In this document: positions 1 to 64,000 of the stretch, one piece after another | How the letters are laid out: each line of letters starts with the position of its first letter | Position numbering within the stretch: the stretch's first letter is position 1 | NCBI RefSeq assembly: GCF_005869845.1 | Contig: NZ_VAWF01000001.1 | Coordinates: 1,054,001-1,118,000, forward strand | DNA: 64,000 bases | Reading direction: 5' to 3' | Origin: Fodinibius saliphilus | Lineage (GTDB): Bacteria > Bacteroidota > Rhodothermia > Balneolales > Balneolaceae | Notes under the pieces: generated by a model | Told to the model about the DNA's origin: nothing | The model's database searches: none | What the model saw: only the letters and a program-made list of their open reading frames with translations | Program-made: the position numbers and the translations under genes

Positions 1-292
1 CCGTTTTCACTTTCTTTTTTCACCCAATACCAGGCGTTAATACAACCTATCATGATTCCTAAAACCAATAGCATTAAGGTCCATGAATAAGGTCCTTTAA
101 ATGTACTGTCAATCCATATCCCCAATGCTAACAGTACTAAGGTTGGTATAGCAACCGACCATCCGACCAGCCCAAACATTCCAAACCCATAAAGCAAGCC
201 TCTCTCATCCTTTTTTCTAAAATTAAGCTTACGTTGCGATTTTTTTTTGACGCTTTCTTTAAATGCTTTTTCGGTATGATTGTTCTCGTTAT

Positions 293-296
<4 letters not shown>
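1..296 (-). CDS. atpQ: N-type ATPase AtpQ (AtpI-like) subunit, partial
   Basis: Small integral membrane protein of the N-type F-ATPase operon, related to AtpI, thought to help c-ring assembly. Reading leftwards from a TTG at 294-296, the frame gives a charged N-terminal stretch of about 35 residues, then two membrane helices separated by a short loop (motifs GWSVAIPTL and LGIWIDS, then SWTLMLLVLG and INAWYWV), the usual AtpI/AtpQ layout. It runs off the window edge after about 98 codons, near its expected C-terminus. The TTG overlaps the TGA stop of atpC (293-295), so the two are translationally coupled; I chose TTG because no ATG lies in frame before the first helix. The known N-ATPase order atpD-C-Q-R-B-E-F-A-G predicts atpR next, outside the window. 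The subunit that decides Na+ or H+ use (c, atpE) is not visible. Confidence 0.75.
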
Positions 297-2145
<1,849 letters not shown>

Positions 2146-4554
2146 CTAAACAGATTCATTATAGCTATGTACTTCTGCTTGATGTACATGCTTAATTACT
2201 TCTACTACGCTATCCGCATTTACGGAAATCGAATCAATACCACTGCGAACTAAGAATTCAGCATACTCGGGTCTATCACTGGGTGCCTGACCGCAAAAGC
2301 CTACCGTCGAATTCATCCTATGTGCTTTTTCAATAAGCTGTTGAATAGATATTTTGACAGCCTCATCATTTTCGTCAAAAAGGTAATTAAGCTCTGTTGA
2401 ATCCCTGTCTACACCTAGGGTAAGCTGCGTCAAATCATTAGATCCAATTGAGAACCCGTCAAAATATTGTGCAAACTGTTCTGCCAAAATAATATTGGAG
2501 GGGATTTCGCACATCATATATACTTTGAGGTTTTGTCTTCCCCTTGCAAGCCCGTTTTTTTTCATTTCATTTAACACCCGGTCCGCTTCACTAAGTCGCC
2601 TACAGAATGGTATCATTACAATAACATTATCGAGCCCGATCATCTCTCTTACCCTTTTTATGGCCTTACATTCCAGAGCAAACGCATCTTTGTAATTATC
2701 AGAATAATAGCGTGAAGCTCCCCTCCAACCCAACATGGGGTTATCCTCGTGAGGCTCCAGATCCTCTCCCCCAATCAAACCAGCATACTCGTTGGTTTTA
2801 AAATCACTGGTACGTACTATAACCGGCTTTGGGTATTGTGAGGCCGCGATTTTTGCGATTCCATCCGATAATTTATCAACAAAGTAATCAGCTTTATTTT
2901 TATAATGCTTAGTAATTTTCCGAATTTTTTCTCGATCTGTCTCTTTGATTACTTTATCGAAATTCAGGAGTGCCATCGGATGAATTTTAATATGGTTGCT
3001 AATGATGAACTCCATTCGTGCAAGTCCAACTCCTTGTATGGGTAGCTGCCACCAGTTGAACGCTGTATCCGGAGTAGCCAGGTTTATCATGATATCCGTA
3101 TTAATATGGGGAAGCTGCTTTAAATTAATGGTACTTTTCTCAAATTTTAGGTAGTTATCATAAACCATCCCCACCTGCCCACTGGCAGTTGAAAGGGTAA
3201 TCTCTCTGCCTTCGTTGAGTACATTGGTTGCTCTCTTGGTCCCCACAATAGCCGGTATACCCATCTCTCTGCTAATAATAGCAGCATGACATGTTCGCCC
3301 TCCAGAATCAGTAATAATACCTCTAACATTTTTCATAGCGGGCACCCAATCGGGTTCTGTCATTTGTGTAACTAATATGCTGTCTTCTTCCAAAGTGTCA
3401 AGATCACTGATATGCTGTACAAGTCGGACTTTACCATGAACTATTGCCCTGCCGATACTGACACCCTCAAGTATAGGAGTTACTTTTTTCTCCTTAAGTT
3501 CATATGACTGAAATAAACCGTCAGTAGCTGTAGCGTGCACTGTTTCAGGTCGTGCCTGTACAATAAAGAATTGATTCGTTTTGCTTTCTTTCACCCACTC
3601 TATATCCATCGGTTTTTGATAGTGTTCTTCTATCTTAACAGCTCCCTGTGAGAGCTTCACAATTTCATTATCAGTTAATACGAATGTGGATTGCTCCTTA
3701 ACAGTAGTCTGTACATTTTTAATTCTATTGCCGTTTTTATCGGCTAAAACCATCTTTTGCTCTTTGCTTCCTAATCTTTTTTCGAGGATTGGTGTAAATT
3801 TGTCATCATATAGCAGTGGTTTAAAGACAAGATACTGGTCGGGATTAATGGTGCCTTGAACAATATTTTCACCCAACCCCCACGCGGCATTGATCGTAAT
3901 TACATCCCGAAAGCCACTTTCGGTATCCAATGTAAATAGTACTCCCGAACCCCCATCATCTGCTATTATCATACGCTGTATCCCTATAGAAAGGGCAATA
4001 TTTAAGTGATCAAATCCTTTTTCTTCGCGATAAGAAATAGCACGGTCGGTAAATAAAGAAGCAAAGCATTTTTTACACATCTCCATCAGCTGTTCCTTCC
4101 CCTCAACATTTAAAAATGTTTCTTGCAATCCTGCGAAGCTGGCTGAAGGTAAATCTTCGGCGGTGGCACTGCTACGTACTGCAACTGAGATATTTTCTAT
4201 TTCATATTTTTCACAGAGTTGGTCATAAGCATTACGGATCTCATTAGCTATGAAAATGGGAATCATACCTTTCATAAAAGCATCCCTGATATGAAAGCCT
4301 GTATCATGTAATTTTTGGGATCCTTCTTTATATTTTGACAGCTCTTCTCGAATGGTTACTTCTAATTCATTAGCTTTGATAAATAAGCGATATGCTTCAC
4401 CAGTTGTGGCGAACCCATCAGGGATATTTACAGCTGTAGACTGCAAATATTGCCACATCTCTCCCAGGGAGGCATTTTTACCTCCCACATGAGCAATATC
4501 GTCTATATCAATATCGCTAAACCACTTAATTAAACTATCATACTGATTATTCAT
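2146..4554 (-). CDS. ppsA: phosphoenolpyruvate synthase
   Basis: Makes PEP, AMP and phosphate from pyruvate, ATP and water, the entry step of gluconeogenesis from pyruvate. At 802 residues it matches the family length. The N-terminal ATP-grasp domain (to about 345) opens with VGGKNASLGEM and contains AVRSSATAEDLPSASFAG; the swivelling phosphohistidine domain has GGRTCHAAI with the catalytic His near residue 421; the C-terminal TIM barrel ends with GFCGQAPSD holding the catalytic Cys near 753. The C-terminal barrel is complete. It lies between an SDR dehydrogenase gene (20 bp upstream) and atpD (15 bp downstream), all on the same strand, suggesting a three-or-more-gene unit. Stress islands in other bacteria also pair ppsA with universal stress and Hsp20 genes; a role in low-energy survival is inference only. 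Confidence 0.95.
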   Translation of the reverse strand: MNNQYDSLIKWFSDIDIDDIAHVGGKNASLGEMWQYLQSTAVNIPDGFATTGEAYRLFIKANELEVTIREELSKYKEGSQKLHDTGFHIRDAFMKGMIPIFIANEIRNAYDQLCEKYEIENISVAVRSSATAEDLPSASFAGLQETFLNVEGKEQLMEMCKKCFASLFTDRAISYREEKGFDHLNIALSIGIQRMIIADDGGSGVLFTLDTESGFRDVITINAAWGLGENIVQGTINPDQYLVFKPLLYDDKFTPILEKRLGSKEQKMVLADKNGNRIKNVQTTVKEQSTFVLTDNEIVKLSQGAVKIEEHYQKPMDIEWVKESKTNQFFIVQARPETVHATATDGLFQSYELKEKKVTPILEGVSIGRAIVHGKVRLVQHISDLDTLEEDSILVTQMTEPDWVPAMKNVRGIITDSGGRTCHAAIISREMGIPAIVGTKRATNVLNEGREITLSTASGQVGMVYDNYLKFEKSTINLKQLPHINTDIMINLATPDTAFNWWQLPIQGVGLARMEFIISNHIKIHPMALLNFDKVIKETDREKIRKITKHYKNKADYFVDKLSDGIAKIAASQYPKPVIVRTSDFKTNEYAGLIGGEDLEPHEDNPMLGWRGASRYYSDNYKDAFALECKAIKRVREMIGLDNVIVMIPFCRRLSEADRVLNEMKKNGLARGRQNLKVYMMCEIPSNIILAEQFAQYFDGFSIGSNDLTQLTLGVDRDSTELNYLFDENDEAVKISIQQLIEKAHRMNSTVGFCGQAPSDRPEYAEFLVRSGIDSISVNADSVVEVIKHVHQAEVHSYNESV

Positions 4555-4574
4555 TAGCCTTTATTCAAATGCAA

Positions 4575-5336
4575 TTATTTTGCTGTATATCCTCCATCAA
4601 CCATCAAAGCATGGCCTTCGACAAAAGAAGCCTGCTCTGATGCTAGCCACACAATAGCTTTGGCTACTTCTGTTGCTTGTCCTAATCTTCCAACTGGATG
4701 TAAGGAAATTGCCTGTTCTTTTATCTCTTTATCTGTTGTTATTCCTGCTCTTTCAAGCATCGGGGTTTCAATAAAGGCCGGGCAAACGGCATTTATTCGA
4801 ATTCCTTCTTTTGCATATTCTAAGGCTGCCGTTTTTGTTAGGCCAAGCAAACCATGTTTAGCAGCAGTATAGGCCGGTGCCTGTTCGTATCCCACTTTAC
4901 CTAAAATGGACGAGACATTAATAATTGAACCCCCTCCCGATTTTAACATAGCACCAATCTCATATTTCATACATATAAATTGCCCCCGTAGGTTAATACT
5001 CTGTACCCGGTCCCATTCGTCTAAGCTATAATCACCTGTTAAAGCCATTTTCCCTTCAATGCCGGCATTATTACAGGCGATATCAAGCTTGCCAAAAGTG
5101 CGCAGCGTTTCTTGAATTAGACTTTCTATATCTTTCTCTTTTGAGATATCAGCATGTACTTTTAAAATTTTGCTCTCTTCTGTTTTTATTTCACGAGCAG
5201 TTTGTTCCAATGCCATTTCATTAACATCTGCAATAACAACATCTGCTCCCTCTCTTGCCAACATAGTTGCTGTTTCTTTTCCTATCCCCATAGCCGCACC
5301 TGTAACAAGTGCTACCTTATTGTTTATTCTATCCAT
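4575..5336 (-). CDS. SDR family oxidoreductase
   Basis: Classical short-chain dehydrogenase of 253 residues, cytosolic, NAD(P)-dependent. Visible are the cofactor motif TGAAMGIG (residues 12-19), DVN at the end of the second strand (Asp here favours NAD over NADP), NNAG near 89, the catalytic Ser in INVSSIL, and YTAAKHG with Tyr near 155 and Lys 4 residues later. The C-terminus ends with the GHALMVDGGYTAK pattern common to glucose 1-dehydrogenase and 3-oxoacyl-ACP reductase-like members. The substrate cannot be read from the sequence. It is the first gene of the leftward SDR-ppsA-atpDCQ series, 20 bp before ppsA. Confidence 0.9.
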   Translation of the reverse strand: MDRINNKVALVTGAAMGIGKETATMLAREGADVVIADVNEMALEQTAREIKTEESKILKVHADISKEKDIESLIQETLRTFGKLDIACNNAGIEGKMALTGDYSLDEWDRVQSINLRGQFICMKYEIGAMLKSGGGSIINVSSILGKVGYEQAPAYTAAKHGLLGLTKTAALEYAKEGIRINAVCPAFIETPMLERAGITTDKEIKEQAISLHPVGRLGQATEVAKAIVWLASEQASFVEGHALMVDGGYTAK

Positions 5337-5359
5337 ATTCGAAGTTTCAGAATCATTAT

Positions 5360-5565
5360 TTACTTGTACATTTTTTGATTATTTACCGTTGAAATATCAA
5401 ACTCATCACACAATGGACAAATGTTGCTAATAGCCGAAACAAAAGGTATGCTACCCCCCAAGAGCTGTTCACATAAATCCAACTGCTAGTAGAATAGCTC
5501 CTAATGGAATTCGGATTATTTTATCCAAGGTCTCTACATTTTGTAAAAGTTTGGTATCCTTTCAT
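5360..5565 (-). pseudogene. frameshifted DUF2892 (YgaP-type) membrane protein remnant
   Basis: Reading leftwards, one frame gives LLQNVETLDKIIRIPLGA followed by a hydrophobic helix and a stop at 5469-5471. A neighbouring frame then continues LGGSIPFVSAISNICPLC and stops at 5360-5362. Together these match the layout of DUF2892 proteins, which read xNVGxxDRIIRIxLG, a helix, then GLIPLxTA and CPLY. So a gene of about 65 codons appears to have been broken by at least one frameshift near 5470; the only ATG upstream (5563-5565) is in yet another frame. DUF2892 proteins are small two-helix inner-membrane proteins often linked to rhodanese and sulfur genes. The match is by eye. Confidence 0.5.
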
Positions 5566-5632
5566 TCGTTATTACTAAAAGTAGAACCAACCTTTCACAG
5601 CTGGATCTACATCCTTGTGGGGATTTTATTGT

Positions 5633-6076
5633 CTAGTCAATCTGAATTTGAGTAGGTTTTTTAACTTCAACTTTGGGAACCAATACCGTTAAAACTCCAT
5701 CTTTGAACTTAGCTTTAATTTTATCTTCACTAATAGCATCCGGAAGCGTATATGTACGTAAAAATGTACCGAAGTAACGTTCTCTTCGAATCATGTTTTT
5801 ATTTTCTTCCTCTTCTGCCAGTTTGCGTTCGCCTGCTATTGTTAAACGATGATCTTTGTAATTAACTTCAATATCCTTTTTTGATATACCGGGAAGGTCT
5901 ACTTTTACGATATATTCATCATCGGTTTCACTCATATCAGTATTTGGTGCCCAAATCTCTTTGCCACCATTGCCTCGGTTCCATGAAAATGGGGCCAGAT
6001 CATCAAAAAAACGATCCATATCTCTTCTCATAGATTCAAGTGCAGGAATATCTGAATATCTCTTTATCGATTTCAT
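5633..6076 (-). CDS. Hsp20/alpha-crystallin family small heat shock protein
   Basis: ATP-independent holdase chaperone, cytosolic. The 147-residue protein has a short N-terminal arm containing MRRDMDRFFDDLAPF, an alpha-crystallin domain from about 40 to 130 (VKVDLPGISKKDIEV, LTIAGERK, RRERYFGTFLRTYTLP), and a C-terminal tail KVEVKKPTQIQID. The A-x-x-x-n-G-V-L motif appears as AKFKDGVLTVLVPK. An AGAGG Shine-Dalgarno stands about 8 bp before the ATG, better than most genes here. It is flanked upstream by a 303-bp non-coding stretch and downstream by the DUF2892 remnant. A TGTGGGGA word lies just beyond the stop (5616-5623); similar words flank the neighbouring stress genes. Confidence 0.95.
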   Translation of the reverse strand: MKSIKRYSDIPALESMRRDMDRFFDDLAPFSWNRGNGGKEIWAPNTDMSETDDEYIVKVDLPGISKKDIEVNYKDHRLTIAGERKLAEEEENKNMIRRERYFGTFLRTYTLPDAISEDKIKAKFKDGVLTVLVPKVEVKKPTQIQID

Positions 6077-6379
6077 ACTGGTACCTCTTGTTTAAATTTA
6101 TTTATAGTAATTGTAATTGAAACATCATTTCCTACTTGTTTTTTAAGAAAGGAAACCTTGATTATTAAGTATGCAGTACGAACCATAGAGGGGATTGTAG
6201 GAAATGGTCAGCTTCTATTTTAAGGCTTTTCCCTACAAAGAAAGTTCTTTATTGAATAAACCCAGACATCAAGATTGGTATACAATTATTATGCAAAAAG
6301 CTGATGGGCAAACAACCCAAAGAGAGGAACTAAAGACAGTACAGAATAGTAGTTTTACCCCATTTATAAAGCGATCATT
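6077..6379. other. intergenic region, Hsp20 leader and response-regulator 3' flank
   Basis: About 300 bp with no supportable gene. A rightward open frame starts here but most of it is the reverse shadow of the response regulator, and its first 60 codons show no family features. The stretch must contain the promoter of the leftward Hsp20 gene; an AT-rich run lies just upstream of its Shine-Dalgarno (about 6085-6130). The GAGGGGATTG at 6187-6196 resembles the G-run words near other genes of this island but is not identical to them. Confidence 0.5.
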
Positions 6380-7051
6380 TTATTGTGAATACTTTTTCTC
6401 ATTCTCAACCCACTTTACCGCATGCATCATAAGTTCCGTCGCATTTTTTAGATTAAGTTTCGTTTTAATACGAGCACGATATGACTCAACCGTTTTTACT
6501 GACAGGTGTAGTTTTTCGGCAATTTTTCGAGTTTTATTTCCTTTTCCAGTCATCTCAAAAACTTCAAGCTCGCGATCACTTAACAGGTCAATGGGCGACT
6601 CAGAAATATCAGACCTTCCCCCCGCCATATCTAATAGTAACTTTTCATTAACATTTTCGCTGACATAAATACCCCCATTCATTATTTTTTTTGTCGCTTT
6701 CACTAAGACCTCTCCCGCTTCTTGCTTCATAACATATCCTTTTGCGCCTGCCCGCAGTACCCGTTCTGCATATAAGGTCTCTTCATGCCTGGATAGTACC
6801 AATATTTTTAAAGATGTGTCTAGTGAAATAAGATGCTTTACCAACTCCAGCCCACTCATTCTAGGTAACGAAATATCTACAATCGCCATATCAGGATTTA
6901 ATTCCTCAAACTCTTCCAACACATTTTCGGCCTGCTCAAACTGCCCTACCACTTCATAACCATGCTCGTTATTCAGCGTCTGTGTTAACCCCTTTCGCAT
7001 CATCGGGTGATCATCAACAACAATAATTCTTTTTTTATAGGTATCCGACAT
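6380..7051 (-). CDS. NarL/FixJ-type (LuxR HTH) response regulator
   Basis: Two-component DNA-binding response regulator of 223 residues. The receiver domain (about 6-125) has the acidic pair VVDDH, the phospho-acceptor Asp59 in VDISLPRMSG, a Ser in VLSRHEE in place of the usual Thr/Ser switch residue, and Lys in KGYVMKQE. The LuxR-type helix-turn-helix covers about 155-215 (LSDRELEVFEM, TRKIAEKLHLSVKTVESYRARI). No histidine kinase gene adjoins it, so it is an orphan here; the only kinase in the window, at 56.4 kb, is of the HisKA_2 type. It stands among Hsp20, DUF892 and universal stress genes and could control them, which is inference. Its upstream region is shared with the divergent DUF892 gene and carries two TCCCCACA words. 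Confidence 0.93.
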   Translation of the reverse strand: MSDTYKKRIIVVDDHPMMRKGLTQTLNNEHGYEVVGQFEQAENVLEEFEELNPDMAIVDISLPRMSGLELVKHLISLDTSLKILVLSRHEETLYAERVLRAGAKGYVMKQEAGEVLVKATKKIMNGGIYVSENVNEKLLLDMAGGRSDISESPIDLLSDRELEVFEMTGKGNKTRKIAEKLHLSVKTVESYRARIKTKLNLKNATELMMHAVKWVENEKKYSQ

Positions 7052-7166
7052 TATTATTTACTCTTTTATCATTTATAGATTCAGTGTAGTACTGTCTATA
7101 GAACAGCTATTACCTTTCATTTTCAATTGTAGCATACATAATATATAACTTCTCTGCATCAGCACT

Positions 7167-7204
7167 TCTCCCCACATCATTGTAAGGGTTTTCCCCACAT
7201 ATTC
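7167..7204. promoter_or_regulatory. paired TCCCCACAT words in the divergent promoter region
   Basis: TCCCCACAT occurs at 7169-7177 and again at 7192-7200, spaced 23 bp (about two helical turns), in the region between the leftward response regulator (start 7051) and the rightward DUF892 gene (start 7290). Direct repeats with this spacing are typical of a regulator binding one face of DNA. The same 8-base word on the other strand lies at 5616-5623 and 7921-7928. No regulator or binding data can be inferred from sequence alone. Confidence 0.35.
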
Positions 7205-7289
7205 CATACCATTTTCACTCCTTAATAAAGACAGCATGAGACCGTAATTATATTGTTGAAGGACAACTCCAAATAATACGAGAAAAGCT

Positions 7290-7859
7290 ATGGAAAAAGC
7301 CATTAAAAATCGGGAAATATTTGACCTATACGACCTGATGTTAGAACAAGTAAGAGATCTGTATGATGGAGAGCGTCAGCAATTGAACTTTCTTCTAGAA
7401 GCAGAAAAAAGAACCACTGCATTTGAACTTGACGAGACGATAAATATGCACCGTCGGGAAACAAAACGACAACTTGATCGACTCGACAAGGTTTTTCATA
7501 TGTTGGAGGAAGAGCCAACTGGTGAAGCCTGTGAAGGCATATCAGGTATTATCAGTGATACCATGAAGCTAACAGATCGTTGCCAGAACCCTGAAGTTCG
7601 TGATGCAGCTCTTATTACCGCAATTCAACATATCAACCACTACGAAATTGCAGGCTACGGTACAGCTATTGCTTACGCAAAAGCACATGACCGCCATGAC
7701 ATTGGGGAGATATTACTGGAAACACTCCGTGAGGAGAAAAAGGCAGATATGGGGCTAAGCGACCTTGCTGAAAATTACATCAATCCAGATGCAAAATGGA
7801 CAGCATTGGTTGAAAAAGTAGAGGGAAAAAAAAGCATAAAAAATACTCGGAATAACTAA
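7290..7859 (+). CDS. DUF892 / YciE-YciF family ferritin-like protein
   Basis: Helical-bundle protein of the YciE/YciF family (DUF892), structurally ferritin-like and linked to general stress responses; its reaction is not established. The 189 residues carry the family landmarks: LYDLMLEQVRDLYDGERQ with the first metal-ligand-type Asp/Glu, INMHRRETKRQLDRLDKVF with a ligand-type Glu/His pair, RDAALITAIQHINHYEIAGYG with ExxH-like spacing, and LLETLREEKKADMGL at the fourth helix. The C-terminal 20 residues are a basic low-complexity tail. It is the only rightward gene in this block and faces a leftward OB-fold gene; a perfect inverted repeat at 7876-7898 lies just after its stop. Confidence 0.88.
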   Translation: MEKAIKNREIFDLYDLMLEQVRDLYDGERQQLNFLLEAEKRTTAFELDETINMHRRETKRQLDRLDKVFHMLEEEPTGEACEGISGIISDTMKLTDRCQNPEVRDAALITAIQHINHYEIAGYGTAIAYAKAHDRHDIGEILLETLREEKKADMGLSDLAENYINPDAKWTALVEKVEGKKSIKNTRNN

Positions 7860-7875
7860 CCCAATATCAGCATAA

Positions 7876-7898
7876 ATAGTTGTAAAAATTACAACTAT
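7876..7898. repeat. perfect 10-bp inverted repeat between convergent genes
   Basis: ATAGTTGTAA and TTACAACTAT flank a 3-base AAA loop, a perfect palindrome just after the DUF892 stop and before the stop of the converging OB-fold gene. It could serve as a bidirectional transcription end, but it is AT-rich and lacks a following T-run, so an operator is equally possible. Confidence 0.5.
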
Positions 7899-7939
7899 CA
7901 AAACCCAGTATTTACGCCCTTGTGGGGACATATTGAGCT

Positions 7940-8386
7940 TTAATCATCAGTCTTGCCGCAATTATCCCAATAAGGCATTCCTGTTTCATCACGAAGTATT
8001 AACTTTGTACTATCATGAATAATCTGAGAAGCAATAATGAGTGGCTGCCCCTCCAACTCTACTTTTGACCCAAAAGCAGTGATTTTGTCTCCTTTTTTTA
8101 GCTGTTTCTTTTGGTGATTGATATACCAGGCTGGACCAAGAAACACCAAGACATCTCCATCTTTGGTTGTAAGATCAGCTATAACAGTCTCTGCTAGATC
8201 CTCTTTTTCTTCTACATATTTTAAATTCCGTATTTTGCCAGTCCACTTATCAATTGAATTACGATCTCTTGGTTTTTTATAATGTCTGAGAGCCATCCCG
8301 ATGATATAGCCAGTACCTGCAATAGTAAGTAATGCGATACTTCCACCAAGTATCTGTAAATTCCGGAGCAGCTCGCGTGTACTCAT
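7940..8386 (-). CDS. membrane-anchored OB-fold protein, unknown function
   Basis: Protein of 148 residues with one N-terminal membrane segment (about 10-32) followed by a basic stretch and a beta-rich domain. The domain pattern VIADLTTKDGDVLVFLGPAW, LKKGDKITAFGSKV and LIIASQI, ending LRDETGMPYW, is the small OB-fold type found in periplasmic proteins and in magnetosome MamS/MamX-like and cytochrome-associated proteins. No enzyme motif is visible and there is no CxxCH haem motif. It lies 35 bp downstream of the decayed flavoprotein gene, so the two may once have formed one unit. Function unknown. Confidence 0.7.
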   Translation of the reverse strand: MSTRELLRNLQILGGSIALLTIAGTGYIIGMALRHYKKPRDRNSIDKWTGKIRNLKYVEEKEDLAETVIADLTTKDGDVLVFLGPAWYINHQKKQLKKGDKITAFGSKVELEGQPLIIASQIIHDSTKLILRDETGMPYWDNCGKTDD

Positions 8387-8421
8387 AACATATTTTAATG
8401 ATTATATTATTGTGCAATCAT

Positions 8422-8844
8422 CTATGAACTCTGAATAGGCAACCCCCTAAGTCGGTATTTTGCCACCAAAGTATAATACATTGACTTAACCCTCATTTTA
8501 AGCAGATGTGGTGTATATCCTATCTTTAAGACACTCGTGTAATTTCCCCACCACTCGTCGTTATGCATATAAAAGCCTTTATGTCCCCCCAAATCATCCA
8601 TGCTTATTAATGTAAATTCCAAGGGATCATTTCCTTCTTTAGGTTTATAATTTTCCTCCTCTTGGCCAATAAAATGGGCCAATACTTCAAGAGGAATATT
8701 GGGTATAAACACGAGATAAGGATTTCGAACTATACACGTTATTTTAACATTCTCTCCAGCAAATTCTCTTATATAACGGGCTGTCGTCCGGCTTGCAAAC
8801 TTACATCCTAATATCAGATTATGTGGGTGATGAGCCATAATCAT
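8422..8844 (-). pseudogene. internally deleted SQR/NDH-2-like flavoprotein (probable pseudogene)
   Basis: The frame is open for 140 codons but reads like the two ends of a sulfide:quinone reductase or type II NADH dehydrogenase (normally about 380-430 residues) joined together. The N-terminal 50 residues match the FAD-binding start, HNLILGCKFASRTTARYI then CIVRNPYLVFIPNIPLEVLA; intact proteins read GGGFAGxTTA, so two glycines of GxGxxG are lost (to Lys and Ser). From about residue 75 it reads like the C-terminal end, FTLISMDDLGG, then WWGNYTSVLKIGYTPHLLK. The middle, with NAD binding and catalytic cysteines, is absent. An active flavoenzyme is very unlikely; a new short protein cannot be excluded since no stop codon interrupts it. 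Confidence 0.5.
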
Positions 8845-8993
8845 CTGATTTAGTCAACTTTTAAAATAGACAGTATAAATCATGCTTATTTATACTAAAA
8901 TATATTAGCAGATAGAACTGTAGTTTATATCACAGATCTTCAGGTAATGTAATTTCCTACGTCCACACGAACCCCAAAGGACAACACTCTCGA

Positions 8994-9875
8994 TCAATTT
9001 AGGCGAATTTGGCAGCCTCCGCCAAAGGATAAATCAGACGCCCCCTCAGAAAATCCCTTAAAAGCATTAACCAGTAACGTAATTTGTTCACTAAGAATAT
9101 AGTTAATACCCAAACCGACAGTTATCGGTGGATCTATACCTTCAATCACCTCTGACATACTTCCAACAGATCCCATTATTGTCCATTTCCCGTTTAGCAT
9201 CTCCTTACCAAGACTAGCCCCAAAATACCAAGTATTTTCTAAAACTAATTCATCCATATCTCCAAGGTTCCAGTACATAACATTTCCACTTATAAACCAT
9301 GTTCCAAAGCGCTTTACCATTGAACCGCCGATTCCCAAATCCCATGCCCCTGTGCCAAATCCCTTGTCGGGATCAGCAAAAGGAAATTTAACAGAAAAAT
9401 TAATATTCAATGCTGTTGCCCCAGATTCTGACTGAACCAAAGAATACTCTCCAAAAACAGAGGGATCACTAATACCAAATTTTGAATATGAGGCAGTATC
9501 AGATAATACAAGTATGGCCCTTCGTTTCGTTTTCCCATTTCCATGTCTTCCCCCTCTAGCATACCCACGCACTGAACTATTTTGGGGACCTCCAGTAGGA
9601 ATTCCTCCCACATTATTATATGATACCCATGGTGAACTTTGGAAAACCATCGGAATATCTACAGATACCCTAAATTTTAATGCCGATATAGTAATACTGT
9701 TAGTAGCATATAACGACCACGTCGACTTTTCAAAAAAGTAATTTCCCTCCGCTAACTGAATACTTCCCGAATAATATATTTTGTGTTGTGCATATAGTGC
9801 ATTTGACATCCCAATCAACAACAAATAAAATCCGGTGGTAGCAATACTTTTTCTTAGAATTCTATATAATGACAA
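8994..9875 (-). CDS. outer-membrane beta-barrel-like protein
   Basis: Secreted protein of 293 residues. The start is a TTG at 9873-9875; no ATG precedes the signal peptide, which runs from a basic N-terminus through FYLLLIGM to a cleavage site after ALYAQ. The mature part is made of alternating aromatic/hydrophobic strands (WSLYATNSITISALKFRVSV, INFSVKFPFAD, TWFISGNVMYWN, PPITVGLGINYILSEQITLLV) and ends in the strand GGGCQIRLN, as expected for an outer-membrane barrel. It resembles loosely the DUF3187/transporter-like barrels of PF13557 type; substrate unknown. The Met-rich secreted protein gene ends 8 bp upstream, so the two probably form an operon. Confidence 0.7.
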   Translation of the reverse strand: MSLYRILRKSIATTGFYLLLIGMSNALYAQHKIYYSGSIQLAEGNYFFEKSTWSLYATNSITISALKFRVSVDIPMVFQSSPWVSYNNVGGIPTGGPQNSSVRGYARGGRHGNGKTKRRAILVLSDTASYSKFGISDPSVFGEYSLVQSESGATALNINFSVKFPFADPDKGFGTGAWDLGIGGSMVKRFGTWFISGNVMYWNLGDMDELVLENTWYFGASLGKEMLNGKWTIMGSVGSMSEVIEGIDPPITVGLGINYILSEQITLLVNAFKGFSEGASDLSFGGGCQIRLN

Positions 9876-9883
9876 AATAGTAG

Positions 9884-10357
9884 TTAGTTATTATTCTTTC
9901 CCTGCTGCATAGGCTGACCTTTGTTTATACTTTTTGTTATGCCCTCCATTTTTTCCACGGTTTCATTAAGCTGTCCCATCATTGTGTTAAGGTTTTGCCA
10001 GACCTGCTCCATATCTCTTTTCATCTCACGATTCTGCATCATCTGTTTATCCTGTAACATTTGATTACAATGTTCAGCAGCATTTTCCATATTTCTTACC
10101 ATGAATCCCATTTGCTCACCCATACTATTCATCATCTGATACTGATTTCTTGTCTGTTCATTTTTGGCCTGTTGCATCATTTTTGCCATTTGCTGGTTCA
10201 TCATAGTGATACGTTCTGTCATTTTAGTCATGTCTTGCGACATTTTTTGCATCTGCTTGTTCATCATTCTCTGTGACTGTTGTTGGGCAAATATTGGATT
10301 CACTATCAATAAAGCCCCAACAAAAATTCCATAAAATACTTTTAATAAAATTTTCAT
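9884..10357 (-). CDS. secreted Met/Gln-rich coiled-coil protein
   Basis: The start is set at the ATG 10355-10357, which has an AGGAG Shine-Dalgarno 5 bp upstream and begins a clean signal peptide (MKILLKVFYGIFVG to PIFAQ); a longer open frame to 10399 has neither. The mature protein of about 131 residues has 26 methionines and many Gln/Asn, with heptad-like spacing (MMNKQMQKMSQDMTKM, TMMNQQMAKMMQQ), plus one Cys and one His (EHCNQM). Met-rich periplasmic proteins often bind Cu(I) or Ag(I), but Met may here simply fill a coiled-coil core. It is followed after 8 bp by the beta-barrel gene, suggesting a periplasm/outer-membrane pair. No named family recognised. Confidence 0.65.
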   Translation of the reverse strand: MKILLKVFYGIFVGALLIVNPIFAQQQSQRMMNKQMQKMSQDMTKMTERITMMNQQMAKMMQQAKNEQTRNQYQMMNSMGEQMGFMVRNMENAAEHCNQMLQDKQMMQNREMKRDMEQVWQNLNTMMGQLNETVEKMEGITKSINKGQPMQQGKNNN

Positions 10358-10697
10358 GACTCTCCTATCTATTGGTTTTAAAAAACTAAGTGTTAGCAAT
10401 GTGTTTAATTACGGGATTACTGATCGTAACAATTTTCACCACCTCAAGCGTGGTTTAAAGAACCAATTACGAGTAGGTCTTACCCCTATAAGTATCTTAC
10501 CCAAATTTGAAATCAATCATATCTAATCACAGATATAATTGTTAAAACAGTTCATTATCGATTTAACAAAGCTTAAACATCCCAGTACATCTGGGATAAT
10601 CAAGAAACCCCTACTTGCTCAAGCTATATTATCATTACAGATAAGTCTTTTTGTTCTTAGCTTTTTAAAAAAACTGTCTGTAACAAATAAAACTGAT
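10358..10697. promoter_or_regulatory. divergent promoter region with CTTACCC direct repeat
   Basis: About 340 bp between the leftward Met-rich protein gene and the rightward universal stress gene. CTTACCC is repeated at 10479-10485 and 10496-10502 (17 bp apart). A rightward open frame from 10539 is an in-frame extension of the stress gene with no signal or family match and is treated as untranslated leader. No other feature seen. Confidence 0.4.
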
Positions 10698-11540
10698 ATG
10701 AGAAATATTGATCATATACTATTACCAACCGACTTTTCTACAGATGCCCGAAATGCTCTTACCTTTGCCTTGGAAATTGCCATTCAGTGTGGTGCTTCTA
10801 TTCATTTATTACATTCAATTGAAGAACCTTATGACATTGCCCCTTTGATTGAAAAAGCTAAAGGAGCCTTAAAGCGAAGAGTTAAACAGCTATTTGATGA
10901 CCTCCTAAACAATATCAAAAAAGAAAAGCGCTACCAAGAGTTAGAGATATATACTGATATACTGACTGGTCCCGCGATGTATACAATAATAGAAGAAACC
11001 GAAAATCGTAATTTCGACTTAATAGTAATGGGATCAAAAGGACGTACTGGACTAGAAAAAGTATTTTTGGGCAGTACTACATCAGAAATAATAAAACAAT
11101 CAGATGTACCGGTGCTGGCTATCCCTAAAGATTCTGAATACAGTCCATTTAAAAAGATGCTATTTACCACTAATTATCAAGATGCTGATTTAGAAGGGCT
11201 ACAATCTATAACGGCATTTGCCGCGCATTTCGATGCAACTATTGATGTGTTTCATATCACGGAGGATGATAACCTCAGGAGTACCTGTTTATTTCGAGGC
11301 TTTAAAGAAATTGCAACTGAAACGATATCATACGGTAAGCTAAACTTTCTTCAACATACCGGAAGTTCGTTTTTTGAAGGTATGCTCTCTCATCTACAAA
11401 AATCCCCGGTAGATTTGGTAATAATGATCCATTACCAACATGCATTTTCCATCTTTAAGAAGAAACATTCACAAAAAATGAGTGACAATATTACAATCCC
11501 CCTGCTAATATTAGCAGGTAACAATCTCATGAATACATAG
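10698..11540 (+). CDS. tandem universal stress protein (UspA family)
   Basis: Two UspA domains in one 280-residue chain. The start is taken at the ATG 10698, directly before the domain opening RNIDHILLPTDFSTDARNAL; the open frame reaches back to 10539 but that part is not conserved. Domain 1 (about 1-147) keeps the nucleotide-binding signature GSKGRTGLEKVFLGSTTSEI, followed by VPVLAIPK, so it probably binds ATP. Domain 2 (about 152-280) starts KKMLFTTNYQDADLEGL and lacks the glycine signature, so it is likely non-binding. Tandem Usp proteins of this form are common in Bacteroidota-related bacteria. It stands alone, with stress genes on both sides. Confidence 0.93.
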   Translation: MRNIDHILLPTDFSTDARNALTFALEIAIQCGASIHLLHSIEEPYDIAPLIEKAKGALKRRVKQLFDDLLNNIKKEKRYQELEIYTDILTGPAMYTIIEETENRNFDLIVMGSKGRTGLEKVFLGSTTSEIIKQSDVPVLAIPKDSEYSPFKKMLFTTNYQDADLEGLQSITAFAAHFDATIDVFHITEDDNLRSTCLFRGFKEIATETISYGKLNFLQHTGSSFFEGMLSHLQKSPVDLVIMIHYQHAFSIFKKKHSQKMSDNITIPLLILAGNNLMNT

Positions 11541-11676
11541 AAAAAGAACTCCTGATTGCAGAACGTATGACTTTCCCTTACATAAAGAAGTTCCCTATTG
11601 CCTACCCTGTAATTGAAAGTAAATAGGTACAATCTATTAGTATTATCGTAAACTGGTAAATTAAGCAAATTTTATC

Positions 11677-11925
11677 ATGAAAAAGGCAAGGCGATCACTC
11701 AAAATAAAACTGGAAAACGCCAATTTTCTTAAAACAGAATGGGAAAGTATTGCACGATGGGAAAGTGAAGGTGGCGGAGCAACCTCTTCTAATGACCCAG
11801 TATCATATGCCAAACTCCCTCTCAAGCCTGGAGAAGTATTTGAAGTATCCAAGGGGGGTGAAATTATTTTTGAAGATGACGATCCATATTACTGTGTAGA
11901 AATAAATATACTAGCTCTTCACTAA
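11677..11925 (+). CDS. small hypothetical protein
   Basis: Open frame of 82 codons with an ATG start, a basic N-terminus (MKKARRSLKIKLENANFL), a WESIARWESEGGGATSS segment and an acidic stretch IIFEDDDPYYCVEI near the end. The change from basic to acidic and the regular hydrophobic pattern LPLKPGEVFEVSKGGEIIF suggest a small beta-rich fold. No family recognised. It lies alone between the universal stress gene (137 bp away) and a possible transposase relic. A frame on the opposite strand overlaps most of it and is taken as its shadow because it lacks plausible composition. Confidence 0.5.
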   Translation: MKKARRSLKIKLENANFLKTEWESIARWESEGGGATSSNDPVSYAKLPLKPGEVFEVSKGGEIIFEDDDPYYCVEINILALH

Positions 11926-11976
11926 ACAAAATGCACTTCTATTTTCCCCATATCCAATTATCTGAGACGTACTTAG

Positions 11977-12084
11977 TTTATTGAGATTTTTTACAAAAGA
12001 TTGAGACTCGTATTGAGGTAGTTCTGGCGTTACAGATTATTGGAATATATTACTCCACACCACCTATTTACAGATAATTTTTAA
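11977..12084 (+). pseudogene. possible IS3-family transposase C-terminal relic
   Basis: The frame reads FIEIFYKRLRLVLR, a TAG stop at 12019-12021, then RLLEYITPHHLFTDNF and a terminal TAA at 12082-12084. IS3-type OrfB proteins end with YIExFYNRxRRHSxLGYxTPxxFE, so FIEIFYKRLR and LEYITPHHLF could be the decayed remains of that tail. No inverted terminal repeats or upstream transposase sequence are visible. Short match by eye; low confidence. Confidence 0.25.
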
Positions 12085-12140
12085 AATTAGAGATACCCTT
12101 ATTGTGTAATTATGACCTATGACGACCGCAATGAAAACAG

Positions 12141-12497
12141 CTAGTCACGCCGTTTTATTGCCTCTTTGATTGCTGTTAAACCAACTTTCAGATCTTCCCA
12201 AAGGGTATCCAGATCGTTCCGGATCTCTTCAAAGTTTTCTTTTCTAACTCTTTCCACTTGGCCTAACTTATTATTTAGTTTATCTCTTTTGGTTTTCAAA
12301 TAAGCGAGATTGTCATCCATTTTCTTTCGTATCTCAGCTAGTTTTTTTGCATTATTTATTTCAAACTTTTCAAGTTCTCGGTTCCACTCCTTCAACTTGG
12401 TAGTTAAGTTATCAATATATTCTTCTCGCTTTTCTGCCGACTTCTTTTCATCGGCAGCAGCTACATTCGTTTTAATCAGTTGTTCATTCTTCTTCAT
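12141..12497 (-). CDS. charged coiled-coil protein
   Basis: A 118-residue soluble, almost wholly helical protein, rich in Lys, Glu and Asp, with heptad-like stretches (LTTKLKEWNRELEKFEINN, LAYLKTKRDKLNNKLGQVERV). I place the start at the ATG 12495-12497 (MKKNEQLIKTN), 14 bp after the stop of the DUF2267 gene; an earlier ATG at 12545 would overlap that gene and adds an unrelated basic prefix. Similar small coiled-coil proteins follow DUF2267 or stress genes in other bacteria, but no named family is recognised. Likely co-transcribed with the DUF2267 gene. Confidence 0.7.
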   Translation of the reverse strand: MKKNEQLIKTNVAAADEKKSAEKREEYIDNLTTKLKEWNRELEKFEINNAKKLAEIRKKMDDNLAYLKTKRDKLNNKLGQVERVRKENFEEIRNDLDTLWEDLKVGLTAIKEAIKRRD

Positions 12498-12511
12498 AAT
12501 TCTTGTTTTAT

Positions 12512-13066
12512 TTAAATGGAATGTGTTTTTAAACTTTCGTCCCATAGTTGCTTTATATCTTTGGGCATGTTTTCATAAATATCTTCAAGTTCCCCTGTAC
12601 TAACATGATCATGTAAAACCAATAATACCGCTTTAAAAGCGTCTCTAGCATCAATCTTCAATGTAGGCGGTAGCACTTTAGTAAGACGTTTTTCTATTTC
12701 ACTTTTATGGAATTTTTCGGGTTTTCCAGTCACGCGATACCCCTCAAAAAAAGCTCCTCTTATTAATAATGGTAATTGGGCAGAAAAGTGAAAGGTCTCT
12801 TCTACAGGCAGCCGATCTCGTAAGCTATGTAATACTACTTTTAGTACGTTCCAAGATACTGATCGTTCAGGATCCAATTTTAGCCATGTAGCAACTTCAT
12901 ATATCCACTGTTTTGCATCTTTTTCATACTTTTCCAGATCAACACTATTTTTCATGGTACCATCTTTTAAATATTTGTAGCTCTTCTTGTGAGTTTCGCC
13001 TTTAGCATTCTCTTTTTCCAACTGTTCACCTGTATATCGGCTAAACCACTTTAATTTTTTTTTCAT
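12512..13066 (-). CDS. DUF2267 family protein
   Basis: Protein of 184 residues with a DUF2267 domain from about residue 45: KQWIYEVATWLKLDPERS, VLKVVLHSLRDRLPVEET, FSAQLPLLIRGAFFEGYR. This is the helical repeat architecture of the family, which has no established function and often sits in stress or host-interaction gene clusters. The first 37 residues are basic and not part of the domain; an internal ATG at residue 38 (12955) could be the true start, but the upstream part is open and composition-consistent. Its stop is 14 bp before the coiled-coil gene on the same strand. Confidence 0.85.
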   Translation of the reverse strand: MKKKLKWFSRYTGEQLEKENAKGETHKKSYKYLKDGTMKNSVDLEKYEKDAKQWIYEVATWLKLDPERSVSWNVLKVVLHSLRDRLPVEETFHFSAQLPLLIRGAFFEGYRVTGKPEKFHKSEIEKRLTKVLPPTLKIDARDAFKAVLLVLHDHVSTGELEDIYENMPKDIKQLWDESLKTHSI

Positions 13067-13373
13067 ATCTAAGTCCTACGGTGTATGCTTTCTATCTTTA
13101 TTGAAATAAAAGTCATTTATACTTAGCGATTAGGACAGGCAATACCGATTATCAACGCGGGGATATCTCTCACATTTGACAAAAAATTTTCAACAGCCGA
13201 TATAATTGCTTACTACTTTATCAGTCAATACATTTGGGAGGTTTATATCAGACTGATAAATTAAAATGATTACAATTCTGTTATTAAGATTCCTAAATAT
13301 TATTGATATATTTGCAGACATTTATTTATAACAGCAGAATCAATTTCATAAAACAAAACTAGACCGAGATCAG
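13067..13373 (+). promoter_or_regulatory. malic enzyme leader with Bacteroidota-type -7 element
   Basis: About 307 bp between a leftward DUF2267 gene and the rightward malic enzyme. TATATTTG at 13307-13314 fits the TAnnTTTG -7 consensus of Bacteroidota-type sigma factors and lies about 60 bp before the malic enzyme ATG; no convincing TTG -33 element is seen at the usual spacing. A GGGGATATC word occurs near 13159. No small gene seen. Confidence 0.4.
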
Positions 13374-14792
13374 ATGAGTGAAATACAGCCAAGTGTCAGC
13401 TACAGCTTTACCATGCGTTTATATATTGAAAACAAGCCTGGTATGCTGGCAGAAGTACTGAACATAATTGCCGATCACAAAGGAGATCCCGGTGCCGTTG
13501 ATGTAGTTAAAGTAGAAGGTAATTACAAAGTTCGTGATCTTACTGTAAGCGCCCGTGACGAAGAACATGCCAAAGATATCGTAAATGCCATTACAGAGCT
13601 TAATGGTATTAAGGTACGCAATGTATCAGATCGCGTTTTCTTATTACATTTGGGCGGCAAAATCCGTATTGAAAACAAAGTACCTGTTGATACCCGTGAT
13701 GCACTTTCTATGGCTTATACTCCCGGAGTAGGAAGAGTATGTCAGGCTATAGCAGATGAAAAAGAAAAAGCCCATACGCTTACCATCAAAGAAAATTCAG
13801 TGGCCGTTGTAAGCGATGGCTCAGCTGTATTGGGATTAGGTGATATTGGGCCGGAAGCTGCAATGCCGGTTATGGAAGGGAAAGCAATGCTTTTCAAAGA
13901 ATTTGCTGATGTTGATGCCTATCCTATCTGTTTGGATACCCAAGATGTTGATGAAATTGTCTCATCTGTTAAACATATGTCTCCAGGCTTTGGAGGGGTT
14001 AACCTTGAAGATATCAGTGCTCCCCGCTGTTTTGAAATTGAAGATAAGCTTAAAAAAGTACTTGATATCCCTGTATTTCATGACGACCAACACGGAACTG
14101 CTGTTGTGGCCTTGGCTGCTACCATCAATGCCTTAAAAGTTGTGGAAAAAGAGCTATCTGATCTGCGCATCGTGATTGTTGGGGCTGGCGCTGCCGGTGT
14201 TGCGATCACAAAAATATTATTAGAAGCAGGAGCAGAAGAAATTCTTTGCTGTGATCGTCAAGGTATTATCAACCGAAGCGAAATTGAAAATCTTGACTCC
14301 AGTAAACAGTGGCTTGCTAATAATACCAATCCCGAGAACCTGCAGGGTTCTCTTATGGATGCCACTTCGGATGCTGACCTGCTTATTGGGGTAAGCGGAC
14401 CGGGTACCGTTCCGATCGAAGCAGTTGAAAAAATGGCTGATGATCCTATCATTTTTGCTCTTGCTAACCCTGTTCCAGAGATTATGCCGGAAAAAATTAG
14501 TGATATTGCTCGTATCATTGCCACGGGCAGAAGCGACTATCCCAACCAAATCAACAACGTATTGGCCTTTCCGGGGCTCTTCCGCGGTGCCTTGGATGCA
14601 CGAGCAACAGATATTAACGAAGAGATGAAACTGGCTGCTGCTCATGCCATTGCTAACTGTATTGATGAGAATGGACTTGGCGAAGAGTACATTGTGCCCA
14701 GCGTCTTTAGTAAAGATGTGGTTCGACTCGTTTCTTCGGCCGTCGAGGAAGCGGCTTACGACAGTGGTGTTGCCGAACGCCCCCAACCTTAA
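13374..14792 (+). CDS. malic enzyme with N-terminal ACT domain
   Basis: Decarboxylates malate to pyruvate with reduction of NAD(P); may feed PEP synthase at 2.1 kb. The 472-residue protein starts with an ACT domain (about 10-85: MRLYIENKPGMLAEVLNIIA), a ligand-sensing module that suggests allosteric control by an amino acid or similar small molecule. The malic enzyme part follows: LSMAYTPGVG with the catalytic Tyr, VAVVSDGSAVLGLGDIG, the metal-binding HDDQHGTA, a Rossmann motif VGAGAAGVA near 267, and NPVPEIMPE. This is the short bacterial (about 390-residue) form plus ACT. A strong bidirectional terminator follows. Confidence 0.95.
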   Translation: MSEIQPSVSYSFTMRLYIENKPGMLAEVLNIIADHKGDPGAVDVVKVEGNYKVRDLTVSARDEEHAKDIVNAITELNGIKVRNVSDRVFLLHLGGKIRIENKVPVDTRDALSMAYTPGVGRVCQAIADEKEKAHTLTIKENSVAVVSDGSAVLGLGDIGPEAAMPVMEGKAMLFKEFADVDAYPICLDTQDVDEIVSSVKHMSPGFGGVNLEDISAPRCFEIEDKLKKVLDIPVFHDDQHGTAVVALAATINALKVVEKELSDLRIVIVGAGAAGVAITKILLEAGAEEILCCDRQGIINRSEIENLDSSKQWLANNTNPENLQGSLMDATSDADLLIGVSGPGTVPIEAVEKMADDPIIFALANPVPEIMPEKISDIARIIATGRSDYPNQINNVLAFPGLFRGALDARATDINEEMKLAAAHAIANCIDENGLGEEYIVPSVFSKDVVRLVSSAVEEAAYDSGVAERPQP

Positions 14793-14810
14793 CATCATAC
14801 AACTCTTTCA

Positions 14811-14856
14811 AAATAGAAAAAGCTTCTGCAGCTGATATGCAGAAGCTTTTCTATTT
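14811..14856. terminator. bidirectional intrinsic terminator
   Basis: AAAAAGCTTCTGCA (14817-14830) and TGCAGAAGCTTTT (14838-14850) form a stem of at least 12 bp with a 7-base loop, extended by matching AAATAG/CTATTT arms. A-rich and T-rich flanks on both sides let it end both the rightward malic enzyme and the leftward SDR gene. Confidence 0.85.
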
Positions 14857-14875
14857 ATTATATCTAATAAACTAC

Positions 14876-15598
14876 TTACATCGGCGGTACCCGTCCATGT
14901 TGCGGCTTGATATTCATCTCCTCAATAATCGTACGACTAGATAGGTTCGTCAACGTTATGATAAGTTGCGCGACATCCGCGGGATCGATCAGTCGTTGCC
15001 GGTCTATGGTAGAGTCCTCCCAAGAAGTGGATTCTGTTTGACCCAGGTTGATAGCCGTGACCCTTACTTTGGTATCCATCAACTCCTGCCTGAGAGACCG
15101 CGTGTAGCCCAACAATCCATGCTTAGAAGCTGAGTATGCCCCACTTTCTTCACGCCCTTCTGTAGCTGCTACAGAACATATATTAACAATTAACGACTGT
15201 TCGTTGGCAATTAGGTCATCCAAGAAGCGATTGGTCGTATTAACAGCAGTAAATAGGTTGGCTTGTATCTGCTGCATAAATTCTTCACTGCTGGTGTCAC
15301 TCAGTTTTTTTAATAAAAAATTACCGGCATTATTTACCAACACTTTCGGGATAGGAAAATCATCCGGTAGCTCAATACCAGCCACAGCATTGGCATCACT
15401 GGCATCACAACTGATAATATGTATCAGGTTGCATCCGGCTGATTTACACTGCCGTTTTGTTTCTTCCAACCCTTTAACAGAACGAGCAATAAGCAGAAGG
15501 GCAAAATCAGTTTTTTGAGCAAAAGTAAGGGCAATACATCGACCAATACCCCGGCTGGCGCCAGTAATTACAACCGAGTGTTGCGATTGGCTCTGCAT
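14876..15598 (-). CDS. SDR family oxidoreductase
   Basis: Short-chain dehydrogenase of 240 residues. The cofactor motif TGASRGIG lies at 13-20, with IARS at the end of strand 2 (Arg suggests NADP), NNAG near 89, the catalytic Ser in ICSVAAT and YSASKHG with the Tyr/Lys pair. The C-terminal third is short compared with fatty-acid reductases, and the subfamily (sepiapterin-reductase-like) fits a pteridine or carbonyl substrate, though this cannot be fixed. Its ATG shares one base with the queE stop, so it is translationally coupled to the queD-queE pair; a role related to pterin or queuosine chemistry is a guess from context. Confidence 0.9.
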   Translation of the reverse strand: MQSQSQHSVVITGASRGIGRCIALTFAQKTDFALLLIARSVKGLEETKRQCKSAGCNLIHIISCDASDANAVAGIELPDDFPIPKVLVNNAGNFLLKKLSDTSSEEFMQQIQANLFTAVNTTNRFLDDLIANEQSLIVNICSVAATEGREESGAYSASKHGLLGYTRSLRQELMDTKVRVTAINLGQTESTSWEDSTIDRQRLIDPADVAQLIITLTNLSSRTIIEEMNIKPQHGRVPPM

Positions 15599-16254
15599 TA
15601 CCGAACTCCCATAAATTTATGAGTCTGTAAACTAATCCCCCATTGAGGATTTTCTTTCACATAATCGATAATAAGTTCAACTGATCCCTCTTTTTCCCAC
15701 TCTGGCTGTAGAAGAAGCTGAGTATCATCAGGACATTTTTCGGCATTTTTTTCAGCCCATTCAAAATCCTTATTCGTTAATACCACCACTTTCAATTCAT
15801 CAACAAAAGGAAAAATATCATCAACGGGCTCTTTAAAGCGTTTGGGTGATAATGTAATCCAATCTAAATAGCCTGAAACAGGTGAAGAGCCACTGGTCTC
15901 AATATGAACTTCGAGTCCTGCATTCTTTAACTGAAAGGTCAACGGATCAAGATCGTGAAGCAGAGGCTCGCCCCCGGTTATAACAGCAAATTCGGCGCCA
16001 CTATCTTTGGCATTCTGTACAATCTGCTCAACAGTTTTTGAAGGATGAGCATCTTCATCCCAACTTTCCTGTACATCACACCACCAACAGTTTACATCAC
16101 AGCCTGCAGTTCTGATAAAATAGGCTGGACGTCCTGTATGGGCCCCTTCTCCCTGAATGGTATAGAAATCTTCTACCAATGGATATTCTACCGCTTTCAT
16201 CTCTTCCTGGTCTACGAAAGATTCTAACTTGTCCTGATCTATATCGTTAAACAT
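15598..16254 (-). CDS. queE: 7-carboxy-7-deazaguanine synthase (radical SAM)
   Basis: Converts 6-carboxytetrahydropterin to 7-carboxy-7-deazaguanine in the preQ0/queuosine pathway. The 218-residue protein has the substrate-loop motif YTIQGEGAHTGRPAYFIR and a CxxxCxxC cluster motif (Cys52, Cys56, Cys59 in GCDVNCWWCD) for the [4Fe-4S] cluster, then the SAM-binding GGEPLL. Loop residues between the first cysteines are short, as in QueE of Bacteroidota. It overlaps queD by 8 bp and abuts the SDR gene. queC and queF are not in the window. Confidence 0.93.
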   Translation of the reverse strand: MFNDIDQDKLESFVDQEEMKAVEYPLVEDFYTIQGEGAHTGRPAYFIRTAGCDVNCWWCDVQESWDEDAHPSKTVEQIVQNAKDSGAEFAVITGGEPLLHDLDPLTFQLKNAGLEVHIETSGSSPVSGYLDWITLSPKRFKEPVDDIFPFVDELKVVVLTNKDFEWAEKNAEKCPDDTQLLLQPEWEKEGSVELIIDYVKENPQWGISLQTHKFMGVR

Positions 16255-16636
16255 TGTCCTCAGTGTATTCGACCCAGCATGCTTCTGTTTCCCAAACAGT
16301 TATTTTCAAATTTATACCTTCGGGTATGCGTTGTTGAGTCTCTTTGTAAATAAATTCTGCAATTCGTTCTGCCGTTGGATTAACAGGGAGTTCCTCATTC
16401 AATACAGCATGATCTAATCCCCCTTTCTTTGGACTCTTAGAAGCCCATTTTAGTTCACGAAAGTCGCATACCATATCATCAGTATCCAAATATTTGGAAG
16501 GGTTTAACTTCTGTGATTTGGCAGAAATATGCACTTTATAAGTATGACCATGCATATTGCCACATTTTCCGTCGTATCCTTCAATAAAATGGGCAGCATC
16601 AAATTTAAATTCTGTATGTAGAGTCCACGTAGGCAT
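16247..16636 (-). CDS. queD: 6-carboxytetrahydropterin synthase
   Basis: Zinc enzyme turning 7,8-dihydroneopterin triphosphate into 6-carboxytetrahydropterin, the step before QueE. The 129-residue protein has zinc ligands His16 and the pair His29/His31 in NMHGH, catalytic Cys25 (DGKCGN), the DH pair in GGLDHAVLNE, and a terminal catalytic Glu in VWETEACWVEY. Length and motif order match QueD rather than GTP cyclohydrolase. It is the first gene of the queD-queE-SDR unit. Confidence 0.93.
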   Translation of the reverse strand: MPTWTLHTEFKFDAAHFIEGYDGKCGNMHGHTYKVHISAKSQKLNPSKYLDTDDMVCDFRELKWASKSPKKGGLDHAVLNEELPVNPTAERIAEFIYKETQQRIPEGINLKITVWETEACWVEYTEDNV

Positions 16637-16657
16637 TTTGGAGAACGAAAATTTTAT

Positions 16658-16694
16658 TCAAAAAAAGGTTTGCCGGTTCCCCGACAAACCTTAA
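16658..16694 (-). terminator. intrinsic terminator of the thioredoxin-fold operon
   Basis: On the minus strand, AAGGTTTGTCGG (16681-16692) pairs with CCGGCAAACCTT (16665-16676) through one G-T wobble, with a 4-base loop and a run of seven T directly after. It ends leftward transcription coming from 16794 and separates it from queD. Confidence 0.85.
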
Positions 16695-16793
16695 AAATAA
16701 GCAAATATTGCGACAATTAGGAATATGGAAACTAATAGAGGTTAAGCTGATCCTTTTGTATCCTAATAAAGTATTAATTGATATAAGCCTAAT

Positions 16794-17411
16794 TTATCGA
16801 GGCCATTTAATAGTACAACCCAATGATTTTGTGGTTTGGGGATTTATCTTATTACCCATTGACAAATCTTTAATCGCATTTTTCAGATAGGGTTGTTCTA
16901 CCTTATCGGCATTCTTAGCATTATCATCAATGGCACCGCGATAAACAAGCTCCATATCACTATTAAATAAGAAAATATGGGGAGTTCGTGTAGCACCGAA
17001 AGCTTTGGCTATTTTCGCATTTTTATCCAAGGCATAATAGAACTGATAATCGCTTTTCTTAGCGCGCTCTTTCATATCTTTTAACGATTCTCCATTGTTC
17101 CTATATCCTGCATTAGGATTCAAAGCGATAACCCCTATCCCATTTTCTTTAGCCAACTTGGCAATGGGATTGTACCGATCTTCCCAAGACTCAACCCATG
17201 GGCAGGTATTACAAGAGAAATTCACCAATAGTCCATTCTTCCGAACCACATCATTTAACGTAAGCTTATCACCCGTTACATCTGTAACTTCTACATTTGC
17301 CAATGGTGCTTTCGCTCCTATTGAAATTTCATCTATTGCCTCCTCATAGGGAATAAAAGCAATTAAAAATAATGCCGTTAAAAATAGTGGTATTAAGTAT
17401 ACTTTTTTCAT
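16794..17411 (-). CDS. thioredoxin-fold (redoxin family) exported protein
   Basis: Exported thioredoxin-like protein of 205 residues in the AhpC/TSA-redoxin group. A hydrophobic N-terminal helix (YLIPLFLTALFLIAFI) acts as signal or anchor; the fold follows with PLANVEVTDVTGDKLTLND, the CxxC site Cys67-Cys70 (SCNTCPW), and the cis-Pro region TRTPHIFLF. This family (DUF-type redoxins with C-N-T-C-P) is widespread in Bacteroidota and probably handles periplasmic thiols. It overlaps the upstream TlpA-like gene by 4 bp, so the pair is co-translated. The mature C-terminus carries one extra Cys (SLGCTIKW), often seen in this subgroup. Confidence 0.85.
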   Translation of the reverse strand: MKKVYLIPLFLTALFLIAFIPYEEAIDEISIGAKAPLANVEVTDVTGDKLTLNDVVRKNGLLVNFSCNTCPWVESWEDRYNPIAKLAKENGIGVIALNPNAGYRNNGESLKDMKERAKKSDYQFYYALDKNAKIAKAFGATRTPHIFLFNSDMELVYRGAIDDNAKNADKVEQPYLKNAIKDLSMGNKINPQTTKSLGCTIKWPR

Positions 17412-17941
17412 AGGTCTACGGATTTATTTATTGCAGTTTTAATATGACGTTCAAATTTTTTGTAACTGGCCTTTTGTTCCCAGCTGTCTACTACTTCTCC
17501 TTGAATACTTAGAATTTTTGAAAACGGTAATGCACCAGTCCAATCCTCAGATATGGCATTAATAAAAGCTTCGTCCTTACCGGTTTTAAAATAGGTCGTC
17601 CAATCTACCTCCTGTTTCTTCAAAAACTTCAGGGCCTTCTGCCTGCTTTTAGGAAAGTCGGCGGAGATAAATATAACTTTCAACTTATCGGGATAATTTC
17701 GCTGTAATTTTACAATTTCCGGAAACTCTTCAACACAAGGCGCACACCAAGTCGCCCAAACATTAATGAGCACTGCTTTCTCACCCTGATATGAGTTCAC
17801 AACTTCGTTAATATTTTCAGGGGTTATGTCTTTGAGCAGGGTACCTGTCGTTTGTGCTGATACTTCAGTAAAAACAACACACAGAAAAAATAACATTGAA
17901 ATTAATCGCATTTTTGAAAATCTATTCTTTATCATAATCAT
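17408..17941 (-). CDS. TlpA-like thiol-disulfide oxidoreductase
   Basis: Exported thioredoxin-like protein of 177 residues. After a signal peptide ending at VSAQ (about residue 30) it shows NVWATWCAPC with active-site Cys66 and Cys69, and a cis-Pro in ALPFSKILS. The WCAPC site marks the TlpA/ResA reductase group that keeps periplasmic cysteines reduced, for instance for cytochrome maturation. Three Met codons (1, 3 and 11) are possible starts; the first abuts the stop of the upstream alkyltransferase-like gene. It overlaps the downstream redoxin gene by 4 bp. Confidence 0.88.
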   Translation of the reverse strand: MIMIKNRFSKMRLISMLFFLCVVFTEVSAQTTGTLLKDITPENINEVVNSYQGEKAVLINVWATWCAPCVEEFPEIVKLQRNYPDKLKVIFISADFPKSRQKALKFLKKQEVDWTTYFKTGKDEAFINAISEDWTGALPFSKILSIQGEVVDSWEQKASYKKFERHIKTAINKSVDL

Positions 17942-18262
17942 TTACTGATCTTCAATAGTTGGATCCCACAAATGTGCATCAATATCTACTTTGTAATCAT
18001 CTACAAAACCGACCCCTTCCTGTTTCAACCGTTCTCGCATGGTATCATCCGGAAAATGGGAACGCCCTGTTAGCTCACCTTTTTTATTAACAACACGGTG
18101 GGCCGGGATATTCGTTTCTCCCGAATTATTTAGTGCATATCCTACCATTCGGGCACCGGAAGCAATGCCCAAACATTTTGCGATTAAACCATAGGTCGAA
18201 ACTCTTCCACTTGGAATCCGCTCAACGACACTATGTACACGCTCATAATAATCTTTAGGCAT
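17942..18262 (-). CDS. alkyltransferase-like (Atl) DNA-repair protein
   Basis: Small 106-residue homologue of the DNA-binding domain of O6-methylguanine methyltransferase. The helix-turn-helix segment RVSTYGLIAKCLGIASGARMVGYAL is intact, but the catalytic Cys of PCHRV is replaced by Ala54 (IPAHRVV). Atl proteins lack transfer activity, bind O6-alkylguanine and hand the lesion to nucleotide excision repair; uvrC is in this window at 33.4 kb. It is upstream of two thioredoxin-fold genes with no gap, probably by chance of operon packing. Confidence 0.9.
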   Translation of the reverse strand: MPKDYYERVHSVVERIPSGRVSTYGLIAKCLGIASGARMVGYALNNSGETNIPAHRVVNKKGELTGRSHFPDDTMRERLKQEGVGFVDDYKVDIDAHLWDPTIEDQ

Positions 18263-18348
18263 TGTTTATTCGTATTCAAATCACATTGTAAATAAATTCT
18301 ATCTACAGAATCTATTTATACAAAGAAAAGAGCTAAAAAAACAATCAT

Positions 18349-19215
18349 CTATTTCAAGAGACCATAAAACTGGTCAGCTGTTTCTTCTGATATTGCCCCT
18401 GAGCGGGCCGCCAGAGAAACCGTACTACGCCCCAGTTCAACATATATATCCCGGAGCAATTCGTTCTTTTCCAGTAATTTAAGATGTTTTTTAACGGTAG
18501 AGATATCTCCTCTCTCGATTGGACCGGTAAGCGAATCTTCTAAAGAAAACTTCTCAGCATTTTCTACGGTTTGCTTAACAAGGGGAAGTAGAGCTTTTTT
18601 GCTTTCTTCTCTGGAAAGCCCCCCAAGAACTGCAGTACCAACAGCAATATCCAGAATAGTATGCAAGTAATTAGAAGCAATAACAGCGGCAGCATGGAGG
18701 TGTGACTTTTCATTGTCGTCAACCTCAAAAGAATTAGCTTCCAATTGTTCTGCAATACGTTTTAGTAATGGGAAAGCAGAAGGATCTCCCTGCATGTTAA
18801 AATAAATATCTTCAAAACGATCCGGTGACGATTCAGGAGGAAAGGTTTGGAGAGGATGGAAAGAAGCTGTGGTTGCGCCCTTCTGTTTAAGGTCATCCAA
18901 CAAATCTGCCGATTCATTTCCTGAGCAATGGACAACTGTTTTATTACTCCACTCATCATCCAGACTAGCCAATCGACTGGAAACCGGTTTTATGCACCGG
19001 TCTGGAACGGTCAAAAAGATAAGCTCACCTACTTCAACCGTTGAGTTGGGAAATGTACCGCTTCGTTCAACCTCTATTTGCCGGGCTAATAATGTAGCTT
19101 TGGCTTTGGTACGGTTAAAAATACTTTTAATGGAAATATCCTTGGCATTAAGACCTCTTGCAAGGGCACTCCCCAACCCGCCTGTTCCTATAATAGTTAT
19201 ATCGGGCGAAAGCAT
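18349..19215 (-). CDS. Rossmann-fold/DUF2520 protein
   Basis: Protein of 288 residues with an N-terminal NAD(P)-binding domain (ITIIGTGGLGSALARGL) and a C-terminal helical DUF2520 domain (LHAAAVIASNYLHTILD, LLPLVKQTVENAE, LTGPIERGDISTVKKHL). The architecture resembles ketopantoate/pyrroline-5-carboxylate reductases, and TGPIxRGDxxTV is the DUF2520 hallmark. The substrate is unknown. It is in a leftward series with the MEMO-like gene (12 bp upstream). Confidence 0.88.
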   Translation of the reverse strand: MLSPDITIIGTGGLGSALARGLNAKDISIKSIFNRTKAKATLLARQIEVERSGTFPNSTVEVGELIFLTVPDRCIKPVSSRLASLDDEWSNKTVVHCSGNESADLLDDLKQKGATTASFHPLQTFPPESSPDRFEDIYFNMQGDPSAFPLLKRIAEQLEANSFEVDDNEKSHLHAAAVIASNYLHTILDIAVGTAVLGGLSREESKKALLPLVKQTVENAEKFSLEDSLTGPIERGDISTVKKHLKLLEKNELLRDIYVELGRSTVSLAARSGAISEETADQFYGLLK

Positions 19216-19227
19216 GCTAAAAATAAA

Positions 19228-19989
19228 TTAAAAAACCACTCGCTGGCGATCCGCATAAGCGGTCAGCAGGCTTCCTGAATAATTATCATACTCGCCGCGC
19301 AAAAAGTTGAGATCCAAATCCCATTTATTGGCGACAAGAATACCTGCAATAAATGAGGTCGTCCCTTTTATGTGAGAATCCCCACTATTAAGGTAATTCA
19401 TCAACCCAGATTCATTTTTTTCTTCTATCATCTCAACAATTTGAGCAAATTCTTCTTTGCGATCATTATCCAGGTCACAACAAAATACGATCAGCGCACT
19501 ACGAGATGCCAAAACCTCTTCCAACACATACCCGATTTCTTTTACAATAGAAGGATCCGGATCTGCAATTTGAATTCCCAATGCTTGAAAATCATCCGAA
19601 ATGGTCTGCAGAAACATGAGCTGTTGGAAAAGACTGATATCGTTATCAAAAGCCTCATCATGGATAAAAAAGTCATCATCTTCATCACAAAACTCATTAC
19701 GCATATAATCATTCACTATAACTTCGCCAAGCGGTGTTTCATATGTAGTGTTAGAACACATCGGCAGCTTTTTATCTAGCTTCTGATCGTATGACTCTAC
19801 AATAACAACTGTATCATAATTATCCATATCCAAGCGACTATAGATATCGCAGGCACGGTCAAAATTATCTTCATTTATTCGTTCGGGAGCAAAAAGAAGG
19901 CGGATATGATCATTGGGACCATCCTGTTTCTCTTTTGCCTTGCTAATACCTTTCGCAATTTGTTCCCGTGAGTAGGAAGTAATATTCAT
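19228..19989 (-). CDS. divergent MEMO-like protein
   Basis: The 253 residues show the outline of the MEMO family (AmmeMemoRadiSam system protein B): YETPLGEVIVND, FIHDEAFDNDISLFQQLMFLQ, IQIADPDPSIVKEIGYVL, ALIVFCCDLDND and FIAGILVANKW in the usual order. The metal-site residues of MEMO (SPHAGY and GPSHH histidines, the Cys in the last motif) are not present, so it is probably not catalytic in the same way. Companion genes of the AmmeMemoRadiSam set are absent nearby. It lies 17 bp from the phosphopantetheinyl transferase on the same strand. Family assignment is moderately secure, function unknown. Confidence 0.55.
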   Translation of the reverse strand: MNITSYSREQIAKGISKAKEKQDGPNDHIRLLFAPERINEDNFDRACDIYSRLDMDNYDTVVIVESYDQKLDKKLPMCSNTTYETPLGEVIVNDYMRNEFCDEDDDFFIHDEAFDNDISLFQQLMFLQTISDDFQALGIQIADPDPSIVKEIGYVLEEVLASRSALIVFCCDLDNDRKEEFAQIVEMIEEKNESGLMNYLNSGDSHIKGTTSFIAGILVANKWDLDLNFLRGEYDNYSGSLLTAYADRQRVVF

Positions 19990-20006
19990 AAAAAAATTAT
20001 GCTAAC

Positions 20007-20642
20007 CTATTTTTTAGTCTGATAGTGTGCAATGGCCAACCAGTCATTTTCTGACTTGAAACTACAAATTTTAGCTCTTTTGTCATTATTTATTTCTACA
20101 AAAAACCTATCATTTTCACCTCGTACCTGCACTTCGTTCATGTTCAAGCGGAGCCCTTGTCCCCGGAGTTTTATAAAAGCCTCTTTTATAGTCCATAGTC
20201 GAATTGTTTCCAGTTTAGCTAACTCTTCTGTTTCTTCCGAGTGCAATATCCTTGAACGTAACCGTGCAGGTACTTCCCTTGCAACCGGTTCTAAATCAAC
20301 TCCCACAGCCTGATTCGGTGAAATACCACAAAATACCTTGTCCCGACTGTGTGCTATACTTACGTAGTATCGACGGGAATTCCCCAATCCATAAGGTTGA
20401 CCCAGTTCATCTTTCTTAATTATAAACTTATCCTCATTCCATTTGAGAGCCATATTCTTTAATAACAAACGGGAAGTGGTATATTCCCTTTTCCTCCTAT
20501 CGTTCGAAAAGGACTCAAATTCTAGCAATTCCCTTTCGTTAAAGTGGGATCTTAAGTGTTTACCAATAGAACGTAACTCCTCTATAGCAAATTGTCCCTC
20601 AAAGGGTAATTCTTCTTTAATTTTTTGGGGGATGTCCCGCAT
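20007..20642 (-). CDS. Sfp-type 4'-phosphopantetheinyl transferase
   Basis: Transfers the phosphopantetheine arm of CoA to carrier proteins. The 211-residue protein has the Sfp-group motifs: FSNDRRKREYTTSRLLLKN, YYVSIAHSRDKV, Mg-binding Asp116 and Glu118 in VGVDLEP, and the catalytic WTIKEAFIKLRGQGL with Glu154 and Lys158. Length fits Sfp/Gsp rather than AcpS (about 120). Whether it serves fatty-acid ACP or a secondary pathway is unknown. It is the first gene of a leftward run and diverges from lysS. Confidence 0.9.
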   Translation of the reverse strand: MRDIPQKIKEELPFEGQFAIEELRSIGKHLRSHFNERELLEFESFSNDRRKREYTTSRLLLKNMALKWNEDKFIIKKDELGQPYGLGNSRRYYVSIAHSRDKVFCGISPNQAVGVDLEPVAREVPARLRSRILHSEETEELAKLETIRLWTIKEAFIKLRGQGLRLNMNEVQVRGENDRFFVEINNDKRAKICSFKSENDWLAIAHYQTKK

Positions 20643-20808
20643 ATCAGTAATCTATTTCAATAATTAATGGCTGAAAATCTTTAAATATATGCACATCTGA
20701 AACTATTTCTGGAAGTTCAGAAAAAAATCACAACTTTACGCTTAATTCTTTATTTTTAGCGACTTGTAACAACTTTCAAAACAATAGAACCAAATACAGC
20801 ATTTTCTC

Positions 20809-22341
20809 ATGAGCAATACTGAATCTTCAGTAAGCGAACAACACGAAATACGTCTAGAAAAATTAGCGGAGCTTCGTGAATTAGGATATGAACCATATCC
20901 CCACGACTTCGAAGTGACCCACAAGAGTAAATATATCCTTGACCATCCCGAACTTATTAAACAGGATGACCAAGACGAAGACGATGTTGAAAAAGTGTCG
21001 GTAGCAGGACGTGTTATGACGCGACGCATCATGGGAAAATCCACCTTCTTTAATCTGCAAGATTCCGAAGGTACTATACAGGTCTACATTCGTCGTGATG
21101 ATGTGGGAAAAGAAGAGTACAACAAAGTTTTTAAAAAACTTACCGACATTGGCGATATTGTCGGCATCAAAGGACACGTTTTTAAAACGGGTACCGGGGA
21201 AACTACAGTCTTTGCCAAGGAATTTCAGCTGTTGAGTAAAACTTTGCGGCCAATTCCTGTTCCTAAAGAAGTTGAAGAAGATGGCGAAACTAAAGTTTAT
21301 GATGCATTTTCTGACAAAGAACAACGCTATCGCCAACGCTATCTTGACCTCGTTGTCAATCCGGAAGTTCGGGATGTCTTTCAGCAACGTACCGATATGG
21401 TACAAACAATGCGAGACTATATGAATGACAAAGGATATTTGGAGGTTGAAACTCCTATACTGCAGCCTATCTATGGTGGGGCGTCTGCAGAACCTTTTGT
21501 GACGCATCATAATGCATTGGATATGAAGCTCTACCTGCGTATAGCAAATGAGCTATACCTTAAGCGCCTTATTATTGGCGGATATGATGGGGTTTATGAG
21601 TTCTCCAAAGACTTCCGTAATGAAGGTCTTTCACGCTTCCACAATCCGGAATTCACCCAGGTTGAACTGTACGTAGCTTATAAAGATTACGACTGGATGA
21701 TGAATTTTGTTGAAAGCATGGTCGAAACCGTTGCTAAAGAACTCCATGGTTCTACCAAAGTGCAGGTAGGCGATAATGAAATTGACTTCGAGCGACCCTG
21801 GCCGCGCATTCCTATGTTTGAAGCCATTGAAAATGAAACAGGCAAAGACCTGTATGGCAAAGAACTAGAAGAGCTTAAAGCCGCTGCCAAAGAACTTAAT
21901 ATTGAACTAGAAGATAGTTATGGCAAGGGAAAAATTATCGATGAGATTTTTGGTGAGTATGTTGAACCAAAATTAATACAGCCTACTTTTATCACCGATT
22001 ACCCTATCGAGATGAGTCCGTTGGCTAAGAAACACCGCGAAAAAGAAGGGCTGGTTGAACGCTTTGAATGCATCTGCAACGGTAAAGAGATCGCCAATGC
22101 GTTCACTGAGCTTAACGATCCTGTAGACCAGCGTGAACGCTTCGAAGAACAAGCACGCCTGCGCGCTGAAGGTGACGAAGAGGCAATGGCTATTGATGAA
22201 GACTTCTTACAAGCTCTCGAATATGGCATGCCTCCAACTGCTGGGCTCGGAATCGGCATTGACCGATTAGCTATGATCATGACAGATTCAGATTCAATCC
22301 GTGATGTCCTTTTCTTTCCACAGATGAAACCTGAGAAGTAA
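20809..22341 (+). CDS. lysS: lysyl-tRNA synthetase, class II
   Basis: Class II LysRS of 510 residues, cytosolic. An N-terminal OB-fold anticodon domain (about 65-160: [19 protein letters not shown]) is followed by the catalytic core with motif 1 ([11 protein letters not shown]), motif 2 ([18 protein letters not shown]) and motif 3 ([13 protein letters not shown]). All class-defining residues are in place. It diverges from the phosphopantetheinyl transferase gene and is followed by an 11-bp inverted repeat and the LolC/E-like permease. Confidence 0.97.
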
Positions 22342-22357
22342 ATTACAGTTATTGGTG

Positions 22358-22392
22358 ATTGGCTATTGGGGCCTTTAGCTTCAATAGCCAAT
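22358..22392. repeat. perfect 11-bp inverted repeat between lysS and the permease gene
   Basis: ATTGGCTATTG (22358-22368) and CAATAGCCAAT (22382-22392) are exact reverse complements separated by 13 bases. A hairpin here may slow or end lysS transcription or protect the mRNA; there is no T-run, so it is not a standard terminator. Confidence 0.5.
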
Positions 22393-22425
22393 TAACAAAT
22401 AACTTAGAACCAATAACAATATACT

Positions 22426-23652
22426 ATGAACTTCGAGTGGTATTTGGCCAAGCGATATTTCAAGGGTAAGCGCAAGGGATCCAGCTTCTTGTCCTTTATC
22501 AAAATAATGGCCATAACCGGCGTAGCCGTAGGGGCTGCAGGCCTGCTTATTGCCCTTTCTGTAGTTCATGGTTTTAAGTCTGTTATCAATGATAAAGTTC
22601 TGGGATTTGCTCCTCATATCACAATAACGACCTTTAACGGTACGCCCATTTCGCAGGCTGATACCCTTATCAAAGATCTCAATAAATACCCTGAGATTGA
22701 TCAAATTCAGCCCGTCATCAATAGCCAAAGCATGTTACAATCTTCCGAGGATGTAACAGGCACCCTCTTCAAAGGTGTTGATGAAGAAGGAGATGTCACC
22801 GATATCCGCCAATATATAAGCAGAGGAAGTTATGATCTGAGTACTAATTCTTCTGGTTTACCCGGCATGGTATTGGGATCTGAAATAGCTAAGTCGTTGA
22901 ATGCCGATATAAACGATGTACTCACCGCTTATACTATTGAAGGAATGCCCTCTCCCCTTAATTCCCCGGAGATCAAACAGTTTCGGCTTACAGGGATCTA
23001 CCAGACAGGAATTAGTCAATTTGATAATATTTTAGCCATTGTTGCCCGCCCACATGCCCAAAAGTTATTTCAGCTCCAAAATTCCAGTGCTTCTGCTATT
23101 GAAATCAGGTTAAAGGACCAGTCCAAGATTAAATCATTAAATCAGAAATTCATTGCAGAGCTGGAATATCCTTATTTTTCAGAAACTATTTATAAACGCT
23201 ACAGTAGCCTCTTTGCCTGGGTTGATCTGCAGGAAGAGACCATACCCTTTGTAATAAGTGTAATGATCATTGTAGCTGCATTTAACCTCATTGGCACGGT
23301 ACTGATGATGGTTCTTACTCGAACACGGGATATCGGCATTCTTAAAACAATGGGCGCAAGTGATAAAAGTATTCGAGGCATTTTCTTGCTAGAAGGATTT
23401 TTTGTGGCTCTGGTTGGTTTAGTAGTCGGTATAGGACTGTCTCTTATTTTTGCATGGTTACAATCAACCTATCATATCATTCCCCTCTCCGAAGAAAATT
23501 ACTATATGGCCTATGCACCAGTCGAACCCCACTTAATAGACTTTTTTCTTGTTAGTGTCGTTACATTTATCCTATGTGCATTAGCTTCCTGGCTGCCGGC
23601 ACGTATTGCAGCTAAAACAGACCCTCTCAAAGTTATTGCCTACGGCAGATAG
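22426..23652 (+). CDS. LolC/LolE-type ABC transporter permease
   Basis: Inner-membrane permease of 408 residues in the MacB/FtsX family, subgroup LolC/E, which in other bacteria extracts lipoproteins for export to the outer membrane. One N-terminal helix (IMAITGVAVGAAGLLIALSV), a large periplasmic domain (about 45-265) and three C-terminal helices (FVISVMIIVAAFNLIGTVLMM, GFFVALVGLVVGIGLSLIFA, LVSVVTFILCALASWL). The start FEWYLAKRYFKGKRK is characteristic. The partner ATPase LolD is not adjacent. The gene ends in PLKVIAYGR, complete. Confidence 0.9.
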   Translation: MNFEWYLAKRYFKGKRKGSSFLSFIKIMAITGVAVGAAGLLIALSVVHGFKSVINDKVLGFAPHITITTFNGTPISQADTLIKDLNKYPEIDQIQPVINSQSMLQSSEDVTGTLFKGVDEEGDVTDIRQYISRGSYDLSTNSSGLPGMVLGSEIAKSLNADINDVLTAYTIEGMPSPLNSPEIKQFRLTGIYQTGISQFDNILAIVARPHAQKLFQLQNSSASAIEIRLKDQSKIKSLNQKFIAELEYPYFSETIYKRYSSLFAWVDLQEETIPFVISVMIIVAAFNLIGTVLMMVLTRTRDIGILKTMGASDKSIRGIFLLEGFFVALVGLVVGIGLSLIFAWLQSTYHIIPLSEENYYMAYAPVEPHLIDFFLVSVVTFILCALASWLPARIAAKTDPLKVIAYGR

Positions 23653-23844
23653 TATACCTCTACCGCTTTGCACGAGTCTGCTATCGAAAGAACGTATTTC
23701 ATTCTTTTATTAAGAGAAGGGGGAAAACCTAGCTCATCACCCTGAATTCAGTTCAGTTTCTTATTTTAAACACCTACAACGTCTTTGGAGATTCTGATCC
23801 GCCGGAAGATAAATCACAAAATGAAGATAGTTTTGCAAAGTCTG

Positions 23845-24978
23845 TTAAGATAACGAGGTAGTAACATCCATATCCCTGCACTCCTCAAACATCCTGTCAT
23901 ATTCGTCTATACGCTTAGACCAATCCAAATGCTTATTGATATTCTGCAAAGTAGCACTGGGTAATGGCTTGGTCTCCTCAGTCAACAGATCTTTGAGATA
24001 GTGGAAAAGATCATCTTCTGTATCATAAAGCACCGGGGCATGTAGTAATGGTTCATGCAAATTTTCAGGAATAAGCTCTGGGTAGTGCAACCGATTCGGA
24101 AGTAATGGATGACATCCACAATAGATCGCTTCCATAATTGCAACACAGAAAAATTCATATGTTGCCGTCGATACCACGATATCACCGCTATGTAATAATC
24201 GACTATAACTCTCTTCATTTTCAACATATCCAAAATGGGTGATATGCCGCCCATACCGCTCCCAGGCCTTTTCAAACTCTTCCGGTTTTTCATGCTGGGT
24301 ATCACCAGCCAAAATAAGATCGAAGGTCAAATCGATATCATTTAAGCGATTAAGTACCCGAAAAAACATGGCAGGATTCCGATCAAACTGCCAACGTTGA
24401 TTCCACACGATAACTGGGTTCTCATTCGACTCTCGTTGTGCCTCTTGCTTATCAAAACGCTTTAAATTCAATCCCGGGTATAACACCCTGCTCTTTGAGG
24501 CAATCTTATCAACAGGATAGTAGTGTTTATCATCAGGATAGTGCTCTAAAAACTTGGGCAAAGCTTCTAAAAAATCATCCCGATGAAAGTTTGATGAAAA
24601 GATCAGTTGATCAGCAGAGAGCATGCTCAAATAATTGAGATAACAGTAGGTAAGATCACGATCTTCCCCCTCCGGCATCGGCTGGGTAAACTGGTTTTCG
24701 TGCATATACATTACTTTAGGGACCTCAGAAAAATGCGGATTGGTCAGCGACAGGAAAGCGGGCAAATTCGTCATACTGCTGACCAGCAGCAGATCAATAT
24801 CCTCAGAAATTTCCTGAGTCATACCGGCTAATACTACCGAATTCCCATGCATCTGCCATTTTTTCCCCTTATAGCTCAGGTTCACCGGAATAATATTATG
24901 CCGCGAGTTTCTCTCTAATCCTTTTAAAAAAGCCTTATGCGATCCGCTGTAAAACGGTTCAACAGCCAGTATATTCAT
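23845..24978 (-). CDS. DUF3524 glycosyltransferase, tRNA-queuosine mannosyltransferase family
   Basis: Glycosyltransferase of 377 residues. The N-terminal part is DUF3524 (MNILAVEPFYSGSHKAFLKG, then YMHENQFTQPMPEGEDRDLTY), followed by a GT4-type nucleotide-sugar domain (VIVWNQRWQFDRNPAMFFRVL, LAGDTQ, HFGYVENEESYSRLLHSGDIVVSTATYEFFCVAIMEAIYCG). This is the family of animal GTDC1/QTMAN, which adds mannose from GDP-mannose to queuosine in tRNA-Asp. queD and queE lie 8 kb away, so queuosine is probably made here. That this bacterial member acts on queuosine is inferred. It stands alone, leftward, after the permease gene. Confidence 0.8.
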   Translation of the reverse strand: MNILAVEPFYSGSHKAFLKGLERNSRHNIIPVNLSYKGKKWQMHGNSVVLAGMTQEISEDIDLLLVSSMTNLPAFLSLTNPHFSEVPKVMYMHENQFTQPMPEGEDRDLTYCYLNYLSMLSADQLIFSSNFHRDDFLEALPKFLEHYPDDKHYYPVDKIASKSRVLYPGLNLKRFDKQEAQRESNENPVIVWNQRWQFDRNPAMFFRVLNRLNDIDLTFDLILAGDTQHEKPEEFEKAWERYGRHITHFGYVENEESYSRLLHSGDIVVSTATYEFFCVAIMEAIYCGCHPLLPNRLHYPELIPENLHEPLLHAPVLYDTEDDLFHYLKDLLTEETKPLPSATLQNINKHLDWSKRIDEYDRMFEECRDMDVTTSLS

Positions 24979-25062
24979 AGAAATAACGCTAAACAGTTAA
25001 TGCTATTTTTCATCCAATATAAAATGGGTCTCACGTACCAATCTCGATTATAAGTAACACTC

Positions 25063-26922
25063 TTATCGAAAGCGAGCTTCAATATCTTCGAGTGGAATAT
25101 ATTCAATCGTAGCTTTATTCAATGGATCTTTATAAGGCTCTTCACAGGCAAAAAGCTGATCCAAAAGATTTTCCATCTCCAGATCAGTAAGCTTTTTCCC
25201 CTTCTGTATAGCCGTTTTTGAAGCAAATGCAATAGCAAGCTTACGTCGCTCATCAAAATCAAATTTACCATCCAGTTCTTTGTATTGATGAAGCATCGAT
25301 TTTAAAACAGAGTGTTCATCTCCCACATCGATATCAGCCGGTACCCCACTAACCATAGCAGTATTCCCACTCATAAGCTGTACATTAAATCCCATTCGCT
25401 GAATAATCGGATGTAACTCTTCGAGCAAGGAAAACTCGGAAGCCGAGAACTCCACTGTTTGTGCAAAAAGGAGTTGTTGAGTACTTGGAATAGCAGCCTC
25501 AGTAGCACTCAATGCTTTCTCATAAACAATTCGCTTATGAGCAGCATGTTGATCAATCATACAAAGACCCGAACGCGTTTGCGTTAAAATATAGCAGTCA
25601 TGAAGCTGCCAGAAACCACGATCACGCATACGTTGCGGGCGATTAGATTGCTCCGCTTCCTGTTCCGCTCCCCGTTTTTTTGACTGATCATCAAAATCAT
25701 AAAGCTGTTTTGAAAAATCACTCTGTCCCCTTTTCTGGGAGGACTTCTCGGGGCGATCGAAATTAATGCGTGAAGGAAATTTTACCGGCTTTTCTTTCTT
25801 TTGTTGAGAACCGGTGTTTTTTCGTCCGCCAAAGTTAAAATTTGAAGAAAAACCTCTCGACGAGGATCCCTCCTTCTGCTGCTCACGGTCAGTAACATCA
25901 GGAACCAGGAACTGTTCATTCAATGCTTTTTTAACCACTGATTTTGTGAGCTTGATCATACTTCGCTCATCCTCAAACTTTACCTCCTCTTTGGCAGGAT
26001 GCACATTTACATCTACCTGTTTGGGATCCACTTCGAGAAAAATAGCATAAAAGGGATAATCCTTTTCGCCGGTCCATGTATCATAAATACTCAGGATAGT
26101 ATGCGTAAGCCATCGATGCTGTATTGGCCGTCCATTAACAAAAATAAACTGCTCGCCCCTACTGCGTTTCGTCAGCTTTGGATCTGCAAGAATTCCATGA
26201 ACAGTCAGATAGCTTGTTTCTTCCCTGAATTTAATCAGGCTCGCTTTGTAGCTTTTACCAAACATACCGCTGATTCGTTCTTTCATCGACTGATCTTTAG
26301 GCAGATCATAGATCGTATCCGTATCAGCAATAAGCTCAAAACCAATATCTACATTAGCTAAAGCTGCCTGTTGAACTGTTTTAAGGATATGGCGAAATTC
26401 AGTAGCATCTGTTTTCAAAAACTGCCGGCGGGCTCGCACATTAAAAAATAAGTTTCGCACAGAAACCGAAGTACCATCCTCAACAGCGGCAGGCTCAAAT
26501 GATTTTTCTTCACCGCCCCATATTTCATATTTATATCCGATATCATCATTGGGACGCTTCGTTTTTAACGTCACTTGTGCTACCGATGCAATAGAAGCCA
26601 TCGCTTCGCCTCGAAACCCAAGGGTTCGAACACGAAACAGGTCATCCATATCTTGGATTTTAGAGGTAGCATGTTGTTCAAAGCAGAGAGGGATATCTTC
26701 CTTGCCGATACCCGAGCCATTATCTATAACCTGGATTAGGGTACGTCCTGCATTTTGAATCACAATTTTTATATGATCGGCACCTGCATCAATAGCATTA
26801 TCCAACAGTTCTTTAACAACAGAACTGGGACGCTGAATAACCTCGCCGGCGGCTATTTTATTTGAAATTTCAGGGGGAAGCTGACGTATTATGGAGTTTG
26901 AAGAATCCGTTTCCTGAGTCAA
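25063..26922 (-). CDS. mutL: DNA mismatch repair protein MutL
   Basis: Mismatch repair mediator of 619 residues. The GHKL ATPase domain has LPPEISNKIAAGEV, ELLDNAIDAGAD, IQVIDNGSGI, and TLGFRGEAMASI; the transducer domain (VNGRPIQHRWLTHTIL, VDVNVHPAKEEVKF) is normal. A Gln/Lys-rich linker (about 345-430) joins the C-terminal dimerisation domain. The endonuclease motifs seen in many MutL proteins are altered: DQHAAHKR has Lys where DQHAxxE needs Glu, and the C-terminal CPHGRPT motif reads DPLNKAT. So this MutL probably lacks nicking activity, as in Bacteroidota relatives and gamma-proteobacteria. A small basic membrane protein gene lies just upstream. Confidence 0.95.
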   Translation of the reverse strand: MTQETDSSNSIIRQLPPEISNKIAAGEVIQRPSSVVKELLDNAIDAGADHIKIVIQNAGRTLIQVIDNGSGIGKEDIPLCFEQHATSKIQDMDDLFRVRTLGFRGEAMASIASVAQVTLKTKRPNDDIGYKYEIWGGEEKSFEPAAVEDGTSVSVRNLFFNVRARRQFLKTDATEFRHILKTVQQAALANVDIGFELIADTDTIYDLPKDQSMKERISGMFGKSYKASLIKFREETSYLTVHGILADPKLTKRSRGEQFIFVNGRPIQHRWLTHTILSIYDTWTGEKDYPFYAIFLEVDPKQVDVNVHPAKEEVKFEDERSMIKLTKSVVKKALNEQFLVPDVTDREQQKEGSSSRGFSSNFNFGGRKNTGSQQKKEKPVKFPSRINFDRPEKSSQKRGQSDFSKQLYDFDDQSKKRGAEQEAEQSNRPQRMRDRGFWQLHDCYILTQTRSGLCMIDQHAAHKRIVYEKALSATEAAIPSTQQLLFAQTVEFSASEFSLLEELHPIIQRMGFNVQLMSGNTAMVSGVPADIDVGDEHSVLKSMLHQYKELDGKFDFDERRKLAIAFASKTAIQKGKKLTDLEMENLLDQLFACEEPYKDPLNKATIEYIPLEDIEARFR

Positions 26923-27007
26923 TGTACCTACTTCTTTTGCATAATTTTTATTAAGGCTGATGATACAAAAATATCATCCTATAAGTAAGACGAAATCACC
27001 CAAAAAA

Positions 27008-27208
27008 CTACAGCAAATACATAATATAAATTACCATAGCCAGCCCAAGTGCATACATCAAAACAGAACGTCCCTGGTGGGATTTTTTATAAGGCCGTTT
27101 TATTTTGATACGCTCTCGTCGGCTCTGCTCCTTTTTGGGATCATAATACCGATATTGGTATTTGAACTTTTTGTTTTTGGGACGATGCCCGAACATTGGC
27201 TTAATCAT
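27008..27208 (-). CDS. small basic single-pass membrane protein next to mutL
   Basis: A 66-residue protein with a basic N-terminal part (FGHRPKNKKFKYQYRYYDP then KKEQSRRERIKIKRPYKK) and one C-terminal helix (VLMYALGLAMVIYIMYLL). The pattern KKFxYxxRYYDPxKE resembles short proteins found beside mutL in Bacteroidota, often of unknown function. The strong charge bias and clean C-terminal helix argue that it is real despite its size. It lies 86 bp upstream of the mutL start on the same strand. Confidence 0.65.
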   Translation of the reverse strand: MIKPMFGHRPKNKKFKYQYRYYDPKKEQSRRERIKIKRPYKKSHQGRSVLMYALGLAMVIYIMYLL

Positions 27209-27408
27209 AACGGATTCCTTTATCTGGATGTAGGAATTCTTTCAACTAATAATATAACGAGAAAATAACCAATTTTCAGAACCATTATAAGGCATAGAAT
27301 ACCCCTTCTTATTAATTTTATTTGAAATTCCGCATAACTCTGCACCTGCATCATTTTTTTACTATACTTAGAAACCAAATTTAATCCGAACTTATTGCTG
27401 AAATATCC

Positions 27409-28656
27409 ATGAGTTACGACAAGATTACGCCCCCCGAAAACGGGACAAAAATTACTACCGAAGCCGACGGTACCCTGAACGTCGCTGATAATCCTATTAT
27501 TCCATTTATTGAGGGTGATGGTATTGGCATCGATATTACGCCAACCATGCGCAATGTACTTGACAGCGCTGTTGAAAAAGCCTATAGCGGTGAAAAGAAA
27601 ATTGAATGGTTTGAAATTTACGCTGGAGAAAAAGCCGTAGATTTTTATGGTGAAGGCGAATGGCTTCCTGCAGATACACTTAACGCCATTGAAGATTATA
27701 AGGTTGCTATTAAGGGACCATTAACAACTCCTGTTGGCGGTGGAATACGATCATTAAATGTTGCGATTCGTCAACATAAAGACCTCTTTGCCTGTGTACG
27801 ACCAGTTAAATATTACCAAGGTACTCCGAGCCCGGTTAAACATCCTGAAAAAACCGATATGGTGATATTCCGTGAAAATACCGAAGATATTTATGCCGGT
27901 ATCGAATATCAGACCGGAACCCCTGAAAACAAGAAGCTGAAAGATTTCTTGATTAATGAGATGGGGGTAGACAATATGCGATTCCCGGATACCACTTCTC
28001 TTGGAATCAAGCCAATCTCTGAAGAAGGAACCAAACGTCTCGTTCGGTCGGCAATTAACTACGCTATTGAGAACGATCGTGACAGTGTTACCCTTGTTCA
28101 TAAAGGAAACATTATGAAGTTTACCGAAGGTAGCTTCAAAGACTGGGGATATGAAGTTGCCCGTGAAGAGTTTGATGCTGAAGTTATTGGCGATGGTCCA
28201 TGGTGTAAACTGCCCAACGGTATCGTTATAAAGGACGCTATTGCCGATGCATTCTTGCAGCAGATATTAACCCGTCCTGATGAGTATGACGTAATAGCTA
28301 CTATGAACCTCAACGGCGACTATGTTTCTGATGCTCTTGCTGCTTGTGTAGGCGGCATTGGTATTGCTCCCGGAGCAAACATCAACTATAATACAGGACT
28401 TGCTGTTTTTGAAGCAACACACGGCACGGCTCCCAAATATACTGGCCAAGATAAAGTGAACCCCGGTTCATTGATTCTATCTGGTGTTATAATGCTCCGC
28501 TATCTGGGCTGGAATGAAGCTGCTGATCTTATTGAAAAAGGACTCGAAGCTTCTATCACGCAAAAAACTGTTACTTACGACTTTGAACGCCTGATGGATG
28601 ATGCAACTCTTCTCAAATGTTCTGAGTTTGGAGAAAAAATTATAGAAAATATGTAG
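27409..28656 (+). CDS. icd: NADP-dependent isocitrate dehydrogenase
   Basis: TCA-cycle enzyme making 2-oxoglutarate from isocitrate. The 415-residue protein follows the E. coli Icd plan: [36 protein letters not shown] with the substrate-binding Ser that AceK-type kinases phosphorylate, [16 protein letters not shown] with the catalytic Tyr, the Mg-binding [10 protein letters not shown] and [13 protein letters not shown], and [17 protein letters not shown] whose Lys-Tyr pair favours NADP. It is a single rightward gene followed by a strong terminator. Confidence 0.96.
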
Positions 28657-28694
28657 TATAAATTCTACATCATTTCCTAACAGCTCTATATATG

Positions 28695-28730
28695 AAAAGC
28701 CCGCAAAGGTTTTACTTTGCGGGCTTTTTT
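28695..28730 (+). terminator. intrinsic terminator after icd
   Basis: AAAAGCCCGCAAAG (28695-28708) and CTTTGCGGGCTTTT (28715-28728) form a 14-bp perfect stem with a 6-base loop and a T-run. It is symmetrical enough to work in both directions between icd and the converging lipoprotein gene. Confidence 0.92.
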
Positions 28731-28752
28731 ACTAATTTTTTTAGAATAAAAT

Positions 28753-29304
28753 TCAGAAGCTTTCAAATGCCTTAGATTCTTTCATCGCATTCCAAGCTTT
28801 TTCATATCCTGCTAACCGTTTGCCAATTCGTTCACTTAATTTAGCTTTTGGAACACTCACTTCTGCAAAACCGCGGTAACTTTCATAACCTTCTACACTT
28901 CTGGCATTAGTATTACTCACAGAAACCACATCACTGACAGCCTTATCTGCTTTACGTAGAGCAATTAGAAAGCGGGCTGAATCCAACCCATAACCTGATC
29001 CATACTCAGAAAGTGCTTCAGTTCGAATTTCTTCCAGCTTATCAGACAAGGCCGCCTTCACCTCTGTTTTAGCACGCTTAACCGCTTCCGAAACCGATGA
29101 AGCTGAATCACTGTTTAGGGCCGATGCATATCCTACCATCTCGGAACCGCTGTTTACAACTGTTTCAGTACTAAACCACGAAGGATAATCCTTTACCTCC
29201 TTTTGGGATGAGGACCCTTTTTTAACCACTTCCGTGGTCCCGGTGCAAGATGCAAAAAATGAAAATGAAATAACAACAACTACTAAACCCAAAAAACGAT
29301 GCAT
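28753..29304 (-). CDS. LPP20-type lipoprotein
   Basis: Lipoprotein of 183 residues. The signal peptide ends in a lipobox-like FFASC, so Cys20 is probably lipidated. The mature part contains KDYPSWFS and a helical segment (AVKRAKTEVKAALSDKLEEI) with ARSVEGYESYRGFAEVSVPK near the C-terminus, the pattern of the LPP20 family, usually outer-membrane proteins of unknown role. It lies 10 bp after htrA and so probably shares the recO-htrA transcript. Confidence 0.75.
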   Translation of the reverse strand: MHRFLGLVVVVISFSFFASCTGTTEVVKKGSSSQKEVKDYPSWFSTETVVNSGSEMVGYASALNSDSASSVSEAVKRAKTEVKAALSDKLEEIRTEALSEYGSGYGLDSARFLIALRKADKAVSDVVSVSNTNARSVEGYESYRGFAEVSVPKAKLSERIGKRLAGYEKAWNAMKESKAFESF

Positions 29305-29314
29305 AAAAATAATT

Positions 29315-30850
29315 TTACTGTTCTAATTCGATCATTCTGGTCTCCCCTTCTCGGGTAGCGACCTCTAACAAAACCGAATCATATTTGTTAAAAAATTGGT
29401 TTATAAGATCCTTTAAAGATTCCAGATCTTCAACTTTTTGATCTCCTACTTTTTTTATCTCAAATCCCGCTTTTAATTTTTTTTCATCAGCATCAGATCC
29501 ATCCACTACTTCGGTTATGATTAAGTGGTATCTATCCCCTACCTCCTCTTTTTGAATTGCCATAACTTTAATGCCAAAATCGAACACTGCAAAATTATTA
29601 TCATCAGAAGATGAATCTCTTTCATCATCTTTTTCCAAACGATCTCTAGAGGAGGGAGTATTGGCAAACTGATGATTTTCCTGCTCAAGAAGCCCAAGCT
29701 TAACAGTTTTAGTCATTTTAATACCGTCTCGCAGAATATCCAGCTCAACCAACTCCCCTGGATTTCGTACCGCAATTTTTTGTTGAAGCTGATTCGATTC
29801 ATTCACAATATCTCCATCGACACTTAAAATAACATCCTCCGTTTGCAGTCCTGCTTTATCTGCTGCACCACCAGGCGATACAGCAGTAATCTGAACTCCG
29901 CGAATTTCATCCATACCCAATTGCTCTGCCAGCTCTGCATTTACACTTACAATTGTCACCCCCAGCAGTGCGCGCCGCACTTCACCGTATTCGATTAAAT
30001 CCTGCCCCACTTTAGCTGCTAAATTCGATGGTACGGAAAATCCATACCCCTGGTAATTTCCACTTTGGGAGGCAATAGCCGTGTTAACTCCAATTAATTC
30101 TCCATCTGTATTAACAAGGGCACCTCCACTATTCCCTTTATTAATGGCAGCATCTGTTTGTATAAAGCTTTCGACCCGCATCTGATCATTAATAATCTGT
30201 ACATCGCGACTTAAGGCACTTACAATGCCTGCGGTTACAGTAGACCGCAACCGAAACGGATTCCCGATAGCAAGCACCCATTCTCCCACATCAACTTCAT
30301 TGGAATTACCAATAGTAATAGCCGGTAGATTATTGGCCGGTACCTTAAGAACAGCCAAATCTGTGGTAGGATCTTGTCCCACAATACGTCCTTCGAATGT
30401 ACGTTTATCATTTAATACTACTTCTATTCCATCCTCAATAGCCCCATCAATAACGTGATTATTTGTTAATATATATCCGTCACTACTTATGATAATTCCA
30501 GAACCTACCGTACGCGTGCGACGTGGTATAATATTTCCCCAAAAACCGTCTTCCTCTTCGTGAAATTCATCATCGGGTATATTTCGTCTAGAGAACGGTA
30601 TCACCGTTTCTATATAAACAACCGTAGGCGTAACATGCTCAGCTATCTGTTTAAAAAGGAATCGATCATCAATTTTAGCAAGCTCTTCATCTGTAAAAAC
30701 AGGTGTTCTACCGTGCCTTACCTCTGTAACCTTAACCTTTGCACGGTCATCTACCATATTTTGTTGCTGGTAAAAAGCGATAAGAGTGCCAATTATCACA
30801 CCAATCAACACCAATAAAATACCTGATAAAAAACGGTCTCTTCTTTTCAT
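29315..30850 (-). CDS. htrA: HtrA/Deg-type periplasmic serine protease
   Basis: Envelope protease/chaperone of 511 residues with one N-terminal membrane helix (about 10-26). The trypsin-like domain has the catalytic triad His132 (LTNNHVIDG), Asp164 (PTTDLAVL) and Ser241 (KGNSGGALV). Two PDZ domains follow (about 260-355 and 410-505), the first with RRALLGVTIVSVNAELAEQLG, joined by a charged low-complexity linker near residues 390-415. It sits 2 bp after recO and 10 bp before the lipoprotein gene. Confidence 0.95.
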   Translation of the reverse strand: MKRRDRFLSGILLVLIGVIIGTLIAFYQQQNMVDDRAKVKVTEVRHGRTPVFTDEELAKIDDRFLFKQIAEHVTPTVVYIETVIPFSRRNIPDDEFHEEEDGFWGNIIPRRTRTVGSGIIISSDGYILTNNHVIDGAIEDGIEVVLNDKRTFEGRIVGQDPTTDLAVLKVPANNLPAITIGNSNEVDVGEWVLAIGNPFRLRSTVTAGIVSALSRDVQIINDQMRVESFIQTDAAINKGNSGGALVNTDGELIGVNTAIASQSGNYQGYGFSVPSNLAAKVGQDLIEYGEVRRALLGVTIVSVNAELAEQLGMDEIRGVQITAVSPGGAADKAGLQTEDVILSVDGDIVNESNQLQQKIAVRNPGELVELDILRDGIKMTKTVKLGLLEQENHQFANTPSSRDRLEKDDERDSSSDDNNFAVFDFGIKVMAIQKEEVGDRYHLIITEVVDGSDADEKKLKAGFEIKKVGDQKVEDLESLKDLINQFFNKYDSVLLEVATREGETRMIELEQ

Positions 30851-30852
30851 AC

Positions 30853-31590
30853 TTACTCCTGTAATATTTGTTCAAAAATGGCATCAGACTTACGGTCTCG
30901 AAGTCCTTCTACATGGTATTTTAAATATCGATCCAAATGATCAATTAATGACCGCAACTCCCCAGTTTCAAAAGAAAACTCAAACAGTTTTGAACTTCTC
31001 GCCTGCAAAGCGATACGAATATAATCATACTGGGTTGGGGTTAACTTATATGAATGTGAGGAAATACTTTCGGTAGTTATTAAACCCGATTCCAGGTTAA
31101 AATAGTTCGTTTCTTCTCTTGATTGATTTACATCAAGCTGTAGTCCGATTCCGGTAAGGCCAGCCAAACGTATCTGCAGGTAAGGAAACATTTGTGGAGG
31201 ATATATATCGGCCGAATTAAGCCAGGTTAACATCTTTTTTGAAAAATCGAACAGAGGCGTATTCACTTCATCATCATGCAAAAGCTGACCAATCATCTCA
31301 ATAGCTGAAGTCATCGTAGCCATCTTTTCAAAATCGGTGCGCAGCTTGTCATTCTTTACTGCATAACTTGCCTCAGAAAGGATCTGTACCGAACGAGAGG
31401 ATTTATGATAATAGACTACATCAAGGATATTGCCGACCTCAATGAGTCCCGAAAATTTACTCTTGGGCTTTTTAGCTCCTCGAACCATAAGCGCAATCTT
31501 ACCATGTTTGCGAGTAAACATGGTTACAATCTTGCTGGATTCCTGGTAATCGACAGTCCTGAAAATGATTGCTTCAGTATGGGTAATCAT
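30853..31590 (-). CDS. recO: DNA repair protein RecO
   Basis: RecFOR-pathway mediator of 245 residues. The N-terminal OB-fold is clear: TEAIIFRTVDYQESSKIVTM, HGKIALMVRGAKKPKSKFSG, and LDVVYYHKSSRSVQILSEAS. The C-terminal helical domain lacks the four cysteines of the zinc module found in many RecO proteins, as is common in this phylum. Its stop is 2 bp from the htrA start, so the genes form one operon. Confidence 0.92.
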   Translation of the reverse strand: MITHTEAIIFRTVDYQESSKIVTMFTRKHGKIALMVRGAKKPKSKFSGLIEVGNILDVVYYHKSSRSVQILSEASYAVKNDKLRTDFEKMATMTSAIEMIGQLLHDDEVNTPLFDFSKKMLTWLNSADIYPPQMFPYLQIRLAGLTGIGLQLDVNQSREETNYFNLESGLITTESISSHSYKLTPTQYDYIRIALQARSSKLFEFSFETGELRSLIDHLDRYLKYHVEGLRDRKSDAIFEQILQE

Positions 31591-31746
31591 TTACTATTCT
31601 AGCTGGTTCAACCTTCATGCATATCCTTCTATTATGTTCAACTGAGAGATATGTCGTTAATTTCGAGCCTAACTACAGCTTATGCTCTGTTCCAGTTGAA
31701 CATTAAAGTGAAGTATAGAACCTTTCGGCTAACAAAACCAGCTCTA

Positions 31747-32400
31747 TTAATTACCCGATCCTGTTAATTGAAGAGAATTTACCCGGCCTGTTCCCCCTGT
31801 AGGTCGTTCAATTAAACGTAGTTTTTGAGTAGCATTTTTGATGAGAGCTTGGTACTGGCCATTTTGGTTCATAAACTGATCCTCATACCGCAGAATATCA
31901 TTTCGGTCAGTCCACGGTTTAATCTTAGGTTTTGAACGGTTGTTTATATTTTTCTGGGTGGCCTCATTACCTACTCTGGAAAGTTGCATTCCCCCAATAT
32001 CAGTAGAAACATTGGCAGAAGATGCAGTTGAAGAAATGTTCTTTTCTTGAGAAGATGTGTTTTGTTTTCCCTCACTGCCAATATAGAACCACATGCCGCC
32101 AGCTGTAACCGTAAGTGCCAACGTAGCAGCAACAGCATACTGTAGAACCGGCTTAAATGTTTTCTGTGATTTGCGATTCTTTTCGGCTTGCTCAGCCGCT
32201 TTCTGCATAATAGCATCGGTAACATCAGAAGGGGGATCCATCTCCGGAAGTTTATTTAATTTCTGGAGCGTCTGTCTCATGCTTTCAACCTCGATGAGAA
32301 GATCTTCATCTTCCATCATAGCTTGTTCCATAAGTAGCTCCTCAGAAGGATCCATCTCCTTCATCAGGTACCGAATACAATCATTATCCTCGTTGGGCAT
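31747..32400 (-). CDS. putative anti-sigma factor, single-pass membrane protein
   Basis: Protein of 217 residues with start at the ATG 32398-32400 inside the end of the sigma-factor gene (17-bp overlap); a longer frame reaching 32433 adds only basic residues and was not used. The cytosolic part (about 1-85) has the helical pattern of an anti-sigma domain (CIRYLMKEMDPSEELLMEQA); one membrane helix lies near 90-112 (AVAATLALTVTAGGMWFYIG); the rest is exported and ends with a Ser/Asn-rich region. No zinc HxxxCxxC motif is seen, so it is not a classic ZAS protein. The overlap with the sigma gene is the main evidence for the role. Confidence 0.75.
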   Translation of the reverse strand: MPNEDNDCIRYLMKEMDPSEELLMEQAMMEDEDLLIEVESMRQTLQKLNKLPEMDPPSDVTDAIMQKAAEQAEKNRKSQKTFKPVLQYAVAATLALTVTAGGMWFYIGSEGKQNTSSQEKNISSTASSANVSTDIGGMQLSRVGNEATQKNINNRSKPKIKPWTDRNDILRYEDQFMNQNGQYQALIKNATQKLRLIERPTGGTGRVNSLQLTGSGN

Positions 32401-33031
32401 AATTATTTTCTTCTTGTTCTTTTTCTTTGTCAAAAAGTTTTCGAAGATTTATGAGCGCGTACCGCATACGTCCTAGTGCGGTATTAATAGAAACATTCGT
32501 AAGTTCTGCGATCTCTTTAAACGGCATTTCATAATAGTGACGTAACATTACAACTTGACGTTGTTCCTTGGAAAGCTCGCCTATATGCTTCATGAGACTA
32601 CTTTGTGCCTCTTCCTTCTCAAGCTGTTCCTGCGCGCTGATAAGATCTTCATCAGGCAAACGATCATAGAAGTCAGTGTTTGACTCTTTGTCGTAGTTAG
32701 AACTAACGTCTACAAACCTTTTTTGTTTTCTTAAATAATCGATTGTTGCATTATGGGCAATACGCATAACCCAGGCAATCCACTTCCCCTGTTCATTATA
32801 GGTGTCATCCATCTTGGTGATGACCTTAGTGAAGACTTCCTGGAAAATATCATCAGCTTTTCCAGCACTCCCTACCATACTATAGATATAGGAATAGATC
32901 TTGGTCTGATGCCGATTCATCAACTCGTTAAATGCTTGCTCGTCACCATTCTGGCGATAGAAACGAACAAGATCTTTATCATCGAGTTGCTGGTATTTTT
33001 TGCTAATATGTTTTGATTGCTTGAGTTTCAT
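32384..33031 (-). CDS. ECF-type RNA polymerase sigma factor
   Basis: Sigma-70 family, group 4 (ECF), 215 residues. Region 2 (about 35-105) has AFNELMNRHQTKIYSYIYSM, GKADDIFQEVFTKVI and WVMRIAHNATIDYLRKQKRF; region 4 (about 145-200) has LSKEQRQVVMLRHYYEMPFKEIAELTNVSINTALGRMRYALINLRK. Length and motifs are typical of the SigW/RpoE-like subgroup used by Bacteroidota-related bacteria for envelope or housekeeping stress. The following gene overlaps and is its likely anti-sigma partner. Confidence 0.93.
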   Translation of the reverse strand: MKLKQSKHISKKYQQLDDKDLVRFYRQNGDEQAFNELMNRHQTKIYSYIYSMVGSAGKADDIFQEVFTKVITKMDDTYNEQGKWIAWVMRIAHNATIDYLRKQKRFVDVSSNYDKESNTDFYDRLPDEDLISAQEQLEKEEAQSSLMKHIGELSKEQRQVVMLRHYYEMPFKEIAELTNVSINTALGRMRYALINLRKLFDKEKEQEENNYAQRG

Positions 33032-33417
33032 AATAACCTCACGGCTGAATTAAGAAAATTTTAGTCAGCGATGCAACTAACAAGTTATTAGATGCATAAT
33101 ATTGACTTCATCTTTCATTCAGAACAAATTATATTCTTTGTTGTGATTCACTATCTGTTAGTAAACAGTTAATATAGGCACAAACCAAACATTTGTTCCA
33201 AAAACAGAAACCAATCGCCTACTGCTAATAGCTATTTTCATTCTAATTCATGACAGAAATAATATCTATCACATGATAATGTTAGAGGTGTTATATGTAC
33301 AAGTACCATGCCGAACCATAATAAACTGCCATTATATCCCTCAAAAAGTGTCTTTTACTGTCGTCAGTTGGCAAACACTTTTATCTAACATGCTGCATTT
33401 CGAAAACATTTCTTTCT
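33032..33417. other. intergenic region upstream of the sigma gene
   Basis: About 386 bp between the leftward uvrC stop and the sigma-factor start, AT-rich. It must hold the promoter of the sigma/anti-sigma unit. CTGTTAGTAAACAG near 33157-33170 is a weak palindrome; I see no gene or RNA in it. Confidence 0.4.
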
Positions 33418-35274
33418 TTACTCCTTCTCCCCATTAAAATAAGTAAAAACTTTTTGCCCGGTTTTATTTCCAATTTCTTCCTGGAGCTCTTCTAAAGAGC
33501 TCTCTCGCACGGTGTTCACTGATCCAAATGATTTCAGCAACTGCTTTGCCGTTTTCTCACCGATCCCGTTAATTTGCGTCAATTCGGTTTTTATAGTACG
33601 CTTCGATCTTTTATCCCGATGGAAATCCACAGCAAAACGATGCGCTTCATCTCTTACTTTTTGCAATAATTTAAGGGCCGATGATTTTTTTGGAATCATA
33701 ATAGATTTTGATCTGTCCGGAACAAAAACCTCTTCAAGCCGTTTAGCTAAACCGATAATCTCACATTGTCCGTAAAAACCGATCTCTTTGAGAGCAGAAA
33801 CAGCACTGCTTAATTGTCCCTTGCCCCCATCTACGACAATTAAATCAGGGATTTGTTCTTTGTCATCCATCACCCGTTTATATCGTCTACTCAATACCTC
33901 CTTCATAGATGCAAAGTCATCAGGTCCTTCAACCGTCTTAATATTAAACCGTTTATATGAACTTTTTCTAGGACGGGCATCTACAAAACAAACCATTGAA
34001 GCTACAGGGTCACTACCTTGCAAATTCGAATTATCAAAACACTCAATACGCCGTGGCAACCGATCTAAATTCAGTCGTTCTTTGAGTTCTTTCACTGAGT
34101 GTGGAATGTGTTTGCGGGCTGCTTTCTCTTTCTCCAGCTTTCGTTCTCCCAATAAAAGCTTGGCATTAGATAATGCCATGCGAATCATTTTTGCCTTTTC
34201 ACCCCGTTGTGGTCGGTGCACACGCACCTTTTTACCTCGTTCTTCCCACAGGTACTGGGCAAGGGGCTCCTTATTTTTAAGTTCATCACTAACATAAACT
34301 TCATCAGGTATTGCACCTGCATATTGTCCGGTATAGTAATCTTCGACAAACGATTGTAACATCTCCCCTTTCTCGAGATGCTTAATATTCTTCAGGAACC
34401 GATGAAATTTACTGATAAGCTTTCCTTCCCTAACTTTAAAGAGTACCCCGCAGGCTTCATTAATCTCTTCATCGACCTTAACAGCAAACAGATCACGATC
34501 AACTTTTTTGCCCGCAACCATTTTCATCTTCTTACTATACTTTTGCACCGCCTGTAAGCTATCACGGATACGGGCTGCTTTTTCATACTCTAATGCCTCA
34601 GAAGCAATTGACATCTCTTCTTTAAGATCTTGAATAAGAGCATTAGTACGGCCATTTAACATACGTTCTACCTTTTCAATAGTAGCCTGATACTCTTCAA
34701 TATTCCAGTCCCCGGAGCAGCTCTCCAGGTAATCATCAAAACAAGAGTGCCATTTAGGAGCCCCTTTCGTACGGTCAATATTCTTTCTTGAGACGGCACA
34801 TGTACATAGATTAAAAGCTTTCCGAATCGTCTCCAGCATCCGCTTCATATGTTTTACGCTGTCGTAAGGACCGAAATACTTGCTGCCGTCGTTAATTACT
34901 GTTCGAGTTGGAAATACCCTTGGACGATCGGCATTGGTGACACAGATATAGGGGTAGGTTTTGTCATCCCTGTAGAGGATATTATAACGTGGCTGATGTT
35001 TCTTAATCAGGTTATTCTCAAGAATAAGAGCTTCGGCTTCCGAATCCGTAACAATTACTTCCAGATCCTCAATCTTGTTTATCATCACCCGAATACGTCC
35101 GTCATGGTCACTTGAATCCTGAAAATATGACCGCACGCGATTGCGCAAGCGCTTTGCTTTGCCCACATAAAGCAGCCGATCTTTTTTATCTTTAAACATA
35201 TATACGCCGGGCGAAAGTGGCAGATGATCCACTTTTTCCTTTACATCCACATCGGGGTTGTGCTCATTACTCAT
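33418..35274 (-). CDS. uvrC: excinuclease ABC subunit C
   Basis: Nucleotide excision repair nuclease of 618 residues. The N-terminal GIY-YIG domain reads LSPGVYMFKDKKDRLLYVGKAKRLRNRVRSYF; a UVR motif lies near 215-250 (LKEEMSIASEALEYEKAARIRD); the RNase H-like nuclease domain follows (RRIECFDNSNLQGSDPVASMV, IVVDGGKGQLSSA, with conserved Asp and His residues); paired HhH motifs close it (INGIGEKTAKQLLKSFGS). Complete, leftward, not in an obvious operon. Confidence 0.96.
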   Translation of the reverse strand: MSNEHNPDVDVKEKVDHLPLSPGVYMFKDKKDRLLYVGKAKRLRNRVRSYFQDSSDHDGRIRVMINKIEDLEVIVTDSEAEALILENNLIKKHQPRYNILYRDDKTYPYICVTNADRPRVFPTRTVINDGSKYFGPYDSVKHMKRMLETIRKAFNLCTCAVSRKNIDRTKGAPKWHSCFDDYLESCSGDWNIEEYQATIEKVERMLNGRTNALIQDLKEEMSIASEALEYEKAARIRDSLQAVQKYSKKMKMVAGKKVDRDLFAVKVDEEINEACGVLFKVREGKLISKFHRFLKNIKHLEKGEMLQSFVEDYYTGQYAGAIPDEVYVSDELKNKEPLAQYLWEERGKKVRVHRPQRGEKAKMIRMALSNAKLLLGERKLEKEKAARKHIPHSVKELKERLNLDRLPRRIECFDNSNLQGSDPVASMVCFVDARPRKSSYKRFNIKTVEGPDDFASMKEVLSRRYKRVMDDKEQIPDLIVVDGGKGQLSSAVSALKEIGFYGQCEIIGLAKRLEEVFVPDRSKSIMIPKKSSALKLLQKVRDEAHRFAVDFHRDKRSKRTIKTELTQINGIGEKTAKQLLKSFGSVNTVRESSLEELQEEIGNKTGQKVFTYFNGEKE

Positions 35275-35439
35275 CGTACAAAATAGCTCTGTTCAAACCT
35301 CAATTTTTCTATGCATTAACTTACATATAGTGTTTCTGGAATGGAAACATTTAATAATTAAGCTGTTCCCAAATCCGGGATTGAATCATTAGCTATAATT
35401 ATTACATTAGTAGACGACATAAGATCGGTATTATTATCT

Positions 35440-35661
35440 ATGAGTCTTCGGAAAAAATTTTTTATAACCATATTCATCCTCATTCAAATAGGACTGGTAT
35501 GGCCAGGCTATGCCCTATTTTCGGATATTTATCCTATCATATTTGGATTACCACTTTCGTTCTTCTGGGTTGTAGCAATGCTGATATCAGCCTTTCTTCT
35601 GTTACTCTGGTACTTTTTAACCGATCCCGAACACAGTAACCCGAAGTCTCCTGAATCCTGA
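35440..35661 (+). CDS. DUF3311-like small membrane protein
   Basis: Two-helix membrane protein of 73 residues: FFITIFILIQIGLVWPGYALF and FFWVVAMLISAFLLLLWYFL, with a short charged tail. Position and pattern match the DUF3311 partner often found directly before SSS-family symporters, probably a small accessory subunit. Its stop codon shares one base with the ATG of the symporter gene (TGATGG at 35659-35664), so translation is coupled. Confidence 0.8.
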   Translation: MSLRKKFFITIFILIQIGLVWPGYALFSDIYPIIFGLPLSFFWVVAMLISAFLLLLWYFLTDPEHSNPKSPES

Positions 35662-37133
35662 TGGAAAGCTGGGTCATCATTTTACTTATCTGTGGAATAT
35701 ACCTTGCCATAACTCTGGCAATGGGTATTATTCCGGGATTAAAAGTTTCTGACAGTGTTAGTGGCTTTGTTGCCGGCGACCGAAGTATGAATTTGCTGCT
35801 GCTTTATTTTGTACTAGGTGCTTCCATATTCTCCTCCTTTGCTTTCCTTGGCGGACCCGGCTGGGCTTACTCCCGGGGTGCTGCAGCCTTTTATATAATA
35901 TCCTATGGAGCCACAGGAATGATTCCCATCTACTTTTTTGGACCCAAAGTGCGACGATTGGGAGAAAAATATGATTTTGTGACACAGGCCGAAATTCTGC
36001 AAGATCGTTTTAACAGCACCTCTCTCTCAGCCTTACTAGCTATAATAAGTATCGTTGTTTTTATTCCATATTTGACCCTGCAAATGAAAGGTGCCGGCTA
36101 TGTTATCACTACTATTAGTGAAGGGGCTATTCCACAGTGGCTTGGAGCCGGCATTGCCTATCTTGTGGTTCTGATCTATGTATACTTTAGCGGAGTTATG
36201 GGTGTAGGTTGGACCAACACCTTCCAAGGGATTTTTATGATGATCATTGCCTGGTTTTTGGGAATTTATCTGCCATATGAACTATTTGGTGGCGTTGGTG
36301 AAATGTTTACCCAGATTGCCCAAAGTGACATGTCAGCTATGCTAAAAGCTCCCGGTCTAAATGCTTCCGGCGAACCCTGGAATTGGTGGAGCTACAGCTC
36401 GGCTGTTATTGTATCCGCTGTGGGGTTTTCGGTCTGGCCTCACCTTTTCATGCGTGCTTTTGCTGCAGAAAATGATCGAACAATGAAACTCACAGCAGTT
36501 TTATACCCCACATTCCAATTTTTTCTGATCCCAATTTTAATTATTGGCTTTACCGCTATCCTGGCCTACCCCAACGTATCACCTGCCGATAGTATTCTTC
36601 CCTATATTCTTACTCAACTGGACTTACCCATTATCATAATCGGCTTGGTTTGTGCCGGAACGCTGGCTGCTTCTATGTCGTCAGGTGATGCTATACTCCA
36701 TTCTGCGGCTTCTATTGGTGTACGCGATGGACTTTCCCATATTTTGCCGGCCGAATGGCATACTGATAAAAAAGAACGTAACCTTATCCGCTTACTGGTT
36801 ATTATTATCAGTCTTATTGCCTACTATTTTGCCGTTATATCTGATGTGCCTATTGTGAACCTGTTGCTAGGATCCTACGGAGGAGTGGCTCAAATTTTCC
36901 CCCTTGTCCTTTGTATGTTTTACTGGAAACGGGCAACTGGTTACGGAGCAATAGCCGGACTTCTGGGAGGAGTTCTAACAACGATCTTTTTCTTACTCTA
37001 TCCCGAGCTCCGGCCTTTCCCGATACATGAAGGAATATACGGGCTTTTAATAAATATAGGCCTTCTTGTTACAGTGAGTTTATCCACAGAACCCGAATCG
37101 AAAGAACGTATTGAACGGTACCTAAACGCATAA
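35661..37133 (+). CDS. sodium:solute symporter (SSS family)
   Basis: Inner-membrane transporter of 490 residues and about 13 helices, the PutP/PanF-like LeuT fold. Visible landmarks are LGGPGWAYSRGAAAFYIISYGATGMI in helix 2, VRRLGEKYDFVTQAEILQDRF after it, and SAVIVSAVGFSVWPHLFMRAFA. The solute cannot be told; the DUF3311 partner suggests a pantothenate/monocarboxylate-like subgroup. Overlaps the DUF3311 gene by 1 bp and the pseudouridine synthase gene by 1 bp, forming a tight three-gene unit. Confidence 0.92.
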   Translation: MESWVIILLICGIYLAITLAMGIIPGLKVSDSVSGFVAGDRSMNLLLLYFVLGASIFSSFAFLGGPGWAYSRGAAAFYIISYGATGMIPIYFFGPKVRRLGEKYDFVTQAEILQDRFNSTSLSALLAIISIVVFIPYLTLQMKGAGYVITTISEGAIPQWLGAGIAYLVVLIYVYFSGVMGVGWTNTFQGIFMMIIAWFLGIYLPYELFGGVGEMFTQIAQSDMSAMLKAPGLNASGEPWNWWSYSSAVIVSAVGFSVWPHLFMRAFAAENDRTMKLTAVLYPTFQFFLIPILIIGFTAILAYPNVSPADSILPYILTQLDLPIIIIGLVCAGTLAASMSSGDAILHSAASIGVRDGLSHILPAEWHTDKKERNLIRLLVIIISLIAYYFAVISDVPIVNLLLGSYGGVAQIFPLVLCMFYWKRATGYGAIAGLLGGVLTTIFFLLYPELRPFPIHEGIYGLLINIGLLVTVSLSTEPESKERIERYLNA

Positions 37134-37822
37134 TGAAACAAACACGTACCCAACCTGATATCCCAATTGTTTTTGAGGATGACCATCTTCTTCTTATTCA
37201 AAAACCCGCTAATGTCCTCTCTCAAGAAGACCATACCGGAGATCCCGATGTCGTTAGTCTATGCAAATACTATCTATCTCGGTCACAAAAGAATCCATTT
37301 TTGGGATTGATTCATCGTCTTGATCGCCCTGTTGGTGGACTCATGTTATTGGCAAAAAATCCACAAGCAGCAAATGCTCTTTCCCAACAAATACGTGATA
37401 GAACAATACAGAAAACATATTGGGCTGTAACTTCCGGAGCTCCTCCTCAGAATGGTGTTCTCACCCATCACCTGCAAAAAGATCGTGATCGAAACGTAGT
37501 AGAAGTAGTAGCCGGGAATCAAAAAAAAGGTAAGAAAGCGATACTCTCTTTTGCTAAAATGGAAGAAGCGAATGATCTTAATTTGCTATCCGTTCACTTA
37601 CAAACAGGGCGACCACACCAAATACGCGTGCAGTTGGCCCATAAAGGATATCCTATTTGGGGTGACTATAAGTACGGCAAGAACCAGCCCGATGGTCGAG
37701 ATATTGCCCTAAGGGCTGTAGAATTGACCTTTAAACATCCTAAGCTCAACCAGCAGATGCACTTTGAGCTGGCTCCACCTAATAAAGAACCTTGGCGTAG
37801 ATTTTCAATTGCACAATCTTAA
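37133..37822 (+). CDS. RluA-family pseudouridine synthase
   Basis: RNA pseudouridine synthase of 229 residues. The catalytic Asp64 lies in GLIHRLDRPVGGLMLLAK; KTYWAVTSG, GRPHQIRVQLAHKGYPIWGDYKYG and LRAVELTFKHP complete the core. No S4 domain is present, so it is the short RluA form; the target (rRNA or tRNA) cannot be decided. It overlaps the symporter stop by one base, an arrangement that probably reflects co-transcription and not function. Confidence 0.92.
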   Translation: MKQTRTQPDIPIVFEDDHLLLIQKPANVLSQEDHTGDPDVVSLCKYYLSRSQKNPFLGLIHRLDRPVGGLMLLAKNPQAANALSQQIRDRTIQKTYWAVTSGAPPQNGVLTHHLQKDRDRNVVEVVAGNQKKGKKAILSFAKMEEANDLNLLSVHLQTGRPHQIRVQLAHKGYPIWGDYKYGKNQPDGRDIALRAVELTFKHPKLNQQMHFELAPPNKEPWRRFSIAQS

Positions 37823-37877
37823 TCAGTGCTGCTGAAACAACAGATAATATAGAATTTTAGCATTATATACTTTTTTA

Positions 37878-38756
37878 ATGAAAGCCGATCAGCTTAGCCA
37901 AACAGCGGCCTTCTTAGCGATCAAATTCTATGGTTTGAGTCGTTTTGATTCCTTCCGCTCCCTCTTTGATGATTCCGTAATCATATTCTATGAACGACTC
38001 GTCAAAACACTTCCTGCCCCTAATCGCTATTATCACTTCTGGTTGCAGTTTAGATGGGTTCGGAAATTATATATATGGTCAGAAGAACTTTTGTTACCCG
38101 GTGATCTGCTGCATGTAGTAGCCCGTAAATGGTATATCCATCGGATGGTAAAAAAAAGTATTGCTGAAGGCTCAAAACAACTTATCGTTCTGGGGGCCGG
38201 TTTTGACCACTTGGCTCATCACTACAGCCAACAAGACATATATTGCATCGAATGTGATGTTCCGTATATGGCAAAACGAAAAAAAGCATTTCTCCGGCAA
38301 TTCTATCCAAACAGTCAGCACCCTTTAATCGTTGAGGCCTTTCTCCCAAAAGACCAGTTGGTCGATATATTTGAAAATCATCCTGAAGTCGATCCTAATA
38401 AAAAAACTACTATAGTTGCTGAAGGTTTTTTCGACTATCTCAATAGTAATACTGTCCATTCTCTGTTAAAAGGGCTAAAACAACATTTCACCTCTACTCC
38501 AACCCTCATAAGCACACATTTTGACCTTAATGAGCTGTTTCCATTCCATCAACATATTTTTAAGTCAAGTGTTAAACTAGTCGGTGAAGAATTACAGCTC
38601 CAAAAATCAATAAATGAATTCAAAGACTTATTATCAGAAATTGGATACCGGCTAAACCGACACTATGACTGCCAAACAATTAGAGAAGAAATAACAAAAC
38701 ATTGTAATACCGACTTACCCTTGTTAAGTGGTTTTCACATCCTACAGCTAGAGTAA
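37878..38756 (+). CDS. LCM-type class I methyltransferase
   Basis: SAM-dependent methyltransferase of 292 residues in the leucine carboxyl methyltransferase-like family (PF04072). The SAM loop is IVLGAGFDHLAHHY (about 100-113), followed by IYCIECDVPYMAKRKKAFL and the VAEGFFDYL motif that marks this family. N-terminal KADQLSQTAAFLAIKFYGL is also typical. The acceptor molecule is unknown. 55 bp separate it from the pseudouridine synthase gene. Confidence 0.85.
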   Translation: MKADQLSQTAAFLAIKFYGLSRFDSFRSLFDDSVIIFYERLVKTLPAPNRYYHFWLQFRWVRKLYIWSEELLLPGDLLHVVARKWYIHRMVKKSIAEGSKQLIVLGAGFDHLAHHYSQQDIYCIECDVPYMAKRKKAFLRQFYPNSQHPLIVEAFLPKDQLVDIFENHPEVDPNKKTTIVAEGFFDYLNSNTVHSLLKGLKQHFTSTPTLISTHFDLNELFPFHQHIFKSSVKLVGEELQLQKSINEFKDLLSEIGYRLNRHYDCQTIREEITKHCNTDLPLLSGFHILQLE

Positions 38757-38894
38757 TTCATTACAAACGTTAATGATAGTCAAAAATTCGTTAAATGCTC
38801 TCAAATTGGAACATTAACAAATACCTCTTTGTTATGTAATTAAGACTTATATATCTTTAATATAACATTCTACTACGGTATTAGAAGCAATACT

Positions 38895-39809
38895 ATGGGA
38901 AGAAATACCAATCTCTCGCAAGAAGAAGCATTTAAACTCATCACTCCTGTTATAGATGGAGAAGCTACTGAGGATGAACGAGCTGCTCTCTTGAACTATA
39001 TTTCCCATAATCAGGATATACAACAGGAATATTATTTGATGAAGGAAATAAAAGCTGTTGTAAAATCTCGTTATCCACGTGCCAAGGCGCCCTCTTCGAT
39101 CAAGAATTTTGTTAAAAATATAAGTGAGTATTCCAAAGAAAGGGAAGCTCCTATATATGACCTTCCAACCAGTGAACCAGCCAGCCACTCAAAGGTTGGT
39201 ACAAAAAATAATACAAAACCATCCCCATCCGGGAAAAATATATTTATACAGTCAGCTGCAGCCATTGTTATATTTGTTCTCATTGGTTGGACCTACATGA
39301 ACTTTCATGAAACTGTTCCCCAAAATGAGAGATCACATAATGTAGAGCAAGCAGCATATAATCACTTCATTCGCCACAATGGGCAATGGGTACAACCTAC
39401 TATTGCAACTTCTGATTTAGGAGCAGCAGAACTCCAACTTGTCTCGAATTACGACATGCCAATGGTTATACCCTCACTGCAAAATACTCGCTTTGAAGGC
39501 GTAGTTTATGAAACCTTTGTACCTGATTTCAAAACCCCCATGCTCGAGTATTATCTGCCCGAAGAAGATCAATACATCTATATTTTTGCATTCAAACTTG
39601 CTGAGTTAAATAAGAATGGGACTCTCACCAGATCCAAAGAAGCGATACAACAATGTGATACTCCAACAGACTTTTATATCCGAAATATCAATGGGAAACA
39701 TGTAGTCTCTTGGAAATGGAATGATGTTTGGTATGCTGCTATTTCAAACCATGACGGTAATACGCTGGCATCACTGGTAGAACCACTGCGGCAGGATCCT
39801 AGCCAATAA
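38895..39809 (+). CDS. anti-sigma-factor-like membrane protein
   Basis: Protein of 304 residues. The N-terminal cytosolic domain (EAFKLITPVIDGEATEDERAALLNYISHNQDIQQEYYLMKEIK) resembles anti-sigma or zf-HC2-type domains without the zinc ligands; after a Ser/Lys-rich linker there is one membrane helix (about 117-135) and an exported beta-rich region of about 165 residues. No sigma gene adjoins it, so if it binds a sigma factor, that gene is elsewhere. Function inferred from architecture only. Confidence 0.55.
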   Translation: MGRNTNLSQEEAFKLITPVIDGEATEDERAALLNYISHNQDIQQEYYLMKEIKAVVKSRYPRAKAPSSIKNFVKNISEYSKEREAPIYDLPTSEPASHSKVGTKNNTKPSPSGKNIFIQSAAAIVIFVLIGWTYMNFHETVPQNERSHNVEQAAYNHFIRHNGQWVQPTIATSDLGAAELQLVSNYDMPMVIPSLQNTRFEGVVYETFVPDFKTPMLEYYLPEEDQYIYIFAFKLAELNKNGTLTRSKEAIQQCDTPTDFYIRNINGKHVVSWKWNDVWYAAISNHDGNTLASLVEPLRQDPSQ

Positions 39810-39813
39810 ACTT

Positions 39814-40404
39814 CTATAATTTTAACTGAGCCGTAAGCATCGGCGCTATTTTATTATTAATTTGCTCAGAATTAATTTTAAAAGAAAACCGTGACTGTTT
39901 GTTGTACTCTCTGACCGATGCCTTAGCACTGACAATATTATATACGATACTTCCTAATATCAGCACCTCTCCGATAAGTATTTTAGTATCAGTTAAAGAA
40001 ACCTCTTTGTCATCAATAGTAAGGGCATCGGCAAAGTCATTACCAAATATTTCTCGGGTAGCATCTGCCATCAAAAATGCCCCAACACCGCGAATTGCTA
40101 CCCCCAGTCCACCTCGTTTATAATCTTCTACATGAAAATTGGCAGTAGAAGGACCAACAATTAACCCATAAACTGCCAAAGCTGCTCCTGCAGTTTCAAG
40201 AGTATTGTTTTCAGTAATGGCTACCGTTCCAATCCCCAAAGCAATAGGACTTACTGTATTTGTGTAGCCGATGCTCCGTGCTTTCGATATCGATTTGGCA
40301 TCCTCATCTCCAACTTCAACAGTTATATCATTTTGTGCTTGTAATGGGAGTCCGATACATACGAATAGTAATGTGAACAAAAGTGTAGAGTGATATTTTT
40401 CCAT
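39814..40404 (-). CDS. exported hypothetical protein with hydrophobic segments
   Basis: 196 residues with a signal peptide ending QAQ (about 24), then several Gly/Ala-rich hydrophobic stretches (VSPIALGIGTVAI, AALAVYGLIVGPST, LGVAIRGVGAFLMA, IGEVLILGSIVYNIVSA). Such segments in an exported protein suggest lipoprotein-like or membrane-embedded placement. No family recognised. It converges with the anti-sigma-like gene; their ends are 4 bp apart. Confidence 0.7.
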   Translation of the reverse strand: MEKYHSTLLFTLLFVCIGLPLQAQNDITVEVGDEDAKSISKARSIGYTNTVSPIALGIGTVAITENNTLETAGAALAVYGLIVGPSTANFHVEDYKRGGLGVAIRGVGAFLMADATREIFGNDFADALTIDDKEVSLTDTKILIGEVLILGSIVYNIVSAKASVREYNKQSRFSFKINSEQINNKIAPMLTAQLKL

Positions 40405-40552
40405 AGATACAAATATGAAAAGCTTTTACTATAAATAAAATTATAATTCTATACCCAGATATTTTTATTGGTTTCTGTTCCCTACCTATCCCCAACAGCT
40501 AATATCCAATCATTAAACTCACTACGAAAGGTGAACCCCTCAGGCCAAATAC

Positions 40553-41914
40553 TTATGAATCACTATTATCCTGTTCTATTTGCGGCCGATCGGTCAACTC
40601 TCCCGGTAGGTTTTTACTGGCTTTCGCCCCCAGCTCACGCAGCATCTCAACCTGTCGTACTACATTCCCGCGCCCTTCCGACAGACGTCCCATAGCTTCA
40701 TCATAACTTTCCTGTGTTTGCCGAATACGTTGACCGATATCCTGCATACTTTCCACAAATAGTACAAACTTATCGTATAGTGCCCCGCCCCGTTCAGCAA
40801 TTTCCTGGGCATTTTTACTCTGATACTCCTGCTTCCATACGCTATCGATAGTTGCAAGGGTAGCTAACAGAGTTGATGGACTTACAATGACAATATTTTT
40901 GTCAAAAGCATCGTAATAGAGGCTGGTATCTTGCTGTAAAGCAATACCAAAAGCCGATTCTATGGGCACAAACATCAGCACGAAATCGGGGCTATTTCCT
41001 CCGTAAAGCTGTTCATAATTTTTACTGCTCAATCCTTTTACGTGGCTGCGCAATGAGTTTACATGTTGCTTCAGAGCATGTTCCCGTTCTACGTCATCAT
41101 CAGCGGAACTAAACCGCTCATAAGCAGTCAACGACACTTTAGAATCGATAACAAGACGTTTTTCATCGGGCAGATGCACTACTACATCCGGATACAGCCG
41201 ACGCCCCTCCTCGGTGGTATGGTGCTCCTGGATTTCATATTCTCGACCTTTTGTAAGCCCCGACTTTTCAAGGATACGCTGTAATATCACTTCTCCCCAG
41301 CTGCCCTGTGTCTTCGATTCCCCTTTCAGGGCTTGCGTTAAGTCTTTGGCCTCTTTGGCCATCTGCTGGTTCATCTCCTTCAGATGCTTGAGATGCTCTT
41401 TCAGTGAGCTCCGACCCTCTATATCTTCTTTATGGGTCTCCTCTACTTTCTTTTTAAACGCCTCCATCTTCTCTCCCAGTGGTTTCAGCAGCTGATCCAG
41501 TTTCTCTTTATTCTGCTCGGTAAACTTCTGCGATTTTTTTTCAAGGATTTTATTGGCCAGGTTCTCAAACTCATCTTTAAATTTGTCCTGTAAGTTCGCC
41601 ATCTCCTCTTTCTGCTCGCTGAGCCGCTCTTTTAAATTTCGATATTCAGCATTGAGCTCGGCCAGCTGTTTTTCTGCGTCATTGGCCCTCCCCTGTTCTT
41701 TATGGTAATTATTTTTTGCTTCCGAAACCTCGGCATCCAGCCGCTCATTGCGTTCTTCAAGCCGCGAAATGGTTTGCATAGCCTGCTCACGCTCCTGTTT
41801 TAATGTTTCTGCTTCTTCGTTGGTAAGGGGCTGACTACTTTTGTATTTGAAATGGGCGATGATGTAGCCTAAAACCAGGCCTAGAATGATATAAACGATT
41901 GACAATAATTCCAT
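40553..41914 (-). CDS. rmuC: DNA recombination protein RmuC
   Basis: RmuC of 453 residues: an N-terminal membrane anchor (LSIVYIILGLVLGYIIAH), a long coiled coil (about 30-180), then the nuclease-like RmuC domain with GSWGEVILQRILEKSGL, DVVVHLPDEKRLVIDSKVSL, FVPIESAFGIAL and QNAQEIAERGGALYDKFV-type motifs. The family suppresses inverted-repeat rearrangements in E. coli. The C-terminus is acidic and short. A small open frame on the same strand lies upstream (41966-42121). Confidence 0.93.
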   Translation of the reverse strand: MELLSIVYIILGLVLGYIIAHFKYKSSQPLTNEEAETLKQEREQAMQTISRLEERNERLDAEVSEAKNNYHKEQGRANDAEKQLAELNAEYRNLKERLSEQKEEMANLQDKFKDEFENLANKILEKKSQKFTEQNKEKLDQLLKPLGEKMEAFKKKVEETHKEDIEGRSSLKEHLKHLKEMNQQMAKEAKDLTQALKGESKTQGSWGEVILQRILEKSGLTKGREYEIQEHHTTEEGRRLYPDVVVHLPDEKRLVIDSKVSLTAYERFSSADDDVEREHALKQHVNSLRSHVKGLSSKNYEQLYGGNSPDFVLMFVPIESAFGIALQQDTSLYYDAFDKNIVIVSPSTLLATLATIDSVWKQEYQSKNAQEIAERGGALYDKFVLFVESMQDIGQRIRQTQESYDEAMGRLSEGRGNVVRQVEMLRELGAKASKNLPGELTDRPQIEQDNSDS

Positions 41915-41965
41915 GCGTTATAGTAAAGCTGTTTTCAGGATTCAGATTACAGGATACAGTATATA

Positions 41966-42121
41966 TTATGCTTTGTTCTTGATGTATTGAGCATAAGGTG
42001 TGACATCTGATAACTTGAAGCTAATATCACGGTTCTGCGGTCCAGTTTCCAGTGTGGAAATAAAATAGGAATGCAGAGTGACTACATAGTGGCAGGGTAG
42101 ATATTTTAATTCCGCCTCCAT
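41966..42121 (-). CDS. possible small ORF or gene remnant upstream of rmuC
   Basis: An ATG at 42119-42121 opens 51 codons reading MEAELKYLPCHYVVTL, then LETGPQNRDISFKLSDV and a terminal YAQYIKNKA. An AAAGGAGGA run touches the ATG, too close for a good ribosome site. The composition is protein-like (DISFKLSDVTPYAQYI), more so than most chance frames, so it may be the C-terminal end of a lost gene. No family recognised; 51 bp separate it from the rmuC start. Confidence 0.3.
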   Translation of the reverse strand: MEAELKYLPCHYVVTLHSYFISTLETGPQNRDISFKLSDVTPYAQYIKNKA

Positions 42122-42448
42122 TCCTCCTTTATTCTATTTACGGCTACATACCTTAACTCCTTATGAAGTACTAACTTGTCCAAGTGGTATATTTTACTCA
42201 CTAACTAGGATTTAACAGACCATGAGTAAAACATTAGAGAAAGGTTATAATGGCTTTTAGGGTACCAATCCTGTCCTCTACCTATTAGCCAACAAAAAGA
42301 GACGTTTAAACGATTTCTATATTAGTAAAGAAAACGGAGGTCCAGCTTCCATTGCCAATTCATTATACTGCTAGCTTGGTTTTTGAAGGGCTATTTTCTA
42401 ATATCGATTCATCTTAAATCATTACTCATAACGCAAACAGATATTACT
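42122..42448. other. intergenic region, no supportable gene
   Basis: About 330 bp up to the zinc-ribbon gene. The reading frame extends upstream of the zinc-ribbon start to 42383 but adds nothing recognisable. A 12-codon frame near 42222 (MSKTLEKGYNGF) is too short to support. No hairpin or RNA seen. Confidence 0.4.
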
Positions 42449-42658
42449 ATGCGACATCAGAACTGGCAGTGTCCAAAGTGCAAAAACAGGGAATTTGAAA
42501 CAGGAGAGGTTTCCGGGACGGGTGGTTTCTTTTCCAAATTTTTCAATATCCAAACCCAATCTTTTACCACTATTACCTGTACAAAGTGTACCTACACGGA
42601 AATGTACAAAGGAGAAACCAGTACACTCAGTAACATCTTGGATTTCTTCGGTAACTAA
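42449..42658 (+). CDS. zinc-ribbon (DUF2082-type) nucleic-acid-binding protein
   Basis: Small protein of 69 residues starting at the ATG 42449; the frame extends to 42383 but that part has no family match. Two zinc knuckles are visible, CPKC (Cys8, Cys11) and CTKC near 45-48, with GTGGFFSKFFNIQTQSFTTITC between them, the signature of the DUF2082 zinc-ribbon family. Function unknown; single gene. Confidence 0.8.
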   Translation: MRHQNWQCPKCKNREFETGEVSGTGGFFSKFFNIQTQSFTTITCTKCTYTEMYKGETSTLSNILDFFGN

Positions 42659-42685
42659 GGTGATTATCTCTCTTGGGGCTTATCT

Positions 42686-43753
42686 CTAAGCCGGTAAGGA
42701 TGGAATAGAGTCAATTATAGCCAAATTCTCGAGTGCCATCCAGATCAAGAATACAACATATGCTATAATAAGGGTTACTGATTCTTTTCGATCGAGAATC
42801 ATATCGGTCCGCATAAAGCTGAACAATAGCAACGTTGCCAGGGTAAGTGCCCCCATTAGCGGAGCTGCCATACTGAAATTGATGACAGTAGCCCCAGCTA
42901 TAAGTACGCCCATCGGAATACAAACCAATAGGTCAAAAATATTACTGCCCAGCACATTAGCCAGTGAAGTTACCGCATCACCTTTCTGGGCTTTTCGAAC
43001 ACTTACAAAGGTATCGGGGATGCTGGTCCCTGCAGCAACAACGGAAATTCCCCAAAGAAATGAGGGGGTACCCAAAAGATCTCCAAATTTAATAGCCGAT
43101 AATACCAACAGTTCTACCCCAATTAGGATGATAACTAAACTGCCCACCAACATTGCCCATTGTCTCAGGGGATTAATATTTACTGACTCTATCTCCGGTT
43201 CATAATCCATAGTATCTTGGTACTGTATAAAGATATAAAACCCATAAAGTAAAAGGGGTAACAAAGCTAAAGTACGGCTCATCTTCCCGAAAATGGCTTC
43301 TCCTTCAGTGGTTACAGGATAAAAAATAGCAGCAAATGAAAACGTAATGATAAGAACGGCCACAGAGATCATATAAAACTGTGCTTCTTTATAAACCAGG
43401 TCACGATTAGATTCCAACGGATTTTTTGCCACCAACCCCGCTGCAGCCGGAATAATGAGAATATTGAAAATTGCTGACCCCACTATTGCTGCTACACCAA
43501 GCTCAAACTCTCCATGTAATAAAGTAGAAATCACTACCGTTGAGAGCTCTGGGAAACTGGACCCGATAGCCACTACCAAGGCTCCCTGTACAATATCAGG
43601 CAATTCATAATATATAGATAGCCCTTCGCTGGCATTTTCAAGCCAATCACTGCCTTTCCAAAGTATCGCAGTAGCCAATAAGGCCACAAAAGTCCACAGC
43701 AATAAAGAAAGTATCATATAGGCATATGCAATTAATGGTGAATCGGTTTTCAA
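42686..43753 (-). CDS. sodium/calcium exchanger family membrane protein
   Basis: CaCA-family exchanger of 355 residues with about 10-11 helices. The two alpha-repeats are clear: VVAIGSSFPELSTVVIST with VGSAIFNILIIPA, and VVAAGTSIPDTFVSVRKA with LGSNIFDLLVCIP, each with the acidic ion-binding residue (Glu in the first, Asp in the second). The cation specificity is not fixed by this. Single leftward gene. Confidence 0.9.
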   Translation of the reverse strand: MKTDSPLIAYAYMILSLLLWTFVALLATAILWKGSDWLENASEGLSIYYELPDIVQGALVVAIGSSFPELSTVVISTLLHGEFELGVAAIVGSAIFNILIIPAAAGLVAKNPLESNRDLVYKEAQFYMISVAVLIITFSFAAIFYPVTTEGEAIFGKMSRTLALLPLLLYGFYIFIQYQDTMDYEPEIESVNINPLRQWAMLVGSLVIILIGVELLVLSAIKFGDLLGTPSFLWGISVVAAGTSIPDTFVSVRKAQKGDAVTSLANVLGSNIFDLLVCIPMGVLIAGATVINFSMAAPLMGALTLATLLLFSFMRTDMILDRKESVTLIIAYVVFLIWMALENLAIIDSIPSLPA

Positions 43754-43949
43754 TAAATGAAGTTTATTACTCCGAATAAAGTGTTTTTAACTGCTATTTC
43801 TCTAAATGGGATTATCTTGCTTTTATAAATGATAAACTGTTGCAAGTGATAGAAATCCTTCAACGTTACCCATTCGCTTCCTATTGAGAGGGAGTATTCA
43901 TCTGGTTATCTTATCTTCAATAATTAATTTACTCCTCAAATGAAATAAT

Positions 43950-44654
43950 ATGAAAGTAGAAATTTGGTCCGATGTTGTATGCCCTTTTTGTTATATAGGA
44001 AAGCGCCGTTTCGACCAAGCCCTCGAACATTTTGAATATACCGATCGTATTGATATTGAGTGGCGTAGTTTCCTGTTAAATCCTGATATGGAAACTGATA
44101 CAGAGGCAACAATTAACGAGCATTTATCAACATCAAAGAATATTTCTATTGATAAAGCTCAACAGATGACCAATCGCGTTAAAACCATGGCTGCAAAAGA
44201 AGGGTTGGAATTTAACATGGATAAGATCGTAGTTGCTAACTCTTATAATGCCCATCGGATTATCCAGTGGGCTAAGACACACGGTCTCGCCCATAAAGCA
44301 GAAGAAGTGTTATTTGAGGCTTATTTTACCGCAGGTGCAAACATCGATGAGATTGATACCCTTGTTGATATTGCCGATCAGCTTGGACTTGATACAGACA
44401 AAGCCAGAAATATCTTGACAGGTGACAAATTTACTAATGTGGTAAAACATGATTTCCAAACGGCGCAGGGAATGAACATTCGCGGTGTTCCCCTATTTTT
44501 ATTTGACCGCAAGTTTGTAGTTTCCGGTGCACAAGAGACAAAAACTTTTTTAAGTGCTTTAAAACAGGGATGGAATAACTGGCTGGAAAAACAACAAAAG
44601 ATCCAAGATGCTGATGTAGATGGAATTATTTGTGGGCCTAATGGCAACTGCTGA
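43950..44654 (+). CDS. DsbA-family (FrnE-like) thiol oxidoreductase
   Basis: Cytosolic DsbA-fold protein of 234 residues, FrnE/YwbO group. The active site is VVCPFCYIGKRRF (Cys11, Cys14); VANSYNAHRIIQWAKT and the cis-Pro region IRGVPLFLFDRKFVVSGAQ are conserved. It ends with a further Cys pair (IICGPNGNC), seen in several members. FrnE proteins are linked to oxidative or radiation stress in some bacteria. No signal peptide. Confidence 0.92.
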   Translation: MKVEIWSDVVCPFCYIGKRRFDQALEHFEYTDRIDIEWRSFLLNPDMETDTEATINEHLSTSKNISIDKAQQMTNRVKTMAAKEGLEFNMDKIVVANSYNAHRIIQWAKTHGLAHKAEEVLFEAYFTAGANIDEIDTLVDIADQLGLDTDKARNILTGDKFTNVVKHDFQTAQGMNIRGVPLFLFDRKFVVSGAQETKTFLSALKQGWNNWLEKQQKIQDADVDGIICGPNGNC

Positions 44655-45272
44655 TTAATTCAACATTAGTACAAGATAAGCAGTAATTTGTTTACCAACC
44701 ACCCATTAACTTCATCTTTGACTCTTTTATAGGGAACAAACCTTCATTTCACTTTAATGAAGAATCATTAATCTTCGGTCTGACGTGGTTTTATTATTAG
44801 TGCTAGCCTATCATGTTAAAGGAATTACAACTTCCTTGTAACTTATGTTTGTGAGCTAATGCTTAACAGGTTTTGTAAAAGTCTCTTAAATCGAAATCCT
44901 CTGTTTTAAATAGAGCAGAGGATTTTTATTCTTATATATTAGTATTGTTTGGTATCAGCTATATGATACATTTTTTACACCTGGCTGATTCTACAACAAG
45001 AAAAAAGGAAATTATTACCGTGTGCCCAAACCTGAAACAGGCTCAAATAGTCTAAAAATAAGAAGCCTTAACTAACCAGTTTTCTTCCCGATAACTATTA
45101 ATAAGATAACATAGAATTAATTAATCGCTTCAATCGTTATATAAATAGTAGTATATAGGATATCATACAGACGATCTTTTGTTGACCGGCATCATAACAC
45201 CGGATTAGTGATATACCTACAGAGATCGGCAGCGGCTCATTGCAAACAGAACAATATAAATCGGGGTGCCCT
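44655..45272. other. long intergenic region with unassigned hairpins
   Basis: About 620 bp without a supportable gene. The right part is the leader of the lytic transglycosylase. A possible structured transcript lies between about 44700 and the terminator at 44894; small hairpins are CTTCATT/AATGAAG (44742-44762) and AAGGAA/TTCCTT near 44819-44837. The leftward frame overlapping 45137-45358 is discussed as rejected. Confidence 0.4.
44894..44927 (+). terminator. intrinsic terminator not adjacent to a gene
   Basis: AAATCCTCTG (44894-44903) and CAGAGGATTT (44916-44925) form a 10-bp stem with a 12-base loop and a T-run. It stands 240 bp after the FrnE-like gene, so it either ends a long 3' UTR or marks a separate small transcript. 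The stem also has A-rich flanks and may act on the other strand. Confidence 0.7.
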
Positions 45273-46118
45273 ATGAGACTCTCATCCAAACAGTTTTCGT
45301 TATTAACAATAGTAATCCTGACTTTGTTATGGATTTTATTGTTTTTCTTTGATGCCACCTCTTATAGAAACACTGCTACTACCAACAATGCCGTATCCTC
45401 CAAATATTCTACAGTTGAGACTACAGAAGATATAAAGCAGATCGAGTCCCTCATCGCATATTTAAAAGAAAAAGGCTTTGAAGTAGGAAAGTTACTTGAA
45501 GATCCCCGTTTTGAACTCTACGATGGAATTGCCGATCGATTTCGTAAATCTGCTGAACGAAAATCTCACTCCCTAGCCTCCTATAAGAGAGTACTTGGAT
45601 TCGATGCCAAAGCCCGTGAAATTCGTAATTTTATCGACGAGCACTCAAAGCAGCTTAATAAAGCTTCAAAGAAATATGGCATTTCAAAGTATGTGATTTC
45701 AGCTATCATTGGAATAGAATCAGACTTTGGACAAAACATTGGCAGCTATAATCCCTTCAATGCCTATGTATCGATGTACGCTGAAAATTACCGTCGTGAT
45801 TTTGCCAAAGCGCAATTAAGAGAGTTAATGGAGTTTGTTGAACGTAAAAATATCGACGTATTTGAATTGAAATCTAGCTATGCCGGTGCTATGGCTTTTG
45901 CCCAATTTATCCCCTACTCCTTAAACAAATGGTTTGTGGGAAAAGATATCTTTGATATGAATAATAATATTATGTCAGTTGCTAACTACCTGGCTTATTT
46001 TAAAAAGCGGACCAATAATATCGAAACGGCTGTGCTACGATATAACCCCAGTAGTTTATATACCAAAGCTGTATTAGACTTAGCTGATACCGCGAAACAG
46101 CATTATGGAACCCACTAG
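45273..46118 (+). CDS. MltB-like lytic transglycosylase
   Basis: Peptidoglycan lytic transglycosylase of 281 residues (SLT_2 type), start at the ATG 45273; an earlier TTG at 45240 adds 11 residues without function. An N-terminal membrane helix (FSLLTIVILTLLWILLFFF) anchors it facing the periplasm. Motifs follow MltB: ISAIIGIESDFGQNIGSYN with the catalytic Glu, MYAENYRRDFAKAQLRELMEF, and SYAGAMAFAQFIPYSLNKWF with the D-box-like DIFDMNNNIMSVANYLAYF. Its start lies at the end of a 620-bp gap. Downstream come the metalloprotease pair. Confidence 0.85.
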   Translation: MRLSSKQFSLLTIVILTLLWILLFFFDATSYRNTATTNNAVSSKYSTVETTEDIKQIESLIAYLKEKGFEVGKLLEDPRFELYDGIADRFRKSAERKSHSLASYKRVLGFDAKAREIRNFIDEHSKQLNKASKKYGISKYVISAIIGIESDFGQNIGSYNPFNAYVSMYAENYRRDFAKAQLRELMEFVERKNIDVFELKSSYAGAMAFAQFIPYSLNKWFVGKDIFDMNNNIMSVANYLAYFKKRTNNIETAVLRYNPSSLYTKAVLDLADTAKQHYGTH

Positions 46119-46199
46119 TTTACTGAGGAGATATCGAGTTTAGTTGTTCATTATTGGATGAGTTACTTTCCGTACAGCCAATGATTTTATTGTGACAGT

Positions 46200-47195
46200 T
46201 TGTTAAGTTGTTTTTTTATAATCTTTATTATCAATACTGTGCAGCTGAAATCTTTTGGCTCAATTTTCTTTTTTTCACTTATAGGAATATTTTACTATTC
46301 CTATTTCAGTGTCGGGCAATACCTTATTGAAAGTAATACTGCCGAAATTTCCACTCACCAAACAGTTGCCTGTGAAAAAGTTCTCACCTATAGAATTGCA
46401 AATATCGATGAAAAATACGATATCAGTAATAGCGAATTAAAGCAGGTGATGAGGAAGGTTGAATCGCTTTGGGAACAATCAGTACAGAAAGAACTTCTGC
46501 AATATAAAAAAGAGGGAGAAATTGGCATTCATCTGATCTATGGCGACGAACAACAACGTTCACAGAATGAAAAACAATTATCTCGACGCATTAAGACATT
46601 AGATCATCGCGTCGAATTGATGAGAAAATCATTCAACCGTCTTTCTAAAAAATATAAAGAAAAGAGCGGAGAAATGGAAAAAGCGTTGGATAAGTACAAT
46701 AAAGCTGCATCGAAATTCAATAAAAAAATAGAGGAGTGGAACAAAAAAGGTGGAATACCACGTAGCAAAAAATCAGAAGTAGAACAGATGCAAAAAGATC
46801 TCAAACAGCTACAACGTAAAGGAAATAGACTAAAAACGGCTGCAGAATCATTACGACAACGAGCTAATGCAAAGTCAGAACAACTTAACGATTTGGTAGA
46901 TCGACAAAATGAAATGATTGCCGAATATAACAGCCGATTTAGTGAAGTAGGACGATTTGATCAGGGACAGTATCGTGTTGCAGGTAATCAAAAACGTATT
47001 AACATTTATCAGTTTGGAAATAGGGCAGAACTTACAGCTGTTTTAGCACACGAAACGGGCCATGCTCTGGGGCTTGACCATGTCGACAACCCAAAATCGA
47101 TTATGCATGCTGTAATGGATAAACAAAATATCTTTGACTTAAGCCTAACAAAAGAAGATGTCAGTGCTCTACGTCAGCGATGTAACAACTATTAA
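46200..47195 (+). CDS. metzincin-type metalloprotease with coiled-coil insert, copy 1
   Basis: 331 residues, start at a TTG (46200) because no ATG precedes the first hydrophobic segments (IIFIINTVQLKSFGSIFFF, LIGIFYYSYFSVGQYLI), which act as signal/anchor. A matrixin-like N-terminal part (LTYRIANIDEKYDISNSELKQVM, EIGIHLIYGDEQ) is interrupted by about 160 residues of Lys/Glu-rich coiled coil (SRRIKTLDHRVELM to SRFSEV), then the zinc site HETGHALGLDH at about 283-293 and a Met-turn SIMH. The C-terminus LSLTKEDVSALRQRCNNY is shared with copy 2. Likely a membrane-bound exported peptidase; substrate unknown. Confidence 0.8.
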   Translation: MLSCFFIIFIINTVQLKSFGSIFFFSLIGIFYYSYFSVGQYLIESNTAEISTHQTVACEKVLTYRIANIDEKYDISNSELKQVMRKVESLWEQSVQKELLQYKKEGEIGIHLIYGDEQQRSQNEKQLSRRIKTLDHRVELMRKSFNRLSKKYKEKSGEMEKALDKYNKAASKFNKKIEEWNKKGGIPRSKKSEVEQMQKDLKQLQRKGNRLKTAAESLRQRANAKSEQLNDLVDRQNEMIAEYNSRFSEVGRFDQGQYRVAGNQKRINIYQFGNRAELTAVLAHETGHALGLDHVDNPKSIMHAVMDKQNIFDLSLTKEDVSALRQRCNNY

Positions 47196-47283
47196 CAGCT
47201 GATACAAGCATCTTTTGACCTTGTGAAAAACGAATGTGAATTATCTAACAATCGTATTATTCATTCTTCATTCATTTATTCTC

Positions 47284-48321
47284 ATGAAACACATTTTTGC
47301 CGTCATCTTTTCGGCCCTATTTTTAGGATCCTCAGCTTACCTTAATGCTCAACAAACACCAACTGTAGATTCTGCTTTAAAGAAAAGTAATACGGCCTTC
47401 GAAAAGATTCGGAAGAACCATTCTGAAATCCTTCCAAATAAATATGCCGACCCTTTTTATCCCTACTACCAAAACTATCCCCAAACAGAACCCTGTGGAA
47501 AAACTATCACCTATAGAATTGCAAATATTGATATCAAATACAATATCAGTAATAGTGAATTAAAGCAGGTGATGAGAAAGGTTGAATCTCTTTGGGAACA
47601 ACCGATAGGAGAAGATCTACTCCAATATAAAAAAAACGGAGAGATTGGCATTCATCTGATCTATGGCGGTGAACAACATTTAGAGAACGACAACAAGTTT
47701 CCTCAACACATTAAGATTAAGACATTAGAAAATCGTATCAAATTAATAAGAAGGTCATATAAACGCCTTTCTAAACGATATAAAGAAAAAAGCGAAGAGA
47801 TGGAAAAAGCGTTGGCTAAATACAACAAAGCTGCAAAAAGGTACAATAGAAAAATAGAGGAGTTGAAAAAAAACGGTGGAATACCAAGCAGCAAAAAACA
47901 AGAAATAGAACAAATACAGAGAATGCCTAAACAGCTAAAAGATAAAGCAATTAATCTAAAACAAACTGCGGAATCATTGCGACAGCGATCTAATAAAAAA
48001 TCAAAAGAACTTGACGACTTATTAGATCGACGAAATGAAATGATTGCCGAGTATAACAGCCGATTCGGTGAAGCACAACGATTTAATCAGGGACAGTATC
48101 TGGTAACAGGTAATCGGAAACGTATCAATATATACCAGTTTAGCACTAGGGCAGAACTTACAATCCTTTTAGCGCATGAAACGGGTCATGCCTTGGGGCT
48201 TGACCATGTCGACAACCCAAGATCAATTATGCATATTGTATTGACCAAACAAAATATTTTTGATTTGAGCCTAACAGAAGAGGATATCAACGCTCTGCGT
48301 AAACGTTGTAACAACTATTAA
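47284..48321 (+). CDS. metzincin-type metalloprotease with coiled-coil insert, copy 2
   Basis: Paralogue of the gene before it, 345 residues from the ATG 47284, with a clean signal peptide (KHIFAVIFSALFLGSSAYLNAQ) instead of the copy-1 anchor. The shared parts are nearly identical: TYRIANID, ISNSELKQVMRKVESLWEQ, the coiled-coil insert with QRSNKKSKELDDLLDRR, HETGHALGLDHVDNP and SLTEEDINALRKRCNNY. An extra N-terminal stretch (about 25-70) carries PFYPYYQNYPQTEPCGK. Arranged head-to-tail with copy 1 with an 88-bp spacer, a clear tandem duplication. Confidence 0.85.
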   Translation: MKHIFAVIFSALFLGSSAYLNAQQTPTVDSALKKSNTAFEKIRKNHSEILPNKYADPFYPYYQNYPQTEPCGKTITYRIANIDIKYNISNSELKQVMRKVESLWEQPIGEDLLQYKKNGEIGIHLIYGGEQHLENDNKFPQHIKIKTLENRIKLIRRSYKRLSKRYKEKSEEMEKALAKYNKAAKRYNRKIEELKKNGGIPSSKKQEIEQIQRMPKQLKDKAINLKQTAESLRQRSNKKSKELDDLLDRRNEMIAEYNSRFGEAQRFNQGQYLVTGNRKRINIYQFSTRAELTILLAHETGHALGLDHVDNPRSIMHIVLTKQNIFDLSLTEEDINALRKRCNNY

Positions 48322-48329
48322 CAGCTGAT

Positions 48330-48366
48330 ATTCACATTCTGGTTTTTTTTAAAAAAGAATGTGAAT
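48330..48366. repeat. inverted repeat after metalloprotease copy 2
   Basis: ATTCACATTC (48330-48339) and GAATGTGAAT (48357-48366) are exact complements with T- and A-runs between them, a strong hairpin that could end transcription after copy 2. The word GAATGTGAATTATCTAA also follows copy 1 (47232-47248), showing that the spacer was copied with the gene. Confidence 0.6.
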
Positions 48367-48408
48367 TATCTAAAAGTCGATCTATTTATTTAACAACAAT
48401 TTATTGTC

Positions 48409-48684
48409 ATGAGATACACTCATGGAATTACATTTGTGGCTCAATTTTTAGGATCTTCAGCTCACCTTTTTGCGCAGTAATCATCCACAGTAGATTCTAC
48501 GTTCCAAAATAATATTAACAAGGCATGTGAAGAAATTCACGATAATCATTTTGCCCCCCTTTGACAGATATATGCCAACCAACTTTATGGCCACTCCCCT
48601 CCCAATCAAAAACAGGTAAGGAAGCATTATGATATGGGTAAATACCGGCTCAGCAGAACAAGTAGATCAAGTTGTAAATGGTGA
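48409..48684 (+). pseudogene. dead third copy of the metalloprotease gene (5' part)
   Basis: An ATG at 48409 starts an intact signal peptide (FVAQFLGSSAHLFAQ) that matches copy 2, with a TAA stop directly after the cleavage site (48478-48480). The frame continues with STVDSTFQNNINKACEEI and NHFAPL, again like copy 2 (TVDSALKKSNTAFEKIRKNH), with another stop at the Leu and a final TGA at 48682-48684. The protease domain is missing. So this is a truncated, stopped third tandem copy; the preceding spacer repeats the one between copies 1 and 2. Confidence 0.75.
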
Positions 48685-48791
48685 ATAAAAGATAGATCAT
48701 TCGTATGTGGAAAGCTCTAGGAATGTTTACCAAATACTCCCATGTTAAGGAGTATACAAATATTATTATCTAACTATTTAAATAAATTATT

Positions 48792-49139
48792 ATGAGTCAA
48801 CGACGTATTAAACCGGGTGAAGTCATTAATTTATATGATTTAAACGACGAATTCCCAGAAGGTGCTACCCTTGCCCTCATGAAAACCTCAGATATGGAAG
48901 CCATACGTATGGTCCTTCCAAAAGGGAAAGAAGTTACAGAACACAGTGTTGACGGGGAGGTATCTGTTCAATGCCTGGAAGGAAAAACAGAATTTATTGT
49001 AGATGGGGAAACAAAGGTTTTATCAAAAGGAGACTGGCTATACCTTAGCCGCCATCAACCCCACTCGCTGAATATTATTGAAGATACTGTACTATTAGTA
49101 ACTATACTTTTTGTGGGCTCATCATCTGAAGAAGAATAA
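48792..49139 (+). CDS. small cupin-domain protein
   Basis: Single-domain cupin of 115 residues. The beta-barrel motifs are EAIRMVLPKGKEVTEHSVDGEVSVQCLEG (motif 1, with only part of the usual metal-ligand set: one His and a Glu) and DWLYLSRHQPHSLNIIED (motif 2, with HxPHS). Such small cupins bind metals or small ligands; no enzyme activity is predicted. A 7-bp inverted repeat (ATACTCC/GGAGTAT, 48734-48755) lies about 35 bp before its ATG and could be an operator. Confidence 0.8.
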   Translation: MSQRRIKPGEVINLYDLNDEFPEGATLALMKTSDMEAIRMVLPKGKEVTEHSVDGEVSVQCLEGKTEFIVDGETKVLSKGDWLYLSRHQPHSLNIIEDTVLLVTILFVGSSSEEE

Positions 49140-49250
49140 AATAGTACTTTTGGTTTTAACCTTATACAAGGTGTAATTACCGTCCTTCGCCAGAAGCATT
49201 ACAATTGCTATATTAACGGGCCATTTCATTTTGAACTATTATTATAATTC

Positions 49251-50264
49251 ATGGATCCCGTTACCCACGGTATTATAGGGGCCTCAGCCTCACAATCTTT
49301 TAGCACCCAAAAAGAACATCGCTATGCGGCAGTAACCGGTCTCCTTGCCGCAATGTTGGCCGATCTGGATATCTTGATCAGCGATGCCAGTGATCCCCTA
49401 CTAAATATTGAGATACATCGTCAATTTTCTCATTCCTTAATTTTTATTCCAGTAGGTGCCCTACTCGCAGCAGGTATTCTCTGGTGGTTTATGCGCCAAA
49501 AAATCTCATTTAAAAAGGTATACCTCTTTAGCCTACTAGGCTATGCTACCAGCGGGATAGTTGACTCTTTAACCAGTTATGGTACTAAACTATTATGGCC
49601 CTTTATTGATGAGCGGTTCTCTTGGAATATCATATCAGTCTTTGATCCCCTTTTTTCTCTGGGTGTTCTAATAGCTGTAGGGCTTGCATTCTATTATAGT
49701 AACAATAAAATAGCACAATTTGCCTGGGCCTGGATGCTTCTATATCTGCTATTTGGTATGATACAGCAGGAACGAGGTAAAGATGTTGCCAAGTCATTAG
49801 CCAATCAACGCAATCACCAAATTGAAGAGCTTGTAGTAAAGCCTACAATAGGCAACATATTTTTATGGAGCATCCGTTATAAAACTACCGATACACTTTA
49901 TGCCGACGGTCTGCATCTTATGTCTCTTACAGCCCCTACCATCTATGAAGGAAGTGCTGCCCCCCTTTTAGACTGGAAAAAAAAATATCGTTCATATCAG
50001 GGAACAACCCTTTATAATGATATTAAACGTTTTGATACCCTCTCTGATGGATATCTTATTCAACATCCCGAACACCCTAACATCATTGGGGATGGACGTT
50101 ATGCTATGCTGCCTACAGCTTTAAATCCATTATGGGGTATCAAAATTGATACTACCAATGCCGAAATGCATGTTCCCTTTAAGACATTTCGCAACCCTAC
50201 CTCGAATGTACGCTCGAATTTCTTGAATATGCTACTGGGCAGAAATCATACATTCACCAGATAA
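49251..50264 (+). CDS. metal-dependent hydrolase-like membrane protein (DUF457/YdjM)
   Basis: Inner-membrane protein of 337 residues of the DUF457 family (LexA-binding YdjM-type). It starts DPVTHGIIGASASQSF, with further metal-ligand-type residues in ADLDILIS and HRQFSHSLIF, then SYGTKLLWPFIDERFSW and FDPLFSLGVLIAVGLAF, with about 5 helices; the soluble C-terminal half (about 180-337) is exported or cytosolic beta-rich. The family resembles phospholipase-type hydrolases but activity is unproven. The next gene starts 90 bp on. Confidence 0.85.
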   Translation: MDPVTHGIIGASASQSFSTQKEHRYAAVTGLLAAMLADLDILISDASDPLLNIEIHRQFSHSLIFIPVGALLAAGILWWFMRQKISFKKVYLFSLLGYATSGIVDSLTSYGTKLLWPFIDERFSWNIISVFDPLFSLGVLIAVGLAFYYSNNKIAQFAWAWMLLYLLFGMIQQERGKDVAKSLANQRNHQIEELVVKPTIGNIFLWSIRYKTTDTLYADGLHLMSLTAPTIYEGSAAPLLDWKKKYRSYQGTTLYNDIKRFDTLSDGYLIQHPEHPNIIGDGRYAMLPTALNPLWGIKIDTTNAEMHVPFKTFRNPTSNVRSNFLNMLLGRNHTFTR

Positions 50265-50354
50265 AACCTTTAGTTAAAATTATTGGGGAATCAAGCAAAA
50301 GGCCCTTATTTTAAACACAGTTATTTTTCACCTATCCACTTATTTCTCTTTTCC

Positions 50355-51197
50355 ATGTTCAAACTCGGTACCTACCAAACGCTCAATGTAGCTCGAATTA
50401 CAGAATACGGCTATTTTTTACAGAACACATCCAGCAGAACAGATGAAGAAGTGCTACTTCCCAATAAGTTAGCTTTACGTGACCTGCAAGAAGGAGAGAA
50501 TGTGCGGGTATTCCTCTATAAGGACGGTGAAGAGCGCCTAACAGCCACGATGCAAGACCCTGATATCACCTTAAACGATGTGGCCTTTCTAACCGTTAAA
50601 GATGCCAATAACTTTGGTGCCTATCTTGATTGGGGACTGGATAAAGATCTTTTTGTCCCCCACAGCGAACAGGTGAATAAAATGAGGGAAGGGCAGTCGT
50701 ACTTGGTATATATGTACCTCGATGAACAAACCAACAGACTGGCCGCCTCAACACGTCTGGGACGTTTTATGAAGAGGGAGGAGATTACTGTTGAGGAAGG
50801 CGAAAAGGTTGATCTCTGGATCTGGAAAGAGACAGACCTTGGCTATAAAGTGATTATCAATAATACGCATGAGGGTCTCGTATATCACAATGAATTTTAT
50901 GAAGATATTTTTTACGGTGACAAAACTACCGGCTGGATAAAGCAGATAAGAGACGATAACAAAATTGATGTCACGTTACGACCCATTGGGTACGATAAAG
51001 TAGAACCCAATGCTCAACATATTTTAGAGCGGTTAAAACATACAGACGGCTACCTTGATCTCCATGATAAAAGTGATCCTAAAGAGATTCACAATCGATT
51101 GGAAATGAGTAAGAAGACATTCAAAAAGGCCATTGGTCGCCTCTACAAAAAAGAGATCATCCGTATTGAAGATGACGGAATATACCTTCGAAATTAA
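50355..51197 (+). CDS. CvfB/YitL-type S1-domain RNA-binding protein
   Basis: RNA-binding protein of 280 residues, start at the ATG 50355; the frame reaches back to 50283 without support. Tandem S1-like folds are seen: GTYQTLNVARITEYGYFLQN, EVLLPNKLALRDLQEGENVRVFLY, then FGAYLDWGLDKDLFVPHSEQ, and a C-terminal winged-helix part (KEIHNRLEMSKKTFKKAIGRLYKK). This matches CvfB, which affects virulence and translation in other bacteria; the specific role here is unknown. Confidence 0.88.
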   Translation: MFKLGTYQTLNVARITEYGYFLQNTSSRTDEEVLLPNKLALRDLQEGENVRVFLYKDGEERLTATMQDPDITLNDVAFLTVKDANNFGAYLDWGLDKDLFVPHSEQVNKMREGQSYLVYMYLDEQTNRLAASTRLGRFMKREEITVEEGEKVDLWIWKETDLGYKVIINNTHEGLVYHNEFYEDIFYGDKTTGWIKQIRDDNKIDVTLRPIGYDKVEPNAQHILERLKHTDGYLDLHDKSDPKEIHNRLEMSKKTFKKAIGRLYKKEIIRIEDDGIYLRN

Positions 51198-51267
51198 GCA
51201 GAAGTTATCATTTTTTAGCTAAGTTTTTATTCCCGGTTTTCAACTCTCCTTATTTGGGAAATCGGGC

Positions 51268-51363
51268 CTACAATTCGATCTGGATATTTCCCTTATATTC
51301 GGTCTTCATATCCTCCTCAAATACCACAATAAACTCTTCATTATAAAGCTCCCCGACACAGGG
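51268..51363 (-). pseudogene. possible C-terminal gene remnant
   Basis: Reading leftwards from a stop at 51364-51366, 31 codons give PCVGELYNEEFIVVFEEDM then KTEYKGNIQIEL and a TAG (51268-51270). The residue mix and alternating strand pattern look like the tail of a real protein, but no start codon, family or upstream part is visible. It lies in an 350-bp gap between the CvfB-like gene and a small membrane peptide gene. Confidence 0.25.
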
Positions 51364-51459
51364 TTAAGAAACACTGATTTTTCTCTCACTTAGACTTCAT
51401 TTTCTCCTCTCTTGGAGCTTCCAATACCAGGATAAAAAAGGTATAAAATTGATTTTTAA

Positions 51460-51485
51460 AAAAGTTCATTCCTCTTGGAACTTTT
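51460..51485. promoter_or_regulatory. inverted repeat in the leader of the 48-residue ORF
   Basis: AAAAGTTC (51460-51467) and GAACTTTT (51478-51485) are exact complements separated by 10 bases, about 58 bp before the ATG of the small membrane ORF. It may be an operator or a leader hairpin. Confidence 0.4.
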
Positions 51486-51542
51486 AATATCAAATCGACT
51501 ATAAATGAATACACCTAATACTTATTTTTGGGAGGTACTCAA

Positions 51543-51689
51543 ATGATTGAACATTATTTTAATATCGCAGTAGCCTACTTGGAACTAGGCATCGAAATTA
51601 CGGGATCTTACCTTATAACATTCGAGGGGATGATAGGATTATTTTTTGGTCTTTTTTTAGTTGGATTAGTCTCAAAAGTCCGCTCTTGA
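51543..51689 (+). CDS. 48-residue hydrophobic membrane peptide
   Basis: ATG 51543 to TGA 51687-51689. The product begins MIEHYFNIAVAYLELGIEI and contains one strong membrane helix (MIGLFFGLFLVGLVSKVRS at the C-terminus) plus a weaker N-terminal hydrophobic stretch. GGGAGG stands 8 bp before the ATG, one of the better ribosome sites in the window, which argues for real translation. No family recognised; a hydrophobic regulator, toxin-like peptide or accessory subunit are all possible. It is alone, 340 bp after the CvfB-like gene. Confidence 0.55.
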   Translation: MIEHYFNIAVAYLELGIEITGSYLITFEGMIGLFFGLFLVGLVSKVRS

Positions 51690-52095
51690 CAGATTTTTAT
51701 CAGACTGTATAAATAATATAGTCAACCCTCCTGCCTTTCACCTTGTATGAGCATATACTGCTATGCAAACTTAACTAAAGCTGAACCAATATACCCAACA
51801 TCAATTTCGATTGGGCTGTTAAAGAATCAAAAAACTAAAACCTATAATAATTACTAATTAATATATTCTATCTTATTGATATTCAATACTTTAGTTTATT
51901 TTATCTATAATATTTCACGGCAACTCATTCCCATCACACCTTATTCGTATAGTCTTAAAAAACAATAACTTAGCCAAATATCGCACAAATGAGTCCAATT
52001 TTTGTTTTTGATGGGTATTATTCAGTGGTTTTAACAGAAACCGGGCCACCTTTCCTGCCCTATTCAGCTGAGACATCAGTAAACTTTCTATTATT
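51690..52095. other. AT-rich intergenic region
   Basis: About 400 bp between the small peptide gene and the stop of the leftward DUF3307-like gene. It is unusually AT-rich (for example around 51840-51910). A 36-codon frame from 51989 that runs into the next gene has no support. No RNA or repeat found. Confidence 0.4.
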
Positions 52096-52836
52096 CTAAA
52101 TTATCAATTTCACTACATAACCCACTGTCATAGCCAACAAAGTAGAAAGCAAAGTCCCGATCAGAACGTACTCAGCAAAATCCCTGCTTTTTATATCTAT
52201 CAACCTTGCCACCCCTTTTGCTGCAAGAATAAAACCGATAGCTGTATAGTGTCCCAGCAAAACAAAAATGAATACAAAAATACGCTCCAACAAACCGATA
52301 ATCCTGCCTGTACTATACTCTTCATCATCTACTTGTTTCTTATCATCTCCCAACGATTTAACTCCCAATACTCTTAATAAATAGCGGAGTAAAATATTCA
52401 TCTCGTTGAGTACCAAAAGGAAGCCAAATAATAACCCCTGAACAGCCACAAAATTTGCAGTTTTAATCGCTCCATCCGCTAGCAGAATTTGATCCATAGA
52501 ACCAACAATATCAGTGGTCAAATTATTTGCCTGTAAAGAAGTAAGTGGACTACAAATAAGCGCTACTAAAACAAGCTGAAAAACCAATAAAAAGCCACGA
52601 CTTTTCCGGAGTTTCCATACCTCCTTTTCCGTCCCCCACATCAAAAATGATATCCCAATAAAGTAGCACACTAATAAGAACCATCCTATATTAACCTGCA
52701 AAAAAGGAAGTGCAAGAAAAGGGATCATCTCTACCCTCAGCACGCCCTTCCAATCCAGGGCTTCATCCCTCAACATAAAATGTAATCGTCCTAATAATGT
52801 TAGATTAAGAATACTCAGTAATATCTCATATTTCAT
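52096..52836 (-). CDS. DUF3307-like polytopic membrane protein
   Basis: Membrane protein of 246 residues with about six helices. The C-terminal third (GRIIGLLERIFVFIFVLLGHYTAIGFILAAKGVARL, then FAEYVLIGTLLSTLLAMTVGYV) matches the conserved membrane segment that follows DUF3307 domains; the N-terminal DUF3307 motif (HLLGDF-type) is not evident here, so it may be a shortened or diverged member. It is the second gene of a two-gene unit, 4 bp after the SatD-like gene, and is probably its partner. Confidence 0.6.
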   Translation of the reverse strand: MKYEILLSILNLTLLGRLHFMLRDEALDWKGVLRVEMIPFLALPFLQVNIGWFLLVCYFIGISFLMWGTEKEVWKLRKSRGFLLVFQLVLVALICSPLTSLQANNLTTDIVGSMDQILLADGAIKTANFVAVQGLLFGFLLVLNEMNILLRYLLRVLGVKSLGDDKKQVDDEEYSTGRIIGLLERIFVFIFVLLGHYTAIGFILAAKGVARLIDIKSRDFAEYVLIGTLLSTLLAMTVGYVVKLII

Positions 52837-52840
52837 AAGA

Positions 52841-53482
52841 TCAGCTCTCTATTTCATGATTAATAATGTCTGCCATATTTTCACTCAATTCCCCTATTAT
52901 ATCAAGCAAAGCTGCGTTCTTATTTTTATAAAATGCCGCTTTTGATATCCCCAGTTCTTCAGTTATGATTTTATAATTATCCCCTTCTTTAATCATATAT
53001 AAAATTCGCAAACGGTTTTTGTTCCAGCTTCGCACCTGCTGTGACAATAATTGCAAGCTGTTGTTTATGAAAGCAGTAGTCGACAGCTGTTGACCGGCTA
53101 CACTAAGATGAAACAGGAACCCACTCTTCTTGAGTTTTTCAACCCCTCTCCGCGCGACATGAAAGGCTGGCCCATCCATTCCTATAGCCTGCTCATTATT
53201 TATTGGGGTATTTATATCCCCTACCCCAACAGAAAAACGTACTTTTACCGGGTAAAGCTCTGCAAGAATTTTTAGGATATCAGTGCACACCCCATCAGCC
53301 CTTTTGAATACCGCCTGAAATTCATCACCCAGCGTAATGGTATAGGGAGATACTATCGCGCTATTACCCTCACTTAACCTCCCTAAGATGCGATCAAGCT
53401 CAACTTGTAGATTCTCCCTTTCTTCATTAGATAACTCCTTAGAATCCTCAACATCTCCTATCAACACAATAAACTTATCCAT
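52841..53482 (-). CDS. SatD-family protein with cyclase-like domain and C-terminal HTH
   Basis: Protein of 213 residues. Residues 3-120 follow the SatD pattern: FIVLIGDVEDSKEL with Asp10, ITLGDEFQAVFKRADGV with Asp53, RFSVGVGDIN and AIGMDGPAFHVARRGVEKL. These are also the landmarks of the class III cyclase/GGDEF palm fold (two metal-binding acids, then the RxGIHTG-like strand). A helix-turn-helix lies near 168-198 (NYKIITEELGISKAAFYKNK). No catalytic activity is known for SatD. It precedes the DUF3307-like gene by 4 bp on the same strand. Confidence 0.75.
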   Translation of the reverse strand: MDKFIVLIGDVEDSKELSNEERENLQVELDRILGRLSEGNSAIVSPYTITLGDEFQAVFKRADGVCTDILKILAELYPVKVRFSVGVGDINTPINNEQAIGMDGPAFHVARRGVEKLKKSGFLFHLSVAGQQLSTTAFINNSLQLLSQQVRSWNKNRLRILYMIKEGDNYKIITEELGISKAAFYKNKNAALLDIIGELSENMADIINHEIES

Positions 53483-53711
53483 GCCACATTAATTAATTAT
53501 CTTTCTCTATATTTAACCATTTTAGTATAAAAAATCAATTTTAAACTATATCGGTTTACAATATTTTTATTAAACCTAAATGGGTTACTTTTAAATTAGT
53601 TTCTGCCCGTTTTATTTCCTATTCTCTTTTCTATGTAATGCTTCATATTTTTTATTTCTTCACTGATAGATGTTGTCCAAAACCAACAACGCCACCACAC
53701 CAATTTAACCT

Positions 53712-56432
53712 ATGAGTAATTCTGCCTTTTCAAATAGACTCTTCAAAATTCTTCTTCCGCTATTAGTAATCATCGGAGTGATAGGATTATTTTCTGATTG
53801 GATCATAGAATGGCTATGGCTAGATAACCTAGGGTATGACCAGGTGTTCTGGACCATAAAAACAACACAAGGTCTTTTGCTTGTGGGTGCACTTTTTCTT
53901 GCACTCTTGTATGTAATCCCCAATATGAGAGCGTTGGGCAAGAGATTTAGCACCATGAGTTTTGGACAATCGCCGCTGGCTCAGCTCAAACTGCACGAAA
54001 TCAGCAGTAAAAAAATAAAAACAACCTTTTACGGGGTCGGAGCGATTATCAGTGGTTTCTTCTCATTAGCATTCTTCATGCGATGGGATACCTACTTCCG
54101 ATTTCACTGGAATGAAACATTTGGACAGGTTGATCCTATTTTTGGGCATGACATCGGCTTTTACCTCTTCCGACTTCCTTTTATTGAGCTTATTCAAAAC
54201 AGTTTGAGCTCACTGGTATTCTTTGTTACAGCCATCACCATCTTACTTTATGTATATTCCGGTGCCCTTAGCCTTGGATCGTCAAAGAAGGTTATAGCTT
54301 CATCGGGTATTAAAAGACATATTAGTATCAATATCGGTATCTGGTTATTACTGCTCTCCTGGGGATATTACTTGCAGCGCTATAACCTGTTATACAATTC
54401 GGGTGGTGCAGTATATGGGGCCGGCTATATCGATATCAATGTTCGCCTCCCTATTATATGGTTATTATGCATCCTGTCATTGGCGCTTGCTGCTTTTGCT
54501 TTTTTCCAACTCTATAAGAGCCAATTTAAATGGCTGATCATTGGCGGTGTTGCAACAATATTAATAGGCGGAATTGGCAATGGCCTGCTTCCGGGCATGG
54601 TACAGCAATTTATTGTAGAACCCAGCGAACTGCAGCTCGAAGAACCCTATATCAAAAACAGTATTGAACAAACACGGGAAGCTTATGCACTGGATAAGAT
54701 GGATACCCAGCCATACAGTGCAGAGCCATCGGAACAGATGGATTGGTCTACCATTCAAGAAAATGAACAGACTATCGAAAATATACGGCTGTGGGACCCC
54801 AGGCTACTGATTCAAACCTATCGGCAGCTACAGGAAATACGTCTATACTACCAGTTTTACAATGTTGATGTGGACCGTTACCAAACTGATGAAGGATATA
54901 TGCAGATGATGGTTTCTGCCCGTGAACTGTCTGAGGAACTTCCGGAGCAAGCCAACACCTGGGTGAATCGTCGGCTACAGTATACACACGGCTATGGACT
55001 AGTAATGAGTCCCGTTGCCCAGGAAGGCTCGCAGGGTGACCCGCGGTTAACTATCAAAGATATTCCTCCTGTTACGGATATGGGACTCACAGTCGATCAA
55101 CCTGCCATCTACTACGGTGAACATAATTCTGACTATAAGATTGTTAATACCAATGTCCGTGAGCTCGATTATCCCAGTGGAGATGAAAATGTTTATACCA
55201 ACTACCAGGGAAGCAGTGGAGTCAATATTGGTAGCTTATTTTCGAAACTTCTGTTCTCATGGAATTTTGGGGATATTAATATTCTGCTAACCGACTATAT
55301 CAATGAGGATAGTAAAATCATTTTCTGGAAAAAAATTCAAGAACGGGTTAATAAAATTGCCCCTTTCCTACGTCTGGAAGATGACCCCTACCTTGTGCTC
55401 AATGAGGGCAAACTTTATTGGATACAAGATGCTTATACTACTTCACCCGATTACCCTTATTCAGAACCATACAAAGGGCAATACAACTATATCCGAAATT
55501 CTGTTAAGGTAGTAGTAGATGCGTACAACGGTTCTGTTGATTTCTATGTCGCGGATGAACAAGATCCGGTACTTAATATTTATCGTGATATTTTCCCGAC
55601 TATGTTCAAACCGATGGATGAAATGCCCGGTAGTCTTCGCAGTCATATTCGCTACCCCATCCATTACTTCAAGGCACAGATTGAAAAATACAACGAATAC
55701 CATATGACCGATCCTCAGGTATTTTATAACAACGAGGATTTATGGACACGCCCCAATGAGAAATATGGGGGACAATCCATCAAAATGGAACCTTACTATG
55801 TACTCACTAAGCTTCCTGGGCAAGAAGAACTGCAATATCTGCTAATTAGTCCCCTAACCCCCAACAACAGAGATAATATGATTGGATGGATGGCAGCCAA
55901 TTCCGATTATCCCAACTATGGGGAAGTTTCTGTTTATCAGCTCCCAAAAGAACGATTGATTCTTGGCCCTGCACAGATTGAAGCCCGTATAGATCAGGAT
56001 ACTGAAATATCACGACAGCTAGCCCTTTGGGATCAGCGCGGTTCTCGGGTCATCCGCGGAAACCTTATGGTCATCCCAATAGAAAATTCATTTATATATG
56101 TAGAGCCGGTTTTCCTTATTGCAGAAGGTGTTGATATTCCCCAGTTGCAACGTGTCATTGCCACATCAGGCGAAAAAATAGCCATGCAACCGACCCTTTG
56201 GGAATCGATAGAAGCACTTTATGGTAAAAAAGGTCAGCGTATTGCCTCTACAAAAATCGATACAAGTGGTGTAATGCCGCCAACCTCCCAAGCCATGTCC
56301 GCTTCATCCTCTGAGGAGCTTAACAGAGCTCAAACCCTTTGGAAAGAGGCGAGCGAAGCTTTAAAAAGCGGCGACTGGGAAACCTTCGGTAGCAAAATGA
56401 AGGAAATTGAAGAGTTGCTAAATCAAAATTAA
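53712..56432 (+). CDS. UPF0182 family membrane protein
   Basis: Large membrane protein of 906 residues. About seven helices lie in the first 290 residues (ILLPLLVIIGVIGLFSDWI, LLLVGALFLALLYVIPN, and others), with the family motif FRHDIGFYLFRLPFIE-like GHDIGFYLFRLPFIELIQ; the remainder is exported, with NVRELDYPSGDENVYTNYQG and a typical acidic C-terminal segment. Function unknown. It is a single rightward gene after a divergent region and converges with the kinase gene. Confidence 0.9.
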   Translation: MSNSAFSNRLFKILLPLLVIIGVIGLFSDWIIEWLWLDNLGYDQVFWTIKTTQGLLLVGALFLALLYVIPNMRALGKRFSTMSFGQSPLAQLKLHEISSKKIKTTFYGVGAIISGFFSLAFFMRWDTYFRFHWNETFGQVDPIFGHDIGFYLFRLPFIELIQNSLSSLVFFVTAITILLYVYSGALSLGSSKKVIASSGIKRHISINIGIWLLLLSWGYYLQRYNLLYNSGGAVYGAGYIDINVRLPIIWLLCILSLALAAFAFFQLYKSQFKWLIIGGVATILIGGIGNGLLPGMVQQFIVEPSELQLEEPYIKNSIEQTREAYALDKMDTQPYSAEPSEQMDWSTIQENEQTIENIRLWDPRLLIQTYRQLQEIRLYYQFYNVDVDRYQTDEGYMQMMVSARELSEELPEQANTWVNRRLQYTHGYGLVMSPVAQEGSQGDPRLTIKDIPPVTDMGLTVDQPAIYYGEHNSDYKIVNTNVRELDYPSGDENVYTNYQGSSGVNIGSLFSKLLFSWNFGDINILLTDYINEDSKIIFWKKIQERVNKIAPFLRLEDDPYLVLNEGKLYWIQDAYTTSPDYPYSEPYKGQYNYIRNSVKVVVDAYNGSVDFYVADEQDPVLNIYRDIFPTMFKPMDEMPGSLRSHIRYPIHYFKAQIEKYNEYHMTDPQVFYNNEDLWTRPNEKYGGQSIKMEPYYVLTKLPGQEELQYLLISPLTPNNRDNMIGWMAANSDYPNYGEVSVYQLPKERLILGPAQIEARIDQDTEISRQLALWDQRGSRVIRGNLMVIPIENSFIYVEPVFLIAEGVDIPQLQRVIATSGEKIAMQPTLWESIEALYGKKGQRIASTKIDTSGVMPPTSQAMSASSSEELNRAQTLWKEASEALKSGDWETFGSKMKEIEELLNQN

Positions 56433-56446
56433 TAGCCTGGCTTGAA

Positions 56447-58912
56447 CTATTTTTCCAGCTCAAATTGGAGCGAGAATTCTGTGCCGGAATCAGTACGAGT
56501 AAACTCGGACTCCCCTCCAATTTGGGTTGAAAGCGTATGAATAAGCTTAATACCCAGTGATTTTGGACTATCCATGCTAACTTCTTCAGAAATCCCTACA
56601 CCATTATCTTTAACCAACATCAATATTTGTCCGCTGTTGTTAGTTATATCAATACTTATCGTTCCTCTCTCCCGATCAATAAATGCATGCTTATAGGCAT
56701 TTGTAATAAGCTCATTTAAGATAAGTCCGCATGGGATAGCCTGATTAATGGTAAAATCAATAGGATCAGCATCAATAGAAATAGTCACATCTGTTTCCTC
56801 AGATTTCATTGAGGAAACAATAACCTCTGTAAGTTCCTGCAGATATTTGTCAAATGAAATTTCCGACAGGTTTTTATTTTGATAGAGTTTTTCATGAATT
56901 AGGGCTATAGAATTAATGCGCATCTGACTCGCTGTCAGCACCTCTTTAGCTTCCTCAGAAGTGGTGTTATATGCCTGCAACTCCAGTAGACCTGTAATCA
57001 CTGCCAAGTTATTCTTGACCCTGTGGTGAATTTCTGCCAACAGCACCTCCTTTTCTTTCAGCGACTTTTTGACTTTTTCTTCGGCCTTTTTGCGATCAGT
57101 GATATTAACAAAAATGCCAAAGATAGCAACCGTCTTTGCTCCTACATTAACCGGAACACCATATATCAATACATCAACAAGGCTACCGTCCTTACATACT
57201 CTTTTACCGGTATGGAAAGCTGTTTCACCACTTAATATCTTGTTTGAAACCTCACGAGCCTTCTCTCTCTCATCGTCGGGAACTAAAAAGTTATCAATAT
57301 TTAATCCTTTTACCTCCCTTGTTTCATATCCAAAGGTATGCTCAAAAGATTCATTAACCTTTCTTACCTCCTGCCGCTTGTCTAACAGAGCTATAGGTAT
57401 AGGCGCATTCTGAAAGAGCTGTCGAAACATCTCTTCATTTTTTCGCAACTCTTCTTCTGCCTTATAGCGCTCAGTAATATCACGTGCTATGGCAATTACA
57501 GCATCCTCTCCAAAATAGGTACCCGGGTTAACTACAACTTCTTTCGGAAATACCTCTCCGTTTTTACGTTTTCCCCACCACTCAAAACTCTGTGGGCTAC
57601 CATTAAGTGCTTTCTGCACCTTTTTCTTCGTCGCTTCCATATCTACTTTTCCCGGTGCAGATAGCACCTCGGGGGTTTTCCCAATAAAGAAAGATTTTTC
57701 ATAGCCATACATATCCACAGCTCCTTGGTTGACTTCAAGAAAACGCCCTTCTTTATCCTGGATATAAATTGCATCAGATATGGAATCAAACAAATCTTGA
57801 AACGTATCTAAGCTCGCCTGGTATTTTCGTACAGTTTCTTTATTTTCGGTGATATCCAACAGGGTACCAACCACCGCCGGGCGGCCCATATATATGATAC
57901 GAGTCCCATATACACTTACATCAATTACTTCGCCGGTCTTAGTGTTGCAACGAAAATCATATTCAATTGCATTTTCTTCTCCCTCAATACGAGCACGTAA
58001 ATTTTCTTTAACCAACTCACGATCCTCTGGATGGGTAAGATCAAATGGCGACATCGATCCTACAATCTCTTGTCGATCGTAACCAAATATTTTTGAAAAT
58101 CGAGGATTCACATACTTGAAAACGTTATCCTGAATCAGATAAACCCCAACGAGCGATTCTTCCGAAAGTGCTCTAAACAAATTATCTGACTGTCGCTGAT
58201 CACTAATATCAACTATCAGCGATTGGATATTGGAAACTTCCTTTTCCTCGTCATATTGTAGCGAATTATACCATTTACAGATTAATGAACTGCCCTCTTT
58301 TGTTTTTACTTCTGCTTCAAAACTAAGATTTTCCTCCTCACTACCAATGGCTTTTGTAAGGGTATCCTGAACATAGGGCACTTCTTCTTCAACAAGGAGA
58401 TCCTTCATACTCATCTCCCGACTCTCTAGCTCCTCCTTATCCCAACCAAAAAGATCTTCTGACTGGTCCCACCAATTTTTAATCTCTAAATCACTCCCCC
58501 ATTCTACTTCTGTAAAAGAAAGATTGGATTTAGAATCAACAATATCCGGAAAACTTAGCCGTTGCTTTTCTTCTATAATTTCATGACTTATATCATGGGC
58601 AATAACCAAGTAAGCTTCCATCCCGTTACATTCAAAAGAGTGTGAACTAAACTGTACATAACGTTTTTTCCCTTGCTTCGTGTTATGTACCCAAATTTTA
58701 TCATCAGAAACTGAATCTCTAGCTGGGATACCCAGCACCTCTGCCCTTCTTTTTTCAATACCTAAATCGTCAATATTCATGGAGGAAAACTCTTCGCTCG
58801 AATACCCATAACATTCAACAGCTGAACTATTTACGTCAAGGATATCCCCCGAGTTTTGATCCAAAATGAATATAGGTTGCTCATCAAAAAAAGATATGCT
58901 ATTACTATCCAT
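56447..58912 (-). CDS. multi-PAS histidine kinase (HWE/HisKA_2 type)
   Basis: Soluble sensor kinase of 821 residues without a membrane helix, so it senses a cytosolic signal. Five PAS-like domains precede the kinase (approximately 10-110, 115-235, 240-360, 365-490, 495-610), each with a YGY/FGY-type core (ECYGYSSEEF, KIFGYDRQEI, DMYGYEKSFF, HTFGYETREV). The HisKA_2 domain starts LLAEIHHRVKNNLAVITGLLELQ with phospho-accepting His near 628; the ATPase has NELITNAYKHAF and DNGVGI. Kinases of this class often pair with orphan regulators; a link to the response regulator at 6.4 kb is only a guess. Confidence 0.93.
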   Translation of the reverse strand: MDSNSISFFDEQPIFILDQNSGDILDVNSSAVECYGYSSEEFSSMNIDDLGIEKRRAEVLGIPARDSVSDDKIWVHNTKQGKKRYVQFSSHSFECNGMEAYLVIAHDISHEIIEEKQRLSFPDIVDSKSNLSFTEVEWGSDLEIKNWWDQSEDLFGWDKEELESREMSMKDLLVEEEVPYVQDTLTKAIGSEEENLSFEAEVKTKEGSSLICKWYNSLQYDEEKEVSNIQSLIVDISDQRQSDNLFRALSEESLVGVYLIQDNVFKYVNPRFSKIFGYDRQEIVGSMSPFDLTHPEDRELVKENLRARIEGEENAIEYDFRCNTKTGEVIDVSVYGTRIIYMGRPAVVGTLLDITENKETVRKYQASLDTFQDLFDSISDAIYIQDKEGRFLEVNQGAVDMYGYEKSFFIGKTPEVLSAPGKVDMEATKKKVQKALNGSPQSFEWWGKRKNGEVFPKEVVVNPGTYFGEDAVIAIARDITERYKAEEELRKNEEMFRQLFQNAPIPIALLDKRQEVRKVNESFEHTFGYETREVKGLNIDNFLVPDDEREKAREVSNKILSGETAFHTGKRVCKDGSLVDVLIYGVPVNVGAKTVAIFGIFVNITDRKKAEEKVKKSLKEKEVLLAEIHHRVKNNLAVITGLLELQAYNTTSEEAKEVLTASQMRINSIALIHEKLYQNKNLSEISFDKYLQELTEVIVSSMKSEETDVTISIDADPIDFTINQAIPCGLILNELITNAYKHAFIDRERGTISIDITNNSGQILMLVKDNGVGISEEVSMDSPKSLGIKLIHTLSTQIGGESEFTRTDSGTEFSLQFELEK

Positions 58913-59105
58913 CCCTATATTTTCCCGTTAAAGCCATAATTTAGTTGAATCGCATTTAATGTAAAATTCTAAATGTATTTGTAAAACCATAATTCACTTT
59001 TTTTGATAAAATCTCTAATTGAGTCTGTCCCTCTTTGGTTATTTTTATATCTTTAGAGGCTAAAATTACAGTCTTAATTATCCAAAACTGCAGATTTATT
59101 ACTGA

Positions 59106-61052
59106 ATGGCTGAACAAATAACCATTACATTTCCTGATGGGAATGAAAAAAAATACCCGAAAGGAACAACAGGACGCGAAATTGCCGCATCAATAGCAAA
59201 AGGTTTAGCGCGAGAAGCATTAAGTATAACGCTTAACGATGAAGTACTGGGGTTAGACCGCCCTATCGAAGAGGACGGCACCATAACTATTAATACGTGG
59301 GATAGTGAAGATGGAAAGTACACCTTCTGGCACTCATCTGCGCACGTTCTTGCTGAGGCTATTCAAGAACTCTACCCCAACGCAAAGTTCGGTATTGGAC
59401 CTCCCATAGAAGATGGTTTTTATTATGATATTGACTTTGGAAACCAAACTATTGGCCATGATGATCTGGAAAAGATCGAAAATAAAATGATTGAGATGGC
59501 CCGAAAGAAATCTGAGTTTGATCGGCTTCCTGTATCAAAGGAAGAAGCCCTTGCACACTACAAAGAAGTGGGCAATGAATATAAAATAGACCTTATCGAT
59601 GATCTTGAAGACGGGAATATCACCTTCTATAAGCAGGGCAATTTCACTGACCTCTGCCGTGGCCCCCATATCCCCAATACCGGGCGCATCAAAGCTGTAA
59701 AGCTCACCAGCCTGGCAGGAGCATACTGGCGCGGTGATGAAGAGAATGAACAACTTACTCGTATTTATGGCATCTCTTTTCCCAAAAAGAAGTTGTTAGA
59801 CCAATATATTGAACGGGTTGAAGAAGCTAAGAAGCGCGACCACAAAAAGTTGGGGAAAGAGCTCGGAATTTATATGATCGACCAGATGGTGGGTCAGGGT
59901 CTTCCTGTTTGGCTGCCAAACGGTACAGTACTTCGCCGTACACTGGAAGCATTTTTACGAGAAGAACAAAAGAAACGGGGCTATAAAGAAGTTATAACCC
60001 CTCACATAGGGAACTTGGAATTGTACCGTACTTCGGGCCACTATCCCTACTATCGCGAGTCGCAATATAATCCTATTGAGATGGAAGGTGAAGAAGATGG
60101 CTACCTTCTAAAACCAATGAACTGCCCACACCACCATCGCATTTACTCGAACGAGCTGCGCAGTTACCGTGACCTGCCATTACGACTGGCAGAGTTCGGA
60201 AGCGTATATCGTTATGAGCAATCAGGGGAACTCAATGGACTTTCACGAGTGCGAGGCTTCACCCAGGATGATGCACATATTTACTGCACGCACGACCAGC
60301 TGAAAGATGAGATTAAGAACTGTATCGACCTTACCGAACTAGTATTCGGTACTTTTGAAATGCCAGTAGATATCCGCCTTTCTTTCCGTGATGATAACGA
60401 AGATAAATATGGCGGAGAGAGCGAATTCTGGGACCGTGCCGAACAAGAAATTAAAGAAGTCGCCGATGAGATGGATCTTGACTACACGATTGGCCGTGGT
60501 GAAGCTAGCTTTTATGGCCCCAAAATTGACTTTATTATTAGAGATGCAATTGGTCGAAAGTGGCAACTAGGTACCGTACAGGTAGATTATGTAATGCCAG
60601 AACGTTTTGACTTAACTTATGTAGGTTCTGATAACAGTAAGCATCGTCCTGTTATTATACACCGGGCTCCTTTCGGGTCCATGGAACGGTTTACCAGTAT
60701 CCTGATAGAGCATTTCGCCGGTGATTTCCCGGTATGGTTATCTCCAAAACAGGTACAAATCATTCCTGTATCTGATGACTTTAATGAATATGCTTTTAAA
60801 TGTGCTTCTGCACTTAAAAAAGAAGATGTACGCGTAGAAGTAGATACCCGAAGTGAACCCATTGGAGGAAAAATCAGGGATGCTGAAACGAGCAAGATTC
60901 CATATATGTTAATAGTTGGTGGCGATGAAGAAGAAGAAGGAACGGTTTCTGTTCGCCGCCACAAAGAAGGTGATATTGGAACTTTTGATTTTTCTGAATT
61001 TATTTCTAATCTCACTGATGAGATTGATAACAAAGAAGTTCCCAAACATTAG
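59106..61052 (+). CDS. thrS: threonyl-tRNA synthetase
   Basis: Class II ThrRS of 648 residues. The TGS domain (ITITFPDGNEKKYPKGTTGREIAASIA) is followed by the editing domain (FWHSSAHVLAEAIQELYPNAKFGIGPPIEDGFYYD, with its His/Cys site), the catalytic core with motif 2 (PLRLAEFGSVYRYEQSGELNGLSRVRGFTQDDAHIY) and motif 3 (VIIHRAPFGSMERFTSILIEH), and an anticodon-binding C-terminus (DVRVEVDTRSEPIGGKIRDAE). It heads the translation operon that continues with infC, 47 bp downstream. Confidence 0.97.
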   Translation: MAEQITITFPDGNEKKYPKGTTGREIAASIAKGLAREALSITLNDEVLGLDRPIEEDGTITINTWDSEDGKYTFWHSSAHVLAEAIQELYPNAKFGIGPPIEDGFYYDIDFGNQTIGHDDLEKIENKMIEMARKKSEFDRLPVSKEEALAHYKEVGNEYKIDLIDDLEDGNITFYKQGNFTDLCRGPHIPNTGRIKAVKLTSLAGAYWRGDEENEQLTRIYGISFPKKKLLDQYIERVEEAKKRDHKKLGKELGIYMIDQMVGQGLPVWLPNGTVLRRTLEAFLREEQKKRGYKEVITPHIGNLELYRTSGHYPYYRESQYNPIEMEGEEDGYLLKPMNCPHHHRIYSNELRSYRDLPLRLAEFGSVYRYEQSGELNGLSRVRGFTQDDAHIYCTHDQLKDEIKNCIDLTELVFGTFEMPVDIRLSFRDDNEDKYGGESEFWDRAEQEIKEVADEMDLDYTIGRGEASFYGPKIDFIIRDAIGRKWQLGTVQVDYVMPERFDLTYVGSDNSKHRPVIIHRAPFGSMERFTSILIEHFAGDFPVWLSPKQVQIIPVSDDFNEYAFKCASALKKEDVRVEVDTRSEPIGGKIRDAETSKIPYMLIVGGDEEEEGTVSVRRHKEGDIGTFDFSEFISNLTDEIDNKEVPKH

Positions 61053-61099
61053 ATTTTTTAACAGTATTAATTTCTAATAAAAAACAATAGAGGTTACTT

Positions 61100-61660
61100 A
61101 TCGGAAGAACCAGAAGACGACGACCACGGGGTAATGATGACCGCCCTAATGCTAATGAAGAAATCAGAGCATCTAAAGTACGTGTCATACACCCTGAAGA
61201 TGTAGAAAAAGAGCACGAAGTTGTACCTATTGACCGTGCACTAGAGATCGCAGAACGTTATGGCCTTGATCTCGTTGAGGTAGCACCCAACGCCAAACCA
61301 CCAGTTTGTAAGGTGTTGGATTTCGGCAAGTATATGTACAAAAAAAAGAAGAAAGAAAAAGAAGCGAAAAAGAAGCAACATACCGTACAGGTTAAAGAAC
61401 TTCGCTTCCGCCCTAACACTGATGATCATGACCTTGAATTTAAAACGCGTCATGCTCGTGAGTTTCTCGAAGGCGGTGATAAAGTAAAAGCTACCGTTCA
61501 GTTTCGTGGACGCGATATGCTCTACACCGATCGGGGCAAAGAGTTATTACACGATCTTGCCGAAGAGTTGGATGATATCAGCGAGATTGAATCCAAACCG
61601 AATATGGAAGGTCGCCGCATGATCATGATGTTGGCCCCCACCGGTAAAGGCGGTTCATAA
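61100..61660 (+). CDS. infC: translation initiation factor IF-3 with AUC start
   Basis: IF-3 binds the 30S subunit and checks initiation codons. The conserved frame runs upstream of any ATG: GRTRRRRPRGNDDRP, EEIRASKVRVIHPE, LEIAERYGLDLVEVAPNAKPPVCKVLDFGKYMY, then the linker KKKKEKEAKKKQ and the C-terminal domain ending MMLAPTGKGGS. An in-frame TAG lies at 61088-61090, and the only usable start between it and the conserved N-terminus with a Shine-Dalgarno at the right distance (AGAGG, 6 bp) is ATC at 61100. infC is known to start at AUU or AUC in other bacteria, allowing IF-3 to repress itself. 186 residues, normal length. Confidence 0.85.
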   Translation: MGRTRRRRPRGNDDRPNANEEIRASKVRVIHPEDVEKEHEVVPIDRALEIAERYGLDLVEVAPNAKPPVCKVLDFGKYMYKKKKKEKEAKKKQHTVQVKELRFRPNTDDHDLEFKTRHAREFLEGGDKVKATVQFRGRDMLYTDRGKELLHDLAEELDDISEIESKPNMEGRRMIMMLAPTGKGGS

Positions 61661-61682
61661 CTGCTCACCTGATTTTATGACC

Positions 61683-61716
61683 AGTGATACCATCCAAATT
61701 TAGGGGTGGTATCACT
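61683..61716 (+). promoter_or_regulatory. hairpin between infC and rpmI
   Basis: AGTGATACCA (61683-61692) pairs with TGGTATCACT (61707-61716) around a 14-base loop that can extend the stem (TCC/GGG). Only a broken T-rich stretch follows (TCTTAAAATTATT), so it is a weak terminator, attenuator or mRNA processing site rather than a full stop, and the ribosomal protein genes continue downstream. A second palindrome (TTTAAGTT/AACTTAAA, 61737-61761) follows. Confidence 0.6.
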
Positions 61717-61813
61717 TCTTAAAATTATTCTGTGTATTTAAGTTTAATATTCGAACTTAAATGCTTATCTTCGTAGCCATAATTTCCAAGAAATTTTTAA
61801 AAGGTGTTTTGTT

Positions 61814-62011
61814 ATGCCAAAAATGAAAACCCATAGTGGGGCCAGTAAACGCTTCAAAAAAACCTCTAGCGGTAAATTCAAGCGTAAAAAAGCTGGGAAA
61901 GGACATATCCTCACCAAAAAAACTAGCAGAAAGAAGCGTAAACTCGGCAAAGCTACAACGGTTGATAAGACCCAAGAAGATAGCGTCGAGAAAATGCTTC
62001 CGTACAAGTAA
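61814..62011 (+). CDS. rpmI: 50S ribosomal protein L35
   Basis: L35 of 65 residues, highly basic. It begins [20 protein letters not shown] and contains [23 protein letters not shown], the full L35 pattern, with its normal C-terminus. Positioned 153 bp after infC and 29 bp before rplT, the standard infC-rpmI-rplT order. Confidence 0.98.
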
Positions 62012-62040
62012 TTAATATTAACTCTTAAACATTAGACAAA

Positions 62041-62388
62041 ATGCCACGTTCAAGAAATAAGGTGGCTTCCCGTCGCCGTCGCCGCAAAATTTTAAAACAG
62101 GCGAAAGGTTACTGGGGCAAGCGAAAGAATGTTTATAAGTTTGCGAAAAATACGGTCGAAAAAGGGATGCTATATCAGTATCGTGACCGCAAAGTTCGTA
62201 AACGTGAATTCAGAAAGCTCTGGATCACACGCATTAATGCTGCTGCCCGTCAAAACGGTACTACCTACTCACGACTGATGGGAGCCTTAGGAAAGCAAAA
62301 TATTGAGATCAACCGTAAGGTTTTAGCTGACCTTGCCGTCAATGATCCGGAAACTTTCACCGCTATAGTTAACGAAGTATCCAACTAA
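62041..62388 (+). CDS. rplT: 50S ribosomal protein L20
   Basis: L20 of 115 residues, essential for early 50S assembly. It begins [33 protein letters not shown] and ends with the [10 protein letters not shown] region, all family-typical. In other bacteria L20 represses its own operon by binding the mRNA before rpmI; the hairpin at 61683 lies where such a site would be. A strong terminator follows. Confidence 0.98.
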
Positions 62389-62408
62389 TAGCGATGTGAA
62401 GATATTAT

Positions 62409-62446
62409 AAACCGATCTTCCCGCTTGTTGGGAGGATCGGTTTTTT
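62409..62446 (+). terminator. intrinsic terminator after rplT
   Basis: AAACCGATCTTCCC (62409-62422) pairs with GGGAGGATCGGTTT (62430-62443) with one G-U wobble, a 7-base loop and six T. It ends the thrS-infC-rpmI-rplT transcript, so pheS probably has its own promoter. Confidence 0.9.
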
Positions 62447-62561
62447 ATTTTCATTGAAGGATTAGTCCTAATTAGCTAGATTCCACTCATTATTACGCCA
62501 TACCCAAACCTGCGTATGGTCTATTTCATATATAGCCAATAAATACGATCGATTAATTCTC

Positions 62562-63575
62562 ATGCTCGACGATATAGAAGCGCTAAAGAAAGAAGTACAA
62601 AATTATACTATTTCCACCGAAGAAGAGCTCGAATCTTTTCGCCTCAAATTCCTATCCCGAAAAGGGAAAATCCAGTCTATGTTTTCCCGGATGAGTGAAG
62701 TACCTAATGATCAAAAGGCAAAGGTTGGCAGGGCTATGAATGAAGTGAAAAATCTTGCCCAAGAAACCTTCGATACTGCGAAACAACAGTTAGAGCGTGA
62801 AGAGACGGCAGATTTACAAGCAACTGATGATATTACACTTCCTGCCCCACCCTATACTCCGGGATCATTTCACCCGTTATCACAGACTTTTGAAGAAATG
62901 AAAAACATCTTCTATCGGCTGGGGTTTTCAATTGCTGACGGACCAGAAGTAGAAGATGATTTCCATAACTTTACGGCTTTAAACTTTCCTCCCAATCACC
63001 CGGCCCGCGATCAACAAGATACTTTTTTTATTCGGAAGGATGATGATCCGGAAGTTGATGATTTAGTGATGCGCACGCACACATCACCGGTTCAAATTCG
63101 ACTTATGCAAAAACAAGCTCCTCCAATTCGCACAATTATGCCGGGCCGGGTTTACCGAAATGAAGCGGTTTCCCCGAAATCGTATTTCCTCTTTCACCAG
63201 GTTGAAGCACTTTATATTGATACTGATGTAAGCATTGCTGAACTAAAAGAAACGCTCATCAGCTTTGTAAAGCTAATGTTTGGCAAGGATGTAAAATACC
63301 GGCTACGTCCGGGCTATTTCCCTTTTACTGAACCCAGCCTGGAAATGGATATCTGGTGGGAACCTGCCCATAAGAAAGATGGCAAATGGCTGGAAATTCT
63401 TGGCGCCGGCATGGTCGACCCCAATGTATTGAAAGCGGTAGATATCGACCCTGAGAAGTACACCGGCTTTGCTTGGGGTATGGGCGTTGAGCGTATTGCT
63501 ATGTTACGCCATCAGATTGATGATATCCGTGTGTTTTATGAAAATGATGTCCGCTTTTTAAAACAATTTAACTAA
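62562..63575 (+). CDS. pheS: phenylalanyl-tRNA synthetase alpha subunit
   Basis: Catalytic alpha subunit of PheRS, 337 residues. An N-terminal coiled coil (about 1-85: LRLKFLSRKGKIQSMFSRM) is followed by the class II core: HPLSQTFEEMKNIFYRLGFSIADGPEVEDDFHNF, TSPVQIRLMQKQAPPIR, PGRVYRNEAVSPKSYFLFHQVE, and motif 3 GFAWGMGVERIAML. Complete. pheT begins 105 bp downstream. The Ala/Gly-type residue deciding phenylalanine specificity lies in the FAWGMG loop. Confidence 0.97.
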   Translation: MLDDIEALKKEVQNYTISTEEELESFRLKFLSRKGKIQSMFSRMSEVPNDQKAKVGRAMNEVKNLAQETFDTAKQQLEREETADLQATDDITLPAPPYTPGSFHPLSQTFEEMKNIFYRLGFSIADGPEVEDDFHNFTALNFPPNHPARDQQDTFFIRKDDDPEVDDLVMRTHTSPVQIRLMQKQAPPIRTIMPGRVYRNEAVSPKSYFLFHQVEALYIDTDVSIAELKETLISFVKLMFGKDVKYRLRPGYFPFTEPSLEMDIWWEPAHKKDGKWLEILGAGMVDPNVLKAVDIDPEKYTGFAWGMGVERIAMLRHQIDDIRVFYENDVRFLKQFN

Positions 63576-63680
63576 TCAAATTTATTATTCTGTCATTTCG
63601 ATCCGGAAAACTGCCAATGAATTATCATAAAGGCATCCCGGTCCTCGAACCGACTACTGCAAAAAAATAGTTTTATTTAG

Positions 63681-64000
63681 ATGAATATTTCATACAACTG
63701 GCTTAAGGAATTAATAGACCTGGAGTTATCACCGCAAGAAACGGCGGAAAAACTCACACTAATAGGATTGGAAGTCGAAGAAGTTACTTCTTTTGGTTCT
63801 AAACTGGAAGGTGTTGTAGTGGGCGAAGTGCTCGAAGTTAATGAGCATTCCAATGCTGACCGCCTGTATATCTGCCAAGTAGATATTGGTACGGAAAAGG
63901 TGCAAATAGTTTGTGGAGCTGACAATGTAGCGGTAGGACAAAAAGTTCCTGTGGCCACAGTAGGCTCTTCTCTGCCCCCTAAGGAAGAAGGTGATGATCC
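63681..64000 (+). CDS. pheT: phenylalanyl-tRNA synthetase beta subunit, 5' part
   Basis: Start of PheRS beta, cut by the window after about 106 codons. ATG 63681 begins NISYNWLKELIDLELSPQETAEKLTLIGLEVEEV, and the EMAP/tRNA-binding-like domain is under way (GVVVGEVLEVNEHSNADRLYICQVDIG, IVCGADNVAVGQKVPVATVG). Clear family member. It lies 105 bp after pheS on the same strand. Confidence 0.95.
   Translation, partial: MNISYNWLKELIDLELSPQETAEKLTLIGLEVEEVTSFGSKLEGVVVGEVLEVNEHSNADRLYICQVDIGTEKVQIVCGADNVAVGQKVPVATVGSSLPPKEEGDD

Follow-up and report, generated by a model that had tools for sequence, protein, structure and literature searches.

SatD is probably a one-component transcriptional autoregulator, which would bind an array of palindromes over its own promoter, be switched by a nucleotide in its palm domain, and have a neighbouring membrane protein as its output and source of feedback. 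The protein studied here is encoded in a window of 64,000 nucleotides from Fodinibius saliphilus, where satD (213 amino acids; 52,841-53,482) and the gene of its membrane partner (246 amino acids; 52,096-52,836) follow one another on the minus strand with 4 bases between them, as an earlier note on this DNA had correctly read. That note, made from the letters alone, did not mention the array. It is this array that indicates what the conserved output of SatD is, namely DNA binding and autoregulation.

The SatD and DUF3307 families, and their adjacency, are already visible in public annotation. As far as we searched, the literature found does not describe the palm assignment, the homology of the window's partner to DUF3307 proteins, the constant C-terminal module of the partners or, most notably, the operator array of 28/29-bp steps with its wide distribution. 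That literature holds almost nothing on SatD and DUF3307; for SatD we found only an association with acid tolerance and essentiality in Streptococcus pyogenes (PMC11323703), with no mechanism, fold, operator or partner.

A palindromic array at the satD promoter

Aligning the regions upstream of Fodinibius satD genes revealed conserved palindromes of the form AACYNNNNNRGTT (17-bp form TNAACC-N5-GGTTNA), which occur at 3.2 per kb upstream of satD versus 0.22 per kb over all loci. They form arrays that step by 28 or 29 bp and reach a maximum of five sites, in a Melioribacteraceae genome. Among 81 satD upstream regions of clade A, to which the window's SatD belongs, 53 contain an AACYN5RGTT site and 30 contain site pairs at 28/29 bp, against at most 5 and none, respectively, in 200 shuffles. 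A detector independent of the site sequence, defined as two similar palindromes 20-40 bp apart, gave matches at 28 bp (49), at 29 bp (48) and elsewhere in that range (6) on 170 satD promoters, versus 7 matches over six spacings on 290 control genes from the same loci. With redundancy removed, 28/29-bp pairs are present in 73 of 143 satD promoters (shuffle mean 0.25), and all other spacings from 20 to 40 bp contribute five pairs between them. By group, the pairs were found in 41/67 promoters of clade A, 7/15 of clade B, 18/21 of clade C, 5/36 of Firmicutes and 2/4 of the archaeal and alphaproteobacterial set. About half of the non-redundant satD loci are without an array under these strict criteria, many of them lying on fragmentary contigs or having possibly misplaced starts. 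Two satD genes on alphaproteobacterial plasmids (Agrobacterium pAt, L190; a Sphingomonas plasmid, L191) are followed by short unannotated genes, and at neither did the strict detector find an array.

The half-sites differ between groups: AACC in clade A, TTCA or TTGCA types in clade B, TATCGG, TGTTAC or ATAAG types in clade C, and GTTCGG and TACAACC in haloarchaea. The geometry of the array is constant while the sequence of its sites changes with the SatD lineage. With palm similarity removed, similarity of the SatD recognition helix is correlated with operator similarity (partial r 0.18; at most 0.11 in 300 permutations), and the rest of the HTH gives 0.08, below the value for the recognition helix. 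This correlation, significant but small, gives modest support to the suggestion that SatD itself reads the array.

In the window, three putative operator sites lie 31 to 105 bases ahead of the satD start in 29-bp steps, with no strand assigned: site 1 (TAAACCTAAATGGGTTA; 53,571-53,587), site 2 (TAAACTATATCGGTTTA; 53,542-53,558) and site 3 (TTAACCATTTTAGTATA; 53,513-53,529). When a matrix trained on other genomes was used to score every 17-mer of the 64 kb, these sites ranked second (10.8 bits), first (18.4 bits) and third (10.4 bits); the next-best 17-mer scored 8.0, and the triple sum of 39.7 has no competitor. A promoter-like match lies beneath sites 1 and 2, although taken alone it does not exceed chance expectation.

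Of 11 genomes, 10 contain the exact array pattern, and 9 of these have it exclusively ahead of satD; among the genomes tested the array is essentially unique to this promoter. The single exact match in the genome of the window lies elsewhere (C1:1839979), because two of its three satD sites are one base off the pattern; being away from satD and made of weaker T/A variants, this match was taken as chance. With their regular, iteron-like layout of up to five sites, next to a gene pair that includes a membrane protein, the arrays might also be bound by some other regulator, or have a non-transcriptional purpose, for instance to anchor the locus to the membrane via the pair, as partition iterons do. 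We consider this very improbable: the site sequence tracks the SatD lineage and its recognition helix at constant geometry, and exact arrays stand at the satD promoter in 9 of the 11 genomes.

SatD has a palm domain with a conserved, predicted metal site

The window protein matches the profile of the SatD family (PF16264; sat operon of Streptococcus mutans) at 93.2 bits against a curated cut-off of 29, so that its earlier description as SatD-like holds. Its closest named relatives are in Fodinibius species, the F. halophilus SatD being 73% identical. An AlphaFold2 model with a 35-sequence alignment as input (mean pLDDT 95.5, pTM 0.91) has the element order beta-alpha-beta-beta-alpha-beta-alpha-beta, followed by five helices which contain the HTH. 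The palm is predicted with high confidence in the N-terminal 130-150 residues (nucleotidyl-cyclase-like domain at about residues 1-131; 53,090-53,482, minus strand). In the model Asp10 (codon 53,453-53,455, minus strand) closes strand 1, Asp53 (codon 53,324-53,326, minus strand) sits in the TLGDEFQ hairpin turn linking strands 2 (43-49) and 3 (54-59), and the RFSVGVG motif forms strand 81-89. These are the positions, as in cyclases and GGDEF domains, that had been proposed for them from the sequence. The C-terminal HTH proposed at the same time (about residues 153-192; 52,907-53,026, minus strand) is seen in the model as helices 155-165, 170-177 and 181-190, which resemble HTH_23 at an E value of 2.5e-4, under the Pfam cut-off.

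Searching the PDB with the model by Foldseek gave class III cyclases as the top matches (E 1e-4). VIA-align gave Z scores of 12.8 for GTP cyclohydrolase III (2qv6; 114 residues, 2.4 A), 12.0 for a eukaryotic guanylate cyclase (3et6), 12.0 for Cmr2/Cas10, 11.2 for the GGDEF protein DgcZ and 11.1 for mCpol (9pd0). The fold of the SatD model can be regarded as settled, namely a palm, as the earlier note had suspected, with class III cyclase, GGDEF and mCpol structures all at Z 11-12; the closest palm subfamily is not separable, the scores being tied within about 1 to 2 units, and GTP cyclohydrolase III, the best structural match, shares a sequence identity of only 13%. Searches of PDB sequences with a SatD palm profile gave weak Ma1120 matches (E 0.2) with the first profile only, which were gone with another and are not evidence; matches of SatD to 14-3-3 and HTH sequences there were chance or generic.

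By the model, Asp10 and Asp53 occupy the places of the two metal acids of the palm fold and are the predicted metal ligands. In an alignment of 170 SatD sequences across phyla Asp53 is present in all and Asp10 in 169, the remaining row being gapped, so the two acids singled out in the earlier note are indeed conserved. Within clade A, Ser14, Arg22, Gln26, Thr48, Ile49, Thr50, Leu51, Gly52, Asp53, Glu54, Phe55, Gln56, Arg82, Thr92, Asp103, Gly104, Ala110 and Arg111 are all 100% kept. Across the 170 sequences, Arg111 is replaced by Gly in 31, mainly of the DUF3307-type branch, Arg112 is variable, and the place of the class III Asn (His108) holds His, Tyr, Thr, Val or Ile and never Asn, where the equivalence to class III transition-state residues is by motif alignment from family knowledge and not by coordinate superposition. 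SatD is thus like class III nucleotide cyclases (Ma1120, Rv1900c) in its palm fold and in having two metal Asp at the same predicted places, but it differs in that the transition-state Arg and Asn and the base-specifying Lys are not kept, and in having an HTH attached. PF00211, for class III cyclases, gave no match to SatD at E up to 1, and SatD sequences have TLGDEF or YRGDEF only, with no GG(D/E)EF and no match to PF00990 for diguanylate cyclases. Judged by residue conservation, SatD therefore retains the metal site of the palm fold and does not retain the set of catalytic residues known from class III cyclases.

It may be that SatD nonetheless catalyses hydrolysis, cyclisation or transfer of a nucleotide and leaves the array at a time set by this reaction, the enzyme cycle being the switch. 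In clade A the metal acids with TITLGDEFQ, Arg22, Gln26, Arg82, Thr92 and Asp103 are near-invariant, which exceeds the usual needs of simple ligand binding, and the top fold match is an enzyme, GTP cyclohydrolase III. Against this, no residue of SatD can be assigned as a base, as a transition-state residue or as one that specifies the base of the nucleotide, and Arg111 is Gly in the DUF3307-type branch; we consider a catalytic switch of this kind a minor possibility beside the array-binding autoregulator proposed below.

A membrane partner with a constant C-terminal module

The window partner is modelled as an all-helical membrane protein (pLDDT 88.5), which agrees with the earlier description of a six-helix membrane protein in kind, although with 9 predicted helices the number six was only approximate. 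Its assignment to the DUF3307-linked type also holds: Pfam gave no family match, and none to DUF3307 (PF11750) at E up to 1, but hhalign aligned it with DUF3307-type proteins over its whole length (249 columns, probability 99.9, E 6e-35). By this profile comparison it is a diverged homologue of DUF3307 proteins over the full length, sharing with them also its place in the same gene pair.

Three partner architectures occur: the DUF3307 type; the window type, which is of the same length and homologous to it; and a C-terminal module alone, of about 111 amino acids. This membrane module (52,099-52,308, minus strand, in the window) is the constant part of the partners. In 57 window-type partners its residues G181, E184, R185, K207, R211, E222, Y223, G227, T228 and S231 are 98-100% kept, and their equivalents are 96-100% kept in 55 of the DUF3307 type, so that a pattern of Gly, Glu-Arg, Lys, Arg, Glu-Tyr, Gly-Thr and Ser holds at 96-100% across 112 proteins. 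The N-terminal half differs between types. DUF3307-type proteins (L031-L060 and others) conserve intramembrane H11, D15, Q19, K27, H40, H68, D72, D91, Q92 and H95, a His/Asp/Gln set which looks, from its residues, like a metal or catalytic site; H11/D15/Q19, H40, H68/D72 and D91-Q92/H95 are replaced in the window type, which has conserved residues of its own (R17, R80, E145, N147 and R151), and the set is absent from the 111-residue type. Also in the window, a gene at 49,251-50,264 (plus strand) near the pair encodes a DUF457/YdjM-like membrane-bound hydrolase with a TH...H...D pattern resembling that of DUF3307, and a distant relation is possible.

The partner matched no PDB entry by fold (best VIA Z 6, within the noise for helical bundles) and no PDB chain by sequence, and a Pfam scan found no known nucleotide-binding or effector domain in it. 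A MASE2 match in 2 of 30 partners (E 0.0018) was not reproduced in the proteins consisting of the C-terminal module only, and was not used.

A fixed gene pair outside defence islands

In a phylum sample, 30 of 30 strong DUF3307 loci have an adjoining SatD gene, whose end coincides with the DUF3307 start or lies no more than about 20 bases from it; among the most divergent DUF3307 loci 17 of 20 do, with longer gaps in some. Conversely, the C-terminal membrane module lies just downstream of SatD in 68 of 80 cross-phylum loci of named organisms; of the remaining 12, several are truncated where a contig stops. The adjacency is far beyond chance, and the neighbours are not random across genomes. 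With the palm fold and the invariant acids, the outcome thus favours the earlier note on all three of the checks that it had set for its own reading. SatD and DUF3307 are distributed over more than ten phyla and haloarchaea; the pair is present in Clostridia and their relatives, and on haloarchaeal replicons, where the NCBI annotation reads SatD plus DUF3307. Rare exceptions to the pairing are three DUF3307-type genes with no adjoining SatD (L198, L201 and L204), two of them next to a ThiF/MoeB-like gene.

We found no further gene recurring beside the pair across phyla. As read from the sequence, the window pair is flanked by a divergent gene for a UPF0182-like membrane protein and, farther away, by cupin-like, DUF457-like and S1-like genes, with no defence-like gene seen among these neighbours. 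PADLOC models gave only weak matches to the window pair (best E 0.012, with most of them falling on the HTH), and no SatD was found in phage records or in an IMG/VR scan. A defence island was rejected on these results, and a Pycsar-like or Panoptes-like role is not supported, there being no PADLOC match, no recurrent neighbour and no viral copy. We know of no membrane partner for GTP cyclohydrolase III. The Panoptes system includes a membrane partner. Its mCpol is a minimal palm domain like that of SatD (PMC12657218), but Panoptes is an antiphage system, whereas the window pair has no PADLOC match and its partner no known effector domain.

These results bear on whether SatD could be an active cyclase or nucleotidyltransferase whose second messenger acts on the membrane partner, in a Pycsar-like or Panoptes-like manner, with the HTH being secondary. 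Such an enzyme would account for a palm fold with both metal acids invariant and for a near-obligate membrane partner. We regard it as unlikely, given the lack of a PADLOC match and of phage or viral-contig copies, a partner without a known nucleotide-binding domain, class III Arg and Asn that are not retained, and a conserved operator array that suggests transcription as the output. The functional class of a cyclic-nucleotide effector pair, to which the earlier note had likened the two genes, likewise fits poorly with a transition-state Arg that is not kept across the SatD family.

A two-gene unit with an operator array is also reminiscent of toxin-antitoxin systems, the membrane protein being harmful and SatD an autoregulating antitoxin, and in S. 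pyogenes satD is reported to be an accessory gene that is nevertheless essential (PMC11323703). The pair, however, is usually single copy and not in phages, and F. halophilus retains satD beside a broken partner, which such a system allows but which is not typical of it; this reading we judge improbable. In that F. halophilus locus (L061:4649-5400, also L011) satD is intact and the partner frame is broken into pieces, with breaks in the C-terminal module as well. A second pair, of the DUF3307 type, is present in this genome (G274).

A model for SatD as an array-binding autoregulator

We propose that the C-terminal HTH of SatD binds the palindromes that recur over the satD promoter in steps of 28 or 29 bp, each palindrome being bound most likely by a SatD dimer, with contacts linking neighbouring dimers. 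A step that stays fixed despite changing site sequence implies contacts between neighbouring bound units. Since a 28- or 29-bp step does not correspond to complete turns of 10.5 bp, we infer that successive units would rotate round the helix, or that the DNA would need to be wrapped or twisted. Three features together suggest an autoregulated unit: the HTH tail of SatD, the presence of the array at essentially a single promoter in each genome tested, and the close coupling of the two genes. In such a unit SatD on the array would repress the two-gene operon; repression rather than activation is our assumption. It fits the report that satD is the only accessory gene of S. pyogenes to be essential where present (PMC11323703), as would be expected for a repressor of something harmful.

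The natural input for such a regulator would be its palm, with Asp10, Asp53 and the conserved residues around them forming a metal-nucleotide site, whose occupancy or turnover would alter the SatD oligomer and, through it, the occupancy of the array. This step is drawn by analogy with NrdR, whose oligomeric state depends on ATP or dATP and which, as an oligomer, recognises two boxes a fixed distance apart (PMC12051234). NrdR resembles the proposed SatD in sensing nucleotides and in its fixed box spacing, of about three helix turns centre to centre, but it is built from an ATP-cone and a Zn ribbon and not from a palm and an HTH, its targets are RNR operons, and its boxes lie 15-16 bp apart, whereas the SatD array has a period of 28/29 bp and up to five sites. 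The closely coupled membrane protein would be the regulated output of SatD, and its invariant Glu-Arg/Lys/Arg/Glu-Tyr module probably returns a membrane signal to SatD, likely by direct contact.

More tentatively, SatD may represent a new class of regulators common to bacteria and archaea, in which a palm acts as a nucleotide-driven and possibly catalytic switch, builds a helical array along the DNA with a fixed 28/29-bp step, and both controls and contacts a new membrane module. If the palm is a sensor, then the fold of cyclases, GGDEF proteins and Cas10 serves not only to make signals but also to read them in transcription. Autoregulation by SatD could also explain how satD can be essential and yet accessory in S. 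pyogenes. The array offers a handle on these questions: its operator is defined, most of the genomes tested have only one target promoter, its geometry can be tested and it could serve in a ligand assay.

Also in the window, two tandem plus-strand genes (46,200-47,195 and 47,236-48,321) encode similar proteins that combine the zinc-metalloprotease motif HETGHALGLDH with a long coiled-coil insert; to judge from their likeness, this looks like a recent duplication.
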